Of a stretch of DNA of 64,000 bases, positions 1 to 64,000 are shown piece after piece (the stretch's first letter is position 1; every line of letters starts with the position of its first letter). The position numbers and the translations under genes are program-made. The notes under the pieces were generated by a model, which saw nothing but the letters and a program-made list of their open reading frames with translations, was not told where the DNA came from and did no database searches. Source of the DNA: Pseudoalteromonas shioyasakiensis (GTDB lineage Bacteria; Pseudomonadota; Gammaproteobacteria; Enterobacterales; Alteromonadaceae); the NCBI GenBank assembly GCA_013391845.1, contig CP058414.1, forward strand, positions 1,474,501 to 1,538,500, written 5' to 3'.

Positions 1-1
1 A

Positions 2-511
2 GTCTCAGCTGATCGAATATTTGTATCAGGCCAAGGCAACTATAAGTTAAATGTGAAAAATGAGTCGTTTTTCATTTATGGTGACTACGAGCGAGATAAA
101 TTTAGTGGTCTTGAGTTTAAGAGCACAGTAGCGACTGGTTACGGTAATCGCATTTATCAAGGCAGTAAGAATAAAGTCGATATCGATGTTGGCCCTGGTT
201 TATATCGATCGGTGGCTGATCAAGATACGGCTACAGAAGAAGATCAAACAAAAACGGGTTATCTACTTCGTTTAGCGCTGCAGTGGGAGCGTACGGTCTC
301 TGCGCGAACTCGCTTTAATCAAGACGTTAGTTATGAGCAATCGTTGTCAGGGTTAAACTCGCGTTTAAAATCAGAAACCTCATTGATCAGCAAAATCATG
401 GGTGATGTTTCACTCAAATTTACCTATATGTATCGCTATAACTCAAAACCAGAGGAAGATAAGCTTAAGTACGATTCTGAGCTGAGTGCGACCTTTGTTT
501 ATAGCTTTTAA
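2..511 (+). CDS. DUF481-family outer-membrane protein, 5' end outside the window
   Basis: The reading frame is open from base 2 and has no start in the window, so this is the C-terminal part (about 169 residues) of a longer gene. The GTG at 53 is internal, because the frame continues upstream with coding-like sequence. The residues alternate polar and hydrophobic in beta-hairpin fashion (YGDYERDKFSG, VATGYGNRIYQ, VGPGLYR) and end in FVYSF, a terminal aromatic typical of outer-membrane barrels. This pattern resembles the DUF481/YdiY 'salt-induced outer membrane protein' family. The precise role is unknown. The next gene starts 14 bases after the stop. Confidence 0.75.
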   Translation, partial: VSADRIFVSGQGNYKLNVKNESFFIYGDYERDKFSGLEFKSTVATGYGNRIYQGSKNKVDIDVGPGLYRSVADQDTATEEDQTKTGYLLRLALQWERTVSARTRFNQDVSYEQSLSGLNSRLKSETSLISKIMGDVSLKFTYMYRYNSKPEEDKLKYDSELSATFVYSF

Positions 512-525
512 GAGAATACCTCACT

Positions 526-996
526 ATGTATCAACATAAGCAGTACGCTATTTTTATTTTTGTTATATTAGGCTGGATTGGCGGCTTCATCGCCTTAGCT
601 TGGAATTTAATTGGTGCAGATATTCCGCTCATGGTGTTTAGCGCTATTTTGGTGCTGGTGGCCTTTTTATTCCATGGTTTAACCATCAAGGTCAACGATA
701 AAACCGTAAGCTGGGCATTTGGACCTGGTGTATTTGGTAAAACAGTAGCTTTTGATGAGATTGAGTCTGTTCGAGCGGTAAGTAACTCATTTCGACATGG
801 CATAGGCCTTCGTATTACTCATGATGGTTGGGTTTATAGTGTATCAGGATTCAGTGCTGTAGAACTGGCAATGAAAGACGGTACTCACTATCGCTTAGGA
901 ACCAACGACCAAGATGGTTTACTTGCTGCACTTAAATTGCATATTACTGAAGCTGTACCAGAAATTAGCAAAGAGGCTACGTCAGAAGCAGAGTAA
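526..996 (+). CDS. Small membrane protein with bacterial PH-like domain
   Basis: A 156-residue protein not recognised as a named gene. Residues about 8-28 and 33-52 are two hydrophobic segments separated by a short loop, so it is an inner-membrane hairpin. The rest is a soluble beta-rich domain (LTIKVNDKTVSWAFGPG, then FDEIESVRAV and LAMKDGTHYRLGT), the organisation of bPH/YdbT-like photoreceptor-independent PH domains in bacteria. It follows the DUF481 gene by 14 bases and is probably co-transcribed with it. A strong terminator lies 24 bases downstream. Fold assignment is by pattern only. Confidence 0.6.
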   Translation: MYQHKQYAIFIFVILGWIGGFIALAWNLIGADIPLMVFSAILVLVAFLFHGLTIKVNDKTVSWAFGPGVFGKTVAFDEIESVRAVSNSFRHGIGLRITHDGWVYSVSGFSAVELAMKDGTHYRLGTNDQDGLLAALKLHITEAVPEISKEATSEAE

Positions 997-1020
997 ATGA
1001 TCAGCTATTTGACAGCAGTA

Positions 1021-1065
1021 TATAGACATAAAAAAAGCGCCATAGGCGCTTTTTTTATGTCTATA
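1021..1065. terminator. Bidirectional intrinsic terminator, 21-bp perfect stem
   Basis: Arms 1021-1041 and 1045-1065 are perfectly complementary around a 3-base loop (ATA). The GC core GCGCC/GGCGC is flanked by seven A on the left and seven T on the right, so it can terminate from either side. It sits between the convergent PH-like gene and slyD. Confidence 0.9.
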
Positions 1066-1067
1066 TT

Positions 1068-1559
1068 TTAATGGCTGTGACCACAACCACCTTCACCGTG
1101 CACATGACCATGTGCTAACTCTTCTTCAGTTGCATCGCGTACTTCAAGTACTTCAACATCAAAATGTAGCGTAATACCTGAAAGAGGGTGGTTACCATCT
1201 ACAATGACGTCTTCGTCTTGAATTTCGATGATCATCACTGATTGGTCGCCAGCATCTGTCGTAGCGCGGAACTGCATACCAACTTCAATTTCCATACCTT
1301 CAAACATTGATTTTGGTACTGCTTGCATTAGGTCATCGTGACGCTCACCATAGCCTTGCTCTGGTTCAACGGTTACGCTGAATGTGTCGCCTGCTTCTTT
1401 ACCTAATAGCGCATTTTCGAGGCCTGGAATTAAGTAACCTGTGCCAACGATGAACACTAGTGGCTCACCATCGAAAGAGTTGTCGATGGTGTTTTTGTTA
1501 TTATCCAATACTGAATAATGCATTTTTACCACTTTGTTTGCTGCTACGATCATAGTCAT
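1068..1559 (-). CDS. slyD: FKBP-type peptidyl-prolyl isomerase SlyD
   Basis: Cytoplasmic prolyl isomerase and chaperone; in E. coli the family also handles nickel. The 163 residues show the FKBP core with the insert-in-flap region (EPEQGYGERHDDLMQAV, residues about 66-82) and the conserved GNHPLSG near residue 123. The tail (HGHVHGEGGCGHSH) is rich in His and has one Cys, a short version of the SlyD metal-binding tail. ATG at 1559 is the start used here; a second ATG two codons later is equally possible. It is transcribed away from ygfZ's stop with a 6-base gap, so ygfZ-slyD may be one transcript. Confidence 0.92.
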   Translation of the reverse strand: MTMIVAANKVVKMHYSVLDNNKNTIDNSFDGEPLVFIVGTGYLIPGLENALLGKEAGDTFSVTVEPEQGYGERHDDLMQAVPKSMFEGMEIEVGMQFRATTDAGDQSVMIIEIQDEDVIVDGNHPLSGITLHFDVEVLEVRDATEEELAHGHVHGEGGCGHSH

Positions 1560-1565
1560 TCCTAT

Positions 1566-2477
1566 TTATTCATCTTCGAGAGAGTAAGGCAGAGCTTGAA
1601 TTGATAACTCTACCTGAGGGAGGTGTTTTGCCCGCAAAATTTGGCCTGCTTCATTATCGTTAGGAAGCACAACCAGACCCATTAAGGTTTGCGTTTGTTG
1701 ATTATAACTTTGGCTGATAAGCTTGCCGGCACGGCGCCAGTTTTCGCCCATTTGTGTTTCAAGCTCAAGCTCATCAAGTAAGCCTTCAGCTTTGCCTGAC
1801 ACGATATACATAGCACGTTTATTTTTGCCTAGGTATTTCATACGGGCTACGGTTTCTTGCCCTGTGTAGCAGCCTTTTCTGAAACTGATACCACCGAGCG
1901 CTTGCAAGTTAACCATTTGCGGTACGTATTCACCAATAGCATCGCTATTTAATGATGGCTCACCAGCAGCAATAGCTGCTTGTTGCCATGGAGCGTCATC
2001 TTCAAGCGCTATTACGTTATCAGGTAAGCTAAACTCATCATTGACCATAAGTAATACGCGGTTATTTGCAAGCTTGAGGGCTTTACCGTCAGCAAAATCG
2101 ACTGCGTTATGCTCATCATCAAAAGTAATTGCTAAGGTTTCTAAAGCCGCTGTTAGGTCATCACCTAATAAGCCAATTAGCTGTTTTTCAGATTGCTGAA
2201 TTTCTACTTGCGAAAATACAGCATATTTTTTTAACTCGACTAGAGATTGTTCTACCTCAGGCTTTGAACCTGCCAGGTAATAGCTGTCAAGGTGAGAAAA
2301 CAACCTAAACACACCCCAAAGCTTGCCTTTTGCATTACAGTGGCCAGCCCAAAGGAAGTTGTCATTGCTTAACTTGTTGATATCTTGCGTGATTTGTCCG
2401 TGAAGGTAAGATAACTTATCTTTGCCTGTCAGGCTGATAAGTGAATAAGATAAAGGACATGCGTAAACAGTCGACAT
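1566..2477 (-). CDS. ygfZ: Folate-binding protein YgfZ (Fe-S cluster assembly/repair)
   Basis: Related to the glycine-cleavage T-protein; in E. coli YgfZ uses tetrahydrofolate to maintain certain Fe-S enzymes such as MiaB. The diagnostic KGCYTGQE motif with its essential Cys lies at residues about 201-208, and the N-terminal LSYLHGQITQD is typical. The length of 303 is close to the usual 320-330. It is divergent from sdhE, which is the same neighbourhood (ygfZ / sdhE-ygfX) as in enterobacteria. The start ATG at 2477 gives MSTVYACPL, a normal family N-terminus. Confidence 0.94.
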   Translation of the reverse strand: MSTVYACPLSYSLISLTGKDKLSYLHGQITQDINKLSNDNFLWAGHCNAKGKLWGVFRLFSHLDSYYLAGSKPEVEQSLVELKKYAVFSQVEIQQSEKQLIGLLGDDLTAALETLAITFDDEHNAVDFADGKALKLANNRVLLMVNDEFSLPDNVIALEDDAPWQQAAIAAGEPSLNSDAIGEYVPQMVNLQALGGISFRKGCYTGQETVARMKYLGKNKRAMYIVSGKAEGLLDELELETQMGENWRRAGKLISQSYNQQTQTLMGLVVLPNDNEAGQILRAKHLPQVELSIQALPYSLEDE

Positions 2478-2597
2478 AAAAACCTTCTTTACGATATGAG
2501 TGAGCGCTAATGATAACTTAGTTAGGGTAGCAATTTAAATAGCTGTTTATTCGATAGCAATTTGGTAAACTGCAGACAAATAAGTACGAGGTTTAAA

Positions 2598-2849
2598 ATG
2601 ACTGAAATTCACAGTAAAGAACGTATTCGTTGGGCATGCCGTCGCGGTATGTTAGAACTAGATGTTTTATTTATGCCATTCGTTGAAGAAGCGTTTGACT
2701 CACTATCAAAAGAACAGCAAGCTGTTTTTCAACGCTTACTTGAGTGCGATGATCCTGATTTATTCGCATGGTTTATGGGTCACGAAGAGTGTAAGGACCC
2801 AGAGTTAAACGGTATGGTCGCGTTAATTTTAGACCGAGTTCGTGTATAG
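2598..2849 (+). CDS. sdhE: Succinate dehydrogenase flavinylation factor SdhE
   Basis: Small cytoplasmic protein (83 residues) needed for covalent FAD attachment to SdhA and FrdA. The signature RRGMLELD is at residues about 12-19, followed by DPDLFAWFMGH. The frame opens farther upstream at a TTG (2562), but the ATG at 2598 gives the family-standard MTEIHSKERIRW start and has a GAGG-like site at 2588-2591. The stop overlaps the GTG start of ygfX by eight bases, and a terminator hairpin begins 25 bases after the stop. Confidence 0.93.
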   Translation: MTEIHSKERIRWACRRGMLELDVLFMPFVEEAFDSLSKEQQAVFQRLLECDDPDLFAWFMGHEECKDPELNGMVALILDRVRV

Positions 2850-3249
2850 ATTTACCGTTACAAATAACACCACAGACCACAAACCCTTTGTGGTCTTTTT
2901 TTGCTTGATAGCCATCATATTATGCTTTGCTTACCAGCATGTTATTGCTCAGCTTTTGGCGTGTTTAGCTTGTCTTTTTCTAGCCATTCTGTGTTTTAAA
3001 AAAGCCCAACATGCGCAGCCTGAAAATGGCGTTATTATTTTAGAGCAAGCAGAGCTTAGGTTCGTGAACGACAATCTTAAAATTCAAGGCCAGATAATGG
3101 CTAAAAGTTATGTGTTTGCTAATTTTGTAGTGCTAAGGCTGGCGGGGTTTTATAAATCACACTGGCTGATAATTAATGCAGCCAGTGTTGATGAAATGAG
3201 TTATTCGCGGTTAAAGCGTGCGATTATTGCAGTGCAGCAACCGTCTTAG
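2842..3249 (+). CDS. ygfX: YgfX-like membrane protein (SdhE partner)
   Basis: A 135-residue protein beginning at GTG 2842 inside the sdhE stop region. Two hydrophobic segments (about 16-33 and 35-50) are followed by a soluble domain ending [24 protein letters not shown]. This ending parallels the E. coli YgfX C-terminus (LWLAADSMDEAEWRDLRRIL). YgfX is an inner-membrane protein always paired with sdhE and reported to affect cell division proteins. Codons 11-20 encode a perfect intrinsic-terminator hairpin. The 3' end overlaps nadB by 26 bases on the opposite strand. The start is the least certain part. Confidence 0.75.
2874..2902 (+). terminator. Intrinsic terminator after sdhE, inside ygfX coding sequence
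   Basis: Arms 2874-2883 (AGACCACAAA) and 2887-2896 (TTTGTGGTCT) form a perfect 10-bp stem with a CCC loop, followed at once by a T run to 2902. It starts 25 bases after the sdhE stop but lies in codons 11-20 of the overlapping ygfX frame. Confidence 0.85.
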
Positions 3250-4846
3250 GGGTTAAAATTGTTGGTGAGGGATTCTCGTTTTGCTCAGGATAATCAATAG
3301 TGTAATGAAGGCCACGGCTTTCTTTGCGCTCAAGTGCGCTGCGAATAATAAGCTCTGCGACCTGCACTAAGTTTCGAAGTTCTAACAAATTATTTGTAAC
3401 CCTAAAGTTAGCGTAGTAATCATGAATTTCTTGCTGTAGTAACTCTACTCGGTGAAGCGCGCGCTCTAAGCGTTTTGTAGAACGGACAATACCGACGTAA
3501 TCCCACATAAATAATCTTAGCTCATGCCAATTATGGGTAATAACAATTTCTTCGTCTGAGTTAGTTACACGACTTTCATCCCATAGTGGTAAAGCTTCAA
3601 GGGCTGGGCTTGAATCTATTTTGCTTAAAATATCCTTTGCGGCAGCATGAGCAAATACAATACATTCAAGTAGTGAGTTACTGGCCATGCGATTAGCACC
3701 ATGTAAGCCTGTGTAAGCTACTTCGCCAACCGCATAAAGGTTGTCTAAATCTGTGCGGCCATTGAAGTCGGTCATAACACCACCGCAGGTATAGTGTGCA
3801 GCGGGTACTACCGGAATGGCTTCTTTGGTAATGTCGAGACCAACACTTAAGCATTTTGCGTAGATAGTCGGGAAATGCTCAATGATAAAATCTTTTTCTT
3901 TATGACTAATATCAAGGTATACACAGTTCGCGCCAAGGCGTTTCATTTCAAAATCGATAGCGCGAGCAACGATATCGCGAGGAGCAAGTTCTCCGCGTTC
4001 GTCAAAATCTTTCATAAAGCGGGTGCCGTCAGGGCGTTTTAAGTAAGCTCCCTCACCTCGCATTGCTTCTGTGATTAAAAAGTTTTGCAGTTCTGGGTGA
4101 TATAAACTAGTTGGGTGGAATTGATTAAACTCCATATTAGCGACACGACACCCAGCGCGCCATGCCATAGCGATACCATCACCACTGGATACATCAGGGT
4201 TAGAGGTATATAAGTACACTTTACTTGCACCACCTGTTGCAAGTGAAACGAACTTTGCTTTAATTGTTTCAACTTTTTTATCGACACAGTTCCAAACATA
4301 TAAGCCATGAACATGTTTGCCTTTTTTAGCTAGGCTTTTATCAGTGATTAAATCAATGGCATTGTAGTTTTCTAATAGGGTGATATTAGGGTGTGCTTGA
4401 ACTTGGCTAATTAAGGTCGTTTGTACTGCACGACCTGTAGCATCAGCAGCATGTAATATGCGACGATGACTGTGACCGCCTTCGCGGGTTAAATGGAAAC
4501 GTTCTTTACCTTTTGAATCAAATTCCATATCAAAAGGCACGCCTTGTTCAATGAGCCACTTTAAACACTTTTTAGCATTGCTAGCGGTGTAGTGGACTGC
4601 GTCGCGGTCACATAATCCGCCACCTGCATCCAACGTGTCTTCAACATGAGATTCAATGCTGTCATTCTTTTTGTCAAATACTGCTGCAATACCACCTTGA
4701 GCATATAAGGTAGAACCTTCGGTTAACGCTCCTTTACTAAGTACTGTCACTTTACAGTGATTAGCTAGAGATAAAGCAAGAGAAAGGCCAGCGGCGCCGC
4801 TGCCAATGATAGCGACATCAGTAATGTGATGTTTATTTTGGTTCAT
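3224..4846 (-). CDS. nadB: L-aspartate oxidase NadB
   Basis: FAD enzyme oxidising L-aspartate to iminoaspartate, the first step of de novo NAD synthesis with NadA. The FAD-binding GSGAAG lies at residues 15-20, with the conserved [12 protein letters not shown] around 45-57, [18 protein letters not shown] and [16 protein letters not shown]. The 540 residues match the family (about 540). It is convergent with ygfX, the two 3' ends overlapping by 26 bases. A 128-bp inverted-repeat element lies upstream, between nadB and rpoE. NadB and rpoE are divergent neighbours in many gammaproteobacteria, including E. coli. Confidence 0.96.
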
Positions 4847-4970
4847 GTCTGTGGTCTTTGCGGTTACAATGCTCGGCTAGTAGTGCCAAAAGTTTGAGCA
4901 AATAAATTTTTATGTGGTATACGTATATGTACCATATTTGCTTTAACACTATTAGTCATTTTAATACGTT

Positions 4971-5098
4971 ATACCAATCTTATTAGTTTTATCGTCACAT
5001 AAACAGTTTATTGTTAACTGTTTTGAATTGTGAATTTAATATAGATAACCGTTGATTTTTAGGCAGTTATTAGGATTTCCGTGTAATAAGATTGGTAT
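4971..5098. repeat. 128-bp element with 15-bp perfect terminal inverted repeats (MITE-like)
   Basis: ATACCAATCTTATTA at 4971-4985 is perfectly inverted at 5084-5098. The interior has no reading frame and holds a small inverted repeat (AACAGTT ... AACTGTT). No convincing target-site duplication is visible. It occupies the nadB-rpoE intergenic space just upstream of the sigma-E promoter. Confidence 0.7.
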
Positions 5099-5144
5099 GA
5101 CTCAATTTATTTGCGTGCTATTTTATAAAAAAATCATTTTAAAC

Positions 5145-5173
5145 TGAACTTTTATATTCATGGTGCAGTCAGA
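5145..5173 (+). promoter_or_regulatory. Predicted sigma-E promoter of rpoE
   Basis: TGAACTT at 5145-5151 and GTCAGA at 5168-5173 are separated by 16 bases, matching the RpoE consensus GGAACTT-N15/16-GTCnnA. Sigma-E genes are normally autoregulated, so position and sequence agree. Predicted transcription start is near 5179. Confidence 0.75.
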
Positions 5174-5239
5174 GTTTGTGTAAACAATGGCGAGTATATG
5201 AATAGCAAGCAAGAATCAAACAGAGGAGTACCGGCTCGA

Positions 5240-5821
5240 ATGAGCGAGCAGGATTTGGATTTAGCGCTAGTTAAAAGGGTCCAGCAAGGAGATAAAAACG
5301 CCTTCAACCTATTAGTTAGAAAATATCAGAATAAAATTGCAGGTTTGATTTCACGTTATGTATCAAACCAAGGTGATGTTGCTGATGTCGCACAAGAAGC
5401 CTTTATTAAAGCCTACCGTGCATTGCCTAACTTTAGAGGGGATAGCGCCTTTTATACTTGGTTATACCGTATCGCCGTAAATTGTGCTAAAAATTACTTA
5501 GTTGCTCAGGGCCGTAAGCCCCCAGCTAACGATGTTGATGCCGAAGAGGCAGAGTTTTATGACAGTGCTGATGCTATGCGTTCAAACGCATCGCCAGAAA
5601 ACCTGTTATTAAGTGACGAAGTACGTGCTGTAATTTTTAATACGATTGATAGTTTGCCTGAAGATCTTAAAACCGCGATTACCCTTCGTGAAATTGAAGG
5701 TATGAGCTATGAAGAAATAGCCGTGGTTATGGATTGTCCTGTGGGAACGGTACGTTCACGTATTTTCCGTGCCCGTGAGGCGATTGATAATAAATTGAAT
5801 CCATTAATAGGTGAGTCTTAG
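5240..5821 (+). CDS. rpoE: RNA polymerase sigma-E factor (envelope stress)
   Basis: ECF sigma factor directing the envelope-stress response. Region 2 (DVAQEAFIKAYRALPNFRGDS and the following WLYRIAVN) and region 4 (MSYEEIAVVMDCPVGTVRSR) are clear. The frame also opens at ATG 5198, adding 14 residues. The ATG at 5240 gives MSEQDLDLALVKRVQ, the normal family N-terminus, and has GAGGAG at 5223-5228, although the 11-base spacing is long. If the sigma-E promoter at 5145-5173 is used, both starts remain on the transcript. First gene of rpoE-rseA-rseB-rseC. Confidence 0.95.
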   Translation: MSEQDLDLALVKRVQQGDKNAFNLLVRKYQNKIAGLISRYVSNQGDVADVAQEAFIKAYRALPNFRGDSAFYTWLYRIAVNCAKNYLVAQGRKPPANDVDAEEAEFYDSADAMRSNASPENLLLSDEVRAVIFNTIDSLPEDLKTAITLREIEGMSYEEIAVVMDCPVGTVRSRIFRAREAIDNKLNPLIGES

Positions 5822-5822
5822 T

Positions 5823-6449
5823 ATGACAAAAGCAGACGTTAACAAGTTGGATAATGAGCAGTTATCCGCGTTACTTGACGGCGAGCAGCAATTAACTGAT
5901 CAAGCGATCACAAACGACGATGTGTCTACATTTGGTCGTTACGCAATGATTGGTGATGTAATGCGTGCTGAGGCAAATAATAACGCTTTTAACTTTGACA
6001 TTGCAGATGCAGTGGCTGAAGCACTTGAGCAAGAACCTGTATACGCTGATTTCGCGAATAAAACAACGGTACCAAAAAGCGAAGAAATCGTGGCGGCAAC
6101 AGGCACAGATAACGTAGTAGCATTTAATTGGCGTCGTCCATTTGCCCAAGTGGCAATTGCTGCCAGTGTTGCTATGTTTGCGATTGTGGGCGTACAAACT
6201 TTGCCACAAAACACCGAAGTACCACAAAATGACATTCCAACCTTACAAACAGTACCGTTAACCGGTATGGCTTCTCCGGTAAGTTACTCATCTGAGCAAC
6301 CTGCGTTAGAGAATGCTCAGCAAGGTTTACGTGAATTACAACAGCAACGTATTGGTGCATTAGTTCTTGAACATCAACGTCAAGCGCGTGTTGCATATTC
6401 GCTAGAAGAATCGCAAACTGCAGAAAATGCAGAAGAGGAAAAAAACTAA
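5823..6449 (+). CDS. rseA: Anti-sigma-E factor RseA
   Basis: Inner-membrane anti-sigma factor that holds RpoE and is destroyed by DegS/RseP under envelope stress. The N-terminal cytoplasmic domain (NEQLSALLDGE, residues 11-21) is typical. A single membrane segment spans about 107-124, after the RRPFAQ basic cluster, and the periplasmic tail is Gln-rich. The ATG at 5823 is one base after the rpoE stop; a GTG at 5811 would overlap rpoE and is less likely. Length is 208 against 216 in E. coli. Confidence 0.93.
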   Translation: MTKADVNKLDNEQLSALLDGEQQLTDQAITNDDVSTFGRYAMIGDVMRAEANNNAFNFDIADAVAEALEQEPVYADFANKTTVPKSEEIVAATGTDNVVAFNWRRPFAQVAIAASVAMFAIVGVQTLPQNTEVPQNDIPTLQTVPLTGMASPVSYSSEQPALENAQQGLRELQQQRIGALVLEHQRQARVAYSLEESQTAENAEEEKN

Positions 6450-6453
6450 TTAA

Positions 6454-7407
6454 ATGAAAGTTTTTACTTTTATTTTGTCGCTGGTATTAACGGCCCCTGC
6501 CATTGCTAGCGACGAAAATCCCGCCAAAACATTATTACATGATATGGCTACGGCCGTTCATACTCGCAATTTTGATGCATCGTTTGTAGTTGTAAAAGGC
6601 CAAGCGATGGAACCGTATCGATGGTTACATGCAAAACAAAATGATATCGAACTTGAGCATTTAAGTTTGCTTAACGGTGCTGGTCTTGAAATGGTGCGTG
6701 TTGATGATCAAGTTACTTATTTTGAACCGCATTCTGAGCCTTATTCAGTCAAAACAGACTCTATAGCTGGACCTATTCCCGAAGTGCTTTTTAAAGACAT
6801 AGATAGACTAAGTGCTCATTATGACTTTGTTCTTGGCGGAAAAGGTCGTATTGCTGGTCGTTCTGCACAGTTAGTGCGCATCGAATCTAAAGATGAATAC
6901 AAATACAACTATTGGATCTGGCTTGATACAGAGTCTTCGTTGTTACTTAAATCAGCCTATGTAAATCACAAAGGTGAAATGCTAGAGCAATTACAACTAA
7001 CTCATATTAGCGTTACAGAGCAACCTGCGCCGATGTTAGTTGAAATGCAAAACCGTGAGTTTCCTGCTGTGCTTTCAACGAATGATATTGCCAGTGATAG
7101 CGACGGCGCAGCGAATGATTGGAAAATTGGCTGGCTCCCTGATGGCTTTAAGCTGTTAAAATCAGACCGTCATAAACTCGACTTAAACAATGAACTTGCT
7201 GACTATTATTTATATTCAGATGGGTTTGTTGAAGTATCTGTTTTTATTCAAAGACCCTTACCCGGTAAACGTGCAAGTGGTGCTTTAACATCAGGTGCGA
7301 CGACGGTCTATGTTCACAATGGTGGTAGCTTTGATGTATCGGTTGTTGGTAATATCCCAGCTATGACAGCCAAAGCTATAGCAGAGTCGGTAGCGCGACC
7401 TCTTTAA
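6454..7407 (+). CDS. rseB: Periplasmic sigma-E regulator RseB
   Basis: Periplasmic protein that binds RseA and protects it from DegS until it senses mislocalised lipoproteins or LPS. A signal peptide (residues 1-19, ending AIAS) precedes the MucB/RseB N-terminal domain, with WLDTESSLLLKSAYV near 155-169. The C-terminal domain contains the conserved WLPDGFKLLKS. The 317 residues match E. coli RseB (318). It starts 4 bases after rseA, so translation is probably coupled. Confidence 0.93.
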   Translation: MKVFTFILSLVLTAPAIASDENPAKTLLHDMATAVHTRNFDASFVVVKGQAMEPYRWLHAKQNDIELEHLSLLNGAGLEMVRVDDQVTYFEPHSEPYSVKTDSIAGPIPEVLFKDIDRLSAHYDFVLGGKGRIAGRSAQLVRIESKDEYKYNYWIWLDTESSLLLKSAYVNHKGEMLEQLQLTHISVTEQPAPMLVEMQNREFPAVLSTNDIASDSDGAANDWKIGWLPDGFKLLKSDRHKLDLNNELADYYLYSDGFVEVSVFIQRPLPGKRASGALTSGATTVYVHNGGSFDVSVVGNIPAMTAKAIAESVARPL

Positions 7408-7410
7408 ATT

Positions 7411-7860
7411 ATGATTGAACAAACACTCTCTGTCGTGTCAGTTAAAGGCACGACAGCGAATTTAGAAGCAGAGCAAAAGCAAGCTTGCGCAGGCTGTAAT
7501 GGTCGCTGCGGTTCGCAGATCTTTGCTAAGCTGTTCGGAACAGCAAAAAAAACCTTTCCGTATACATTCGAAAAAGAGCTACAGGTAGGGCAAAAAGTAA
7601 CCTTGGCACTCGATGATAGCCACTTGGTCAAACATGCAATGGCTGTTTATATGCTACCACTTTTGTTTAGTTTAGGGTTTGCTTTAATCGCATTTGCGGC
7701 TTTTTCGCTTGCTGAGGGCTGGCAAATTTTAGCAGCCGCCATTGGTGGCTTAACGGGCTATGTGATAGCTAAATCAAGGGTTAAGAGCCTAAAGCATGAT
7801 ATTAAAGTAATAAAAATTCACCCAATTGCTATTCCTTTCACTCAAATAGATGGTGATTAA
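7411..7860 (+). CDS. rseC: RseC/MucC family membrane protein
   Basis: Small inner-membrane protein ending the sigma-E operon; in E. coli RseC is linked to reduction of SoxR by the Rsx complex. Three Cys occur in the cytoplasmic N-terminus (ACAGCNGRC, residues 25-33), a redox-cluster-like motif of the family. Two membrane spans follow at about 77-98 and 104-121. It starts 3 bases after the rseB stop. Length 149 against 159 in E. coli. Confidence 0.92.
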   Translation: MIEQTLSVVSVKGTTANLEAEQKQACAGCNGRCGSQIFAKLFGTAKKTFPYTFEKELQVGQKVTLALDDSHLVKHAMAVYMLPLLFSLGFALIAFAAFSLAEGWQILAAAIGGLTGYVIAKSRVKSLKHDIKVIKIHPIAIPFTQIDGD

Positions 7861-7930
7861 AGCCAATTAAATGTAAAATTGCCGCTTTATACACTTAGTC
7901 CATTTTATATAGAAGTTTAGAATCCAGTTT

Positions 7931-9718
7931 ATGAAGCATATCCGTAATTTTTCGATCATCGCCCATATTGACCATGGTAAATCGACTCTCTCTGACCGTC
8001 TTATCCAAGTTTGTGGTGGTTTAACAGACCGTGAAATGCAGCAGCAGGTGTTAGATTCAATGGACATTGAGCGTGAGCGTGGTATTACCATCAAAGCGCA
8101 AAGTGTAACGCTAAATTATAAAGCTAAAGACGGCGAAACATACCAGTTAAACTTTATCGACACGCCAGGACACGTTGACTTCACATACGAAGTATCACGC
8201 TCACTTGCAGCCTGTGAAGGTGCACTTTTAGTTGTTGATGCGGGTCAAGGTGTAGAAGCACAAACCTTAGCTAACTGCTACACAGCAATTGAAATGGACT
8301 TAGAAGTTATTCCAGTTCTAAATAAGATCGACTTACCACAAGCTGATCCACTTCGTGTAGCAGAAGAAATAGAAGACATCATTGGTATCGATGCCCTAGA
8401 TGCTGTGCAATGTAGTGCTAAAACAGGTATTGGTATTGAAGAAGTACTCGAAATCATTGTTAAAGATATCCCGCCACCAGAAGGCGACAAAGATAAGCCA
8501 CTACAAGCGCTTATCATTGACTCATGGTTTGACCCATACCAAGGTGTTGTATCATTAGTACGTATTAAACACGGTGAACTACGCTCAGGCGATAAAATTA
8601 AGATCATGTCGAATGATCAAGTTCATATCGCAGATAAAGTAGGTATTTTTACACCAAAGCAAACTAACACGGGCATCTTGAAAACCGGTGAAGTTGGCTT
8701 CGTAATTGCGGGTATTAAAGAAATTCATGGTGCACCAGTAGGTGATACTATTACTTTACAGCGTAACTCTGCTCCAGAGCGCTTACCAGGCTTCCAGCGT
8801 ATTAAACCACAGGTTTACGCAGGTATGTTCCCAATTTCATCTGATGACTATGAATCATTCCGTGATGCGCTTGATAAACTGAGTTTGAACGATGCTTCGT
8901 TATTCTTCGAGCCAGAAAACTCAACAGCACTAGGCTTTGGTTTCCGATGTGGCTTCTTAGGTATGCTTCACATGGAAATCATCCAAGAGCGTCTTGAGCG
9001 TGAATACGACATTGATCTTATTACAACTGCACCAACAGTAATTTACGAAGTAGAGACTAAAGACGGAACTAAACAGATAGATAACCCGTCTGACTTACCG
9101 CCGGTGAATAATATTCTTGAAATCCGTGAGCCAATTGTTGAAGCTAACATATTAGTACCGCAAGAATTTTTAGGTAACGTAATTACGCTTTGTGTTGAAA
9201 AGCGTGGTATGCAAACTAAAATGAGCTACCATGGTAAGCAAGTTGCGGTGACGTACGAATTACCGATGGCTGAAGTAGTAATGGACTTCTTCGATAAGTT
9301 AAAATCAACAAGCCGTGGTTTTGCATCACTTGATTATAACTTTAAACATTTCCAAGCTTCAGACATGGTACGTGTTGACGTATTGATTAATGGTGAGCGT
9401 GTTGATGCGTTAGCTATTATTGTACACCGCGATATTGCACAATCACGTGGTCGTCAGTTAGCTGAAGCACTGAAAGACTTAATTCCACGTCAGCAGTTTG
9501 ATATTGCGATTCAAGCAGCGATTGGGCAGCATGTTATTGCGCGTACAACAGTTAAGCAATTACGTAAAAACGTAATCGCGAAATGTTACGGTGGTGACGT
9601 GAGTCGTAAGAAAAAACTGCTACAAAAACAAAAAGAAGGTAAAAAGCGAATGAAGCAACTAGGTAACGTTGAAGTACCTCAAGATGCATTCTTAGCTATC
9701 CTTAAAGTTGGTAAATAA
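7931..9718 (+). CDS. lepA: Elongation factor 4 (LepA)
   Basis: Ribosome-associated translational GTPase related to EF-G. G1 (AHIDHGKS, residues about 12-19), G3 (DTPGHVDF) and G4 (NKID) are intact. The C-terminal LepA-specific domain carries [22 protein letters not shown] split over the last 60 residues. The length of 595-599 is standard. It is 70 bases after rseC and directly precedes lepB, as in E. coli. Confidence 0.98.
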
Positions 9719-9744
9719 TTAGAAGTAAATAAAGGAATTAATGC

Positions 9745-10680
9745 ATGGCGGGTTACTTTTCTATTTTCTTAGTGTTGTTAACGCTAGGCTCAGGATTAAT
9801 TTGGTTAATTGACCACTTTATGTTTGCGCCAAAGCGTCAGCAACGCATTGCCCTTGCTCAAAACGCGGCAGGTGGTGAGTTAGACGAAGAAACTGCTGCA
9901 TTAATTGCGCCTGAGCCAAGTATCACTGAAACGGCTAAATCAATTTTTCCAATGATTGCGGCAATTACTATTTTCCGCTCTTTCATTTTTGAACCGTTTC
10001 AAATTCCATCGGGCTCAATGATGCCAACCTTATTGGTGGGTGACTTCATTTTGGTACAGAAGTACTCATATGGCATCAAAGATCCAATTTGGCGTAGTCA
10101 GTTAGTTGACGTTGATGAACCTGAACGTGGTGATATTGTGGTATTTAAATACCCATTAGACGAGCGTGTGGATTACATTAAACGTACGATTGGTTTACCA
10201 GGCGATAAAATTGTATATCGCAATAAGCACCTTTATATTCAGCCGAAATGCGCCGAAGGTGTGACTCAGCAAGGTGATTTGCTGTGTAATGAATACAACA
10301 AAATTGATATGGAAATCCTCAATAGTGACGAGTTCAAGCAGGGTTCTATGAATTTAGTGCGTTTAGAAGAAAACCTAAGCACAGTAAATCATAATATTTT
10401 GATTAACCCGCAAGCTCCTGAAATGAAAGGCCGTTATTATCAACAACCAGGTACACGCTCAGACGAGTGGGTTGTTCCTGCCGATCATTATTTCATGATG
10501 GGTGATAACCGTGATAATAGCCAAGATAGTCGCTTTTGGGGCTTTGTACCTAAAGAAAACTTGGTAGGTAAAGCCGTCTTTATATGGATGAGTTTTGAAT
10601 TTGAAAATGGCCCAGATGACTTTTTACCAGGCTGGGTTCCAACTGGTGTTCGCTTTGAACGCCTAGGTAATATTCAGTAA
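9745..10680 (+). CDS. lepB: Signal peptidase I LepB
   Basis: Inner-membrane Ser/Lys protease that removes signal peptides from exported proteins. Two N-terminal membrane segments (about 4-23 and 67-84) flank a short cytoplasmic loop. The catalytic Ser is Ser91 in PSGSMMP, and the general base is Lys146 in [12 protein letters not shown]. The box [14 protein letters not shown] is near residues 252-265. Length 311 against 324 in E. coli. It lies 26 bases after lepA and 2 bases before rnc. Confidence 0.97.
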
Positions 10681-10682
10681 CG

Positions 10683-11360
10683 ATGAAAAAAAACGTAACA
10701 GAGTTATACAACAGAATAGGTTATACATTTACTGATCAAGCTTTGCTTGAGCAGGCAATGACGCACCGTAGTCATAAAGGCCAACATAACGAGCGCTTAG
10801 AGTTTCTTGGCGACTCAATTTTGAGCTTTGTGATTGCAAATGCGCTATATACTAAATTTCCAAAAGCACGCGAAGGTGATTTAAGCCGTATGCGTTCGAC
10901 CTTAGTTCGTGGTCAAACATTAGCTGAATTCGGCCTTGAATTTGGCTTAGGCGATTACTTACGCTTAGGTCCAGGTGAGCTTAAAAGCGGTGGTTTTCGC
11001 CGTGAATCAACCCTAGCTGATGCCGTTGAGGCGATTATTGGGGCAGTGTTCTTAGACTCAAACATTGAACAATGTGGTGAGTTAATTTTAAGCTGGTACG
11101 AGTCGCGTCTTGACGCAATTTCGCCGGGCTTAAATCAAAAAGATCCTAAAACATTACTTCAAGAATACTTACAAGCGCGCAAATTATCGTTACCTGGCTA
11201 CACTGTAATAGATACAAAAGGCCAAGCGCACAATCAAACATTCACGGTTGAATGTATTGTTGAAGGGATGGATAGCATTATCTCAGTAGGTAGCTCTCGT
11301 CGTAAAGCTGAGCAAAAAGCCGCTGAAAAAGCCTTAAAGATACTTAAAAATGAATCTTGA
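10683..11360 (+). CDS. rnc: Ribonuclease III
   Basis: Double-strand RNA endonuclease for rRNA and mRNA processing. The signature [10 protein letters not shown] is at residues 36-45, with catalytic acids Glu40 and Asp44; the second pair Asp113 and Glu116 is in [11 protein letters not shown]. The C-terminal dsRNA-binding domain runs from about 155 and ends with [13 protein letters not shown]. At 225 residues it is the same size as E. coli RNase III (226). It overlaps era by 11 bases. Confidence 0.98.
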
Positions 11361-12282
11361 TGATTTAATTAGCAAAGAACCTGCAGAGCTAGACACGCAC
11401 TGCGGGATGGTTGCCATTGTTGGCCGCCCAAATGTAGGTAAATCAACCTTACTTAACTATATTGTTGAGCAGAAGGTGTCGATTACTTCTCGTAAGCCAC
11501 AAACTACACGTCACCGTATCATGGGTATTCATACCGAAGGTAAATACCAAGCTGTTTATGTGGATACACCTGGCTTACACGTTGAAGAAAAACGCGCTAT
11601 TAACCGATTAATGAATCGTGCTGCATCAAGCTCAATTGGCGATGTAGAACTTATAATCTTTGTGGTTGAAGGCACACACTGGAATGAAGATGATGAGATG
11701 GTGCTAAACAAAGTACGTCAAAGTGGTCGTCCAGTGTTATTAGTTATGAATAAAATTGACCAAGTTAAAGACCGTGATTTAGTGCTTCCGCACATGCAGT
11801 TTTTGGGTGGTAAATTTGATTTTGTGGCTATTATTCCAGTCTCTGCAAAGCAGGGTAAAAATATTGATTTAATCAAAGATGAAGTGAAAAAGCGTTTACC
11901 GCTTTGTGAGTTTTACTTTCCTGAAGACTACGTAACAGACCGTTCAATGCGCTTTATGGCGGCAGAAGTTATTCGTGAAAAGCTGATGCGTTTTATGGGT
12001 GATGAGCTTCCATATTCAGTCACCGTTGAAATCGAGCAGTTTAAATGGCTAGAAAACGGTGTTTGGCAAATTAATGGCTTGATCCTTGTTGAGCGTGAAA
12101 CGCAAAAACGCATGGTGATCGGCAATAAAGGCGAAAAGTTGAAAGTGATTGGCCGTGAAGCTCGTAAAGACCTTGAAGACATGCTGGATAACAAAGTCTT
12201 TTTAGAACTTTGGGTAAAAGTGAAGTCTGGCTGGGCTGACGATGAGCGTGCGCTACGTAGCCTTGGCTATGGTGAAGACTAA
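11350..12282 (+). CDS. era: GTPase Era
   Basis: Ribosome-assembly GTPase acting on the 3' end of 16S rRNA. G1 GRPNVGKS at residues 25-32, G3 DTPG, and G4 NKID are intact, and the KH domain contains the expected [13 protein letters not shown]. Length 310 against 301 in E. coli, the extra residues being N-terminal. The start lies inside the end of rnc (11-base overlap), a common translational-coupling arrangement for this pair. Confidence 0.98.
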
Positions 12283-12299
12283 GTAAAGTCTTACACGCC

Positions 12300-12986
12300 A
12301 TGGACAGCGAATTCTACACAGCATACTTGCTGCACCGACGTCCTTTTAGTGACTCGCAAGTAATGCTTGATATGCTGGTAGAAGGCGTAGGTCAGCTGAG
12401 AATGCTGGCGCGCATTAGTGGTCGCCAGGCCACTAAACATAAAGCACAACTACAACCTTTTCAATCTCTGCTCGTGCAATACAGCGGTAAGTCAGATTTA
12501 AAATACATCAATCGTTTTGAGCCCCATGGCGGGCAAACCGTACTGTCGGGTACTCAACTCTATTGCGGTTTTTATTTGAACGAATTAACCAACCGTATCG
12601 TACCTATCAATGAGCCGATGGAAAGTGTTTATCATCTTTATAAGAAGCATCTCGACGAATTATCAACGACTAAAAACCTACAAGCTGTACTACGCTCTTA
12701 TGAGTTTCAACTGTTAGAGATGCTTGGATATGGCGTAGATTTTAGTGTTGATGCTGAAGGTGATGTAATTAACGATGCAGCAAATTATCAGTACTTTGCT
12801 GAATACGGTTTCTTGCTGCATGACGACCCCCATAGTGGCTTTTCAGGGAAGCAATTAAATGCCATAGCAGCTCATGACTTTAGCGCCCCTGATGTGTTAT
12901 ATATGGCAAAGCAATTAAGTCGATACTTACTCAAGCCTTTACTTGGCAAAAAGCCATTAAAAAGCCGTGAGTTATTTATTAAGTAG
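12300..12986 (+). CDS. recO: DNA repair protein RecO
   Basis: RecFOR mediator that loads RecA on gapped single-stranded DNA. The N-terminal OB fold opens with AYLLHRRPFSDSQVMLDML, and the helical C-terminal part includes LYCGFYLNELTNRIV. Length 228 against 242 in E. coli. It lacks the zinc-finger Cys set found in Gram-positive RecO, as is usual for gammaproteobacteria. It is 17 bases after era and 43 bases before pdxJ. Confidence 0.95.
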   Translation: MDSEFYTAYLLHRRPFSDSQVMLDMLVEGVGQLRMLARISGRQATKHKAQLQPFQSLLVQYSGKSDLKYINRFEPHGGQTVLSGTQLYCGFYLNELTNRIVPINEPMESVYHLYKKHLDELSTTKNLQAVLRSYEFQLLEMLGYGVDFSVDAEGDVINDAANYQYFAEYGFLLHDDPHSGFSGKQLNAIAAHDFSAPDVLYMAKQLSRYLLKPLLGKKPLKSRELFIK

Positions 12987-13029
12987 GCTGATGAGCAGCC
13001 TTGAATCGTTGTTTTAAACAGGTAAAAAA

Positions 13030-13761
13030 ATGAAAGATATTCTTCTTGGTGTAAACGTTGATCACATTGCCACTTTACGCCAAGCGCGTGGCACGAGTTA
13101 CCCAGATCCTGCGCATGCCGCAGCTGTTGCAGAGCATGCTGGTGCAGATGGTATCACCATCCATTTGCGGGAAGACCGTCGTCATATTCAAGACCGTGAT
13201 GTATATGTGATGGCAAAAACGATTCAAACACGTATGAATCTTGAAATTGCAGTCACTGATGAAATGATCGGCATCGCCCTTGAAGTAAAACCTGCTTATG
13301 TTTGTTTAGTGCCTGAAAAACGTGAAGAGCTAACTACTGAGGGTGGTCTTGACGTTGTGGGTAATTTTGAAAAGGTAAAAGCAGCAACAGAAAAACTGAC
13401 AGCTGCGGGAATTAAGGTTTCGTTATTTATTGATGCTGACAATGCACAACTTGACGCTGCAAAAGCTTGTAATGCACCATACGTTGAAATTCACACAGGT
13501 GCTTATGCCGATGCAGAGAATGACGAAGAACTTCACACAGAACTTGAACGTATTCGTAACGGCGTACAATATGCCAATAGCTTGGGTTTAATTGTTAATG
13601 CAGGCCATGGTCTTCATTATCACAATGTAAAACCAATTGCTGCAATGCCAGAAATTTACGAATTAAACATTGGTCATGCGATTATTGCGCGTGCAGCGAT
13701 TGATGGCTTAGAAAAAGCAGTAAGCGATATGAAGCGCCTGATGATTGAAGCGCGTTTGTAA
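13030..13761 (+). CDS. pdxJ: Pyridoxine 5'-phosphate synthase PdxJ
   Basis: Last step of the deoxyxylulose-5-phosphate-dependent vitamin B6 pathway, condensing 3-amino-1-hydroxyacetone phosphate with DXP. A TIM barrel of 243 residues: the start [17 protein letters not shown], the [12 protein letters not shown] segment and GHGLHYHNV are family hallmarks. In many relatives acpS follows directly, but here a terminator and two unrelated opposite-strand genes follow. Confidence 0.97.
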
Positions 13762-13815
13762 ACATACGCTTTAATCTGTCAGCCCTTTATTGGCGCTGGC
13801 AAGTTTTGAATCGAG

Positions 13816-13849
13816 AGCGCGATGGATGCGATATCCACCGCGCTTTTTA
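13816..13849. terminator. Terminator after pdxJ
   Basis: AGCGCG at 13816-13821 pairs with CGCGCT at 13839-13844, with an inner TGGAT/ATCCA stem and a following T-rich tract. It separates the rpoE-pdxJ region from the convergent small membrane gene. Confidence 0.75.
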
Positions 13850-14173
13850 TTTACTTAAGTAAACTATCAATTGTGCAAGCAATGAAGCTAGCCAAGGTGA
13901 AAGGCAAAGTAGGGCGACTAAATACTGATGTTTTTTCTTAAAATTTTTTAAAACACCATCATCTATTGCCGACAATTCGCCTTTCTTGATTGAATGAAAC
14001 ACAATTGAGTTAGGTTTTGCTTTCATTAAGCGGGCTTGGCTTTCGTATGTTTGCCACTGCTCTGTGTAATTGGTTTTTACGTAATTATTAGCTTCAATAC
14101 TTAGTTTTTTATAGCGGAGAAAAAACCAAGTGAGTGAAATAGCACTAAAGACGATAAGTAAGATAAAGTACAA
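13847..14173 (-). CDS. Uncharacterised small membrane protein
   Basis: I do not recognise this 108-residue protein. It has a hydrophobic N-terminal segment (residues 1-18) and a second hydrophobic stretch near the C-terminus (about 84-105), with a basic, polar domain between them (QWQTYESQARLMKAKPNSIVFHS). That predicts two membrane spans with the middle in the cytoplasm or periplasm. It starts 6 bases after the TonB-like lipoprotein gene, so the two are probably one unit. The pair replaces acpS between pdxJ and barA. Confidence 0.55.
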   Translation of the reverse strand: MYFILLIVFSAISLTWFFLRYKKLSIEANNYVKTNYTEQWQTYESQARLMKAKPNSIVFHSIKKGELSAIDDGVLKNFKKKHQYLVALLCLSPWLASLLAQLIVYLSK

Positions 14174-14179
14174 AGCAAG

Positions 14180-14662
14180 TTACCTCGTATATTTAACAAC
14201 GCGTGTACCCGTAGAATAAATAATATCGTTACTAGGGCATGAATAGTTAGGCTTGAGTGCTTTGCAAGATTGCTCAGGTGTATCAAAACAAAAATCAAAG
14301 CGGGTTTGGGTTTTCACAGCTTTATCAGTAATATTTTTCGCAAGCTCATTCCAATGCCAATCAGTGACAACATCTTTTGCCGCACTGGCAAATACAGGGT
14401 TTGTAGAGGCTATTACTTGAATATCTTTAATCTCATTTTTTGGCGTAATGACATACTCAATGGTCGCGCAGCCTTCTGCTGCTTGGAGCACCGCTTTTTT
14501 CGGATATCTGGCAGGAAAACGCTCAAGTTGCTGCCATTTTGTTGCTTTTAATTCATCATAGCTAACAGCTAAATCCGCATACTCTAGTTCCATTGGTTTA
14601 TTTGTAGTTGAAGTACAGCCAAACACAAGTAAACAGCCAGCTAGAATTAGATAGTTTTTCAT
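14180..14662 (-). CDS. Lipoprotein with TonB C-terminal-like domain
   Basis: A 160-residue predicted lipoprotein: signal peptide with lipobox VFGC (Cys16). Residues about 60-110 (GCATIEYVITPKNEIKDIQV, then PVFASAAKDVVTDWHW) match the beta-alpha-beta pattern of the TonB C-terminal/energy-transducer fold. Such stand-alone domains occur in envelope lipoproteins without an ExbBD partner. Three further Cys near the end (CFDTPEQSC, YSCPS) could form disulfides. Function unknown. Confidence 0.65.
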   Translation of the reverse strand: MKNYLILAGCLLVFGCTSTTNKPMELEYADLAVSYDELKATKWQQLERFPARYPKKAVLQAAEGCATIEYVITPKNEIKDIQVIASTNPVFASAAKDVVTDWHWNELAKNITDKAVKTQTRFDFCFDTPEQSCKALKPNYSCPSNDIIYSTGTRVVKYTR

Positions 14663-14697
14663 TAATATACTCCTTTATATCTTTTTTTGAGTGCTTT

Positions 14698-17484
14698 TTA
14701 TCGTTGCGGCTCAACCATACCTGCATCACTTAACAAATTATTTAGCTCATCAATCAGCTCAAACAATTCAGGTTCAATGTAATTTAAATCGCAATCGCTT
14801 TTTAGTGATGTTTCGAGTGTTTCGGCAAGTGATTTTAGTTTTGGTACGCCGGTGTAACAACACGCGCCATGGAATTTGTGCACTATGCTAAGTACATGTT
14901 CACAATCTTCTTTTTCTATAGCTTCATTAAGTAGGCGTAAGGTTTCAGGTACACTGAGTAACAACATGTTGAGCATTTCTAGTGCTAACTCTTCTTTACC
15001 GCCAGCGCGTTGTAGCGCTAATTGCCAATCAAGGCGGGCACTTTCAAATGGAGGTTCTGAGTCAACTGTGGCAGCTTTGCTTCGTTCGCGATTAATCGGC
15101 GATTGTGGGCTATGATCGCTAATTATTTGTTTTAGCATATCTTCATCAATAGGCTTAGTTAAGTAACCTTTAAAACCATCTTTAAGCAGCTGTTCTTTTT
15201 CACCCGCTAATGCGTGAGCAGTAACTGCAATGATTGGCGTATCTTCATTGAGAGATGACTCGCGGATAAGTTTACATGCGGTAATACCATCCATAATTGG
15301 CATTTGGATGTCCATGAAGATCAAGTCATACTTATGGCTTTTACTTAGACTGTAGGCTTGTGAGCCGTTGTGTGCCGTATCAATTAGCTCAATCTGTTCT
15401 TCAAGTAAGGTGCAAATAAGCTTTAGGTTGGCATCATTATCGTCTACAACTAGTACTTTTAGAGGTAATAACTTTTCAGTGCCTTGTTCAATGTTATGCA
15501 CTGGATGGTCAAGACGATAAGGGGCAGCAAGTACTTCACATAATTTACGATGGTTAAGTGGTTTGCTTAAGCAAGCATCTGCGCCACTACCCACAAAGGC
15601 TTCGCGCATATTGTGCGAGACCGTATTGAGCATAATATATAAATAATCAGTGACTGGGCGCACTGCTTTTACATAACTCTTAAGTTGCTGCATATCGTCA
15701 ATTGTGGCGGTATGACCAATGATACAAATATCGTAACTGAAGTCTTTATTGATCTCATTTAAGAAGCTTTCTTCATCTATACAAGCGGTAACGCGAGTTT
15801 GCCATTCATGTAAAAGCGATAAGGTTGCTTGATGTGTATGCTCATGAGGCTCAAGGTAAAGAATACGTTTATTAATCAATGATTGGGTCGGTAAGTCACT
15901 AGTAATTGAGTTACTTGGCGTTCTGAATACGGCATTGAATGTAAAGCAGGTGCCATTACCAGGTGCTGAGTTCAGGGTAATACGACCATTCATCGCTTCA
16001 ACAATGTGTTTGGTGATGATTAAACCAAGACCTGTGCCACCAAATTTACGGGTGATACTTGAGTCTGCTTGGCCAAATGGTGTAAACAAGGCATCTTGTT
16101 TATCCATTGGGATGCCCACACCAGTATCGGTGACAGACACTAAAATAGAGGCGCGCTCTTCATCTAATAAGCGGTAGCCAACATCAACCTTGATTGAGCC
16201 TTTTTCAGTAAATTTAACGGCATTACTTATAAGATTTATCAAAATTTGTTTAAAGCGGGTCGGGTCGCCAGTTAGATTGTCAGGTACTTGTGGATGGATA
16301 AATATCGATAGCTCAAGTTGTTTTTCGTGTGCACTTGGTGCTAACAAGGTCATAACTTCATTAATATTGTCACGGAGCTGGAATTGCATTGACTCAAGCT
16401 CCATGGCACCGGCTTCTAATTTAGAAAAGTCTAAAATGTCACTGATAATCGTTAATAAGCTATTTGCAGATAGCTCAATAGTATCGAGGTAATCTTTTTG
16501 ATGCTTATTAAGCGGGGTTTTATAAAGCTGACGCGTAAAGCCAATTACACCATTTAAAGGCGTACGTAATTCGTGACTCATTTTGGCTAAAAAGTCTGAT
16601 TTAACACGGTTAGCGTCTTGCGCGTCTTTTTTGGCAATACTTAACTGAATATTCTGAGTTTCGTATTGTTCTAAGGTCTCGCGGTAATCAGAGGTTGCCT
16701 GATCAATATGCTTTTGCATCTCATCACGTTGCACTACCATGGTTTCTGAAATGGTATTTAAGCCTGTGCGTAATAACTCAAACTCACCAAACATTTTTTT
16801 ATCAAGACCTGTATCTACTTTCCCTTCAATTAATTTGTCGGTAGCTAGTACTAACTTATTAAGTGGTTGAATAAACATGCGGGTCAACCTAAATGCTAAT
16901 ACGCTCGCAAGTACTAGTGCTATGAGTATCACCACGCCACTGACCAGTAAGGCGCGTTGCTGGCCGATAATGGCTTGTTGTTTATTAAGCATGATCACCA
17001 CATTACCTAGTGATGCTTGATAGCTATTATGATTCCAAATCGTGTCTTGACGGCTATGATTAATAATGGCGGTAGAAAATGTTAGATAGTGATCAGAGTT
17101 GTGTACTTGAATCCCATCCATACTGTTAACATTGCTTTTAACAATTTCTTTGAATTCACTTTGATATTTACTAAAAATCACTAACTCATTGTTTTCATCG
17201 AAAATAGCAATTGATTGGATCGCAGGGGAGTGTTTGTTATGAGTATGGCTAACTAAGCGGGTTAGTAAGGCTTTATCACGCTTTAGTAATGGTTGTTCAA
17301 CAGCAATGGCTAAGGGCTCAATAATAGTAACGCCCTGCTGATATAAAATTTCATCGAGCTCAATGTAACGATTTATTGTAAAATAACCGCCCAGCAACAA
17401 GCCTATGATCACAGTCGGTATAAGTGTAAGTATTAAGACTGAGTCACGTAAGCCAAATTTAGTCATAAAGAATGTTGTTATCAT
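14698..17484 (-). CDS. barA: Hybrid sensor histidine kinase BarA (GacS)
   Basis: Tripartite inner-membrane kinase that phosphorylates the regulator UvrY/GacA, controlling CsrA-antagonising small RNAs. Membrane spans at about 14-36 and 178-199 frame a periplasmic sensor; HAMP follows at about 200-250. The HisKA box FLAKMSHELRTPLNG places the autophosphorylated His at 304. The kinase has GTGLGL. A degenerate receiver precedes a full one (DDNDANLKL, FMDIQMPIMDG), and the Hpt His is near 872 (HGACCYTG). Start at 17484; an ATG six codons later is an alternative. It is divergent from rlmD, as in E. coli. Confidence 0.95.
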   Translation of the reverse strand: MITTFFMTKFGLRDSVLILTLIPTVIIGLLLGGYFTINRYIELDEILYQQGVTIIEPLAIAVEQPLLKRDKALLTRLVSHTHNKHSPAIQSIAIFDENNELVIFSKYQSEFKEIVKSNVNSMDGIQVHNSDHYLTFSTAIINHSRQDTIWNHNSYQASLGNVVIMLNKQQAIIGQQRALLVSGVVILIALVLASVLAFRLTRMFIQPLNKLVLATDKLIEGKVDTGLDKKMFGEFELLRTGLNTISETMVVQRDEMQKHIDQATSDYRETLEQYETQNIQLSIAKKDAQDANRVKSDFLAKMSHELRTPLNGVIGFTRQLYKTPLNKHQKDYLDTIELSANSLLTIISDILDFSKLEAGAMELESMQFQLRDNINEVMTLLAPSAHEKQLELSIFIHPQVPDNLTGDPTRFKQILINLISNAVKFTEKGSIKVDVGYRLLDEERASILVSVTDTGVGIPMDKQDALFTPFGQADSSITRKFGGTGLGLIITKHIVEAMNGRITLNSAPGNGTCFTFNAVFRTPSNSITSDLPTQSLINKRILYLEPHEHTHQATLSLLHEWQTRVTACIDEESFLNEINKDFSYDICIIGHTATIDDMQQLKSYVKAVRPVTDYLYIMLNTVSHNMREAFVGSGADACLSKPLNHRKLCEVLAAPYRLDHPVHNIEQGTEKLLPLKVLVVDDNDANLKLICTLLEEQIELIDTAHNGSQAYSLSKSHKYDLIFMDIQMPIMDGITACKLIRESSLNEDTPIIAVTAHALAGEKEQLLKDGFKGYLTKPIDEDMLKQIISDHSPQSPINRERSKAATVDSEPPFESARLDWQLALQRAGGKEELALEMLNMLLLSVPETLRLLNEAIEKEDCEHVLSIVHKFHGACCYTGVPKLKSLAETLETSLKSDCDLNYIEPELFELIDELNNLLSDAGMVEPQR

Positions 17485-17546
17485 TATAATCGTTGTTTAA
17501 GAGTATATACTTAATCCCGCTTTATCAATAATTAAGGTGTTGCCCA

Positions 17547-18872
17547 ATGGCACAGATTTTCAAAGCAAAAAAGAAATCCGTTTCGCAAAAAATGCTAATC
17601 CTAAATGTCACTGCTATGGACCATCAAGGACGAGGCGTTGCTAAGCAGGGAAGTAAAGTCTGTTTTGTTAATGGTGCTTTGCCGGGTGAAGAAGTAAAAG
17701 CGTTATTGATTGAAGATAAGGCACGCTTTGCCAGTGCTGATTGTAAAAAAGTACTATCAGCCTCAGCGCATAGGGTTACTCCTTTTTGTCAGCATTATCA
17801 GATTTGTGGTGGTTGTCAGTTACAGCACCTTAATGCAGAACAACAATTGGTTGAAAAGCAAGCTGCGGTTAGTCAGCTGTTTAGCAAGTTTGCCAAAGTT
17901 GATGACTTAAATTGGCAAGCACCTCTGCTTAGTGAAGAGCGCCATTACCGTCGCTCTGCGCGTATTGCTGTAATGCATGACAAAGCCGCAAAGAAAATGC
18001 GCGTAGGGTATCGAGCTCAAGGGTCTAAACAATTGGTGAGCATTGAAAGCTGTGATGTGCTGAGCAGTACTTTTAAAGACGTTTTTTCAGTTTTTGATGT
18101 TCTTATCAACAGCCATTCAGGTCTTAGTAGTATTAGTCACCTACAATTATGTGAAGCTGATAATGCGGCCTTTGTGGTTATTAGGCATACCAAAGCTATT
18201 AATGCAGAGTTAAAAGCCATTGTCGTAACGGCGTGTGATGAATATAGCTGGCGTGTTGTGTGGCAATCACACAGTGGTGAAATTGATCACAGTGACCATC
18301 CAATGCCGTACTACCAGATACCAGCTTATGATTTACGCTTTGAATTTGGCCTTGAAAACTTTATTCAAGTTAACCCCCAAGTGAACCAAGCTATGCTTCA
18401 TCAAGCAAAACAGTGGCTTGATTTACAAGGTCATGAGCAGGTATTAGATTTATTTTGTGGTATTGGTAACTTTTCATTATTGATTGCAAAGTATGCTAAA
18501 TATGTTATTGGTGTTGAAGGGGTCGATTCTGCGGTTGCATTAGCAAAACAAAATGCGCAAACTAACTCATTGTCGAATACCGATTTTTATTGTTTTGATT
18601 TAACAAAATCAATGCAATCAGCTGCTTGGTTTAGTGCCGAACTTGATGTGTTAGTGCTTGATCCATCACGTACTGGCGCAATGGCAATTTTAGAGCAGTT
18701 ACCACTTACTCAGTTTAAAACGATTTTATACGTCTCTTGTGATCCTGTTACTTTAGCCCGTGACAGTGCACTTATTTTACAAGCAGGCTTTAGCATTGAA
18801 AAAATTGGGCTTATGAATATGTTCCCGCATACTGGGCATATTGAAACGATGGCGTTATTTCACAGGAGGTAA
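17547..18872 (+). CDS. rlmD: 23S rRNA (uracil-1939-C5)-methyltransferase RlmD
   Basis: SAM-dependent enzyme that makes m5U1939 in 23S rRNA and carries a 4Fe-4S cluster. An N-terminal TRAM domain is followed by the cluster ligands CQHYQICGGC near residues 79-88 and by a distal Cys. The SAM site is VLDLFCGIGNFSL, and the catalytic Cys lies in YVSCDPVTLARD. Length 441 against 433 in E. coli. The relA ribosome-binding site overlaps its last codons, so the two are translationally linked. Confidence 0.96.
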   Translation: MAQIFKAKKKSVSQKMLILNVTAMDHQGRGVAKQGSKVCFVNGALPGEEVKALLIEDKARFASADCKKVLSASAHRVTPFCQHYQICGGCQLQHLNAEQQLVEKQAAVSQLFSKFAKVDDLNWQAPLLSEERHYRRSARIAVMHDKAAKKMRVGYRAQGSKQLVSIESCDVLSSTFKDVFSVFDVLINSHSGLSSISHLQLCEADNAAFVVIRHTKAINAELKAIVVTACDEYSWRVVWQSHSGEIDHSDHPMPYYQIPAYDLRFEFGLENFIQVNPQVNQAMLHQAKQWLDLQGHEQVLDLFCGIGNFSLLIAKYAKYVIGVEGVDSAVALAKQNAQTNSLSNTDFYCFDLTKSMQSAAWFSAELDVLVLDPSRTGAMAILEQLPLTQFKTILYVSCDPVTLARDSALILQAGFSIEKIGLMNMFPHTGHIETMALFHRR

Positions 18873-18879
18873 AGCGCAC

Positions 18880-21039
18880 ATGGTAGCCACTAGACAGTCA
18901 CATCAGCTTACAAAGCCGAGTGATTTTGCCAGCCGTATCGAGCTGTTAGCGCTAACAGAAGACAAACATACCTTATTAGAGCAAGCTCACCAATTGTGTC
19001 TGCATTGCGATGATGCAAAACGTGAAAACACAGCCATTGAAATGGTAGAGATTTTAGCCGAGCTAAATTTAGATGCAGATTCACTTGCCACGGCTTTTTT
19101 AACACCTTATTTCCTAGCCGAAAAAATCTCGATTGAAACTGTGACCGACAAGCTTGGTGATCACGTGGCGTTATTACTAACAGGTGTAAGCCAAATGGCT
19201 ACCATCAGCACCTTAGCCCATCAAGGCAAGGGCACTGTTCAAATTGATAATATCCGCCGTATGCTGCTAGCCATGGTTGAAGATGTGCGTGCAGTGGTGA
19301 TAAAACTCGCTGAACAAGTATGCCATTTGCGTGATGTTAAAGACGCCAGTGAAGAAGAGCGTGTAATTGCCGCTAAAGAAACACGTGACATTTTTGCACC
19401 CCTTGCTAACCGCTTAGGAATAGGTCAGCTTAAATGGGAACTTGAAGATCTTTCGTTTCGTTACCTGCACCCCGACACCTATAAAAATATCGCAAAACAG
19501 CTCGATGATAAGCGACTTGCTCGTGAAGCCTATATGGAAAATATGGTTGCTTTAGTAAAAGCACGCTTGGCCGAAGCGGGTATTGAGGGTGAAGTGTATG
19601 GCCGCCCGAAGCATATCTACAGTATCTACAAAAAAATGGCGCAGAAGAATTACGAATTCGATCAGCTGTTTGATATTCGTGCTATGCGCATTGTGGTGGA
19701 ACGCCTGCAAGATTGTTACGCAGCATTAGGTATCGTGCATACCAATTGGCGGCATTTAAATAAAGAATTTGATGATTACATCGCAACACCTAAACAAAAC
19801 GGCTATCAGTCAATTCATACAGTGGTATTTGGCCCTGAAGGTAAAACCGTTGAAATCCAAATTCGTACTAGCGAAATGCATCAAGATGCTGAGTTAGGTG
19901 TTGCTGCGCATTGGATGTATAAAGAAGGTGCATTGCCAGGACGTGGTTCTGGCTATGAGCAAAAAATTAGTTGGTTACGTAAGTTACTACAATGGCAAGA
20001 AGAAGTAGTTGATGGTAGTGACTTAGCTGAAGAGCTCAAAAATCAAGTAGTTGAAGACCGAGTTTATGTGTTTACACCAAAAGGTGATATTTTCGATTTA
20101 CCACTGGGTGCGACGCCACTTGATTTTGCTTATTACATTCACTCAAACGTTGGTCACCGTTGTATTGGTGCAAAAGTGTTTGGCAAAATCGTGCCCTTTA
20201 CTCATCAGCTCAGTACTGGTGATCAGGTTGAAATTTTAACTCAAAAGCAACCTAACCCAAGTCGTGATTGGTTGAACCCATCGCTAGGTTATATTAAGTC
20301 ATCGCGAGCACGCTCTAAAATCCATCATTGGTTTAAACAGCTTGATCGCGATAAAAACTTGAGCGCCGGTAAAGAAATATTAGAGAACGAGCTGCAAAAA
20401 CTAGACTTAACAACCAAAGACCTTGCGCCAGCAATTGAGCGATTCAATCTTAAAGGCATTGATGACCTGATGGTTGCGGTAGGCGCAGGTGATGTTCGCT
20501 TAAACCAATTATTAAACTTTATTAGTGACCGTGATGATGACGAACCACAAATTAAGTTTAAAAAACCAAAAAGTGTCACAGGTGATAAAAACGGCATTGT
20601 TGTTGATGGGGTAGGTAGCTTAATGAGCCATGTTGCTAAATGCTGCCGACCTGTGCCGGGCGATGAAATCATTGGCTATATTACTCAAGGCCGTGGGATT
20701 GCAGTTCACCGTGAGGATTGTGATTCGTTTGAAAAACTTCGTGATAAACATCCTGAGCGGGTGATATCAGTAAGTTGGTCAGACGATGTAAATGGCTCTT
20801 ACTCACTAACTATTAAAGTAGAAGCCACAGATCGCTCAGGCCTTATTAGAGATATCAGCTCTGTCCTTGCAAACGAAAAGGTGAATGTGCTTAACATGAA
20901 TGTCAACACCGTTGAAGATAAGCAGCTTGCGCTGTTTTCAATGCAGGTTGAAGTACATGACTTATCGAGTACTAACCGATTATTGTCTAAGTTACACCAA
21001 ATCGAAGGTGTACATGATGCAAAGCGTGGTCATTCGTAA
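18880..21039 (+). CDS. relA: GTP pyrophosphokinase RelA (stringent response)
   Basis: Ribosome-associated (p)ppGpp synthetase. The frame opens earlier (18841), but ATG 18880 gives MVATRQSH as in other RelA proteins, with AGGAGGT at 18865-18871. The pseudo-HD domain is followed by the synthetase (GRPKHIYSIYKKM; NGYQSIHT). EFDD is the ExDD signature of monofunctional synthetases rather than the RxKD of bifunctional SpoT types. TGS (VYVFTPKGDIFDLPLGATP), a Cys-containing zinc-finger region (AKCCRPVPGDEI) and a C-terminal ACT domain follow. 719 residues. Confidence 0.97.
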   Translation: MVATRQSHQLTKPSDFASRIELLALTEDKHTLLEQAHQLCLHCDDAKRENTAIEMVEILAELNLDADSLATAFLTPYFLAEKISIETVTDKLGDHVALLLTGVSQMATISTLAHQGKGTVQIDNIRRMLLAMVEDVRAVVIKLAEQVCHLRDVKDASEEERVIAAKETRDIFAPLANRLGIGQLKWELEDLSFRYLHPDTYKNIAKQLDDKRLAREAYMENMVALVKARLAEAGIEGEVYGRPKHIYSIYKKMAQKNYEFDQLFDIRAMRIVVERLQDCYAALGIVHTNWRHLNKEFDDYIATPKQNGYQSIHTVVFGPEGKTVEIQIRTSEMHQDAELGVAAHWMYKEGALPGRGSGYEQKISWLRKLLQWQEEVVDGSDLAEELKNQVVEDRVYVFTPKGDIFDLPLGATPLDFAYYIHSNVGHRCIGAKVFGKIVPFTHQLSTGDQVEILTQKQPNPSRDWLNPSLGYIKSSRARSKIHHWFKQLDRDKNLSAGKEILENELQKLDLTTKDLAPAIERFNLKGIDDLMVAVGAGDVRLNQLLNFISDRDDDEPQIKFKKPKSVTGDKNGIVVDGVGSLMSHVAKCCRPVPGDEIIGYITQGRGIAVHREDCDSFEKLRDKHPERVISVSWSDDVNGSYSLTIKVEATDRSGLIRDISSVLANEKVNVLNMNVNTVEDKQLALFSMQVEVHDLSSTNRLLSKLHQIEGVHDAKRGHS

Positions 21040-21839
21040 TGAGTGATAAACATGCCATTGAGCAGTCGTTATCAATTATGGCCAAACTACGGGACCCAGA
21101 ATCTGGGTGCCCGTGGGATCTAAAACAAGACTTTAAATCGATAGTGCCGCATACCCTCGAAGAAGCTTACGAAGTAGCAGACTGCATTGAAAAAGGTGAA
21201 CTCACTGAGCTTAAAAGTGAGCTTGGCGATTTACTTTTTCAAATCATCTTTTATGCCCAACTTGCTAAAGAGCAGGGCTTATTTGATTTTGCAGATGTGG
21301 CAAATACACTAAACGATAAATTAATTCGTCGGCATCCGCATGTCTTTGCAAAGCAAAGTGAGCTGTCGGACGCAGAGCTTTCGGCGCAGTGGCAGGCTAT
21401 TAAAGCGCAAGAACGAGCAGAAAAATCTACTTCACCTCAAATGAGTCTTTGGCAGGATATTCCTGATGCGATGCCAGGTCTTTCAAAAGCTAAGAAAATT
21501 CAACAGCGCGTAGCAAGCCTAGGTTTTGATTGGCCAAGTTATCATGGGGCCCTCGATAAAGTCGCTGAAGAAGTCGACGAAGTAAAAGAAGCGCTGGCTC
21601 ATGACCCTTATTCAGAACACAGTGCAGAAGAGCTTGGCGATTTACTGTTTGCAACGGTAAATGTAGCCCGTCATATTAAACGCGATCCTGAGCAATTATT
21701 ACGAAGTGCCAATGCTAAATTCGCGTCACGCTTTGAAAAAGTGGCTGTCTACTTAGATGAACGTGGCCAAAGTTTAGAAACGGCCAGTCTCGAAGAAATG
21801 GACAACGCATGGGAAGCCATTAAAAAGCAGGCCAAGTGA
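21039..21839 (+). CDS. mazG: Nucleoside triphosphate pyrophosphohydrolase MazG
   Basis: House-cleaning NTP pyrophosphatase with two tandem MazG domains. The metal-binding ExxE-12-ExxD pattern appears in EEAYEVADCIEKGE with ELGDLLFQ, and again in EEVDEVKEA with ELGDLLFA. Length 266 against 263 in E. coli. Its ATG shares one base with the relA stop (TAATG). In E. coli the mazEF toxin-antitoxin pair sits between relA and mazG; here there is no room for it. Confidence 0.95.
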   Translation: MSDKHAIEQSLSIMAKLRDPESGCPWDLKQDFKSIVPHTLEEAYEVADCIEKGELTELKSELGDLLFQIIFYAQLAKEQGLFDFADVANTLNDKLIRRHPHVFAKQSELSDAELSAQWQAIKAQERAEKSTSPQMSLWQDIPDAMPGLSKAKKIQQRVASLGFDWPSYHGALDKVAEEVDEVKEALAHDPYSEHSAEELGDLLFATVNVARHIKRDPEQLLRSANAKFASRFEKVAVYLDERGQSLETASLEEMDNAWEAIKKQAK

Positions 21840-21853
21840 GCCTGTTTTGATAC

Positions 21854-21887
21854 AGCTTGGGTACAGTGTAACCAAGCTCGTTTTTTG
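21854..21887 (+). terminator. Terminator after mazG
   Basis: AGCTTGG at 21854-21860 pairs with CCAAGCT at 21872-21878 and is followed by CG and six T. It closes the rlmD-relA-mazG transcript before pyrG. Confidence 0.75.
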
Positions 21888-21930
21888 TGCACTTATTTGC
21901 TAATTTTATCTGGATTGATAGCAGCCCCTT

Positions 21931-21939
21931 TGCTATAAT
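21931..21939 (+). promoter_or_regulatory. Extended -10 promoter element of pyrG
   Basis: TGCTATAAT: a perfect TATAAT (21934-21939) with the TG of an extended -10. The 17-bp-spaced -35 (TGGATT, 21911-21916) is weak. A CG-rich stretch (TTCGCCCCG) covers the likely start point near 21946. Confidence 0.6.
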
Positions 21940-21981
21940 TTCGCCCCGTCTTGATTCTATATTATTCCTTTTAATTCCTGA

Positions 21982-23631
<1,650 letters not shown>

Positions 23632-23640
23632 TTTAAGTAG

Positions 23641-23670
23641 GCCGTGCTATATGCACGGCTTATTTGTTTT
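23641..23670 (+). terminator. Terminator-like hairpin between pyrG and eno
   Basis: GCCGTGC (23641-23647) pairs with GCACGGC (23653-23659) around TATAT, followed by TTATTTGTTTT. A second hairpin (GCCAGC 23675-23680 with GCTGGC 23690-23695) lies in the eno leader. The T tract is interrupted, so termination may be partial. Confidence 0.6.
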
Positions 23671-23700
23671 AAAAGCCAGCAGCAATAAAGCTGGCACTAA

Positions 23701-25029
<1,329 letters not shown>

Positions 25030-25053
25030 TCAGCCCTAACTATTTAGACTTTA

Positions 25054-25080
25054 AAAGCCTCCTTCGGGAGGTTTTTTTAT
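25054..25080. terminator. Terminator between convergent eno and mutH
   Basis: CCTCC at 25058-25062 and GGAGG at 25067-25071 with a TTCG tetraloop, flanked by AAAA on the left and seven T on the right. It can serve both genes. Confidence 0.85.
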
Positions 25081-25087
25081 ATTTTAA

Positions 25088-25759
25088 TTAAAGCTGAAAT
25101 TGCTGTTTTAGGATCTCGCCGGTGAAGCTGGTTTTTAGATAAAAACCGCGAGGCAAGGTTTGTATTATTTGACCATTCGGGCCAATTGCATCAGTCAGCG
25201 CTTTGCTATTGGCTGCTTTTGGCCTTATTTGCATAACATCGCCTAAGTGGCCCGAAATCTCATCCACTCGACCTAGAGCTATTAGCTCCATTTGTTCTTC
25301 CCAATCACGTTGTAAGAGTGCGTCTTGCTCGGCCGTTGGCTGCCACAAAAAGCCGCTGCCTATGGTGCGGTGAAAAGGTAGAATTTCGCGTTCGCCTAAA
25401 ATAGGTAACCATAAAACATGATTCAACTTTTTACGAACCGTACTTTGCTGCCATTTCATCCCAGTTACATTCAGTAGTGGTGTTACAGAAACAAACGTCG
25501 TTTCGAGTGGTTTGCCTTTAAATGAAATGGGCAGAGTTTTTAACTCAATTCCTAATTCTTCAAAATCAGGCGTTGGCTTTGAGCCTGCAGTTGCGCCAAG
25601 CACATATTCGATAAGTTGCCCGGTCCAGCCTTTTTCACGTAGCAAGTCTTCAGGTGTTTTAAAATGATATTGCTCGGCTAATTGCCCTAAAGTAAGGCCT
25701 GCTATAGCATCAACACGTTGCATTAATTCATTTATAGAAGCGGGTTTTATCGGTCGCAT
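25088..25759 (-). CDS. mutH: DNA mismatch repair endonuclease MutH
   Basis: Methyl-directed nicking enzyme that cuts the unmethylated strand at hemimethylated GATC. The catalytic Asp-(x)-Glu-x-Lys set is present in DFEELGIELKT, and the conserved Lys region in VRKKLNHVLWLP. The C-terminal QIRPKAANSKALTDAIGPNG and TLPRGFYLK are diagnostic. The frame runs 39 codons farther upstream, but ATG 25759 gives an N-terminus matching E. coli MutH (223 residues against 229). It is divergent from rppH across a DnaA-box cluster. Its presence implies Dam-directed repair. Confidence 0.94.
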   Translation of the reverse strand: MRPIKPASINELMQRVDAIAGLTLGQLAEQYHFKTPEDLLREKGWTGQLIEYVLGATAGSKPTPDFEELGIELKTLPISFKGKPLETTFVSVTPLLNVTGMKWQQSTVRKKLNHVLWLPILGEREILPFHRTIGSGFLWQPTAEQDALLQRDWEEQMELIALGRVDEISGHLGDVMQIRPKAANSKALTDAIGPNGQIIQTLPRGFYLKTSFTGEILKQQFQL

Positions 25760-25996
25760 AAGGCGTTTATTTGATTGTCTAATTAACCGGATCATGATAG
25801 CAAATGTGCGCCTTAGTGGATATCTTTGTGTTTGAGTGTTTTTTGCGCACGTTAAGTGTGAGCTAAAAATAACCAATTAATTTTTTGGATATCCAGGCCT
25901 AAGTATATGATATTTAATTTAATTATTGTTTTTGTGTGTTGTTTCTATTTCATTAATTAGACAGTTGTTTGTATAAATACAGATATATAAACATGT

Positions 25997-26180
25997 TTAT
26001 CCACAGTTTCTGTGGAGAAAGTGGATATTTTAACTGTGGATTGTGGATTTGTTTGCAATTTAGGCATGGTTTACAAAAGTTATGCACAAGCTGTGGGTAA
26101 GGTGATAAAAATGCGGTTGTAAATAGTTATTTTAATCAAATAGGGTATTTTTATAATAATTACATCGTAACGCCTTGATT
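25997..26180. promoter_or_regulatory. DnaA-box cluster with IHF site, DARS2-like
   Basis: DnaA-box-like 9-mers: TTATCCACA (25997-26005, perfect), inverted TTCTCCACA (26011-26019), inverted CAATCCACA (26035-26043), inverted AAATCCACA (26042-26050), TTATGCACA (26080-26088, fits TTATNCACA) and inverted TTACCCACA (26092-26100). The minus strand at 26168-26180 reads AATCAAGGCGTTA, a perfect match to the IHF consensus WATCARNNNNTTR. E. coli DARS2, which regenerates ATP-DnaA, occupies the same mutH-rppH gap and uses DnaA boxes plus IHF. The intergenic region is 25760-26299; outside this block I see only AT-rich DNA. Confidence 0.75.
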
Positions 26181-26299
26181 AAACATGTTTGTTAAAAAAT
26201 AAATTTTCAATCTAATTTAGGCTTAGGTGTAAAGTGTTTGCTGTATCGCAGGTTATGTGGAACAATCAATAAAAATCGACTTACAAATGAGGCACTAAG

Positions 26300-26818
26300 G
26301 TGATTGATGCCGAAGGTTTTCGTGCCAATGTCGGAATTGTAATTTGCAATAATCAGGGACAAGTATTTTGGGCTCGTCGCTATGGTCAACACTCTTGGCA
26401 ATTTCCCCAAGGTGGTGTTGATGACGGTGAAACAGCAGAGCAAACCATGTACAGAGAATTACACGAAGAAGTGGGCTTGCTTCCTGAAGACGTTGAGATC
26501 GTCGCAAGTTCTAAACATTGGTTACGCTATAAATTACCCAAGCGTTTAATTCGCAGAGACTCAAGTCCTGTGTGTATTGGGCAAAAACAAAAATGGTTTT
26601 TACTGAAACTTCGTTGTAAAGATGAAGATGTAAATTTACTTAAAACTCATCACCCTGAATTTGATGATTGGCGATGGGTGAGTTATTGGTATCCGGTTAG
26701 GCAAGTTGTTTCGTTTAAGCGCGATGTATATCGTAGAGTAATGAAAGAGTTTGCCCCGTTTGCAATGCCGTTTAATAAACGAGAGCAACACAAAGATCAT
26801 TGGCGACATAAACGATAA
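26300..26818 (+). CDS. rppH: RNA pyrophosphohydrolase RppH
   Basis: Nudix enzyme that removes pyrophosphate from mRNA 5' ends and so triggers RNase E decay. The Nudix box is complete: [22 protein letters not shown] at about residues 38-59. The flanking [12 protein letters not shown] and the C-terminal [20 protein letters not shown] segment are RppH-specific. The start is GTG (26300), giving [15 protein letters not shown] like other RppH proteins. 172 residues. It is followed 33 bases later by ptsP, the conserved order. Confidence 0.96.
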
Positions 26819-26851
26819 GGGTAACCTTATTTAAATTAAAGGAGCAGCATC

Positions 26852-29128
26852 ATGTTAGCCACGCTCAGATCAATTGCTGAGGCAGTGTCGCAACAGGCGG
26901 ACTTAACTAGTGCGCTAGCGTGTTTTGTGCAAATGGTAAAAGATGCCATGCAAACACAGTGCTGCTCGATTTATTTTGCAGATTATAGTCAAGACAATTT
27001 TGTACTGATGGCAACTCAAGGCTTAAACCCTGATGCGGTCGGTAAATTTCGTATAGGCTTTACTGAAGGTCTTGTAGGTCTCGTTGCGCAGCGCGAAGAG
27101 CCTATCAATATTGCTTTTGCAAAGTCTCATCCACGTTTCAAACTCTCACCCGAAGTTAATGAAGAAGGCTACAACGCGTTTTTGTCAGTACCAGTGGTGC
27201 ACCAGAAAAAGGTTTTGGGTGTTATCGTTGTTCAGCAGAAGCTGGCGCGAGTATTTAGCCCTGATGAAGAATCGTTTTTAATTACTTTATCGGCGCAGCT
27301 TGCCTCTCAGTTAGCCCATGCAGAAATAAAAGAGCTGTTAAGGGTAGATGAGTTTTCTCATCAAACTTCTGTTTTAAAAGGTGTTTCTGGTGCTCCCGGT
27401 ATAGCAATCGGCGAAGCTTTTGTAGTAATTCCAAAGCTAGACTTTACTTCTATTGAGTTGCAAAAAGATGAAGACATCACCACTCAACGTAAGTTATTTA
27501 CTCAAGCGGTTGCTGCCACTAGAAATGAGTTTAGCACTTTATCAATGACCCTCAGTGATTCGATACCGCAAGAAGCCCTTGCTGTGTTTGATGTTTACCA
27601 ACAGTTACTGGATGCAAAAAGCTTAGGGCAAAATGTAGAAGCGCAACTTCAGCAGGGCTGGAGCGCTAAAAGTGCACTTAAAATAGTCATCGAAAAACTA
27701 ATTTCACAGTTTAATGCTATGCAAGACCCATACATCAAAGAGCGTGCAGTTGATGTTAAAGATATTGGGTTGAGGGTTTTGCATCACTTAGTCAATACAG
27801 AGCATGCAGCAAAGCCTTATCCTAAAGAGACTATTTTAATTGCCAGTACACTCACACCAGCCATGCTCGCAGAAGTGCCAAAAGGTCATTTAGCTGGGGT
27901 GGTGAGTGTCAATGGAGCTGCAAACAGTCATGCATCAATTTTAACGCGTGCAATGGGGATCCCTGCAATATGGGGTATAGAAGATTTACCTTTACTGCAA
28001 TTTGAAGGTAAACCAATGATTCTAGACGCTTATGCAGGGCGTTTATATATTTCACCTTCGCAAGTGTTACATCAGGAATATAGCCAACTTAAATACCAAG
28101 AAACGCTATTGAATGATCGCTTTTTTGCAGAGCAAAGTTTAGATGCTGTTACATGTGATGGCGAACATATAAGCTTGTTAGTTAATGCTGGACTTGAGTT
28201 AAATATAGAGCATGACAATAAACCTTTCTGTGATGGCGTTGGACTTTATCGTACTGAAGCTTGGTTTATGCAAAAAGGTCAGTTTCCTTCACAGTCAGAA
28301 CAAGAAAATTGGTATCGTGAAGTGCTTACTAGTTATCACCCCAATCCAGTGGTGATGCGTACACTCGATATTGGTGGCGATAAAGTTTTAGATTACTTCA
28401 ATATAACCGAAGAAAATCCATTTTTAGGTTGGCGTGGTATTCGCGTGACCTTAGACCACCCTGAGCTATTTTTAGATCAACTCAAGGCGATGCTTAAAGC
28501 CAATATTGGTTTAGGTAATCTAAAAATTATGCTGCCGATGATCAGTGGCTCAGAAGAAGTGGATGAATCATTAAAACTGCTCGAACAAGCCTATTTTGAA
28601 CTAAGTGAGCAATATCCTGAGCAGGCAATTGAACGACCAGAAATCGGTGTAATGTTGGAAGTTCCTTCGAGCGTATTTATGCTTGAAGAGTGGTCGCAAA
28701 AAGTCGATTTTTGTTCTGTAGGTAGTAACGATTTAACTCAGTATATGCTTGCAGTTGACCGATCAAATGCGCGTGTTGCAGAGCTGTTTAATCCTTATCA
28801 CCCAAGTGTACTTCGGGTGCTGTTAAAAATTGCCCAAGAGTGTCAGCAGCATGAGCTGCCATTTAGTTTATGTGGTGAGTTAGGCGGCGACCCAGAAGGT
28901 GCATTACTGCTTATTGCTATGGGTTATCGAAGCTTGAGTATGAACTATTCTTCGATTAGTAAAATTAAGTTTGTGCTTAGACGTTTAAATGTTAGCGATA
29001 TGGAAAAGTTACTTGCCGAGTGTTTATTACAACCCACTGCAAAACATGTACTTAGGTTAACGCGTAACTTTATGATTGAACATCAGCTCGGTGAGCTATT
29101 TTACACCCCAAGCCAAGGTCAATCATGA
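26852..29128 (+). CDS. ptsP: Phosphoenolpyruvate-protein phosphotransferase PtsP (EI-Ntr)
   Basis: First enzyme of the nitrogen-related phosphotransferase system, passing phosphate from PEP to NPr. An N-terminal GAF domain (residues about 1-165) senses nitrogen status. The EI part starts at KGVSGAPGIAIGEAF (about 176). The active-site His is His360 in ANSHASILTRAMGIP. The PEP-binding barrel has GLYRTEAWFM, GWRGIRVTL, GSNDLTQYMLAVDR and the CGELGGDP Cys. 758 residues against 748 in E. coli. AAAGGAG lies 7 bases before the ATG. Confidence 0.97.
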   Translation: MLATLRSIAEAVSQQADLTSALACFVQMVKDAMQTQCCSIYFADYSQDNFVLMATQGLNPDAVGKFRIGFTEGLVGLVAQREEPINIAFAKSHPRFKLSPEVNEEGYNAFLSVPVVHQKKVLGVIVVQQKLARVFSPDEESFLITLSAQLASQLAHAEIKELLRVDEFSHQTSVLKGVSGAPGIAIGEAFVVIPKLDFTSIELQKDEDITTQRKLFTQAVAATRNEFSTLSMTLSDSIPQEALAVFDVYQQLLDAKSLGQNVEAQLQQGWSAKSALKIVIEKLISQFNAMQDPYIKERAVDVKDIGLRVLHHLVNTEHAAKPYPKETILIASTLTPAMLAEVPKGHLAGVVSVNGAANSHASILTRAMGIPAIWGIEDLPLLQFEGKPMILDAYAGRLYISPSQVLHQEYSQLKYQETLLNDRFFAEQSLDAVTCDGEHISLLVNAGLELNIEHDNKPFCDGVGLYRTEAWFMQKGQFPSQSEQENWYREVLTSYHPNPVVMRTLDIGGDKVLDYFNITEENPFLGWRGIRVTLDHPELFLDQLKAMLKANIGLGNLKIMLPMISGSEEVDESLKLLEQAYFELSEQYPEQAIERPEIGVMLEVPSSVFMLEEWSQKVDFCSVGSNDLTQYMLAVDRSNARVAELFNPYHPSVLRVLLKIAQECQQHELPFSLCGELGGDPEGALLLIAMGYRSLSMNYSSISKIKFVLRRLNVSDMEKLLAECLLQPTAKHVLRLTRNFMIEHQLGELFYTPSQGQS

Positions 29129-29164
29129 GGGAAAATTGTGCTGTGAAACGCCCAAAGGGTTGGT

Positions 29165-29249
29165 TTAAAAGCGATTTATACTGCGTTATTGATTTTAACA
29201 ATAGAACCACTATTACTTGCAATCAATGCCTTGCCTAAATCGCTTTTAA
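29165..29249. repeat. Imperfect palindromic element after ptsP
   Basis: TTAAAAGCGATTTA (29165-29178) is perfectly inverted at 29236-29249, and inside it ATTGATT (29188-29194) is inverted at 29221-29227. The 85-bp element has no reading frame. It may be a small mobile-repeat remnant or a long 3' hairpin of the ptsP mRNA; there is no T run after it. Confidence 0.55.
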
Positions 29250-29337
29250 TTCCAACTGAAACTCGCATCTTGAGGTGGTTTGGGTATATATATTAGTTTA
29301 GTATATGTATATAACAAATTGAATATATGAGTGTGCT

Positions 29338-30147
29338 ATGCATGACGTAATACTTTTAATGGTGTACTGCGCAATTTTGGGCTGTGTGGTTGGATTTTTA
29401 GCAGGTTTATTAGGCATTGGTGGCGGTCTTATTATCGTACCGGTACTTAGTGCGCTACTGGTTTCGTTTGATGTTGCAGACCCAAGCCATGTATTAGTTA
29501 TCGCGATAGCGACATCGTTAGCATCCATTATTTTTACCTCGACATCTTCAGCCCTTGCTCATCATCGTAATGCTAACGTACCGTGGGAAATTGCTCCTTG
29601 GGTCATGACTGGGGTTGGACTGGGTGCATTAATAAGCGGATTTGCAGCAAGCTTTATTCCTGAACAACTATTGCGCTTTGTTTTTGCTGGTAGCGTTGTG
29701 TTTATAGCCTTGAGAATGGTGTTATCAACACGCACCAAAGCTGCCAGTGAAAAGCCGCTTCCTTCAGGACCTATTCTTGGCTTTTTATGTGCCATAATGG
29801 GGGCGTTGTCAGGACTAATAGGTATTGGTGGTGGAGCGCTGATTGTGCCGCTACTGCATTATTTTTCTGTTGATATTAAAAAGGCCATTGGTTGTGCTGC
29901 TGCATGTGGTATTGTCATTGCGCTGTTTGGCTCGGTGGGTTATGTATCTGCTGGGTGGCAATTAACATCGTTCAGTGATGGATTTGCCGGATTTGTGTAT
30001 TTACCTGCTTTAGTCGGGATTGTGGTTACCTCGTCGCTAATTGCGCCTATAGGTGCCAAAGCCACGCATTACTTGCCAGTGGCAACAATAAAAAAAGTAT
30101 TCGCGCTATTACTTGTAATAATTGCGCTTAAAATGGTGTTTAGTTAA
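29338..30147 (+). CDS. Sulfite exporter TauE/SafE family membrane protein
   Basis: Inner-membrane protein of the TauE/SafE (DUF81) family, thought to move sulfur-containing or organic anions; the actual substrate cannot be read from sequence. The two family repeats each begin with a glycine-rich motif: [15 protein letters not shown] near residue 24 and [15 protein letters not shown] near residue 160. About eight hydrophobic segments are visible over 269 residues. It stands between ptsP and lgt and is 14 bases before lgt, so it is probably in the same transcript. Confidence 0.88.
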
Positions 30148-30161
30148 AGGTTTTTAATTTT

Positions 30162-30965
30162 ATGGCTCTTCAATTTCCAGATATCGATCCGGTTATTTTT
30201 TCGGTAGGCCCGCTCAGCGTACGTTGGTACGGTTTGATGTATTTAATTGGTTTTGCTTTAGCAATGTGGCTTGCTAATCGTCAAGCTGAAAAACCAAACT
30301 CAGGTTGGACAAAAGAACAAGTAAGCGACTTGTTATTTTACGGCATGCTCGGTGTGATACTCGGTGGTCGTATTGGTTATGTGTTGTTTTATCAGTTCAG
30401 TTATTTTATTGAAAACCCACTGTATTTATTCAGAATTGACCAAGGTGGTATGTCGTTCCATGGCGGTACCTTAGGTGTGATTACCGCAATCGCCATATTT
30501 GCTTGGACACGTAAAAAGTCATTATTTGAAGTAGGTGACTTTGTGGTGCCATTAGTGCCACTCGGTTTATTAGCAGGACGTATTGGTAACTTTATTAATG
30601 GTGAGCTGTGGGGCCGAGTAACTGACGTACCTTGGGCGTTTATCTTCCCTACTGGTGGGCCAGAGCCTCGTCATCCATCTCAACTGTACGAAGCCTTTTT
30701 AGAAGGTCTGGTGCTGTTTTTAATTTTACAATGGTTTATTAAAAAGCCTCGTCCAGCGGGAAGTGTTGCTGGGGTGTTCTTGCTTGGCTATGGTGTGTTT
30801 AGATTTATTGTTGAATATTTCCGAGAGCCAGATGCCCATTTAGGTTTATTCGCAGGCGTTATTTCAATGGGGCAAATACTGTCATTGCCGATGGTAATTG
30901 GTGGTCTTGGTTTGTTAATATGGGCCTATAAAAAGCCGCAACACAGCGTGGCAAGCAAAGCATAA
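30162..30965 (+). CDS. lgt: Prolipoprotein diacylglyceryl transferase Lgt
   Basis: First enzyme of lipoprotein maturation, adding diacylglycerol to the lipobox Cys in the inner membrane. The family start [17 protein letters not shown] is present, as is the conserved HGGTLG segment ([11 protein letters not shown]). The signature [14 protein letters not shown] (residues about 141-154) and the RHPSQLYEA motif are intact. Seven hydrophobic segments over 267 residues. It lies upstream of thyA, the widespread lgt-thyA order. Confidence 0.97.
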
Positions 30966-30978
30966 TATGAGCTAATCA

Positions 30979-31830
30979 ATGAAACAGTATTTAGATTTAT
31001 GTCAGCGCATAGTTGACGAAGGTGTGTGGGTTGAGAATAAACGCACAGGTACCAAATGTTTAACCGTTATTAACGCTGATCTTGAGTATGATGTAGCGAA
31101 TAACAAGTTTCCGCTAATTACAACACGCAAAAGCTTTTACAAAGCCGCCATAGCTGAATTACTTGGTTATTTACGAGGTTACGATAGTGCTGCACAGTTT
31201 CGTGATATCGGCTGTATGACTTGGAATGCAAACGCAAACGAAAACAAAGCTTGGCTTGAAAACCCACATCGTCGTGGTGAAGATGATATGGGGCGTGTCT
31301 ATGGTGTTCAAGGCCGCAGCTGGCAGCGCCCTGACGGTAGTCACCTAGACCAACTTAAAAAAGTTATCGATAACTTATCTAAAGGCATAGATGATCGCGG
31401 TGAAATAGTCACTTTTTATAACCCAGGTGAGTTTGAGCTAGGCTGTTTACGCCCTTGTATGCACACGCACACCTTTTCTTTGTTAGGTGATACTCTATAC
31501 TTAACTTCATACCAACGCAGCTGCGATGTGCCGCTAGGTTTAAACTTTAATCAGATACAATGTTTTGTGCTACTTGCTTTAGTTGCACAAATTACCGGAC
31601 ATAAACCAGGTAAGGCGTATCATAAGATAGCCAATGCACATATTTACGAAAACCAACTTGAGTTGATGCGTGATGTGCAGCTAAAGCGTGAGCCTTTCGC
31701 GTCGCCAGAATTAAAAATAAACCCAAACATTAAATCACTTGAAGACATTGAAACCTGGGTTACAAAAGACGATTTTGAAGTAGTAGGTTATCAGTGTCAC
31801 GATGCAATTAAGTATCCGTTTTCAGTGTAA
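30979..31830 (+). CDS. thyA: Thymidylate synthase ThyA
   Basis: Folate-dependent methylation of dUMP to dTMP. The catalytic Cys is in the dUMP-binding segment [14 protein letters not shown], and [10 protein letters not shown] provides the other conserved contacts. At 283 residues it is longer than the 264 of E. coli and has a distinctive [16 protein letters not shown] segment, a subgroup seen in other marine gammaproteobacteria. It starts 13 bases after lgt and 26 bases before galU. Confidence 0.96.
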
Positions 31831-31856
31831 GAACAATAAAATTTAAGGAGAAATCA

Positions 31857-32738
31857 ATGAAAGCTGTGATCCCAGTTGCTGGTCTTGGCACGCGTATGTT
31901 ACCTGCGACAAAAGCAATTCCTAAAGAAATGCTTCCTATTGTTGACCGACCACTGATTCAATACGTTGTAAATGAAGCAATTTCTGCAGGAATTAAAGAA
32001 ATTGTTTTAGTGACGCATTCAAGTAAAAACTCAATAGAAAACCACTTTGATACCAGTTTTGAGTTAGAAGCAACGCTTGAAAAGCGTGTTAAGCGTCAGT
32101 TACTTGCAGAAGTACAATCAATCTGCCCGAAAGATGTAACGATTATTCAAGTTCGTCAGGGTGAAGCTAAAGGCCTTGGCCATGCTATCAACTGCGCAGC
32201 ACCTATCATAGGTAATGAACCATTTGTAGTTATCTTACCGGATGTGATCATTGATGATGTGGCCAGCGACCTTAAAAAAGATAACTTAGCCGAAATGATC
32301 CAGCGCTTTGAAAGCACAGGTGAGAGCCAAATTATGGTGGAGCCTGTTCCGCAAAATGAAGTAGATAAATTTGGTGTAGTGGACTTAGGTGATGTAAAAA
32401 TCCAGCAAGGTGAAAGTGCTGCAATTTTAAACATGGTTGAGAAGCCTCCGATTGAGCAAGCACCTTCAAATCTTGCTGTTGTTGGCCGTTATGTATTGAG
32501 CAAAAATATTTGGCCATTACTTGCAAAAACTCCTGCAGGCGCAGGCGATGAAATCCAATTAACAGATGCGATTGCTATGCTAATGGAAAAAGAAACTGTC
32601 GATGCCTACTCAATGAAAGGTAAAAGCCATGACTGCGGCAGTAAAATTGGTTATTTAAAAGCGATTGTTGAGTTTGCACTGCGTCGTGATGAATTCAAAG
32701 GTGAGCTTACAGACTTCATAAAGTCGCTGGTAAAATAA
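31857..32738 (+). CDS. galU: UTP-glucose-1-phosphate uridylyltransferase GalU
   Basis: Makes UDP-glucose for LPS, capsule and osmoadaptation. The nucleotidyltransferase motif [20 protein letters not shown] is at residues about 7-26, followed by [13 protein letters not shown]. The active-site LPDVIIDD and VEKP are present, and the C-terminal [13 protein letters not shown] is typical. 293 residues against 302 in E. coli. A strong RBS (AAGGAG) precedes the ATG, and a terminator follows at 32772-32796. Confidence 0.96.
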
Positions 32739-32771
32739 GCAATTTAGATTTCTAGTCAAAAATTACTTCAT

Positions 32772-32796
32772 AAAAGTGCCTATATGGCACTTTTTT
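32772..32796 (+). terminator. Terminator after galU
   Basis: AAAAGTGCC (32772-32780) pairs with GGCACTTTT (32786-32794) around TATAT, running into a T tract. Confidence 0.9.
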
Positions 32797-33083
32797 ATTA
32801 TTTACATAAACCTTACAATTGTCGATCATTACCCAATAAAGGATTTTTCTGATATACCTTTGTCTTAACGCATTGTTACCATTGAATGTAAATGAATAGT
32901 TTCGTTTATGGCTGTTTTCCAAAAATAACTAACACAAAGGTTATAGTCGAAACGTTAATACGTTAGTGGTTACGTTTTATATCTCAAATTATCTTTTAAG
33001 TGTTGATGTACAGGTAAGTACTAACAATATGCTCTTCTTTTAATAAGAAGCTAATTTTAATGGTACTTTAAAGAATCCTGATT
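32797..33083. other. Gene-free AT-rich stretch before the lipoprotein cluster
   Basis: No reading frame, repeat or sigma-54/sigma-28 element was recognised here. It must contain the promoter of the first SPOR-like lipoprotein gene, but I cannot pick one confidently. Confidence 0.5.
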
Positions 33084-33647
33084 ATGAAATGTTACTTAAA
33101 GTCTTTGCGTTACAGTTTATACCTGATGGTGTTACTAGCTGTAGCTGGCTGTAGTAATAACCCATTGCCTTCTATTCTTAAAAATAAAAATATTAATATT
33201 ACTTACCTTTTTAACAAAGCGTTTAAGCAATCAGATACTTTTAGTGTACTAATTCAAACGAGCCCAGATAAAGCAGCAATAAACTATAAATCAGTTGAAA
33301 ATGTTAAGCAGATTCAAGATAACGATCTCAACTCTGTCTCTGAGCCATCAAACAAAACGGAGTTTCCTGAGCACAATTACAGTTTTGCTTTACAGCTTAT
33401 GTCTGTTGAATCAGAACAAAGCCTTGCCTATTCATTTAAAAAAATGGTTAAGCGTGCGCCGAATATCTTCCAAGGAAAACCGATACTTAATATCGAAGTT
33501 GCTAAAGTAAATGAGCATACTTATTATCGCCTTAAGTTTGGCCGTTATAAGTACTTTAAAAATGCCAAAGCCGATTGTGAGGCTATTAAGCGGCAAGGAA
33601 TTGATTGCTGGGTTGGTAACTACACTGACAACCGAATATATTTTTAG
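33084..33647 (+). CDS. SPOR-like lipoprotein (first of a pair)
   Basis: A 187-residue predicted lipoprotein: signal peptide with lipobox AVAGC (Cys23), an Asn/Lys-rich linker, and a C-terminal domain from about residue 98 (SFALQLMSVESEQSLAYSF, then YYRLKFGRYKYFKNAKADC, GIDCWVGNY). The beta-alpha-beta repeat with the 'R.G.Y..F..A...C..I...G..C.V' ending fits a SPOR domain, which in known proteins binds denuded peptidoglycan. No named orthologue is recognised. It has a similar neighbour downstream and precedes three FlgO-like lipoprotein genes, so an envelope role is inferred. Confidence 0.6.
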   Translation: MKCYLKSLRYSLYLMVLLAVAGCSNNPLPSILKNKNINITYLFNKAFKQSDTFSVLIQTSPDKAAINYKSVENVKQIQDNDLNSVSEPSNKTEFPEHNYSFALQLMSVESEQSLAYSFKKMVKRAPNIFQGKPILNIEVAKVNEHTYYRLKFGRYKYFKNAKADCEAIKRQGIDCWVGNYTDNRIYF

Positions 33648-33719
33648 GGTCAAAGTTCATTCTAAAGGTGGCATTTTTATTGCTAAGTTTTAAGTCTGTT
33701 TTTGAGAATCGACGTAATC

Positions 33720-34124
33720 ATGCATTTTTCTATTTTTTCTAAATACCTATTGATAGCCATCAGCTTAACTGTTTTAACAGCCTGTATGATGAGCCAAGAG
33801 CATAGCCAGCCTGAGCAACCATTTACGCATTCACAAAGCGCAGCTATTGCAGCAGCCAAAGCAGTAGAACCGGCCGTGCAATTAGGTTTATATTTAACAC
33901 CGACAAAAGTAAGTCACCGTGTATTAGAGCTAAAGCGAGACTACCCTGATGTTTTGCATGGCCTGGATTTTCGTTTTAAAAAGCGTGAGCACAAAGGCGT
34001 AACCGTGTATGGACTAAGAGCTGGTCCATTTACAAACTATACTCAAGCTACTGCATTTTGTGAAATAGTAAAAAAGCTAGGGCAAACTTGTGTGACAGCT
34101 CCTTTTGTTGGACAGGTGCTGTAG
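33720..34124 (+). CDS. SPOR-like lipoprotein (second of a pair)
   Basis: A 134-residue predicted lipoprotein. A TTG at 33702 opens the frame, but ATG 33720 gives a clean signal peptide ending in lipobox LTAC. Residues about 55-134 (AVQLGLYLTPTKVSHRVLEL; VYGLRAGPFTNYTQATAFC; LGQTCVTAPF) show the SPOR fold pattern, including the same two Cys spacing as its upstream neighbour, so the two look paralogous. It ends 223 bases before the FlgO-like operon. Function unknown; peptidoglycan binding is suggested by fold only. Confidence 0.6.
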   Translation: MHFSIFSKYLLIAISLTVLTACMMSQEHSQPEQPFTHSQSAAIAAAKAVEPAVQLGLYLTPTKVSHRVLELKRDYPDVLHGLDFRFKKREHKGVTVYGLRAGPFTNYTQATAFCEIVKKLGQTCVTAPFVGQVL

Positions 34125-34298
34125 CTACTGCTTTTGCGTCAACTAACTTTGCTATTCCTGTTTTAACAACCTCACATACTCAGTCTGAGTAGCGATTAAT
34201 AACTTAAAACAGATCCATTACAAAGCGGCTTACTTCCTTTAATCACAGAGTTTCTTGCTTCACTATTATCTAGCTATATCTAGCAAATAATAATACTT

Positions 34299-34314
34299 AG
34301 GCATAATTATTGCT
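34299..34314 (+). promoter_or_regulatory. Predicted sigma-54 promoter of the FlgO-like operon
   Basis: AGGCATAATTATTGCT: GG at 34300-34301 and GC at 34312-34313 with the required 10-base spacing, and TTGCT in the -12 box. Predicted start near 34325, 23 bases before the first ATG. Confidence 0.65.
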
Positions 34315-34347
34315 TTGTACTTACTAAGTTTAGTGAGGATGGCAATT

Positions 34348-34941
34348 ATGCGCCTGTTATTTTATTCAGTTTTTTTAGTGTTGGTGGGTTGTAGCTTAAC
34401 TGAAGAGCCACAAAGTGCGCCCCCTAGAGAAACCCCAAAATCGCCAATGGCACCATATACGGTGCATCAATACGTTGCTGATTTAAGCAGTCAGTTGAGC
34501 CGTATTCAAGGCCCTTATAAAGGTAATGCTCGTATTGCTGTTACCAGTTTTTATATGGCTGATGGCTTAGGAACTGATTTAGCAGAAGATCAGGGCAGTG
34601 GCTTAAGTCAGCAAATTCAAGAAAGTTTATTAACGCAATTTACTCAACTTGGTTTTCATACTATCGAGTATCGGTTAGAAAATACTTTAAATTTGCAGCA
34701 ATCGGCCGATAGTGTACTTAGTCGTGATGTAAATACCTTACGTCAACGTCAGAATATTGACTTTGTTATTACCGGCACACTGACGCGGCAACAACATGCC
34801 TACATAGTTAACGCCCGATTGGTAAATACCAAAGATCTGCGAATAGTGTCAGCAGCAAGCACCGAGATCCCCATTAATGTCATGTGGGGAGCTGAAAAAG
34901 TTCAGCAGCGTGATGGCCAGTTGTATCGAAGCGAATATTAA
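34348..34941 (+). CDS. FlgO-family lipoprotein 1
   Basis: Predicted outer-membrane lipoprotein of 197 residues with lipobox LVGC (Cys15). The ATG at 34348 is chosen over upstream TTG and ATG codons because GTGAGG (34333-34338) sits 9 bases before it and it gives a clean signal peptide. The FlgO domain spans about 40-180: YVADLSSQL, RIAVTSFYMAD, VLSRDVNTLRQRQNIDFVITGTL, VNARLVN. FlgO in Vibrio is an outer-membrane component of the flagellar H-ring and is normally next to flgP. Three tandem copies occur here, 6 kb away from flgP. Confidence 0.75.
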   Translation: MRLLFYSVFLVLVGCSLTEEPQSAPPRETPKSPMAPYTVHQYVADLSSQLSRIQGPYKGNARIAVTSFYMADGLGTDLAEDQGSGLSQQIQESLLTQFTQLGFHTIEYRLENTLNLQQSADSVLSRDVNTLRQRQNIDFVITGTLTRQQHAYIVNARLVNTKDLRIVSAASTEIPINVMWGAEKVQQRDGQLYRSEY

Positions 34942-34955
34942 GAGGAACTCATTTA

Positions 34956-35630
34956 ATGAAACGTTTAATTTTAACTTTATGTTTGCCTTTAGGCTTTGGT
35001 TGCTCTTCGATGTTATCAGGTGATGCAACACAGCAAGATAATGAGCCTCAGTTAGCTGCGCAAAGAGAAGTCGCCGCGCCGCATAGTAACGACAGTGTGT
35101 TCCAAACTAATAAGGCGGTGATGAACAACAGCACTTTTACCGCTGCACCAACGCGTAAAAATATTAATCATTATGTGCGTGGCATCATGCAAGACTTAGT
35201 TGAAAATTTGCAATATGTTAGCGATACCACGCCGGTTGCTGTTTCAAGTTTTGTGTACCTTGATGCTGATTACAACTCAACGAATTTGCTAGGTAATCAA
35301 ATTGCCGAAAGTTTCATTCATGAACTGCACGCATTTGGTGTACCTGTCATTGACTTTAAAACTACTGATTATATGCGTGTCACGCCAAGTGGTGACTATG
35401 TTTTCAGTCGTGATTATTTAGAGCTAAGCCAAGATCAAAATTTTAATTATGTATTGGCAGGTACCTTGGTTAATCATCAAAGTGGTGTGCTCGTTAATGC
35501 CCGTATTGTTGGCTTAGCAAGTAAAGCGGTTGTAGGGTCAGCGCAGGGTTTTATCCCGCAATCAGTGGTTGATGCCCTTGATAGCACCAACCGTAGTGAT
35601 GGTATTACACTAAAACAAGCAAGTGAGTAA
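34956..35630 (+). CDS. FlgO-family lipoprotein 2
   Basis: Second FlgO-domain lipoprotein (224 residues), 14 bases after the first. The signal peptide ends in lipobox GFGC (Cys16). Conserved blocks match its neighbours: NHYVRGIMQDLVENL, VAVSSFVYLDAD, LLGNQIAESFIHEL, FSRDYLELSQDQNFNYVLAGTL, VNARIVGL. A long polar linker (residues about 20-65) separates lipid anchor and domain. An AGGAAC site lies at 34942-34947, 8 bases before the ATG. Proposed function: outer-membrane flagellar-associated ring or related envelope structure; unproven. Confidence 0.75.
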   Translation: MKRLILTLCLPLGFGCSSMLSGDATQQDNEPQLAAQREVAAPHSNDSVFQTNKAVMNNSTFTAAPTRKNINHYVRGIMQDLVENLQYVSDTTPVAVSSFVYLDADYNSTNLLGNQIAESFIHELHAFGVPVIDFKTTDYMRVTPSGDYVFSRDYLELSQDQNFNYVLAGTLVNHQSGVLVNARIVGLASKAVVGSAQGFIPQSVVDALDSTNRSDGITLKQASE

Positions 35631-35633
35631 GCT

Positions 35634-36287
35634 ATGAAAGGTTTTATCTTAGCATCGTTAACGCTCGCGCTATCCGGCTGCCAATTGCTGCCAGAGCAAT
35701 CAGCAGAGCCGAAAAACGCACAGGCTTCAGCAAATGGTCAGTTAGATTACGTTGCTATGCTGCAAGCAGTTGAACAAAACGACATGCAGCAGGATAACGC
35801 TAACCATCGTCTATTTGTGCCATATCAACATCATAAAACAGTTGTCAATTATGTCGAGCAAATGGCGCTTGAGTTAGTTGATACTATGCAACAAGAAAGT
35901 GAGTTAGGAATTGCTATTACTTCTTTTGTCGATTTAGATGCAAGCTTAAAAACCAGCTCTCAACTTGGTAATCAACTATCGGAAACAATGCTGCACCAGC
36001 TGCAGAAATTTGGCTTTGGGGTTGTTGATTTTAAAGCGATGGATGTAATTAGTGTGACCTCACGTGGTGATTTTGTGATGTCGCGTGATATAGAAGAGTT
36101 AGCCGAGCGTCGCATTGCCAGCCATGTACTTACAGGCACGCTTATATATCGCCCTAACGGCGTTGAAGTGAATGCTCGAGTGATTAATTTAAACTCAAAA
36201 CTTGTTATTGCCAGCGCACAAAAAGTGATCCCGTATTTTGTGCTAAAAAATGAGTCAATCCAATCTGCAACAGCTAGCGTTAATTAG
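35634..36287 (+). CDS. FlgO-family lipoprotein 3
   Basis: Third FlgO-domain lipoprotein (217 residues), starting 3 bases after the second. Lipobox LSGC (Cys16). Blocks parallel to copy 2 are VVNYVEQMALELVDTM, IAITSFVDLDAS, QLGNQLSETMLHQLQ, DFVMSRDIEELAERR, VLTGTL, VNARVINL. Copies 2 and 3 resemble one another more than copy 1, suggesting stepwise duplication. A hairpin with a T-rich tail follows at 36300-36331. Confidence 0.75.
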   Translation: MKGFILASLTLALSGCQLLPEQSAEPKNAQASANGQLDYVAMLQAVEQNDMQQDNANHRLFVPYQHHKTVVNYVEQMALELVDTMQQESELGIAITSFVDLDASLKTSSQLGNQLSETMLHQLQKFGFGVVDFKAMDVISVTSRGDFVMSRDIEELAERRIASHVLTGTLIYRPNGVEVNARVINLNSKLVIASAQKVIPYFVLKNESIQSATASVN

Positions 36288-36299
36288 CTCTTGCATTAC

Positions 36300-36331
36300 A
36301 CCAATCGGCTATTCTCGAGTCGATTGGTTTA
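36300..36331 (+). terminator. Hairpin after the FlgO-like operon
   Basis: ACCAATCGGCT (36300-36310) pairs with AGTCGATTGGT (36318-36328) with one G-U pair, followed by TTATT. The ACCAATC/GATTGGT ends recall the terminal repeats at 4971-5098, so it may be a shrunken copy of that element acting as terminator. Confidence 0.6.
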
Positions 36332-36337
36332 TTCTCC

Positions 36338-36367
36338 TTGATTAGCAAAGCCTTAGACCGTTATAAT
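36338..36367 (+). promoter_or_regulatory. Predicted sigma-70 promoter of tRNA-Arg
   Basis: TTGATT (36338-36343) and TATAAT (36362-36367) separated by 18 bases; predicted start near 36374. The 7-bp repeat array begins 4 bases after the -10. Confidence 0.6.
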
Positions 36368-36370
36368 TTT

Positions 36371-36456
36371 AGTTACAAGTTACAAGTTACAAGTTACAAG
36401 TTACAAGTTACAAGTTACAAGTTACAAGTTACAAGTTACAAGTTACAAGTTACAAG
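36371..36456 (+). repeat. Heptanucleotide tandem array (AGTTACA, 12.3 copies)
   Basis: 86 bases of perfect 7-bp repeats with no interruptions, ending 20 bases before tRNA-Arg. There are no stop-free frames of interest. If the promoter at 36338-36367 is used, the array is transcribed as the precursor-tRNA leader. Confidence 0.95.
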
Positions 36457-36476
36457 CAATCCCTCAGCTTTTGAGT

Positions 36477-36551
36477 GGCCTCTTAGTTAAATGGATATAA
36501 CGGCCCCCTCCTAAGGGGCAGTTACAGGTTCGATTCCTGTAGGGGCTACCA
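36477..36551 (+). tRNA. tRNA-Arg (anticodon CCU)
   Basis: A complete cloverleaf of 75 bases with encoded CCA. Acceptor GGCCTCT pairs with AGGGGCT (G-U at the first and fifth pairs). The D-stem is GTTA/TAAC. The anticodon stem GCCCC/GGGGC holds loop CTCCTAA, with CCT at positions 34-36, so it reads AGG. The T-arm is ACAGG-TTCGATT-CCTGT. The wobble first pair is slightly unusual. Confidence 0.93.
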
Positions 36552-36578
36552 AGTTACCTCAGCACCCCTTAAGCTTAA

Positions 36579-37643
36579 TTAACCCGTTACTTTTTCAAGC
36601 TCACCTGTGCGCCATGGTTCAATGATGATTTTGATATGGTCGTTTGGTTTAAACAAGGTATCAAAGGCACCTTGTACGCCGTCGATGCCGACTTTTCCTG
36701 TGCGCATTTTTTGCCATGCAATTTTACCTGAAGCGATGTTCTCGAGTGATTGAGCAAATTCTTCTGGTTGATAGTAATAAGAGAAAATAAGGTCTAACTC
36801 TTTGACAGTTGCATAGGCAAAATTAACGTTAAGTGGTGCAGTATGTACACCTGTTACAACGATTTTTGCTTTTGCTGGCGCACGTAAAATGTAGTCGTTT
36901 AATAAGCAGCTGACACCGGCGCATTCAAAAATAACGACCTTGTTGCTACCTGCAAGCACAGCGGCTTTAGCGACTTCATCATCCGCCATAGGGTTAACAT
37001 ATTCAGTAGCGCCAAATTCAAGGGCAATTTGTTTTTTGCTTTCTTGCGGATCAGAGGCAACGATGTGTTTTACGCCTTGTAACTTTAATGCGGCAATCGC
37101 GGCAAGGCCAATTGGGCCACAACCAACTACGATTGCAACATCATCATTATGCATTTGTGCGCGGTTCACTGCATGCAGGCCAACAGCAAGTGGTTCTGTA
37201 ATGGCTGCCGCTTCTGATGGAACTGCATCAGGAATAGGTAATAGCAAGGCTTCATCAACAATAAAGTATTCAGAATAGGCACCATACAGCCCTGGAGTTA
37301 CACCTACGCCAGCACCGCCAGCAGAGAGTAAGATTGGCACTGAGGTTACACGGGTTCCTTTAGCAAGTTCGCCTTTGGTATTTGGGCCGTAGCTGACGAT
37401 TTCTGCCGCGTACTCATGACCTAATAATATTTCTTGGTCGTCACCTGCATCATTAGCCATTATGCCAAGGTTTTTATAGATATCGAATACATCACTGGTG
37501 TGGCGTGTAATATGAATATCTGAACCGCAAATACCGCAAGCTAGGCTTTTTACTAATACTTGGCCGGGTCCAGGAGTGGGAATATCAATTTGTTTTACAT
37601 GCAACTTGCCATTTTGCATGGCAACAGAATTCATTTGGCTCAT
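36579..37643 (-). CDS. Zinc-dependent medium-chain dehydrogenase
   Basis: MDR-superfamily alcohol or polyol dehydrogenase; substrate not determinable. The catalytic-zinc motif is ACGICGSD (Cys36) with GHE at 74-76. The Rossmann motif GCGPIGLAAIAAL is near residue 168. The usual four-Cys structural-zinc loop is absent; that region reads DDQEILLGHEYAAEIV followed by VTSVPILLSAGGAG. This fits butanediol-dehydrogenase-like or sorbitol-dehydrogenase-like branches that lost the structural zinc. 354 residues. It is a single gene convergent with the tRNA side and separated from nhaD by a strong hairpin. Confidence 0.8.
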   Translation of the reverse strand: MSQMNSVAMQNGKLHVKQIDIPTPGPGQVLVKSLACGICGSDIHITRHTSDVFDIYKNLGIMANDAGDDQEILLGHEYAAEIVSYGPNTKGELAKGTRVTSVPILLSAGGAGVGVTPGLYGAYSEYFIVDEALLLPIPDAVPSEAAAITEPLAVGLHAVNRAQMHNDDVAIVVGCGPIGLAAIAALKLQGVKHIVASDPQESKKQIALEFGATEYVNPMADDEVAKAAVLAGSNKVVIFECAGVSCLLNDYILRAPAKAKIVVTGVHTAPLNVNFAYATVKELDLIFSYYYQPEEFAQSLENIASGKIAWQKMRTGKVGIDGVQGAFDTLFKPNDHIKIIIEPWRTGELEKVTG

Positions 37644-37776
37644 ATGTGTGTCCTCAATTCACCTTATTTGTGAATTATTAGACTAAAGTAAAGTACCTGC
37701 CTTAATCTTGACTTTTTGCGACAAAAACACCGCTTATTGCGACATTGCTGTTTATAAACCGCTCATTGTGGAGTGT

Positions 37777-37818
37777 TTAAAGTTAAAACCCTAAAAACGA
37801 TTAGGGTTTTAACTTTAA
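37777..37818. terminator. 18-bp perfect hairpin after nhaD
   Basis: Arms 37777-37794 and 37801-37818 are fully complementary around AAACGA, with core CCCTAA/TTAGGG. On the minus strand the TTTTAACTTTAAA side gives a weak T-rich tail for nhaD transcripts. Confidence 0.75.
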
Positions 37819-37830
37819 CATTACAGAGGC

Positions 37831-39264
37831 TTAGCTGAAGTAGGCAGTATTGAGATATAAGTGAGTTAATACACCTGCAAAGTAACCGAGTAAAATAACC
37901 GGTGACCATTTTAAGTGGCTATTAAAGGTGTAGATCCCTCGCGCTTGACCCATTAGTGCAACCCCTGCCGCAGAGCCAATTGATAACAGGCTGCCACCTA
38001 TACCTGCTGTTAAGGTGATAAGCAGCCATTGACCATGCGACATATCTGGCATCATTTGTAACACCGCAAACATCACAGGAATGTTATCTACAACGGCTGA
38101 CATTAAACCAAGAATAATGTTCGCACCGGTAGCAGACCAGTTGTTATAAAGTAAATCAGAAAGCAGCGCTAAGTAGCCGATAAACCCTAAGCCACCAACA
38201 CAAATTACAATGCCATAGAAGAACAAGAGCGTGTCCCATTCTGCTCTTGATACACGGCTAAATACATCAAAAGGAACAACGTTACCTAAGCGAGATAAGC
38301 GCTCTTTATCACCTTCGCGCTCTGCCATAGCGCGTTTTCTGGCAAGGGAGCCGGGTAGGGTGACGCGTAAGAAGTAGCCAAAAAACTGTAAATAGCCAAG
38401 GCCCATCATCATGCCTACAACTGGAGGTAAACCAAAGGCGGTTTTTAACACCACGGCGGTTAGTATTGTCAGTAAGAATAAGCACAATATGCGAAGCGCA
38501 CCACGTTTAAGTTCAATCTCTTCGCCTACGATATCAGGGTGTTGATTATTGATATATAAAGACATAATAAATGCTGGAATAATATAACTTACTAAAGCAG
38601 GTAGGAATAAAACAAAGAACTCGGTAAAGGCGACAACATCGGCTTGCCAAACCATGAGTGTCGTGATGTCACCAAATGGGCTGAAGGCGCCCCCTGCATT
38701 TGCGGCTATTACAATGTTTACGCATGACATAGCAATAAAGCGGTTATCATTTGCTGCAACTTTCATTACTACGGCACATAGAAGTAATGCGGTTGTTAAG
38801 TTATCGGCTACAGGTGAAATACAAAATGCCAGTACACCGCTTATCCAAAATAATTGTTTGTAGCTAAAGCCCCTCGCAACCAGCCAGCTTCTTAGGCCAT
38901 CAAATAAACGGCGCTCTTCTAGTGCATTGATGTAGGTCATCGCAACGAGCAAAAATAGCATTAACTCTGAAAATTCTAACAGGGCGTGACGAAACGCGTT
39001 AGTGCTCAGAACAGATAAGTTTTGTGCACTGTACTGCCAAGCAATAAGGGTCCAAATAATCCCGGCTGCAACCAATACGGGTTTTGATTTGCGTAAGTGA
39101 ATTTTTTCTTCGAGTATGACGAGCACATAAGCAAAGATAAAAATAACAAGGCATATAATGCCAACAGGGTGGGTGAGTAAATCGATCGTACCAGTGGACG
39201 CAGCATGAGCTTGGCCACCGAAACATAGCAAGGAAAGGAGCAGTCCTTGTATTAGTTTTTTCAT
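37831..39264 (-). CDS. nhaD: NhaD-type Na+/H+ antiporter
   Basis: Inner-membrane sodium/proton antiporter of the NhaD family, found in Vibrio and marine bacteria for alkaline and salt homeostasis. An N-terminal signal-like segment (residues 1-21, ending QAHA) is followed by about 12 hydrophobic segments. Conserved motifs are SPVADNLTTALLLCAV, AGGAFSPFGDITTLMVW and SAVVDNIPVMFA, the last with membrane-buried Asp. ATG 39264 is preferred over the TTG four codons upstream. 477 residues. Confidence 0.92.
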   Translation of the reverse strand: MKKLIQGLLLSLLCFGGQAHAASTGTIDLLTHPVGIICLVIFIFAYVLVILEEKIHLRKSKPVLVAAGIIWTLIAWQYSAQNLSVLSTNAFRHALLEFSELMLFLLVAMTYINALEERRLFDGLRSWLVARGFSYKQLFWISGVLAFCISPVADNLTTALLLCAVVMKVAANDNRFIAMSCVNIVIAANAGGAFSPFGDITTLMVWQADVVAFTEFFVLFLPALVSYIIPAFIMSLYINNQHPDIVGEEIELKRGALRILCLFLLTILTAVVLKTAFGLPPVVGMMMGLGYLQFFGYFLRVTLPGSLARKRAMAEREGDKERLSRLGNVVPFDVFSRVSRAEWDTLLFFYGIVICVGGLGFIGYLALLSDLLYNNWSATGANIILGLMSAVVDNIPVMFAVLQMMPDMSHGQWLLITLTAGIGGSLLSIGSAAGVALMGQARGIYTFNSHLKWSPVILLGYFAGVLTHLYLNTAYFS

Positions 39265-39468
39265 TTTATATTCCAATTAAATCATCTTAATTTCGTTACG
39301 GTTTGAGTAAATGTAGCTGCAGACATTTTAGGTTCATTCTTTGCTTTATGTAATAAATTGGTAACTAAGATGTTGGTATTTTGAATATAAATATCGGTGA
39401 TGGTGAGAGCAGACCAGTTGGTTAATTTGTTTTTTAATCAATAGGTTGTAGGTGTTTAAATAATGTAA

Positions 39469-39487
39469 GGGCTGCATTCAGCAGCCC
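39469..39487 (-). terminator. Terminator of the Prx-Grx gene
   Basis: GGGCTGC (39469-39475) pairs with GCAGCCC (39481-39487) around ATTCA. Read on the minus strand it ends in TTACATTATTT, only a modest U tract. It lies 12 bases after the stop. Confidence 0.65.
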
Positions 39488-39498
39488 CAACTTGAAAA

Positions 39499-40227
39499 TT
39501 ATGCAAAGTGTTTTTCTAAATCGTCAGAGCCACCAATGTGCTCACCGCCTATGAATACTTGCGGTACTGTCTCACGACCTGAAATAGCTTTTAAGCTGGT
39601 TAATGATGCGTGTTGACCTAATATAATTTCTTCGTACACATAACCCTTTGCTTCTAATAGTGCTTTAGCTTTTGTACAGAATGGGCAATTAGGTTTCGTA
39701 ATAATGCTCACTGACTCTGGTTTTATTTGCGCAGGGTTAATGTATTCAAGCATGGTATCAGCGTCAGATACTTCAAATGGGTCGCCTGGCTTTTGCGGTT
39801 CAATAAACATTTTTTCGATAACACCGTCTTTTACAAGCATAGAATAACGCCAGCTGCGCTTACCAAAGCCTAAGTCGTTTTTATCAACTAACATACCCAT
39901 GCCATCAGTAAACTCACCGTTGCCGTCGGGCAGTAGGGTAATATTTTGGGCTTCTTGGTTTTGCGCCCAAGCATTCATCACGAATGTATCGTTTACAGAA
40001 ATACAGACAATGTCATCAACCCCGTTTTGTTTAAATACAGCAGCAAGCTCGTTATAACGTGGTAAATGTGTTGATGAACAAGTAGGTGTAAATGCGCCAG
40101 GTAATGCAAATAGCACAACCGTTTTATCTTTAAAGATTTCGTCAGTAGTAACGGATTTCCACTGCTCGTCTACACGTGTTGCGAATGTAACGTTTGGTAC
40201 TTTTTGGCCTTCAATATTGTTTAACAT
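39499..40227 (-). CDS. Hybrid peroxiredoxin-glutaredoxin (Prx5-Grx fusion)
   Basis: Cytoplasmic peroxidase that reduces peroxides using glutathione through its own glutaredoxin domain, as in Haemophilus and Vibrio hybrid Prx. The N-terminal Prx5 domain (residues 1-160) has the peroxidatic Cys50 in FTPTCSSTH. The C-terminal glutaredoxin (from about 171) carries CPFC (Cys181, Cys184) and TVPQVFIGG. 242 residues. It is divergent from oxyR across 110 bases containing an OxyR-type site, implying peroxide induction. Confidence 0.93.
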   Translation of the reverse strand: MLNNIEGQKVPNVTFATRVDEQWKSVTTDEIFKDKTVVLFALPGAFTPTCSSTHLPRYNELAAVFKQNGVDDIVCISVNDTFVMNAWAQNQEAQNITLLPDGNGEFTDGMGMLVDKNDLGFGKRSWRYSMLVKDGVIEKMFIEPQKPGDPFEVSDADTMLEYINPAQIKPESVSIITKPNCPFCTKAKALLEAKGYVYEEIILGQHASLTSLKAISGRETVPQVFIGGEHIGGSDDLEKHFA

Positions 40228-40287
40228 GTTTTTGATTCCTCTTGATTTGTTGAGTGCTATTATGCGGTTTGATTTTTGATAGTTCCA

Positions 40288-40324
40288 ATCGTTTGTTTGT
40301 ATTAATATGATAGATAAAAGCTAT
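40288..40324 (+). promoter_or_regulatory. OxyR binding site
   Basis: ATCG-N7-GTAT-N7-ATAG-N7-CTAT at 40288-40324 matches 14 of 16 positions of the OxyR consensus ATAG-N7-CTAT-N7-ATAG-N7-CTAT with exact spacing. It ends 13 bases before the oxyR ATG, in the divergent gap shared with the Prx-Grx gene. Confidence 0.75.
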
Positions 40325-40337
40325 TAAAGGTGCGGTT

Positions 40338-41237
40338 ATGAATTTAAAAGACTTCGAATATGTAAAAGCGGTTGCACAGTACAAGCACTTTAGAAAAGCA
40401 GCAGATGCCTGCTATATCAGCCAACCTACGCTAAGCGGGCAAGTTAAAAAGCTTGAACAAGAATTGGGTGTTGTTATTTTTGACCGTTCAACTAAGCAGG
40501 TCACAATCACCGCTCAAGGTGAGCAATTACTTAAACAGATCACACTTATTCTTGAGCAAACGCAAGTGCTCAAAGAAATTGCCGCCAGCTCACACGATCC
40601 ACTAAAAGGTAAAATAAATGTAGGGATTATTCCTACCATCGCACCTTATTTACTGCCAACGCTATTAACATCAATGAAGCAAGCTTTCAGTGAAACCCAA
40701 TTTTCATTTACTGAAATGCAAACAGCACAAACGCTGCTGGCCCTTGATAATGGAGAGATTGATATTGCAATTGTTGCTGATGTAGCCGATTTAGCGCCTT
40801 ATCATGTTTCACCGCTTTATAAAGAAGATTTTTTGGTCGCGGTGTCAGAGCAACACGTATTGGCAAAACACACTGAAGTCGCTTTAGCTCAATTACAGGA
40901 TTGTGATTTATTAATGTTAAATGAAGGTCATTGCTTTAAAGAACAAGCAGAACAATTTTGTTTTTCAGCAGGGGTCGAGGTGTCAAATCAATATAAAGGT
41001 AACAGTATTGAAACCTTACTCGCGCTGGTGGCAATGGATGATGGTGTCACTTTTGTTCCTAAGCTTGCATGTACACCACGTGAAGGAGTGAAGTACTTAG
41101 CTATAACACCAAACCAGCAACGCCAAATTGTCATTGCAACTCGTAAGCACTACCCGCACATAGCAGGTGTTGAGCAATTAGCTAACTGGCTAAATGCTCA
41201 TGAAGGCCTACAAGCTCATTTACTCGCTAGCAGCTAA
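40338..41237 (+). CDS. oxyR: Peroxide-sensing LysR regulator OxyR
   Basis: LysR-type transcription factor activated by a disulfide. The N-terminal winged helix (LKDFEYVKAVAQYKHFRKAAD; SQPTLSGQVKKLEQELG) is standard. The redox pair falls exactly at Cys199 (NEGHC) and Cys208 (EQFC), the same numbering as in E. coli, which separates OxyR from other LysR proteins. 299 residues. It probably controls itself and the divergent Prx-Grx gene. Its 3' end overlaps the convergent flgT by 18 bases. Confidence 0.95.
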   Translation: MNLKDFEYVKAVAQYKHFRKAADACYISQPTLSGQVKKLEQELGVVIFDRSTKQVTITAQGEQLLKQITLILEQTQVLKEIAASSHDPLKGKINVGIIPTIAPYLLPTLLTSMKQAFSETQFSFTEMQTAQTLLALDNGEIDIAIVADVADLAPYHVSPLYKEDFLVAVSEQHVLAKHTEVALAQLQDCDLLMLNEGHCFKEQAEQFCFSAGVEVSNQYKGNSIETLLALVAMDDGVTFVPKLACTPREGVKYLAITPNQQRQIVIATRKHYPHIAGVEQLANWLNAHEGLQAHLLASS

Positions 41238-42410
41238 TTCAACAATATCATTAATTTGAATGTTAGGCAGAGGTTGCTGATCAATACTCACGGCAACCGC
41301 TGATTGCTGATAAAGCTGAGTCACTTTTACCTGATTAAGTGTCGTGATTTTATGCGGGAGTTTATTACCCTGTGCATCCGTTAGGTAATTATGATGGGCA
41401 ATATTTAAAACTTGCCCTTGCTCGAGACCATGAGCCTTACCAAGGTTTATAATCAGCCTATCGTTTTCGATATGCAGTATTTTACCTTGCGTGGGCAAAC
41501 AGGCCATGGCTGCTTGTAAGTCATAGGTTAGAGTTTGGTTTATATCACTAATAGCTTGGCCATAGTCGGTTGCCCAAAATCGGTCACTATAAACATCGAT
41601 GATCTCAGTCTTTTTATACGGCCAAATGCCTTCAGTTTGGTAGCTTTTTTGCCAAAGTTTTTCGTAAGTTGTGCCATCAAAGAGCACATAATCAACTTTA
41701 TATGCACGCTTAAAACTGTCATCCTGCCAAAATGCATAGTCGTTATTAATTTTATGGTTGACCGACAAATCACGAATACGACTTAGTAACACATATTGCG
41801 AGTTACTTCGGCTAGTGATTTCCTCAAGTAGTGCATTACTATAATCGTATTGCTGAGTGAAAAAGTGATCTACCCTTAGCGGCATGTTGTAATAAGCCGT
41901 TGGCTTAGCTGCCATTTGTGTATTGCTTAAGCTATTATATAGGTGTTCGCTTATTGCTTTGTTTACGTCAAAAATTTGGCCCATACGAGCTTGCTCGCGA
42001 TTGGCAAGTTGGCTTTGTGTAACAGCAATAAATTTAGTGTATTGGTTTGCAGGGCACTCTTCTGCTTGAGCAAAGATGTCTAAGCGAAGCGTAATAGCAT
42101 AGGTGTCGTTATGACGATCTTCGCTGATTAATTCTATTTTCTGGATTTCACCGTGGCTACTTATTTTCAGCTGATCTTGCGTCAAAACCCCGTCAACTAG
42201 AGTCTGTACAGAGCTTACTCGAGCGCCAGAAAACACTAACGCCTGAGTAATGGCATCTTTAATGGCGGCAGATTTGGCTTGGCTAGTATCGCCATTTTTT
42301 ACAACTGCATGGCCTGTAGATTCAAACCATTGCGCTAAACTATTGTTAGAAAACAAAATTGTAAAAGCTAAGCCAAGGCTTTTTAAGCAGGCTATTGTTT
42401 TATTGTTCAT
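41220..42410 (-). CDS. flgT: Flagellar H-ring protein FlgT
   Basis: Periplasmic protein that assembles the H-ring around the sodium-driven polar motor and stabilises MotX/MotY in Vibrio. The signal peptide (about 1-25, ending SLAQ) is followed by the FlgT N-terminal domain (FESTGHAVVKNGDTSQAKSA). The middle domain has YVLLSRIRDLS, and the C-terminal beta domain GKILHIENDRLIINLGKAHGL. ATG 42410 has AGGTG 5-9 bases upstream, so the ATG five codons earlier is not needed. 396 residues. It is divergent from flgP, as in Vibrio, and has its own sigma-54 element. Confidence 0.92.
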   Translation of the reverse strand: MNNKTIACLKSLGLAFTILFSNNSLAQWFESTGHAVVKNGDTSQAKSAAIKDAITQALVFSGARVSSVQTLVDGVLTQDQLKISSHGEIQKIELISEDRHNDTYAITLRLDIFAQAEECPANQYTKFIAVTQSQLANREQARMGQIFDVNKAISEHLYNSLSNTQMAAKPTAYYNMPLRVDHFFTQQYDYSNALLEEITSRSNSQYVLLSRIRDLSVNHKINNDYAFWQDDSFKRAYKVDYVLFDGTTYEKLWQKSYQTEGIWPYKKTEIIDVYSDRFWATDYGQAISDINQTLTYDLQAAMACLPTQGKILHIENDRLIINLGKAHGLEQGQVLNIAHHNYLTDAQGNKLPHKITTLNQVKVTQLYQQSAVAVSIDQQPLPNIQINDIVELAASE

Positions 42411-42449
42411 GCTGACACCTAGCATTAAAACTATTGAATAACCTAAATG

Positions 42450-42465
42450 AGCAAGGACTGTACCA
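42450..42465 (-). promoter_or_regulatory. Sigma-54 promoter of flgT
   Basis: On the minus strand TGGTACAGTCCTTGCT has GG and GC exactly 10 bases apart and matches TGGCAC-N5-TTGCW at all but one position. Predicted start is near 42440, about 30 bases before the ATG. Confidence 0.75.
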
Positions 42466-42468
42466 CAG

Positions 42469-42484
42469 TGGCATTAAACGTGCA
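42469..42484 (+). promoter_or_regulatory. Sigma-54 promoter of flgP
   Basis: TGGCATTAAACGTGCA has GG-N10-GC spacing; the -12 half (GTGC) is weaker than consensus. Its -24 element is 5 bases from that of the flgT promoter on the other strand. Confidence 0.6.
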
Positions 42485-42519
42485 TATTTGTAGACAAGAG
42501 TTTTAAGCGGAAGCAAATT

Positions 42520-42978
42520 ATGCGAGTACTTCTATTAGGTGGGCTAGTTGCCTGCGCAGCATTAACAGGCTGCAGTAGTATTTTTGATAAACATGTAGAA
42601 TACACTTACATTGAGCCAGATAGCTACCCGGTGCTAAAAGCTGTGGGTTATGCGCCAATAAGTGCTCAGCCTGGCAGTAATGAATCGCAACGTACTCTAC
42701 TTGCGATTAAAGCCTCAAAGCTTGAAGCTTACCGCGAGCTTGCTGAGCAAGTTTACGGGCAAAGAATTTCCGCAGGCACTACAGTGCAAAACAGCATTGC
42801 TCATAATGATCAATTACAAAGCCAAGTACAAGGTGTGATCAAAGGTGCACAGGTTATTAAAACCTATGCAGTAGGGGACACCTACGCAACTGAATTACAG
42901 CTCGATATGAAACGAGTGCACGATTTATACATCGGCGAAGTAAAACCGCGCCAAGTGAAAAAAGTAACATATTATTAG
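42520..42978 (+). CDS. flgP: Flagellar outer-membrane lipoprotein FlgP
   Basis: LPP20-family outer-membrane lipoprotein of the flagellar H-ring or basal disc. Signal peptide with lipobox LTGC (Cys18), then VLKAVGYAPISAQPG and the LPP20 core SKLEAYRELAEQVYGQRIS. 152 residues. In Vibrio flgO lies directly upstream of flgP; here flgO is absent from this position and FlgO-like genes lie at 34.3-36.3 kb. A terminator follows at 43050-43076. Confidence 0.92.
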   Translation: MRVLLLGGLVACAALTGCSSIFDKHVEYTYIEPDSYPVLKAVGYAPISAQPGSNESQRTLLAIKASKLEAYRELAEQVYGQRISAGTTVQNSIAHNDQLQSQVQGVIKGAQVIKTYAVGDTYATELQLDMKRVHDLYIGEVKPRQVKKVTYY

Positions 42979-43049
42979 GTGCAACTTAGTCTAGTTGTAA
43001 CCTATTGGCTTGCCGCATAAGTCCAGCAAATTCTGCAAGCATAAAAAAA

Positions 43050-43076
43050 CGCGATAACTTAGTTATCGCGCTTTTT
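43050..43076. terminator. Bidirectional terminator between flgP and flgN
   Basis: CGCGATAACT and AGTTATCGCG form a tight hairpin at 43050-43070, flanked by seven A before and six T after. It serves both convergent units. Confidence 0.85.
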
Positions 43077-43090
43077 TAATGGAATAGTAT

Positions 43091-43522
43091 TTAGGCTTTC
43101 AAGTTGTGAACGATTTTCTTATCGCCTTGAATAACACTTCCGCCTTGGTCGTAGGTCATCGATGATGGCGCACCGATTAAAATATCCTTAAGTTGTTTAA
43201 CACTCAGCTGTGCTTGATGGGCTGCATGGGCATTAACATCGTTTTTCTTTTTGCAGCTTGATAGTAAAGTGTTAACTTGCTTGATAAGTGAACTCACTTC
43301 GTCATCTTGCGAATCATTGTGCGCAACAAGCTTTTGAACTTCTTTATCAATTGTTTGGATTTGTTGTAACAGAGAGATTTTTTGTTGGGCAATACTCTTT
43401 AATCCATCGCCACGTTTTGCAGCAATGGCTGTCAATTCATCATCTAACAGCGCAGCAATAGACTCTAAGCACGAAACTTGTTGTGTTAGTTTACTGGCAA
43501 TTAAATGATTATGATCAGCCAT
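43091..43522 (-). CDS. flgN: Flagellar export chaperone FlgN
   Basis: Cytoplasmic chaperone for the hook-filament junction proteins FlgK and FlgL. A mostly helical protein of 143 residues with heptad-like hydrophobics (LESIAALLDDELTAIAAKRG; SLLQQIQTIDKEVQKLV). Assignment rests on size, helical character and the position after flgM. ATG 43522 (MADHNHL) overlaps the flgM stop by 8 bases; ATGs 2 and 8 codons farther upstream are possible. Probably co-transcribed with flgM. Confidence 0.85.
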   Translation of the reverse strand: MADHNHLIASKLTQQVSCLESIAALLDDELTAIAAKRGDGLKSIAQQKISLLQQIQTIDKEVQKLVAHNDSQDDEVSSLIKQVNTLLSSCKKKNDVNAHAAHQAQLSVKQLKDILIGAPSSMTYDQGGSVIQGDKKIVHNLKA

Positions 43523-43835
43523 AGACATCAAACTCGAATGCAGCAATGTTCTTTGCTAACTTCTCAGCATCAATTTGGTATTTACCTTCGCTGATTGCTT
43601 TTTTCAGCTCAGCTACTTTATTGCTGTCAAAGCCAGATGATTGCTCAGCTTTTTCTTGCAAAGACTTAAGCTGTTTAGCTTGAGGTGTTAAGCTCACAGA
43701 ATCTGCACTTGCTTTAGGTGCGGCTGACTTTGCAGCAGCTGCATTAGCATTATCTTTTTGTAAATCAAGCTTCTTTTGCTTGGTATTTGTCAACACAGAA
43801 GGCTGTTGTTGACCATTATTGACATTGCTTACCAT
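43515..43835 (-). CDS. flgM: Anti-sigma-28 factor FlgM
   Basis: Binds and inhibits FliA until it is secreted through the completed hook-basal body. 106 residues: a disordered, Ala/Lys-rich N-terminal half, then the family pattern DSVSLTPQAKQLKSLQEKA and the FliA-binding end FDSNKVAELKKAISEGKYQI. ATG 43835. A sigma-28 promoter lies upstream at 43871-43897, which gives the usual feedback (FliA drives its own inhibitor). Confidence 0.93.
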   Translation of the reverse strand: MVSNVNNGQQQPSVLTNTKQKKLDLQKDNANAAAAKSAAPKASADSVSLTPQAKQLKSLQEKAEQSSGFDSNKVAELKKAISEGKYQIDAEKLAKNIAAFEFDVYG

Positions 43836-43870
43836 AATTTTGACCTATACATTACCCAACATATGCCTTT

Positions 43871-43897
43871 ATATCGGCGGGCACAGCGGATACTTTA
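43871..43897 (-). promoter_or_regulatory. Sigma-28 promoter of flgM
   Basis: On the minus strand TAAA (43894-43897), 15 bases, then GCCGATAT (43871-43878): the FliA consensus TAAA-N15-GCCGATAA with a single mismatch and exact spacing. It is 36 bases upstream of the ATG. Confidence 0.85.
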
Positions 43898-43913
43898 GCA
43901 TAAATATAAAAAA

Positions 43914-44618
43914 TTAAATATTTACTTGTACAGACTCGACCCCATCCACACGTGCATTTAATACTTTACCTGATTTTTTGTTTTTTACACGTACTAATTC
44001 GTCTAACGTGCCATCTTCTAAAGCAATCCCAGTGGTCTTAATTCTTAAACCGCGTAATGAGGCATAAATAGTGACATTATCGCCTTTGCAAACCATACAC
44101 ACCTGACGCATTACAATAGGGCTGCCATCACGCAAGTTACGTTTGCTACGGCTGCCAATAAGTATAGACTCATCTTGTACGTATTGCGTTCTAACAAACT
44201 GCTTTGGTTTCATTTCAACACGTAAATGCTCTGGACGGATGACTTCACCACGAGCAAGGTTGGTTGTTACAACAACCACAGGTTCGAGCTCAATTATGCG
44301 GACATGGACGTATTGAGTCCAACTATTTAGGTCTTGGCACTTAAGTTGTACAGTTACCTGCCGATTAAAAGGAGGTTCTGTTGGTAACTCTTTGTTTATT
44401 GGCGACTCACAAAACCTCTCTGGAATGCGACCATCTAATGGTAAAGCACTTATTTGTGGTTTGGTGTCCAGATCAGGGAGCTGTTCGCTAACAAAATCGA
44501 TAGCGATTTGTTGAAGTTGCTCGTTATTATAAACTTCTGCCTGCAGTTGTGTTGCAAACAACAGGCTAGTAAGAAAATAAAAAACACTGTATCTTCGGCT
44601 TTTTTTTAACAAACTCAT
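43914..44618 (-). CDS. flgA: Flagellar P-ring assembly chaperone FlgA
   Basis: Periplasmic chaperone for FlgI. The signal peptide covers residues about 1-27 (ending TQLQA). The SAF-type domain is clear: TNLARGEVIRPEHL, then GSRSKRNLRDGSPIVMRQV, and the C-terminal VRVKNKKSGKVLNARV. The frame extends 30 codons farther, but ATG 44618 gives the normal signal peptide. 234 residues. It is divergent from cheV, with a sigma-54 element between them. Confidence 0.92.
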   Translation of the reverse strand: MSLLKKSRRYSVFYFLTSLLFATQLQAEVYNNEQLQQIAIDFVSEQLPDLDTKPQISALPLDGRIPERFCESPINKELPTEPPFNRQVTVQLKCQDLNSWTQYVHVRIIELEPVVVVTTNLARGEVIRPEHLRVEMKPKQFVRTQYVQDESILIGSRSKRNLRDGSPIVMRQVCMVCKGDNVTIYASLRGLRIKTTGIALEDGTLDELVRVKNKKSGKVLNARVDGVESVQVNI

Positions 44619-44714
44619 ATTGTTTCGACTATGCTTATGGTTGAAAACAAGGTATAAATATTTTGCGTCAAAAAACAGACGCTTCGTAACCTTATGTAGC
44701 TTTAACACAAAGAA

Positions 44715-44730
44715 GGCAATTATTGTTCCA
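44715..44730 (-). promoter_or_regulatory. Sigma-54 promoter of flgA
   Basis: Minus strand TGGAACAATAATTGCC: GG-N10-GC spacing and a TTGC -12 box, with one mismatch in the -24 box. About 97 bases upstream of the flgA ATG. Confidence 0.6.
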
Positions 44731-44760
44731 GCTCTGATTGTTTATCTTTAGGAGATTGAA

Positions 44761-45693
44761 ATGGCAGGCATTTTAGACTCAGTTAACCAGCGTACTCAGT
44801 TGGTTGGGCAAAACCGCCTTGAATTACTATTATTCAAACTCAGAGGGCGACAACGCTTTGGTATCAACGTGTTTAAAGTAAGAGAGGTTTTGCAATGCCC
44901 ACCACTTACTAACATGCCAAAATCAAATGCGTATATTCGCGGCGTTGCGCACATTCGTGGCCAAACTATCTCTGTTATTGATTTATCGATGGCCGTAGGT
45001 GGTCCGGCAATTGAAAATATCAAAGACAGTTTTATCATCATTGCTGAGTACAACCGTTCTGTGCAAGGGTTCTTGGTTGGCGGAGTTGAGCGCATCGTTA
45101 ATATGAACTGGGAAAAAATAATGCCACCGCCTTCAGGTGCGGGACGTTATTCATACTTAACAGCGGTCACTGAGATTGAAAATGAGTTAGTTGAGATACT
45201 TGATGTAGAAAAGATCTTAAACGAAATTTGTCCAGTTAACACTGAAGTGAGTGCTGAAGTGGTTGGTGAGGGTGAAATTCAGCGTGATTTAGGTGAGCGT
45301 ATTGTCTTTATTGCTGACGATTCAGCGGTAGCTCGAAACCAAGTTAAACGTGCGCTTGAACCTTTAGGTGTACAAACTGAGTTAGCTAAAAACGGCAAAG
45401 AAGCATTATTACGTTTACGTGAGATTGCTCAGCTTGATTGTAAAAATGATATTACTGAGCGCGTTGGCTTATTGATATCTGACGTAGAGATGCCGGAAAT
45501 GGATGGTTATACCTTAACCGCCGAAATTAAAGCAGATCCAAAATTATCACCTCTTCATGTGATCTTGCATACCTCTTTAAGTGGGGTATTTAACCAGGCA
45601 ATGATTGAAAAAGTAGGTGCCGATGATTTTATTGCAAAATTTAACCCAGATGAATTAGCAACAGCTGTGAAAAAGTGGGTTCATTGTGATTAA
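44761..45693 (+). CDS. cheV: Chemotaxis coupling protein CheV
   Basis: CheW-receiver hybrid linking chemoreceptors to CheA. The CheW domain (residues about 15-160) has RQRFGINVFKVREVL and HIRGQTISVIDLSMA. The C-terminal receiver (about 175-305) has ADDSAVARNQ and the phosphorylation site LLISDVEMPEMDGYTL. 310 residues. An AGGAG site (44752-44756) lies 4 bases before the ATG. It is the first of cheV-cheR, the usual pair upstream of flgB in Vibrio and Pseudomonas. Confidence 0.96.
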   Translation: MAGILDSVNQRTQLVGQNRLELLLFKLRGRQRFGINVFKVREVLQCPPLTNMPKSNAYIRGVAHIRGQTISVIDLSMAVGGPAIENIKDSFIIIAEYNRSVQGFLVGGVERIVNMNWEKIMPPPSGAGRYSYLTAVTEIENELVEILDVEKILNEICPVNTEVSAEVVGEGEIQRDLGERIVFIADDSAVARNQVKRALEPLGVQTELAKNGKEALLRLREIAQLDCKNDITERVGLLISDVEMPEMDGYTLTAEIKADPKLSPLHVILHTSLSGVFNQAMIEKVGADDFIAKFNPDELATAVKKWVHCD

Positions 45694-45714
45694 TTATTTA
45701 TAGGTGGTATTACT

Positions 45715-46545
45715 TTGGAAAATAAGCATTTACAACAAAGCGAATACGATCAATTCCGCTCTTTCTTAGAACAACAATGTGGCATCGTGCTTGGTGATAA
45801 CAAACTTTACTTAGTAAAAAGTCGCCTAGCGCCGCTTATGGCACGTTTTAATGTCGAGTCTTTATCACAGTTGGTAAGTAAAACCTTAAGTCCTCATGAG
45901 AGGCAGCTTCGTGCCGCTGTGGTTGATGCGATGACCACCAATGAGACGCTTTGGTTTCGAGACCAATACCCATTTGAGCTATTGAAAACGAAGCTATTCC
46001 CTGAACTTAAAGATGTTCGTCGACCATTGAAAATATGGTCAGCGGCAAGTTCATCAGGGCAGGAGCCATACTCTATTGCCATGTCGGTCGCTGAGTTTCA
46101 GGCTAAAAACCCTGGCGTATTAAAGATGGGAGCGCAAATAATTGGCACAGACATTTCTAATACCATGCTTGATATGTGTAAGAACGCTGAGTACGACTCG
46201 TTAGCCCTTGCTCGTGGTTTGTCGATGGAACGACGTCAGAAGTTCTTTAAGGACAGCGGTAATGGAATGGCTCAGGTTGTTGAACCTATTCGCAAAATGG
46301 TGAGCTTTAGACATTTAAACTTACTAGATTCATACGCCTTAATGGGCAAGTTTGACATTATATTTTGTCGTAATGTGTTAATTTACTTCTCACCAGAAGT
46401 AAAAGCTAAAATCATTTCGCAATTTGCTCAAGCTTTAAACCCTAAAGGTTATCTATTTTTAGGTGCATCTGAATCAATGGCGGGCCTTAGTGACAGCTTT
46501 GATATGGTTCGTTGTAACCCTGGTATTATCTATCAAAAAAAGTAA
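45715..46545 (+). CDS. cheR: Chemotaxis methyltransferase CheR
   Basis: SAM-dependent methylation of chemoreceptor glutamates. The N-terminal helical domain contains SRLAPLM, and the catalytic domain contains TNETLWFRD, WSAASSSGQEPYSIAM (SAM site), IIGTDIS and IIFCRNVLIYF. 276 residues. The start is TTG at 45715 with AGGTGG (45702-45707) 7 bases upstream; no ATG gives a full domain. It follows cheV by 21 bases. Confidence 0.96.
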   Translation: MENKHLQQSEYDQFRSFLEQQCGIVLGDNKLYLVKSRLAPLMARFNVESLSQLVSKTLSPHERQLRAAVVDAMTTNETLWFRDQYPFELLKTKLFPELKDVRRPLKIWSAASSSGQEPYSIAMSVAEFQAKNPGVLKMGAQIIGTDISNTMLDMCKNAEYDSLALARGLSMERRQKFFKDSGNGMAQVVEPIRKMVSFRHLNLLDSYALMGKFDIIFCRNVLIYFSPEVKAKIISQFAQALNPKGYLFLGASESMAGLSDSFDMVRCNPGIIYQKK

Positions 46546-46628
46546 ACTCTCCTTAGCAACCTAGTCCTTAGGTTGCTAAATTTATCTATTTTTCAGTCTG
46601 TTATACAAATAAAGCTTACTCCTTATTT

Positions 46629-46645
46629 TTGGCTTATCTTTTGCA
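46629..46645 (+). promoter_or_regulatory. Sigma-54 promoter of flgBCDE
   Basis: TTGGCTTATCTTTTGCA: GG (46631-46632) and GC (46643-46644) at 10-base spacing, near-consensus -24 and -12 boxes. Predicted start is near 46656, 25 bases before the flgB ATG. Confidence 0.85.
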
Positions 46646-46680
46646 TTGTTCACTGCAGAGTCAATTTTTTGGAGATGGTT

Positions 46681-47091
46681 ATGGCTATCAGTTTTGATAA
46701 AGCATTTGGAGTTCATCCGCATGCGATGTTGATCCGTTCACAACGCGCTGAGTTATTAGCGACAAATATCGCTAATGCTGATACGCCGGGCTATAAAGCG
46801 AAAGACATCGATTTTGCCTCGGCATTAAAAGCGGCAAAAAGCAACCAGCAAGGTGGCAATAGTATGGTAAGAACCGATGCTAAACATATTGCCGGAGGCA
46901 GTCGTTTTGTTGGTAATGCAGAAATGTTTCGTACGCCAAATCAAGCAGATACAGGTGATGGCAACTCAGTTGATATACAAGTGGAACGAAACTTGTATGT
47001 ACAGAACTCATTAGAGTATCAGGCAAGCCTGCAATTTATGAGTAGTAAAATTAAAGGCCTTAAAAAAGCCCTCGGTAGTCAAGGAGCATAA
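46681..47091 (+). CDS. flgB: Flagellar proximal rod protein FlgB
   Basis: Proximal rod component exported by the flagellar apparatus. The family start MAISFDKAFGVHPHAM and RAELLATNIANADTPGYKAKDIDF are clear, as is the C-terminal helix LYVQNSLEYQASLQF. The frame opens earlier at 46573, but that start precedes the predicted transcription start; ATG 46681 has GGAGA 6-10 bases upstream. 136 residues. It is 2 bases before flgC. Confidence 0.96.
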   Translation: MAISFDKAFGVHPHAMLIRSQRAELLATNIANADTPGYKAKDIDFASALKAAKSNQQGGNSMVRTDAKHIAGGSRFVGNAEMFRTPNQADTGDGNSVDIQVERNLYVQNSLEYQASLQFMSSKIKGLKKALGSQGA

Positions 47092-47093
47092 TC

Positions 47094-47525
47094 ATGAGTT
47101 TGTATAATGTTTTTGATATTTCAGCAACCGGTATGAGCGCGCAAAATGTCCGCTTAAATACTACTGCCAGTAATATCTCGAATGCGAATTCGATTAGTTC
47201 TAGCCAAGATCAGACGTATCGAGCGCGCCATCCTGTTTTTGCTGCAGAGTTGACTAAAGCGTCAGCATCACAAAGCAATCCTCAGGGCTCTTCTGTTGGC
47301 GTTAAAGTACTAGGCATTGTAGAGAGTGATAAGCCTCTGCAAATTGAATATAACCCAAACCATCCAAGTGCGGATGAAAATGGTTACATCTATAAGCCTA
47401 ACGTTAATGTTGTAGAAGAAATGGCAAATATGATTTCTGCCTCTCGCTCTTACCAAACAAATGTGCAAGTTGCTGATGCAGCTAAGCAAATGTTAAGTAA
47501 AACACTGTTGCTTGGGCAGCGGTAA
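47094..47525 (+). CDS. flgC: Flagellar proximal rod protein FlgC
   Basis: Proximal rod protein. FDISATGMSAQNVRLNTTASN with NISNANSISSS is the rod/hook N-terminal motif, and VNVVEEMANMISASRSYQTN is the matching C-terminal motif. 143 residues, slightly above the 134 of E. coli. Part of the flgBCDE operon; flgD starts 13 bases downstream. Confidence 0.97.
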   Translation: MSLYNVFDISATGMSAQNVRLNTTASNISNANSISSSQDQTYRARHPVFAAELTKASASQSNPQGSSVGVKVLGIVESDKPLQIEYNPNHPSADENGYIYKPNVNVVEEMANMISASRSYQTNVQVADAAKQMLSKTLLLGQR

Positions 47526-47538
47526 CCGAGGATAAGTT

Positions 47539-48219
47539 ATGAGTAACGACATCAGCAGTGCGTCATCCACGTATTTAGATAATTTACGTTGGCAAGACAA
47601 TCAAAATAAAACAGAAGAGAAAGATGATACTTTAACGCAAGAAGACTTCTTCTCACTTTTAACACAACAGTTGTCGTTTCAAGACCCAAGCAAGCCAGCT
47701 GATAATGATCAAATGATTGCGCAGATGACGAACTTCACTATGGCTGAGGGTATTTCAAACTTAAATGAGAAGTTTGAATCACTGACTGCTTCAATGACAT
47801 CAAATTCTGCGTTACAGGCTTCTACCCTTGTTGGTAAGCAAGCATTACTTGAGTCTGACACGATTGATTTTGATGGTGAAAATCTCGCTAAAGGGTCGGT
47901 AGTTGCAGAAACTGCCGTTGAGTCTCTAACGTTAAGAATAACAGATTCATCGGGCCAGTTAGTGCGCACGATTGAATTAGGTTCGCAGTCAGCGGGTGCT
48001 CTTCGTTTTGAATGGGATGGTAAAGATAACGATGGCAATGTACTCCCTGAAGGTGAGTATGACATTAGTGCTGAAGGCTTCGTAAATGGAGACTACAGCA
48101 GTATGCCAATGGCGACCTTTAAGAATATTGAAAGTGTCAATATTAATGGCGCCAGCGGCATTATCGTAAATACAAAAGAGGGTGCGGTTAGGCTAACTGA
48201 TATAGCTGAAATCGCATAA
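47539..48219 (+). CDS. flgD: Flagellar hook cap / assembly protein FlgD
   Basis: Scaffold at the tip of the growing hook. The N-terminal secretion region includes LTQEDFFSLLTQQLSFQDPS followed by DQMIAQMTNFTMAEGISNLN, a conserved FlgD block. The C-terminal part contains the Ig/tudor-like FLGD region (RFEWDGKDNDGNVLPEGEY). 226 residues, typical. Between flgC and flgE. Confidence 0.96.
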   Translation: MSNDISSASSTYLDNLRWQDNQNKTEEKDDTLTQEDFFSLLTQQLSFQDPSKPADNDQMIAQMTNFTMAEGISNLNEKFESLTASMTSNSALQASTLVGKQALLESDTIDFDGENLAKGSVVAETAVESLTLRITDSSGQLVRTIELGSQSAGALRFEWDGKDNDGNVLPEGEYDISAEGFVNGDYSSMPMATFKNIESVNINGASGIIVNTKEGAVRLTDIAEIA

Positions 48220-48270
48220 GTAAAAAAGGTTTGGGTTAGCTTAGGCTAAGAGATAGGTTAGAGGTGAGTT

Positions 48271-49623
48271 ATGAGCTTCAATATTGCATTAACAGGCTTA
48301 GCAGCCGCGCAAAAAGATTTAGACGTTACAGCAAATAATATTGCTAACGTCAATACCACGGGCTTTAAGGAGTCTCGTGCAGAGTTCGCTGATGTGTACG
48401 CATCATCAGTATTTAGTTCTGGTAAAACAAAAAATGGTGACGGTGTAAGAACAACAATGGTGGCACAGCAATTCCACCAAGGTTCATTATCTTTCACTAA
48501 TAACTCACTGGACTTAGCAATTACTGGTGAAGGTTACTTTGCCATGGCAAATGACCTAGGTGCACAAGATTTTACATATACTCGTGCTGGTGCGTTCAAA
48601 CTTAATAAAGACAACTTTATTGTGGATGCTAGCGGAAACTACTTACAAGGTTTCCCTGTTGATGAAGCAACGGGTGATACAACTTCTGTTAGTTTAAGCA
48701 CATCTTCTGCGCTACAAATTCCTGATGCATCAGGTTCTCCACGCGCTACGACCAATGTTTATTCGTCGTTTAACTTAGATTCGCGTGCATTAACGCCAGC
48801 AGTTACACCATTTGACCCAGAGACAAGTGCATCGTACAACAGTTCAACATCAACAACGGTGTATGATTCTTTAGGTGAGCCACACATTTTACAGTTCTTC
48901 TTTGTTAAAACTGACGCAGCAGTGACTGGTAATGACAATGAATGGCAAGTGTTTGCAACGCTTGATGAAAAGCCGTTTGCTGCTAATGGTACTGAGCAAA
49001 CTGCGTCGCCATATACACCTATTTCAACTTTTCAGTTTGACTCAAGTGGTTTACCACAAAGCACAGATGGGACTGCAAATACGGATGCTACGTTTAATCC
49101 ATTAACAATACCTTCAGGCGGTATATCTGGTTTACTGTCTAATGGTGCGAGTTTCCCTGATGATGTAAACATTAACTGGCGCGATGAAGCTGGTACAACG
49201 AATAAAATACCGACTCAATATGCAAGTAACTTTGAAGTGAAAGCGCTTGAGCAAGATGGTGCGACTGTAGGTCGTCTATCAGGTATCGATATTGGTACCG
49301 ATGGTAAAATTGTTGCTTCATACAGTAATGGTGATACTTCTTTCCTTGGCCAAGTTGCGATGGTACGTTTTTCGAACTCACAAGGCTTGCAACAAGTAGG
49401 TAATACTGCTTGGAAGAAGAGTTTAACATCAGGTGAGCCGATTGCTGGCGAACCAGGTTCAGGTACTTTAGGTTCAATTAACTCATCTGCGCTTGAGCAG
49501 TCGAATGTTAACTTAACTAGTGAACTTGTTGATTTGATCAGTGCGCAGCGTAACTTCCAGGCAAATTCACGTGCGCTTGAGGTTAACTCAACACTACAAC
49601 AAAATATCCTACAGATCCGTTAA
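48271..49623 (+). CDS. flgE: Flagellar hook protein FlgE
   Basis: Polymerises into the universal joint. The N-terminal motif LTGLAAAQKDLDVTANNIAN, with NTTGFKESRAEF following, and the C-terminal LVDLISAQRNFQANSRALEV pack in the D0 core. The middle (residues about 130-350) is the variable surface domain. 450 residues against 402 in E. coli, the extra being in the middle. A terminator follows the gene (49654-49684). Confidence 0.97.
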   Translation: MSFNIALTGLAAAQKDLDVTANNIANVNTTGFKESRAEFADVYASSVFSSGKTKNGDGVRTTMVAQQFHQGSLSFTNNSLDLAITGEGYFAMANDLGAQDFTYTRAGAFKLNKDNFIVDASGNYLQGFPVDEATGDTTSVSLSTSSALQIPDASGSPRATTNVYSSFNLDSRALTPAVTPFDPETSASYNSSTSTTVYDSLGEPHILQFFFVKTDAAVTGNDNEWQVFATLDEKPFAANGTEQTASPYTPISTFQFDSSGLPQSTDGTANTDATFNPLTIPSGGISGLLSNGASFPDDVNINWRDEAGTTNKIPTQYASNFEVKALEQDGATVGRLSGIDIGTDGKIVASYSNGDTSFLGQVAMVRFSNSQGLQQVGNTAWKKSLTSGEPIAGEPGSGTLGSINSSALEQSNVNLTSELVDLISAQRNFQANSRALEVNSTLQQNILQIR

Positions 49624-49653
49624 TTTTAGCGGCTCTAAGCTAAATCCGACACG

Positions 49654-49684
49654 AAGGCTGCTCCCTCTATTGGCAGCCTTTTTT
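49654..49684 (+). terminator. Terminator after flgE
   Basis: AAGGCTGC (49654-49661) pairs with GCAGCCTT (49673-49680), followed by TTTT. It ends the flgBCDE transcript before the separate sigma-54 promoter of flgF. Confidence 0.85.
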
Positions 49685-49732
49685 CATTTTACCGACCTCA
49701 TTTTTCTTTCCTATTTTAGCGTCAATTTTACT

Positions 49733-49749
49733 TTGGCACTTTTATTGCA
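49733..49749 (+). promoter_or_regulatory. Sigma-54 promoter of flgF-flgI
   Basis: TTGGCACTTTTATTGCA matches the sigma-54 consensus TTGGCAC-N5-TTGCA without mismatch. Predicted start is near 49760, 25 bases before the flgF ATG. Confidence 0.92.
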
Positions 49750-49784
49750 TTTCTTAGTTATCGTATTTTTAGTGAGTCAATGTT

Positions 49785-50549
49785 ATGGACAAAATGGTCT
49801 ACATTGCCATGTCGGGTGCAAAGCAAAGTTTGCGAGGTCTTGAACTCAAGGCCAACAATCTTGCTAATGCTAACACCACTGGCTTTAAAGCTGATTTTGC
49901 ACAAGCTCGCTCTATGCAAGCCTTCGGTGAAGGTTTGCCATCTAGGGTGTTTGCAATGCAAGAACGCCCTGGATCTAATATGGAATCGGGTGGCTTTGTT
50001 GAAACTGGCCGCGAGCTTGATATCGCGATGAGTGACCGTGGTTGGTTGAGTGTACAAGATGCATCAGGCAATGAGGCGTACACCAAAACTGGCACATTAA
50101 ACATTACTCCAGATGGCGCGTTGATCACTAGCCACGGCCGTCAAGTAATTGGCGAAGGTGGTCCAATTATTTTGCCGTTACCTATCGAGAAAGTTGAGTT
50201 TAGTGAAGATGGCGCTATTCAGGTTCGCCCACAAGGTGCGCCTGCTAACTTTTTAGAAGTAGTTGATCGGCTGAAAGTGATTGAGGCTGATAACACCATG
50301 CTCGAAAAAGGCAATGACGGATTATTCCGACCAAAAGAAGATATGTTGGTAAATGATCTATGTGGTTTTTGTGATATTTCACCTAACGTGAAAGTACTGT
50401 CGGGAACGCTTGAGATGTCGAATGTAAACCCAGTGCATGAAATGGTCGACATGATCAGCAATCAACGCCAATTTGAATTACAAGTTAAATTGATGAAAAC
50501 AGCCGAAGAGCTCGATGAGCGTCAAGATCAGCTGTTACGCATTGTTTAA
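49785..50549 (+). CDS. flgF: Flagellar proximal rod protein FlgF
   Basis: Rod protein between FlgC and FlgG. The start MDKMVYIAMSGAKQSLRGLE and NNLANANTTGFKADFAQ are family-typical, as is the C-terminal MVDMISNQRQFELQVKLM. 254 residues. It contains an unusual LCGFCDISPN (CxxC) in the last third, which I do not associate with rod function. It is the first gene of the flgF-G-H-I unit. Confidence 0.96.
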   Translation: MDKMVYIAMSGAKQSLRGLELKANNLANANTTGFKADFAQARSMQAFGEGLPSRVFAMQERPGSNMESGGFVETGRELDIAMSDRGWLSVQDASGNEAYTKTGTLNITPDGALITSHGRQVIGEGGPIILPLPIEKVEFSEDGAIQVRPQGAPANFLEVVDRLKVIEADNTMLEKGNDGLFRPKEDMLVNDLCGFCDISPNVKVLSGTLEMSNVNPVHEMVDMISNQRQFELQVKLMKTAEELDERQDQLLRIV

Positions 50550-50570
50550 GATGACTGAGAGGGTAGAGTT

Positions 50571-51360
50571 ATGAATCCTGCATTATGGATCAGTAAAACC
50601 GGGCTTGACGCCCAGCAAACCGATATTTCGGTGATCTCAAATAATCTCGCGAATGCCAGCACGGTCGGTTACAAAAAAAGCCGCGCCGTATTTGAAGATT
50701 TACTATATCAAAACATTAACCAACCAGGTGGTCGTTCGTCACAAGACACTGAAATGCCATCGGGCTTAATGCTAGGTGCCGGTGCCAAAGTGGTTGCTAA
50801 CCAAAAGAACTTTTCACAAGGTAACATGCTTACCACAGAAAATTCATTGGATTGGATGATTTCAGGTCCTGGTTTTTTTGAAGTGCAATTACCTGATGGC
50901 AATATTGCCTATTCACGTAATGGTCAATTCACGACTGACGAAGATGGTCGAATTGTGACATCGGGAGCGGGTTTTCCGTTGCAGCCTGAAATGAATGTTC
51001 CAGATGATGCACAATCAATCACTGTTTCGCAAGACGGTGAAGTGTCAGTTTCGTATCGCAGGGCAACCAGACAATGTGGTAATTGGTCAGCTAACTATTA
51101 GTGATTTTATTAATCCATCGGGTCTTGAGCCCATGGGGCAAAACTTATACACAGAAACCGCTGTTAGTGGTGCGCCTGTGCAAGGTAACCCAGGTATCGA
51201 TGGTTTAGGCAGTGTGGTTCAAGGTTCTCTTGAAACGTCTAACGTGAATGTGACAGAAGAGCTCGTTAACTTGATTGAAACACAACGAATTTATGAAATG
51301 AATTCAAAAGTGATTTCAGCGGTTGATGAAATGCTTAGTTACATTAATCAGCAGCTTTAA
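50571..51360 (+). pseudogene. flgG: Flagellar distal rod protein FlgG, frameshifted
   Basis: Distal rod protein split over two frames. The first frame gives residues 1-160 (WISKTGLDAQQTDISVISNN, NASTVGYKKSRAVFEDLLYQ), then 16 out-of-frame residues and a stop at 51099-51101. From 51052 the +1 frame continues RIAGQPDNVVIGQLTISDF to the normal end ETQRIYEMNSKVISAVDEML. Removing one T from the TTT at 51049-51051 restores a 262-residue FlgG, close to 260 in E. coli. Without that, the C-terminal D0 helix is lost and the rod could not form. Either a real mutation or a sequencing/assembly error. Confidence 0.9.
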
Positions 51361-51375
51361 TGGGTAGGAGGCAGC

Positions 51376-52059
51376 ATGCGTAATATTATCTTAGTCACAT
51401 CGGCAGCATTAATGCTGGGTGGTTGTATGACAACGCAAAATCATCATGTGGTTCAGGATGACCCTTACTATGCGCCTATGTACCCGGAGCCTACAACAGA
51501 GCCTATGGTACCAACGGGGTCGTTGTTTGATAGTTATTCATCAAATGACTTGTACTCAGATAAAAAGGCTCTACGCGCTGGCGATATCATCACTGTTAAA
51601 TTGCAAGAGTCTACTCAAGCGACCAAAGCAGCTAAAACCGAAACAGATAAAGAAACGGATGCGAGTTTAGATCCAGTAATTGGTCTGGGAGGTAATCCAG
51701 TTAACATTGGTGGTGATAGTATTCAATTTGGTATTGGCTCGGGGGCATCGTTTAAAGGTGACTCAAAGTCTAATCAATCAAACAGCTTATTTGGTGATAT
51801 TTCTGTCAACGTGATGCGTGTTTTACCCAATGGAAACTTAGTTATTCGCGGTGAAAAATGGCTTACGTTGAACACTGGCGAAGAGTTTATTCGCCTTGAA
51901 GGCTTAGTTCGTCCAGAAGATGTTTCAGCTAGTAATACAGTAACATCAAACCGAATTGCCAATGCGCGAATTCAATATTCAGGTAAAGGGCAAATTCAAG
52001 AAACACAAAGCGCAGGTTGGCTGTCTCGTTTCTTTAGTAGTTCGCTTTTCCCATTTTAG
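51376..52059 (+). CDS. flgH: Flagellar L-ring lipoprotein FlgH
   Basis: Outer-membrane L-ring bushing. Signal peptide with lipobox MLGGC (Cys17). The core LRAGDIITVKLQESTQATKAA, then NVMRVLPNGNLVIRGEKWLTLN and GLVRPEDVSASNTVTSNRIA are diagnostic. 227 residues against 232 in E. coli. A GTAGGAGG site sits just before the ATG, 15 bases after flgG. Confidence 0.97.
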   Translation: MRNIILVTSAALMLGGCMTTQNHHVVQDDPYYAPMYPEPTTEPMVPTGSLFDSYSSNDLYSDKKALRAGDIITVKLQESTQATKAAKTETDKETDASLDPVIGLGGNPVNIGGDSIQFGIGSGASFKGDSKSNQSNSLFGDISVNVMRVLPNGNLVIRGEKWLTLNTGEEFIRLEGLVRPEDVSASNTVTSNRIANARIQYSGKGQIQETQSAGWLSRFFSSSLFPF

Positions 52060-52071
52060 AGGAACAAAGTC

Positions 52072-53166
52072 ATGAATGGGTTTAAATACATCATCGCTCT
52101 TTGCTTAATTAGCCTGCAGTTTTCTGCACAGGCTGAGCGAGTCAAAGATGTATCTATGGTTGAAGGTGTTCGTGCAAACCAATTAGTCGGTTATGGTTTG
52201 GTTGTAGGTTTGCCAGGCACAGGTGAACAAAGCAGATTTACTCAACAGAGCTTTAAAGCCATGTTAAATGGCTTTGGTATTACTTTACCAGATAGCTTAA
52301 AACCTAAAATTAAAAATGTTGCAGCCGTTGCTGTTCATGCAGAGCTACCAGCATTCAGAAAACCAGGGCAAACCATAGATATTACGGTTTCGTCTATCGG
52401 GAGTGCAGGTAGTTTACGCGGTGGTACCTTATTACAAACCTTTTTAAAAGGGGTTGATGGTAATACGTATGCGATTGCACAAGGCAGCTTAGTTGTTGGT
52501 GGTCTAGGTGCTGAAGGAGCTGATGGTAGCCGGGTCATTATTAACACGCCAACGGTAGGTCGTATTCCAAACGGTGCCATTGTAGAGCGTGCTATTAAGA
52601 GCCCGTTTATGCAAGGTGACTACATTACCTTTAATTTAAACCGCCCTGATTTCACAACGGCAAAACGCTTAGAGCAAACAATTAATGATTTAGTTGGCCC
52701 TGATAGCGCGCAGGCAATCGATGCAGCCTCAGTTCGTGTATTGGCACCGCGTGATGCATCTCAACGTGTTGCGTATTTGTCTACTCTTGAAAACTTAGAG
52801 TTTAAGCCGGCAGACACCGCTGCAAAAATTATTGTTAACTCGCGCACTGGTACAATTGTGATTGGTAAAAATGTGAAGCTGCAGCCTGCGGCTATTACGC
52901 ACGGTGGTTTGACGGTCACTATTGCTGAGCAGCAAAATGTGTCACAACCAAATGCCTTAAGTGAAGGTGAAACAGCTGTCACAAATCAAAGCATTATTGA
53001 TGTTAATGAAGATGACTCACGTGCTTTTGTATTTAACCCAGGTGTTAATCTTGATGATCTCGTTCGAGCCATCAATGAGGTTGGAGCCGCACCGGGTGAT
53101 TTAATGGCGATTCTAGAAGCTTTAAAAGAAGCGGGGGCGATAAACGGGCAACTGGTTATCATTTAA
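52072..53166 (+). CDS. flgI: Flagellar P-ring protein FlgI
   Basis: Periplasmic P-ring. Signal peptide (residues 1-21, ending AQA). [20 protein letters not shown], then [12 protein letters not shown] and [20 protein letters not shown] are family hallmarks. The C-terminal [21 protein letters not shown] is intact. 364 residues, as in E. coli (365). A strong terminator with a UUCG loop follows. Confidence 0.97.
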
Positions 53167-53173
53167 ATTAAAG

Positions 53174-53194
53174 CGCGCTTTCGAGCGCGTTTTT
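53174..53194 (+). terminator. Terminator after flgI
   Basis: CGCGCT-TTCG-AGCGCG (53174-53189), a UUCG tetraloop hairpin, followed by five T. Confidence 0.9.
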
Positions 53195-53304
53195 GTTTCT
53201 AGTAGTTATTAAATCATTTAGCTCACAGATATCAGTCAAATCTTTGTTCTGAAGTTACTTCATTCCACTATCAGTTATTAGCTATTCATTTATAAAGTTT
53301 TTTA

Positions 53305-53321
53305 TTGGCGCAATTTTTGCA
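53305..53321 (+). promoter_or_regulatory. Sigma-54 promoter of flgJ-flgK-flgL
   Basis: ATTGGCGCAATTTTTGC region: GG 53307-53308 and GC 53319-53320 at 10-base spacing, with TTGGC and TTGCA boxes. Predicted start near 53332, 28 bases before the flgJ ATG. Confidence 0.85.
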
Positions 53322-53359
53322 TTTTATTTTTCATTATTAACTATTGTGTCAAAAAGCTG

Positions 53360-54328
53360 ATGGATACTAATCATCTCGACAAGCAAAACTTTTTTGATTT
53401 AGGTAACTTAGACTCATTACGTCAAAGTGCTTTGAAAAGTGATGCCTCTAGCGATGCGTCAAAAGAGGCGCTGAAAAAAGCGGCGGCACAATTCGAGTCT
53501 ATCTTCACTCAAATGCTTCTTAAAAGTATGCGTAAAGCAAATGAAGCGTTTGAAGATAAAGACAGCCCATTTAACTCAAGCGGCGTTAAGTTTTTTGAAG
53601 AGATGCATGATCAACAAATGTCGGTTGAGCTTTCATCTAATGGCTCGCTCGGTCTAGCTGATTTGATAGTGCAGCAGCTTTCGCCTGACGGTAAGAAATT
53701 TACTCCTGGTTCTGTGCTTAGAACTACTGCTGACTTTGATAGTGATAAACGGGCAAGCGGTGTGGTTGATAGCAAAACTGATGTTAAGGCTGAACCGCAA
53801 GCTGTCGCAGATACAACAGCAAACGAGCAAACAGAAAACCGCTTTGAAGATGTGGAGTCTTTTATTAGCTCTGTTTGGGAGCACGCAAAAAATGCTGCAC
53901 AGAAGATTGGTTTAAATCCTGCTGTGATGGTTGCTCAAGCAGCCCTTGAAACAGGTTGGGGTAAACACATTATCAGTAAAGCTGATGGCACAAGTAGTAA
54001 CAACTTATTCAATATTAAATCGGATACGAGCTGGCAAGGTGATAAAGCGAGCAAAGTCACGCTTGAGTTTGAACAAGGCGTGCCAGTTAAAAAGCAAGCA
54101 AGTTTCCGTTCTTATCAATCGATTAAAGACAGTGTTAACGACTTTGTGGATTTCTTAAATGAAAACCCACGTTATCAAGAAGCACTCAATAATACTGCAG
54201 AGCCTGCAGCCTTTTTAGATTCGTTACAAAAAGCAGGTTATGCAACTGATCCAAATTATGCCGATAAAATTAAGCAGGTATTGAAGCGTGTTGAGCTTCA
54301 AAGTGTCGCTGCTTCATTGGTACGTTAA
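53360..54328 (+). CDS. flgJ: Flagellar rod-cap and peptidoglycan hydrolase FlgJ
   Basis: Bifunctional rod protein. The N-terminal rod-cap domain (about 20-110) has FESIFTQMLLKSMRKANEAF. The C-terminal glucosaminidase domain (from about 165) has PAVMVAQAALETGWGKHI with the catalytic Glu, and SNNLFNIKSD. 322 residues against 313 in E. coli. It is in its own sigma-54 unit with flgK 13 bases downstream. Confidence 0.96.
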   Translation: MDTNHLDKQNFFDLGNLDSLRQSALKSDASSDASKEALKKAAAQFESIFTQMLLKSMRKANEAFEDKDSPFNSSGVKFFEEMHDQQMSVELSSNGSLGLADLIVQQLSPDGKKFTPGSVLRTTADFDSDKRASGVVDSKTDVKAEPQAVADTTANEQTENRFEDVESFISSVWEHAKNAAQKIGLNPAVMVAQAALETGWGKHIISKADGTSSNNLFNIKSDTSWQGDKASKVTLEFEQGVPVKKQASFRSYQSIKDSVNDFVDFLNENPRYQEALNNTAEPAAFLDSLQKAGYATDPNYADKIKQVLKRVELQSVAASLVR

Positions 54329-54341
54329 GGAGTAGACCCTG

Positions 54342-56351
54342 ATGTCATTTAGCTTATATGACATAGCAAATGCCGGTGTAAGAGCTAACTCTGAGCTTTT
54401 ACAAACCACCAGTAAAAACATCGCCAACGTTAATACCGAGGGTTATGTGCGTGAGCGTACTGAGTTCACAACCATGATCGACAACCAAGTGGGTCGTGGT
54501 GAAACGTATCGCTTACTGAATGAATTTGCGCAAAAGCAATTAAATAGAGATACCTCTAATAAAACATTCTTTGATCAGTTTGTAACTGAAGCAAGCCGTG
54601 TAGATAGCTTGTTTTCTGAAGAGTCAAACAGCTTATCAACGAGTGTCAATTCGTTTTTTAACAATGTACAAGAAAGCTTAAATCAACCGTCATCAACAGT
54701 AGCTCGTTCACTGGTAATGACTGATGCACAAAACTTAATTGATCAAATGGACAGATTATCGAGCATTGTGGTTGACCAAAAAGCAGTGGTAAATGAGCAA
54801 CTAGAGATTTTTTCTGAAGAAGCAAATAACCTGATCCAAAATATCAGTGATTTGAATACTAAGATTGCGTCGGTTCATGGTACTGATCGTGAGTCAGTAT
54901 CAAGTGGTTTATACAATGAACGCGATAAAGCGATTCGTGACTTATCTGAGCTGATTGATATTGAAACCCTTGATGGTAATAACGGCGAAAAGCAAGTGTA
55001 TTTAGGCTCAGGCCAAGCTCTTGTCATGCAAAGTGGTACATTTAACTTGTTTTCATTCAGTGGCGATCCTGATCCGAACTTTAAAGAGCTGAAACTTGAT
55101 GTAAACGGTGGCAAAGCTGTGCCGCTTGAAGTTGATGTGAGTAAGTTGAAAGGCAAAATAGGCGGATTATTGGCATTTCGTGACGACATTTTAGTGCCAG
55201 CGCAAAACCAGCTAGGTCAAATGGGGTTAGCGTTAGCTGATGCCTTTAACCAACAAAATAGCTTAGGTATGGACGCTAATGGTGAAATTGGTGGTGATAT
55301 TTTTGCTATTCCAACCGTTGATGCGTTCGGTTATCAAGCCAACACGGGCACATCAACAATGACGGCAACTCTTGAGCCAGGTAAAGGCAGCGAATTGCCA
55401 GCAAGTGATTTTATCGTTACTTATACCAGTGCTACGACTGTTGAGATTCAGGCAATCGATAATAAAGGCGAACCAATTGGCACCGCGTCAACAGCGAATG
55501 TGACAGCAGGTGTGATTGATTCATCAACCATCACTGGCGGCGAAGCGTTTGGTTTACAGCTCAATGTATCGGGTGCTGCCAATACCGGTGACCAATTTAT
55601 GGTTAAGTTGAACTCTCAGGCTTCTACGAGCCTAGAGCTTGCGACGGAACGCCCTGAAGACTTAGCATTAGCATCACCTATTCGAACTGCGAACGATATT
55701 AATAACACCAGTGACGCAAGTATTTCTGCTGGTACAGTCTCAGATATTGATAACTCAACGGGTATTACCGTAGGCCCACCACCTAGTTTGGCGAATGGCG
55801 ATATCACGTTAGTGAAAACGGCGAATGCTAACGAATATCAAATCACAGATGGCAACGGCACATCAACGTTTACTATTACACCACCTGCTGAGAATATTCT
55901 TGCTCAAGCGGGAGCTCCTTATGATGCTTATGGCTTCGATTTTAATATCGAAGGCTCTCCAGCTACAGGCGACACTTTCACACTTGAGTTTAACACTGGT
56001 GGTTTTGATGATAACCGTAATGGTTTGCTATTGGCTGATTTACAAAATGGTGAACTAGTTCGTCAAAATGTTGAAGCAAGTAGTACTGCTGATAATCATA
56101 AAACCTTTAATCAAGCATATTCTGGAATTGTTACTGATATTGGTGTTGTGACTAGTCAAGCTCAAACCAATGGTGCAGCCTTTACAGCATTGGCTGATCA
56201 ATCAGAAGCTTGGTATGAATCACTCTCAGGTGTAAACCTTGATGAAGAGGCGGCAAACTTACTGCGTTTTCAACAATCGTATGCGGCATCTGCACAGGTA
56301 CTTTCAACAGCACGTACTATTTTTGACACCTTATTAAGTGCGGCGAGGTAA
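54342..56351 (+). CDS. flgK: Hook-filament junction protein FlgK (HAP1)
   Basis: First junction protein between hook and filament. The rod/hook N-terminal motif reads YDIANAGVRANSELLQTTSK, with NIANVNTEGYVRERTEF. The C-terminal D0 reads SGVNLDEEAANLLRFQQSY. 669 residues against 547 in E. coli; the extra lies in residues about 320-560, where repeated Thr/Ser/Asp-rich beta-domain sequences (FGLQLNVSGAANTGDQF; FDFNIEGSPATGDTF) suggest an internal duplication. It is 2 bases before flgL. Confidence 0.95.
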   Translation: MSFSLYDIANAGVRANSELLQTTSKNIANVNTEGYVRERTEFTTMIDNQVGRGETYRLLNEFAQKQLNRDTSNKTFFDQFVTEASRVDSLFSEESNSLSTSVNSFFNNVQESLNQPSSTVARSLVMTDAQNLIDQMDRLSSIVVDQKAVVNEQLEIFSEEANNLIQNISDLNTKIASVHGTDRESVSSGLYNERDKAIRDLSELIDIETLDGNNGEKQVYLGSGQALVMQSGTFNLFSFSGDPDPNFKELKLDVNGGKAVPLEVDVSKLKGKIGGLLAFRDDILVPAQNQLGQMGLALADAFNQQNSLGMDANGEIGGDIFAIPTVDAFGYQANTGTSTMTATLEPGKGSELPASDFIVTYTSATTVEIQAIDNKGEPIGTASTANVTAGVIDSSTITGGEAFGLQLNVSGAANTGDQFMVKLNSQASTSLELATERPEDLALASPIRTANDINNTSDASISAGTVSDIDNSTGITVGPPPSLANGDITLVKTANANEYQITDGNGTSTFTITPPAENILAQAGAPYDAYGFDFNIEGSPATGDTFTLEFNTGGFDDNRNGLLLADLQNGELVRQNVEASSTADNHKTFNQAYSGIVTDIGVVTSQAQTNGAAFTALADQSEAWYESLSGVNLDEEAANLLRFQQSYAASAQVLSTARTIFDTLLSAAR

Positions 56352-56353
56352 TT

Positions 56354-57586
56354 ATGCGTATTTCAAATAACATGATGTATAAGAATAACCTTAATTCTAT
56401 TCTTAACTCACAGCAAAACGTTAATAAAGCACAAGAGCAGGTTAATACTCAAAAGCGTGTATTGACTGCTGCTGACGATCCTTCAGCAACGGCTCGCGCT
56501 TTACTTTATAACGATCGCATTCAGGGTAATGAACAGTTCACAAAAAATATCACTATGTTGAATAGCCGCCTGACGACAGAAGAAAGTGTGCTGCAAAATA
56601 TTAAAGGTGCACTTGAGTCTGCTTATACTTTATCTATTCAAGCGGGTAATGGTGCCTATAGTGATATCGACCGTGAAGGTATTGCTGAAGAAGTTAAGGC
56701 ACTACAAAGCACCGTTCTTGATTTAATGAATGCAAAAACCGAAGACGGTAAGTTTATCTTTTCGGGCTATCAAGATAATACCCCTTCTTATAGTTACAAT
56801 AGTACGTCTGGTCGCTATGAATATGGCGGCGATCAGGGGCAACACAAAATCAAAGTGGCTGAAGGTGTAGAAATAAAGTCGAGTGACAATGGTTTTGATA
56901 CGTTCGAAAAAGTTGATGCGCGCCTAAATGTGGCCTCAAACGACGGCACAGTTTCGGGCGGGATAACAAGCTCAAAAGTTTATGTTACTGAACAAGCTGA
57001 TTTTGATAAATTCCATCAGGCAAATTACAACGCTGATCCTGCCGCCGCTGCAAATGCCAATACACTAAGCTTTATTACTACAACAGGGACACCTAATACA
57101 TTTGTTGTGCAGCAAGCGGGTGTAACGATTGACAGTGGCAGCTTTGAAGACGGCAAAATTGAATATCAAGGTATGGAAATTTCTGTTTCGCCTGTTGCAA
57201 ACGGCCAAATCGATGTTGACCTTGAAGCGCCACAAAAAGAGAATGCGTTAAATACTTTGGATGATCTGATAGCAGGACTAACCAATCCTGATTTAACTCA
57301 GGAAGAGTTTGATCAAGTTTTAGCGGATGCCATTGTACAACTCGATAATGCTAAAAATCAGGTTTCACTTGTACAGGCAGGTTTGGGTGGTCGCTTAAAT
57401 ACAGCCAAGAAAATTGAACAATCAAACGGTGACTTAGATACCAGTAATAAAGCAGCGAAAGCTGAGCTTGTTGAGCTTGATATGGCTGAAGCGATTACTG
57501 AACTTACCAAACAGGAAACATCACTGCAAGCTGCACAAGCAACATTTGGCCGTTTGGCTAACCTTTCCTTATTTGATTATTTATAA
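56354..57586 (+). CDS. flgL: Hook-filament junction protein FlgL (HAP3)
   Basis: Second junction protein, flagellin-like. N-terminal RISNNMMYKNNLNSILNSQQ and TAADDPSATARALLYNDRI, C-terminal VELDMAEAITELTKQETSLQ are characteristic. 410 residues against 317 in E. coli, the insertion being the middle domain. A perfect 18-bp hairpin begins one base after the stop. Confidence 0.95.
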   Translation: MRISNNMMYKNNLNSILNSQQNVNKAQEQVNTQKRVLTAADDPSATARALLYNDRIQGNEQFTKNITMLNSRLTTEESVLQNIKGALESAYTLSIQAGNGAYSDIDREGIAEEVKALQSTVLDLMNAKTEDGKFIFSGYQDNTPSYSYNSTSGRYEYGGDQGQHKIKVAEGVEIKSSDNGFDTFEKVDARLNVASNDGTVSGGITSSKVYVTEQADFDKFHQANYNADPAAAANANTLSFITTTGTPNTFVVQQAGVTIDSGSFEDGKIEYQGMEISVSPVANGQIDVDLEAPQKENALNTLDDLIAGLTNPDLTQEEFDQVLADAIVQLDNAKNQVSLVQAGLGGRLNTAKKIEQSNGDLDTSNKAAKAELVELDMAEAITELTKQETSLQAAQATFGRLANLSLFDYL

Positions 57587-57627
57587 TTTTTGTAGGTTAA
57601 GCTTAATTAATAAGCTTAACCTACAAA
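57587..57627 (+). terminator. 18-bp hairpin right after flgL
   Basis: Arms 57587-57604 and 57610-57627 are perfectly complementary around ATTAA. There is no T run on the plus side, so it may act as an mRNA-end stabiliser or as an incomplete terminator. Confidence 0.65.
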
Positions 57628-57814
57628 ACCTACCTTAAGCTTCCTACTTTAAAAGTGCTTTTAGCTCACTCTTTATTTTGTTTTTACCCTCATTAACACA
57701 TCGTGATAGCGGCTTTTATGGTAACCAGAAGCCATATTTAGTTAAAAGGTTAAAATATTTCTTATTTAAATACAGTGGTTTGTATAAAATTTTAAAAATT
57801 GTTTAAAAATTCAC
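57628..57814. other. Gene-free stretch between flgL and flagellin 1
   Basis: AT-rich with no reading frame of note; contains only the approach to the sigma-28 promoter at 57815-57841. I see no further structured element. Confidence 0.5.
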
Positions 57815-57841
57815 TAAAGGATTTTTTGAGCGGACCGATAA
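57815..57841 (+). promoter_or_regulatory. Sigma-28 promoter of flagellin 1
   Basis: TAAA (57815-57818), 15 bases, ACCGATAA (57834-57841): one mismatch to the FliA consensus. The leader to the ATG is about 85 bases. Confidence 0.85.
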
Positions 57842-57933
57842 CTTAATTAACCAAGCAGAGTAACAAATAACAGTTACCGCTTAATTAGAGTAAGTTTGAG
57901 AGTAAATGATAAGTTTACTTCGGGAGAAATATC

Positions 57934-58959
57934 ATGGCACTTTATGTAAATACAAATGTTAGTTCATTAAACGCACAAAGACAATTAATGAATTCTGGTA
58001 ACTCACTAGATACTTCATTCCAACGTTTATCATCAGGTCTGCGTATCAATAGCGCAAAAGATGATGCGGCAGGTCTACAAATTACAGACCGTTTATCATC
58101 GCAAATTAATGGTCTAAATCAAGGTAACCGTAACGCAAACGATGCGATCTCACTTGCACAAACAGCGGAAGGTGCACTAGACGAAGTTACGTCAATGTTT
58201 CAGCGTGTACGTACACTTTCTCAACAAGCGGCAAATGGTTCAAATACAGATGAAGACCGTTTAGCGATTCAAGAAGAGATTCGCTCGTTGATGAGTGAAG
58301 CGAACCGTGTGGCTCAAGATACTACCTTTGGTGGACAGAACCTTCTTGATGGAACTTATTCGGCTAGCTTCCAGGTAGGTGCTGATGCGGTGCAAACTAT
58401 TGGCTTTAGTATGAAAACAGTGGGTGATACTGCTAATGGTGCAAATAGCCTTGCTGCAAATGGCGGGTTTACGTTGTCAGGCTTAGCAAACGTAGCTTCT
58501 GCAGTTACAGGAAAAGCTTTTGTAGCAGCAGCTTCTGGGAGTTCAGCAGCGGCTGTTAAGGGATTGCTTGATACTGAAGCTTTATCTGCTTTATCTGCAC
58601 TTGATAGCTCATTTGCAACTTCTGATGCCGCATTTTCAGTTGTGTTTACTGAAACAGGTATCTCAGTATCAAGTCAGGTGGGTGCACAGCTAGTACTTGC
58701 TGGTATGGACTCACTAATAGCAGTAGTTGATAAAAAACGCGCAGAGTTAGGTGCGGTACAAAATCGTTTCCAATCAACAATTCGTAACCAATCGAATATT
58801 GCTGAGAACCTTAGCGCTGCTAAATCACGTATTAAAGATACTGACTTTGCTCAAGAAACAGCGAACTTAACTAAGATGCAAATCTTACAACAAGCTAGCC
58901 AAACAATCTTGAGTCAAGCTAACCAACGTCCTCAAGCGGCTTTAAGCTTACTAGGTTAA
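57934..58959 (+). CDS. Flagellin 1
   Basis: Filament subunit of 341 residues. N-terminal D0/D1 (MALYVNTNVSSLNAQRQLMN; RLSSGLRINSAKDDAAGLQI) and C-terminal SQTILSQANQRPQAALSLLG are intact. The central variable part (about 175-255) is short and Ala/Ser-rich. It is nearly identical in protein to flagellin 3, including a 197-base block with 195 identities. It has its own sigma-28 promoter and RBS (GGGAGAA). fliC/flaA naming is ambiguous with three copies, so no symbol is given. Confidence 0.95.
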   Translation: MALYVNTNVSSLNAQRQLMNSGNSLDTSFQRLSSGLRINSAKDDAAGLQITDRLSSQINGLNQGNRNANDAISLAQTAEGALDEVTSMFQRVRTLSQQAANGSNTDEDRLAIQEEIRSLMSEANRVAQDTTFGGQNLLDGTYSASFQVGADAVQTIGFSMKTVGDTANGANSLAANGGFTLSGLANVASAVTGKAFVAAASGSSAAAVKGLLDTEALSALSALDSSFATSDAAFSVVFTETGISVSSQVGAQLVLAGMDSLIAVVDKKRAELGAVQNRFQSTIRNQSNIAENLSAAKSRIKDTDFAQETANLTKMQILQQASQTILSQANQRPQAALSLLG

Positions 58960-59389
58960 TAGTTGGGGATTTGAGTTAAAATGAAGTCAAAACTTTGACT
59001 CAAAAGAAAAGCGCCTTTGTCTAATGGGGTATTAACAAAGGCGCTAAGATAGGATTATAAAGCGGAGGCGCTAAAAATCCTGACAGTAGTGTTCTAACAT
59101 TTGTAAGAACATAAAGTTTATAGCACAAATTATGCCATAATTTGTGAAAAAGAACCCACTCTTAAACTTATCTCTTCCAAGGCTCCTGTTATAGGAGCCT
59201 TTTCTCATTCTTTAGTGTTTATTTAATAGTTGGCCTATTAATTGCTCTAGTTCTTTTAAGTTAATCAACTAATCAGCAAAGTGGCAGTTTTTTGCCCCAA
59301 GGCGACTTAGATTTGCCGCTGTAAGGGTCACTTTGTCAAGTTCACTTTTAAAAGTGACTTAACTTTGACAGATAAGAAGAGAGTAAATT
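58960..59389. other. Hairpin-rich spacer between flagellins 1 and 2
   Basis: Contains, in order: AGCGCCTTTGT/ACAAAGGCGCT (59010-59020 with 59035-59045), CACAAATTAT/ATAATTTGTG (59124-59133 with 59137-59146), and AAGGCTCCT/AGGAGCCTT followed by TTCTC (59179-59187 with 59193-59201), the last a good terminator. A dyad around CACTTTTAAAAGTG follows at 59344-59357. No gene is seen. No clean sigma-28 element is found for flagellin 2. Confidence 0.75.
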
Positions 59390-60418
59390 ATGGCTTTATA
59401 TGTAAATACTAATGTTAGTGCACTAAATGCACAAAGACAGTTGGATAGAACAGGTACGGATTTAGATACTTCTTTTAAACGTCTTTCATCAGGCTTGCGT
59501 ATTAATAGTGCAGCTGATGATGCTGCAGGTTTGCAAATTTCTGACCGCTTACAATCGCAAATCCTTGGACTAAGCCAAGGTAATCGAAATGCTAATGATG
59601 CTATATCACTTGCACAAACTGCCGAGGGTGCGATGGATGAGTTAACGAGCAACTTTCAACGTGTAAGAACATTAGCTCAACAAGCTGCGAATGGATCAAA
59701 TACAGATGAAGATCGACTTGCGATTCAAGAAGAAATCAGACAGCTAATGGCTGAAGCAAACAGAATTGCTTCTGACACTACTTTTGGTGGGCAAAACTTA
59801 CTAGATGGTACTTATGCCGCAAGTTTTCAAGTTGGTGCCGATGCTGTGCAGACAATTGGGTTTAGTATGCAAGAGGTGGGTGAGTCAACTAACGGTAATA
59901 ATAGCTTAGCAGCTAACAATGGCTTTACTCTTTCAGGGATTGCCTCTGTTGCTTCAGCTGTTACAGGAAAAGCTTTTGTAGCAGCAGCTTCTGGAAGTTC
60001 AGCTGCGGCTGTTGCTGGCTTACTCGATGCGGATGCACTAGCAACATTATCAGCGCTGGATACAGCTTTTGCTAGTTCAGATGCTGCTTTCTCTGTTGTT
60101 TTTACGGAAACAGGTATTTCGGTATCAAGCCAAGTAGGTGCGCAACTTGTAATGGCTGGTATGGATTCACTAATAGCGGTAGTAGATAAAAAACGTGCGG
60201 AGCTTGGTGCTGTGCAGAACCGTTTTCAATCTACAATTCGTAACCAAGCAAATGTATCTGAAAACTTAAGTGCGGCAAAATCACGAATTAAAGATGCTGA
60301 TTTTGCAGCTGAAACAGCAATACTAACTAAAAATCAAATCTTACAACAAGCAAGCCAAACAATCCTAGGTCAGGCAAATCAACGACCTCAAGCTGCTTTA
60401 AGCTTGTTACAAGGCTAA
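59390..60418 (+). CDS. Flagellin 2
   Basis: Filament subunit of 342 residues, diverged from the other two (e.g. LDRTGTDLDTSFKRLSSGLR, QSQILGLSQGNRNAND, ending SLLQG). D0/D1 termini are intact and the central region keeps the same length and plan. It lacks the K in AAAVKGLLD (AAAVAGLLD). No confident sigma-28 promoter precedes it, unlike copies 1 and 3, so timing of expression may differ. RBS AGAGAG 7 bases before the ATG. Confidence 0.94.
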   Translation: MALYVNTNVSALNAQRQLDRTGTDLDTSFKRLSSGLRINSAADDAAGLQISDRLQSQILGLSQGNRNANDAISLAQTAEGAMDELTSNFQRVRTLAQQAANGSNTDEDRLAIQEEIRQLMAEANRIASDTTFGGQNLLDGTYAASFQVGADAVQTIGFSMQEVGESTNGNNSLAANNGFTLSGIASVASAVTGKAFVAAASGSSAAAVAGLLDADALATLSALDTAFASSDAAFSVVFTETGISVSSQVGAQLVMAGMDSLIAVVDKKRAELGAVQNRFQSTIRNQANVSENLSAAKSRIKDADFAAETAILTKNQILQQASQTILGQANQRPQAALSLLQG

Positions 60419-60453
60419 AATTTAAAAATTATTAAAAAATTTACAAATAAAGC

Positions 60454-60480
60454 TAAAGCTTTCGCTTAATCAGACGATAA
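60454..60480 (+). promoter_or_regulatory. Sigma-28 promoter of flagellin 3
   Basis: TAAA (60454-60457), 15 bases, GACGATAA (60473-60480): one mismatch to the FliA consensus, exact spacing. Confidence 0.8.
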
Positions 60481-60579
60481 CTGATTTAGAGAACTATAAA
60501 TCTAGGACTCTAAGTCGGTTAAATAGCAGGGTAGGGGTATCCCGCTGTTTAGCTATAAAATGATAAAGCGGAGGCTAAT

Positions 60580-61605
60580 ATGGCTTTATATGTAAACACA
60601 AATGTGAGTTCTTTGAACGCACAGCGCCAGTTAATGAAATCTGGCAACTCACTGGATACTTCATTCCAACGATTATCATCAGGTTTGCGCATTAATAGTG
60701 CTAAAGATGATGCTGCTGGTATGCAAATCTCTAACCGTTTGACAGGCCAACTTAATGGTTTGAATCAAGGTAATCGTAATGCTAACGATGCAATTTCACT
60801 GGCGCAAACCGCTGAAGGTGCACTAGACGAAGTTACATCAATGTTCCAGCGTGTACGTACGCTAGCTCAACAAGCATCAAATGGTTCAAATACTGATGAA
60901 GACCGTTTAGCGATTCAAGAAGAAATACGCTCTTTGATGAGTGAAGCAAATCGTGTTGCAGAAGATACTTCATTTGGTGGACAAAACCTCCTTGATGGTA
61001 CTTACTCAGCAAGTTTCCAAGTGGGTGCTGATGCCGTTCAGACGATCGGCTTTAGTATGAAAACAGTGGGTGATACTGCTAATGGTGCAAACAGTATAGC
61101 TGCTAATGGCGGCTTTACATTATCAGGTCTTGCTAACGTAGCTTCTGCAGTTACAGGAAAAGCTTTTGTAGCAGCAGCTTCTGGGAGTTCAGCAGCGGCT
61201 GTTAAGGGATTACTAGATACTGAAGCTTTATCTGCTTTATCTGCACTTGATAGCTCATTTGCAACTTCTGATGCCGCATTTTCAGTTGTGTTTACTGAAA
61301 CAGGTATCTCAGTATCAAGTCAGGTGGGTGCTCAGCTTGTACTAGCAGGAATGGATTCATTAATTGCTGTTGTTGACAAGAAACGTGCGGAGCTTGGTGC
61401 GGTACAAAATCGCTTTCAATCTACGATACGTAATCAGTCAAATGTCGCTGAAAATTTATCAGCTGCTCGTTCTCGTATTCAAGATACTGACTTTGCGACA
61501 GAAACAGCGAACTTAACTAAGATGCAAATCTTACAACAAGCTAGCCAGTCCATTTTAAGTCAAGCAAATCAACGCCCTCAAGTAGCGCTTTCATTACTAG
61601 GTTAA
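60580..61605 (+). CDS. Flagellin 3
   Basis: Filament subunit of 341 residues, very close to flagellin 1 in protein. Differences are concentrated near the N-terminus (MQISNRLTGQLNGLNQ) and the C-terminus (AARSRIQDTDFATET; ANQRPQVALSLLG). It carries the 197-base near-identical block at 61135-61331. Flanking codons differ at many silent sites from copy 1, so the similarity is patchy. RBS GCGGAGG at 60569-60575. Confidence 0.95.
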   Translation: MALYVNTNVSSLNAQRQLMKSGNSLDTSFQRLSSGLRINSAKDDAAGMQISNRLTGQLNGLNQGNRNANDAISLAQTAEGALDEVTSMFQRVRTLAQQASNGSNTDEDRLAIQEEIRSLMSEANRVAEDTSFGGQNLLDGTYSASFQVGADAVQTIGFSMKTVGDTANGANSIAANGGFTLSGLANVASAVTGKAFVAAASGSSAAAVKGLLDTEALSALSALDSSFATSDAAFSVVFTETGISVSSQVGAQLVLAGMDSLIAVVDKKRAELGAVQNRFQSTIRNQSNVAENLSAARSRIQDTDFATETANLTKMQILQQASQSILSQANQRPQVALSLLG

Positions 61606-61692
61606 TGTTTGTTTTATAAGTCACTTCAGAGCTCAGGAAATTTGCCCCGAAGTGGCTTATACTGACAGAGTAAGATATTAAGAGGTGCTACA

Positions 61693-62115
61693 ATGATAGA
61701 TCTTAATTCAATGCAAAGGTTGAATGATAACCACGCTACTAGTGGGAACTCTGCAAATTTAAATGCTGAAATAGTTGATACCAAAGCAGATAAAGGCACA
61801 GAACTTGCTGGCAGAGAGGCTGTAGACATTGAGCTGGATTCTAAACAGAATGAGCAAAAAGACAAAAAAGATCTGATTGCTGAAGTAAAGCAGAACTTAG
61901 AAAAGCTTAATAATTACATACCCGTCACTTCAACAAATTTAATTTTTGAATTTGATGAAAAAGGTGATCCGCCAATAATAAAAGTTTTAGATAGAGAAAA
62001 CGATGAAGTTATTAGGGAGATCCCAACTGAAGAGTTTCGTGAAGTAGCTAAAGCTTTGGAAGAATTTGCCGATAAATTAACCAATAAAGGTTTGTTGTTC
62101 GATAGAACTGCATAA
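61693..62115 (+). CDS. flaG: FlaG family flagellar protein
   Basis: Small protein (140 residues) between flagellins and fliD in polar flagellar operons; in Vibrio and Pseudomonas it affects filament length. The charged N-terminal half is low in complexity. The conserved FlaG domain is the C-terminal half: NLIFEFDEKGDPPIIKVLDR followed by EVIREIPTEEF. AGAGGTG (61680-61686) lies 6 bases before the ATG. Confidence 0.92.
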   Translation: MIDLNSMQRLNDNHATSGNSANLNAEIVDTKADKGTELAGREAVDIELDSKQNEQKDKKDLIAEVKQNLEKLNNYIPVTSTNLIFEFDEKGDPPIIKVLDRENDEVIREIPTEEFREVAKALEEFADKLTNKGLLFDRTA

Positions 62116-62139
62116 AGTTTAGTATTTAGGAGTATTAGA

Positions 62140-63546
62140 ATGGCATTAATTACATCAGCAGGAGTTGGCTCAGGGCTCGATCTCGAAAGCATTATCAGTG
62201 CAACACTATCAGCTGAGAATACCCCTAAAATACAAGCATTTGCTGAAAAGCAAGAGTCGCTACAAGTGGAACTATCTTCGTTAGGCGAAGTTAAGTCTGC
62301 AATGTCTAAGCTGCAGGATACAATAGAAAAACTAGCCGATATTGATAATTTCAATAAACGTATTGCAAACATCAAGCAGCCGGCAAGTGATGATGGCGAT
62401 CTGATATCAGTGACACCAACATCTGATATTTCACCTGGGGACTTCAACATTGAAGTGGTTGAGCTTGCGCAGGGTAGCCGGGCGACATCTAATGCCGGGC
62501 TATTTACCTCAACAGATGATGTTGTTACAGCTTCAGGTGGTACATTATCATTCGCTGCGGGTGATAAAAGCTTTGACTTAACTCTGGATGCAGGAGCTAC
62601 GCTTGCTGACTTACGCGATGCAATCAATGATTCTGACGATAACTTTGGTGTAACAGCAAATATAATAAATACAGGTACCGAATCAAAATTAGTACTTACA
62701 TCAAATGTGTCAGGTGAAGGTAATGACTTAGTTATTACTAATGACACTGCTGAACTAGATAATGTTTCGACACTTGCCAACGATGGTGTTAGTGCAGGTG
62801 GTATTGCTATTGCTGCAGGTGATGAAGCCAAAAGTGCAGAAATCAAAGTTGATGGTATTTCTATTGTTAATGATACCAATACATTTAAAGATGCTGTTCA
62901 AGATATGACTATTGTCGCTAAGCGTCAGAGTGTTGACAATGAAACAGCTAAACTTTCAGTTGAAGTAGATACTGCAAGTGTGACGAAATTGGTCGATGAG
63001 TTTATCTCTAATTATAACAATTTAATTGGTCAGATAGGCTTACAAACTAGGATCGGGAAGCCTTTAAATAGTGATGCGACCTTACGTTCATTTGATTCTC
63101 AATTAGTTAATGCTTTATCTACAGAGATAACTGATGCGGGCCCCTTCACGAGTATATTTGATATTGGTTTGGGTGTTAATAAGGAAGGCTATATTGAGAA
63201 ATCTAGCCTAGTTCGTAGTTTGAATGAGGCAATGGATGAGAATTACGATGATATTGGTAAAGCATTCGCGGGTGAGGGCGGAATAGCTAAGCAGTTAGAG
63301 TCACTTCTTGAAAATTATGTTGAGAATGATGGTATTATGAAGCAGCGAGAAAATAGCTTAAACTCTCAACTAGAAGATCTAGAGGATGATGTTGCAAACC
63401 ACGAATATAGAATGGAGTCTCTAGAGGCTCGATTAAGGCAGCAGTATGCAGGGCTAGATGTATTGCTAGCGCAAATGCAATCTACTCAAACTTATTTAAG
63501 TTCACAACTTTCAAGTTTACCTGGTTTCACGAAATCAAGTTCTTAA
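62140..63546 (+). CDS. fliD: Flagellar filament cap protein FliD (HAP2)
   Basis: Caps the filament and folds incoming flagellin. The N-terminal domain reads SAGVGSGLDLESIISATLSA, and the C-terminal domain has FDIGLGVNKEGYIEKSS with a long coiled coil ending LDVLLAQMQSTQTYLSSQL. 468 residues, as in E. coli. The variable middle (about 90-260) is acidic and Ser/Thr-rich. It lies 24 bases after flaG and 19 bases before fliS. Confidence 0.96.
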   Translation: MALITSAGVGSGLDLESIISATLSAENTPKIQAFAEKQESLQVELSSLGEVKSAMSKLQDTIEKLADIDNFNKRIANIKQPASDDGDLISVTPTSDISPGDFNIEVVELAQGSRATSNAGLFTSTDDVVTASGGTLSFAAGDKSFDLTLDAGATLADLRDAINDSDDNFGVTANIINTGTESKLVLTSNVSGEGNDLVITNDTAELDNVSTLANDGVSAGGIAIAAGDEAKSAEIKVDGISIVNDTNTFKDAVQDMTIVAKRQSVDNETAKLSVEVDTASVTKLVDEFISNYNNLIGQIGLQTRIGKPLNSDATLRSFDSQLVNALSTEITDAGPFTSIFDIGLGVNKEGYIEKSSLVRSLNEAMDENYDDIGKAFAGEGGIAKQLESLLENYVENDGIMKQRENSLNSQLEDLEDDVANHEYRMESLEARLRQQYAGLDVLLAQMQSTQTYLSSQLSSLPGFTKSSS

Positions 63547-63565
63547 CAAATTAATTAGGTGATTT

Positions 63566-63991
63566 ATGTATAACGCTAAAGTGAAAAATTATCAAAAGGA
63601 AGCACTTAAAACTCGATTGGCTGGTGCTGATCGATATGAAGTGATTCAAATGTTATTTGCTGGGGTACTCGAAAAGTTGGTGCATGCTAAAGTATCAATA
63701 GAATCTAAAAATTATGAAGCAAAAGCTGAGCACATATCAAAAGCTACCGCAATAATTGAAGCCCTACGAGGTTGTTTGGATTTTAAACAAGGTGGAGAAG
63801 TAACTGAAAATTTATATGCATTATATAGCTATATGATTGATCGCTTAGTTGACGCAACTATGAATAATGATGCATCAATTTTAGAAGAAGTTGGTAACCT
63901 GATAAAAGAGATTAAATCGGCTTGGGATGCAATTCCTGTTGATGTAAGAATGCAAGCCCTTGATGAGCAGAGAGAAAGTCAAGTTGGATAA
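63566..63991 (+). CDS. fliS: Flagellin export chaperone FliS
   Basis: Cytoplasmic chaperone for flagellin. Start MYNAKVKNYQKEALKTRLAG, then DRYEVIQMLFAGVLEKLVHA and LRGCLDFKQGGEVTENLYAL are characteristic. 141 residues. It ends 9 bases before the window edge. In related genomes sigma-54 regulators (flrA/B/C type) follow; those lie outside. Confidence 0.95.
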   Translation: MYNAKVKNYQKEALKTRLAGADRYEVIQMLFAGVLEKLVHAKVSIESKNYEAKAEHISKATAIIEALRGCLDFKQGGEVTENLYALYSYMIDRLVDATMNNDASILEEVGNLIKEIKSAWDAIPVDVRMQALDEQRESQVG

Positions 63992-64000
63992 AGTTTTAGA

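Follow-up and report, generated by a model that had tools for sequence, protein, structure and literature searches.

DnaA-reactivating sites in Escherichia coli and its relatives

The closest described counterparts of the locus reported here are two DnaA-reactivating sites of Escherichia coli: DARS2, located between mutH and rppH (ygdP), and DARS1, located between bioD and uvrB, directly upstream of the latter gene. In E. coli, ADP-DnaA molecules have been reported to assemble head to head on boxes termed I and II, from which ADP then leaves, with IHF and Fis driving that step (PMC8682772, PMC4245941). Read in the orientation of rppH, the E. coli DARS2 core consists of TTCTTCACA-3 bp-CTATCCACA-5 bp-GGTGAATAA, a stretch delimited by the primer arms that were designed for deletion of boxes I-III (PMC4585315); TTCTTCACA and CTATCCACA also correspond to the DARS2 double box of a separate report (PMC11317965). 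The E. coli DARS1 core reads TAATACACA-TGG-TTATCCACA-GGAAT-AGTGGATAA. Kasho 2014 further indicated that the IHF and Fis elements IBS1-2 and FBS2-3 are generally conserved, and proposed a Fis-dependent third DARS in E. coli, with a location yet to be identified.

The legend to Fig. 8 of Miyoshi 2021 (PMC8682772) already includes DARS2 homologs at the same locus in the related marine genera of Vibrio cholerae and Shewanella denitrificans, and conservation of DARS2 beyond enteric bacteria is therefore not new; Pseudoalteromonas is unlisted in that legend. A review places DARS elements in 'a number of Gammaproteobacteria' (PMC4451416), and the Vibrio crtS site, the trigger of chromosome 2 replication, has been likened by its investigators to DARS2 (PMC6139311). 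A search of the open literature returned no report of a DARS in Pseudoalteromonas, nor of a located third DARS.

A three-box core between mutH and rppH

The DNA analysed here (a stretch of 64 kb, referred to below as the window) is derived from Pseudoalteromonas, a genus with two chromosomes, and contains the gene order mutH (-), a 540-bp gap, rppH (+) and ptsP. The mutH reading frame (25088-25759, minus strand, with its start set at an inner ATG) forms the left border of the gap and its product displays 52% identity to E. coli MutH, encoded at the same place, while rppH (26300-26818, plus strand) forms the right border and encodes a protein with 67% identity to E. coli RppH. The order in E. 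coli is identical, with a gap of 684 bp as compared to 540 bp, within which a small gene, ygdT, is annotated. A preliminary description of this DNA had placed a DARS2-like cluster of DnaA boxes between these two genes, as in E. coli, and both the gene order and the protein identities bear that placement out. Upstream of rppH, the element TGTGGAACAATCA (26256-26268, plus strand) is conserved across Pseudoalteromonas gaps and is probably the -10 region of that gene. In two loci (L041 and L042) the gap has grown to 1070 and 1871 bp, with retention of the core and of its 190-bp distance to rppH. A search of phage records with RppH yielded nothing useful.

Each gap was scanned for the three-box layout against the DnaA box consensus TTWTNCACA, with mismatches summed over the boxes. 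The window core (25985-26019) reads ATATAAACA-TGT-TTATCCACA-GTTTC-TGTGGAGAA, and comprises box III (ATATAAACA, 25985-25993, plus strand, two mismatches), followed after 3 bp by box II in tandem (TTATCCACA, 25997-26005, plus strand, an exact consensus match) and after a further 5 bp by the inverted box I (TGTGGAGAA (TTCTCCACA), 26011-26019, minus strand, one mismatch). This box order, orientation and spacing are common to E. coli DARS2 and DARS1, and the core differs from that of E. coli DARS2 in its weaker box III. The inverted pair with a 5-base spacer, noted previously, is indeed found at 25997/26011; box III, which completes the core, was absent from that earlier account. Among 35 distinct aligned Pseudoalteromonas gaps, for which mean conservation over the gap is 0.55, box II is invariant (35/35), and column conservation reaches 0.97 for box I and 0.93 for box III.

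Additional boxes extend the cluster toward rppH. A weak box (AAATCCACA, 26042-26050, minus strand, two mismatches) lies at +45 from box II and is nearly invariant (conservation 1.00, rounded), and resembles the reverse box found approximately 45 bp past box II in E. coli; a reverse box with at most two mismatches occurs at +46 in 12 of 27 genus or family representatives. A further pair, comprising TTATGCACA (26080-26088, plus strand, exact match, conservation 0.99) and TGTGGGTAA (TTACCCACA) (26092-26100, minus strand, one mismatch, conservation 0.93), is conserved here and is extra relative to E. coli DARS2. The cluster as first described is thus confirmed, with two exact boxes (25997 and 26080), two with one mismatch (26011 and 26092) and more with two mismatches, which include those at 26020, 26035 and 26042, all on the minus strand. 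A degenerate ATATCCACT at 25815-25823 occupies, as judged by eye, a place roughly like that of the E. coli box V region, where low-affinity boxes overlap the Fis cluster; box V is not confidently recognisable in the Pseudoalteromonas gap.

Box geometry and its occurrence by chance

Box geometry, rather than box density, sets the mutH-rppH site apart. Box count or density was rejected as a test, because a 104-bp stretch at 21235 equally holds four boxes with at most one mismatch. When the three-box geometry was sought in the 64-kb window at up to six mismatches, three matches were found (with three, six and six mismatches), of which only that between mutH and rppH is low. At up to three mismatches the triple occurs at three places in the 3.63-Mb genome, as compared to none for a reversed control, and across 60 Pseudoalteromonas genomes there are 148 matches versus five for the control. 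The inverted pair, searched for genome-wide at up to one mismatch, gave four matches versus none for the reversed-pattern control; at up to two mismatches it gave six versus four, and is therefore weak evidence by itself. In first-order Markov shuffles of the window gap, the observed score was reached in 0 of 400 trials, as it was for the E. coli, Rheinheimera and Vibrio gaps that were tried, while one Shewanella gap was matched in 1 of 400. A core-spacing profile drawn from 14 representatives indicates the sharpness of the spacing and is no unbiased test, its loci having been preselected for the core; the unbiased weight is carried instead by the genome-wide triple scans and the gap and shuffle counts. 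Elsewhere in the window, positions 21235-21304 hold a second cluster of four DnaA-box-like 9-mers with at most one mismatch.

Distribution of the core among related genomes

Gaps between mutH and rppH were extracted from 80 loci, from further loci fetched from relatives, from the window and from E. coli, with the omission of four loci in which mutH was unmatched (L026, L034, L080 and L105) and of a copy of the window (L002); for five loci lacking an adjacent mutH (L119, L125, L136, L140 and L144), up to 1300 bp upstream of rppH was taken. Presence of the core was scored at up to four mismatches. By this measure, the core lies upstream of rppH in all 47 Pseudoalteromonas sequences (40 of them distinct; 46 gaps and one 1300-bp stretch), and a DARS2-type triple, as sorted by sequence pattern, is found in all 60 Pseudoalteromonas genomes; these counts are not fully independent, since some strains sit in two collections. 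The core is likewise present in every gap from Rheinheimera (6/6), Alishewanella (2/2), Shewanella (5/5), Vibrio (11/11), Aliivibrio (2/2) and Photobacterium (2/2), in the single representatives of Arsukibacterium, Alkalimonas, Enterovibrio, E. coli and a MAG, and in 12 of 23 further single-family representatives. The comparison with relatives that had been proposed as a check on the boxes finds the core retained by every Pseudoalteromonas sequence, as well as by the Rheinheimera, Shewanella, Vibrio and E. coli gaps; the lack of conservation among close relatives that would have spoken against the DARS2 reading was not observed.

In contrast, none of 33 gaps from Alteromonas, Glaciecola, Paraglaciecola, Aliiglaciecola, Salinimonas, Psychrosphaera, other Alteromonadaceae, Colwellia, Idiomarina, Pseudidiomarina and Aliidiomarina contains the core; 31 of these gaps are 65-217 bp in length, and two are 693 and 723 bp. 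The suggestion that this is an ancient, conserved site consequently holds insofar as the core is common to Vibrio, Shewanella and E. coli, and must be qualified for the several Alteromonadales lineages without it at this place. Its absence from all 33 of these gaps indicates that the site is not indispensable in the order.

Two core-like triples, separated by approximately 316-355 bp, occur within one mutH-rppH gap in ten loci (L084, L089, L090, L091, L092, L098, L110, L123, L128 and L133), and weakly in L001. The second, distal triple is found in E. coli (where it is weak), Shewanella and Photobacterium, and is absent from the Pseudoalteromonas gaps, that of the window included.

IHF-like and Fis-like sites

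IHF-like sites were sought with YAANNNNYTGATW at up to one mismatch. In several Shewanella loci with two cores the better-scoring core is the distal one, and offsets were therefore counted from box III of whichever core lies closer to rppH. The perfect IHF consensus previously noted beside the boxes (TAANNNNTTGATW) is present at 26168-26180, but it lies inside a lineage-specific stretch (26115-26228, limits approximate): 29 of the 35 aligned distinct gaps do not possess the columns of this site, and a consensus at the matching offset was found in the window and in L003-L005. It was rejected as the functional IHF site on account of the absence of that stretch from those 29 gaps. A better-conserved IHF-like site (TAAGTATATGATA, 25900-25912, plus strand, one mismatch) is located 85 bp before box III on the mutH side, where IBS1-2 lie in E. 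coli; across the 35 distinct Pseudoalteromonas gaps, 22 match it within one mismatch and 34 within two.

An IHF-like site in this one orientation, on the mutH side, recurs at set distances from the core. It is found at -87 in E. coli, at -86 to -84 in 30 of 47 Pseudoalteromonas sequences (with three more at -98 to -96), at -86 in three of six Rheinheimera loci, at -85 in Alkalimonas, and at -86 or -87 in two further families. Approximately one helical turn further out, at -96 or -97, it is found in five of 11 Vibrio loci, both Photobacterium loci, the one Enterovibrio locus, two of five Shewanella loci and two further families. The other Vibrio loci carry it at -87 (one) or at -81/-82 (two) or display none (three), and no such site with at most one mismatch was found near -85 or -97 in, for example, three of six Rheinheimera, both Alishewanella, both Aliivibrio and three of five Shewanella loci. 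Among 27 genus or family representatives, five sites fall in the bin from -87 to -85, where the rate of the scan predicts approximately 0.25 for a bin of 3 bp, and four fall in the bin from -98 to -96. At the sequence level, then, the Pseudoalteromonas site (-85) lies at nearly the distance and phase seen in E. coli (-87), with one site here and two in E. coli. In that species the scan picks up a pair, at -87 and -71, with exactly 3 bp between its members, as between the footprinted IBS1 and IBS2 of DARS2 (PMC4245941).

Mutational studies of E. coli DARS2 found that moving IBS1-2 outward by 10 bp was tolerated better than moving them by 5 bp, and that just partial activity remained when these sites were moved toward the core by 5 or 10 bp (PMC4245941). 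A natural displacement of the IHF-like site by one turn fits the greater tolerance of the 10-bp outward shift.

With respect to Fis, the corresponding gene is present (C1:3500250-3500537, 66% identity). A scan with the Fis consensus produced ten one-mismatch matches spread over the whole gap, with no clear counterpart of the FBS2-3 elements that lie beyond the IHF site in E. coli, and the best offset shared among representatives excludes the window; the Fis cluster of E. coli DARS2 is not confidently recognisable in the Pseudoalteromonas gap.

Assignment of the locus and alternative explanations

The preliminary description had regarded the locus as DARS2-like, and that view is favoured by the position between the two genes, by the three-box core and by its conservation. 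The non-coding site in the mutH-rppH gap is very probably orthologous to DARS2 and would serve in Pseudoalteromonas to reactivate DnaA. It shares with its E. coli counterpart the same gene gap, the core with its 3- and 5-bp spacers, the IHF-like site on the mutH side, the reverse box past box II and a position in the middle of the chromosome arm. By analogy to the biochemistry established in E. coli, which is the source of what is proposed here regarding binding, nucleotide exchange and timing, ADP-DnaA would bind boxes I-III, and the pair of DnaA molecules occupying boxes I and II, which are inverted, would meet head to head; IHF, acting at the conserved site approximately 85 bp away, would bend the DNA and, probably with Fis, remodel the complex such that DnaA releases ADP. 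The freed apo-DnaA would then take up ATP, and the level of ATP-DnaA would rise before the next initiation at oriC.

An operator, on which DnaA represses or activates mutH, rppH or both with nucleotide exchange not being the job of the site, would equally account for boxes placed between two divergent genes and for the conserved promoter-like element before rppH, and DnaA is reported to regulate other genes, with box pairs 3 bp apart as preferred binding places (PMC11317965). That explanation is nevertheless unlikely, in that DARS1-type sites flanked by unrelated genes have the same core geometry, IHF-like sites keep recurring at particular distances from the core, the counterpart locus in E. 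coli is a proven DARS (PMC4245941), and lineages without the core still have mutH and rppH side by side. A site resembling datA, which would soak up DnaA or, with IHF, promote hydrolysis of DnaA-bound ATP, might also be expected to combine several high-affinity boxes with an IHF-like site; it is a decidedly improbable reading, given synteny with DARS2 and given that head-to-head boxes I and II with box III in tandem constitute the DARS arrangement (a judgement made by box layout and gene context). A chance grouping of boxes in AT-rich DNA between genes, which the equal box density at 21235 and the excess of inverted pairs hardly above control at two mismatches might suggest, has a negligible probability when set against a triple score unmatched in the shuffles and conserved both genus-wide and in other families.

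Putative further DARS-type loci in the order

The other two triples in the genome of the window, both located outside the window itself and termed here sites C and D, are also conserved; the names of the genes that surround them are tentative assignments by similarity. Site C (G000:C1:1873325-1873359, equivalent to L149:2026-2060, minus strand) has four tRNA-Asn genes and one MATE gene as neighbours. A recognised site C triple is present in 59 of 60 genus members, and in the one remaining genome (G016) an element of similar but weaker form was seen (L204); of 13 further Pseudoalteromonas loci that were inspected, 12 have tRNA-Asn within 800 bp. The corresponding core of other families is flanked by uvrB and tRNA-Asn genes (L223-L225 and L266) or follows the order uvrB-MATE-core-tRNA-Asn (L280 and L291), and in L214 tRNA-Asn lies between uvrB and the core. 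Because this uvrB/tRNA-Asn setting recurs, and because E. coli DARS1 adjoins uvrB, site C is most likely the Pseudoalteromonas ortholog of DARS1, with a core geometry like that of E. coli DARS1 and different neighbouring genes.

Site D (G000:C1:2038801-2038835, equivalent to L150:2002-2036, minus strand) is flanked by pta and by an ACT gene resembling gcvR, and has counterparts in Alteromonas, Psychrosphaera, Rheinheimera, Shewanella and Idiomarina-type genomes. When the gcvR-like locus was read in 30 genus members, the core (at up to five mismatches) was present in 26, often with a poor box III (up to four mismatches), and absent in four; in G002, G016, G020 and G033 a triple adjoins the gcvR-like gene by coordinates, such that site D occurs in at least 30 of 60 genus genomes. 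In the alignments of both sites, 11 of 29 loci were unmatched by the patterns and left out, and two rows assigned to site D (L201 and L204) look C-type by sequence. On sequence grounds, site D is a likely third DARS ('DARS3') in Pseudoalteromonas and its relatives. A search of 7 kb around yfbV-ackA-pta in E. coli found no third core (the best candidate having nine mismatches).

The search was also extended to 22 genomes in which the mutH-rppH gap carries no core (one of them, Gayadomonas, showed no mutH next to rppH). In all 22 a DARS1-type core lies close to a MATE gene or an AspC-like gene, accompanied by tRNA-Asn in 16 of the 17 examined for tRNAs, and 13 of the 22 possess a core at the arsC/Crr-like/gcvR-like/yfbV/pta place (in G140, only arsC was recognised). 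Relatives of Alteromonas, Idiomarina and Psychrosphaera would thus be missing DARS2 and keep DARS1, with the putative 'DARS3' in those 13, while one Rheinheimera genome (G146) and one Shewanella genome (G147) have all three cores. Triple matches numbered 69 versus eight for the control in 28 genomes that include these 22, and 140 versus 14 for the control in 60 genomes of the order (nine of which had none); in view of those control matches, single weak triples can be chance. A similar triple (TTATCCCWAAAGTTATCCACYG...) was also observed between genes named by eye as oxidoreductase-like and ABC-permease-like in a Vibrio locus (L287:2001-2035) and in another family (L290:2001-2035), the latter copy being carried by contig 2 of that genome, which may be a second chromosome.

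The three loci also keep similar positions on the chromosome. With distance from the origin beside dnaA expressed in units of half a chromosome, DARS2 in five Pseudoalteromonas genomes lies at 0.48-0.53, DARS1 at 0.71-0.76 and site D at 0.82-0.88; oriC was placed beside dnaA, where GATC-rich DNA with DnaA boxes in the window's genome, and matching sequence in the other four, suggest its presence. The corresponding values for E. coli are 0.41 of the arm for DARS2 and 0.66 for DARS1, from the minutes given in a figure legend (PMC4585315).

Implications

The order therefore appears, by a modest balance of probability, to contain three syntenic DARS loci: DARS2 between mutH and rppH, DARS1 at tRNA-Asn with MATE, AspC-like or uvrB genes, and 'DARS3' at pta, gcvR-like, Crr-like and arsC genes or yfbV. 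Different lineages would keep different subsets of what may be a modular set, with distance from oriC held roughly constant. The element in the window is an ordinary but clean and well-defined candidate DARS2 ortholog, and the order-wide picture around it is the more surprising.

Its assignment would bring Pseudoalteromonas within the range of a replication-timing site studied in depth in E. coli, and provides a sharp and searchable definition of such sites, comprising three boxes at fixed spacing and an IHF-like site placed close to -86 or more distant by one helical turn. The natural shifts of that site by approximately 10 bp match the phase dependence of the E. coli mutants, and the relatives without DARS2 may be regarded as natural deletion experiments. 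Finally, the conserved triple beside pta in marine relatives, at a place where E. coli has none, is a concrete candidate, in those organisms, for a site of the kind that Kasho 2014 proposed as a third DARS in E. coli.
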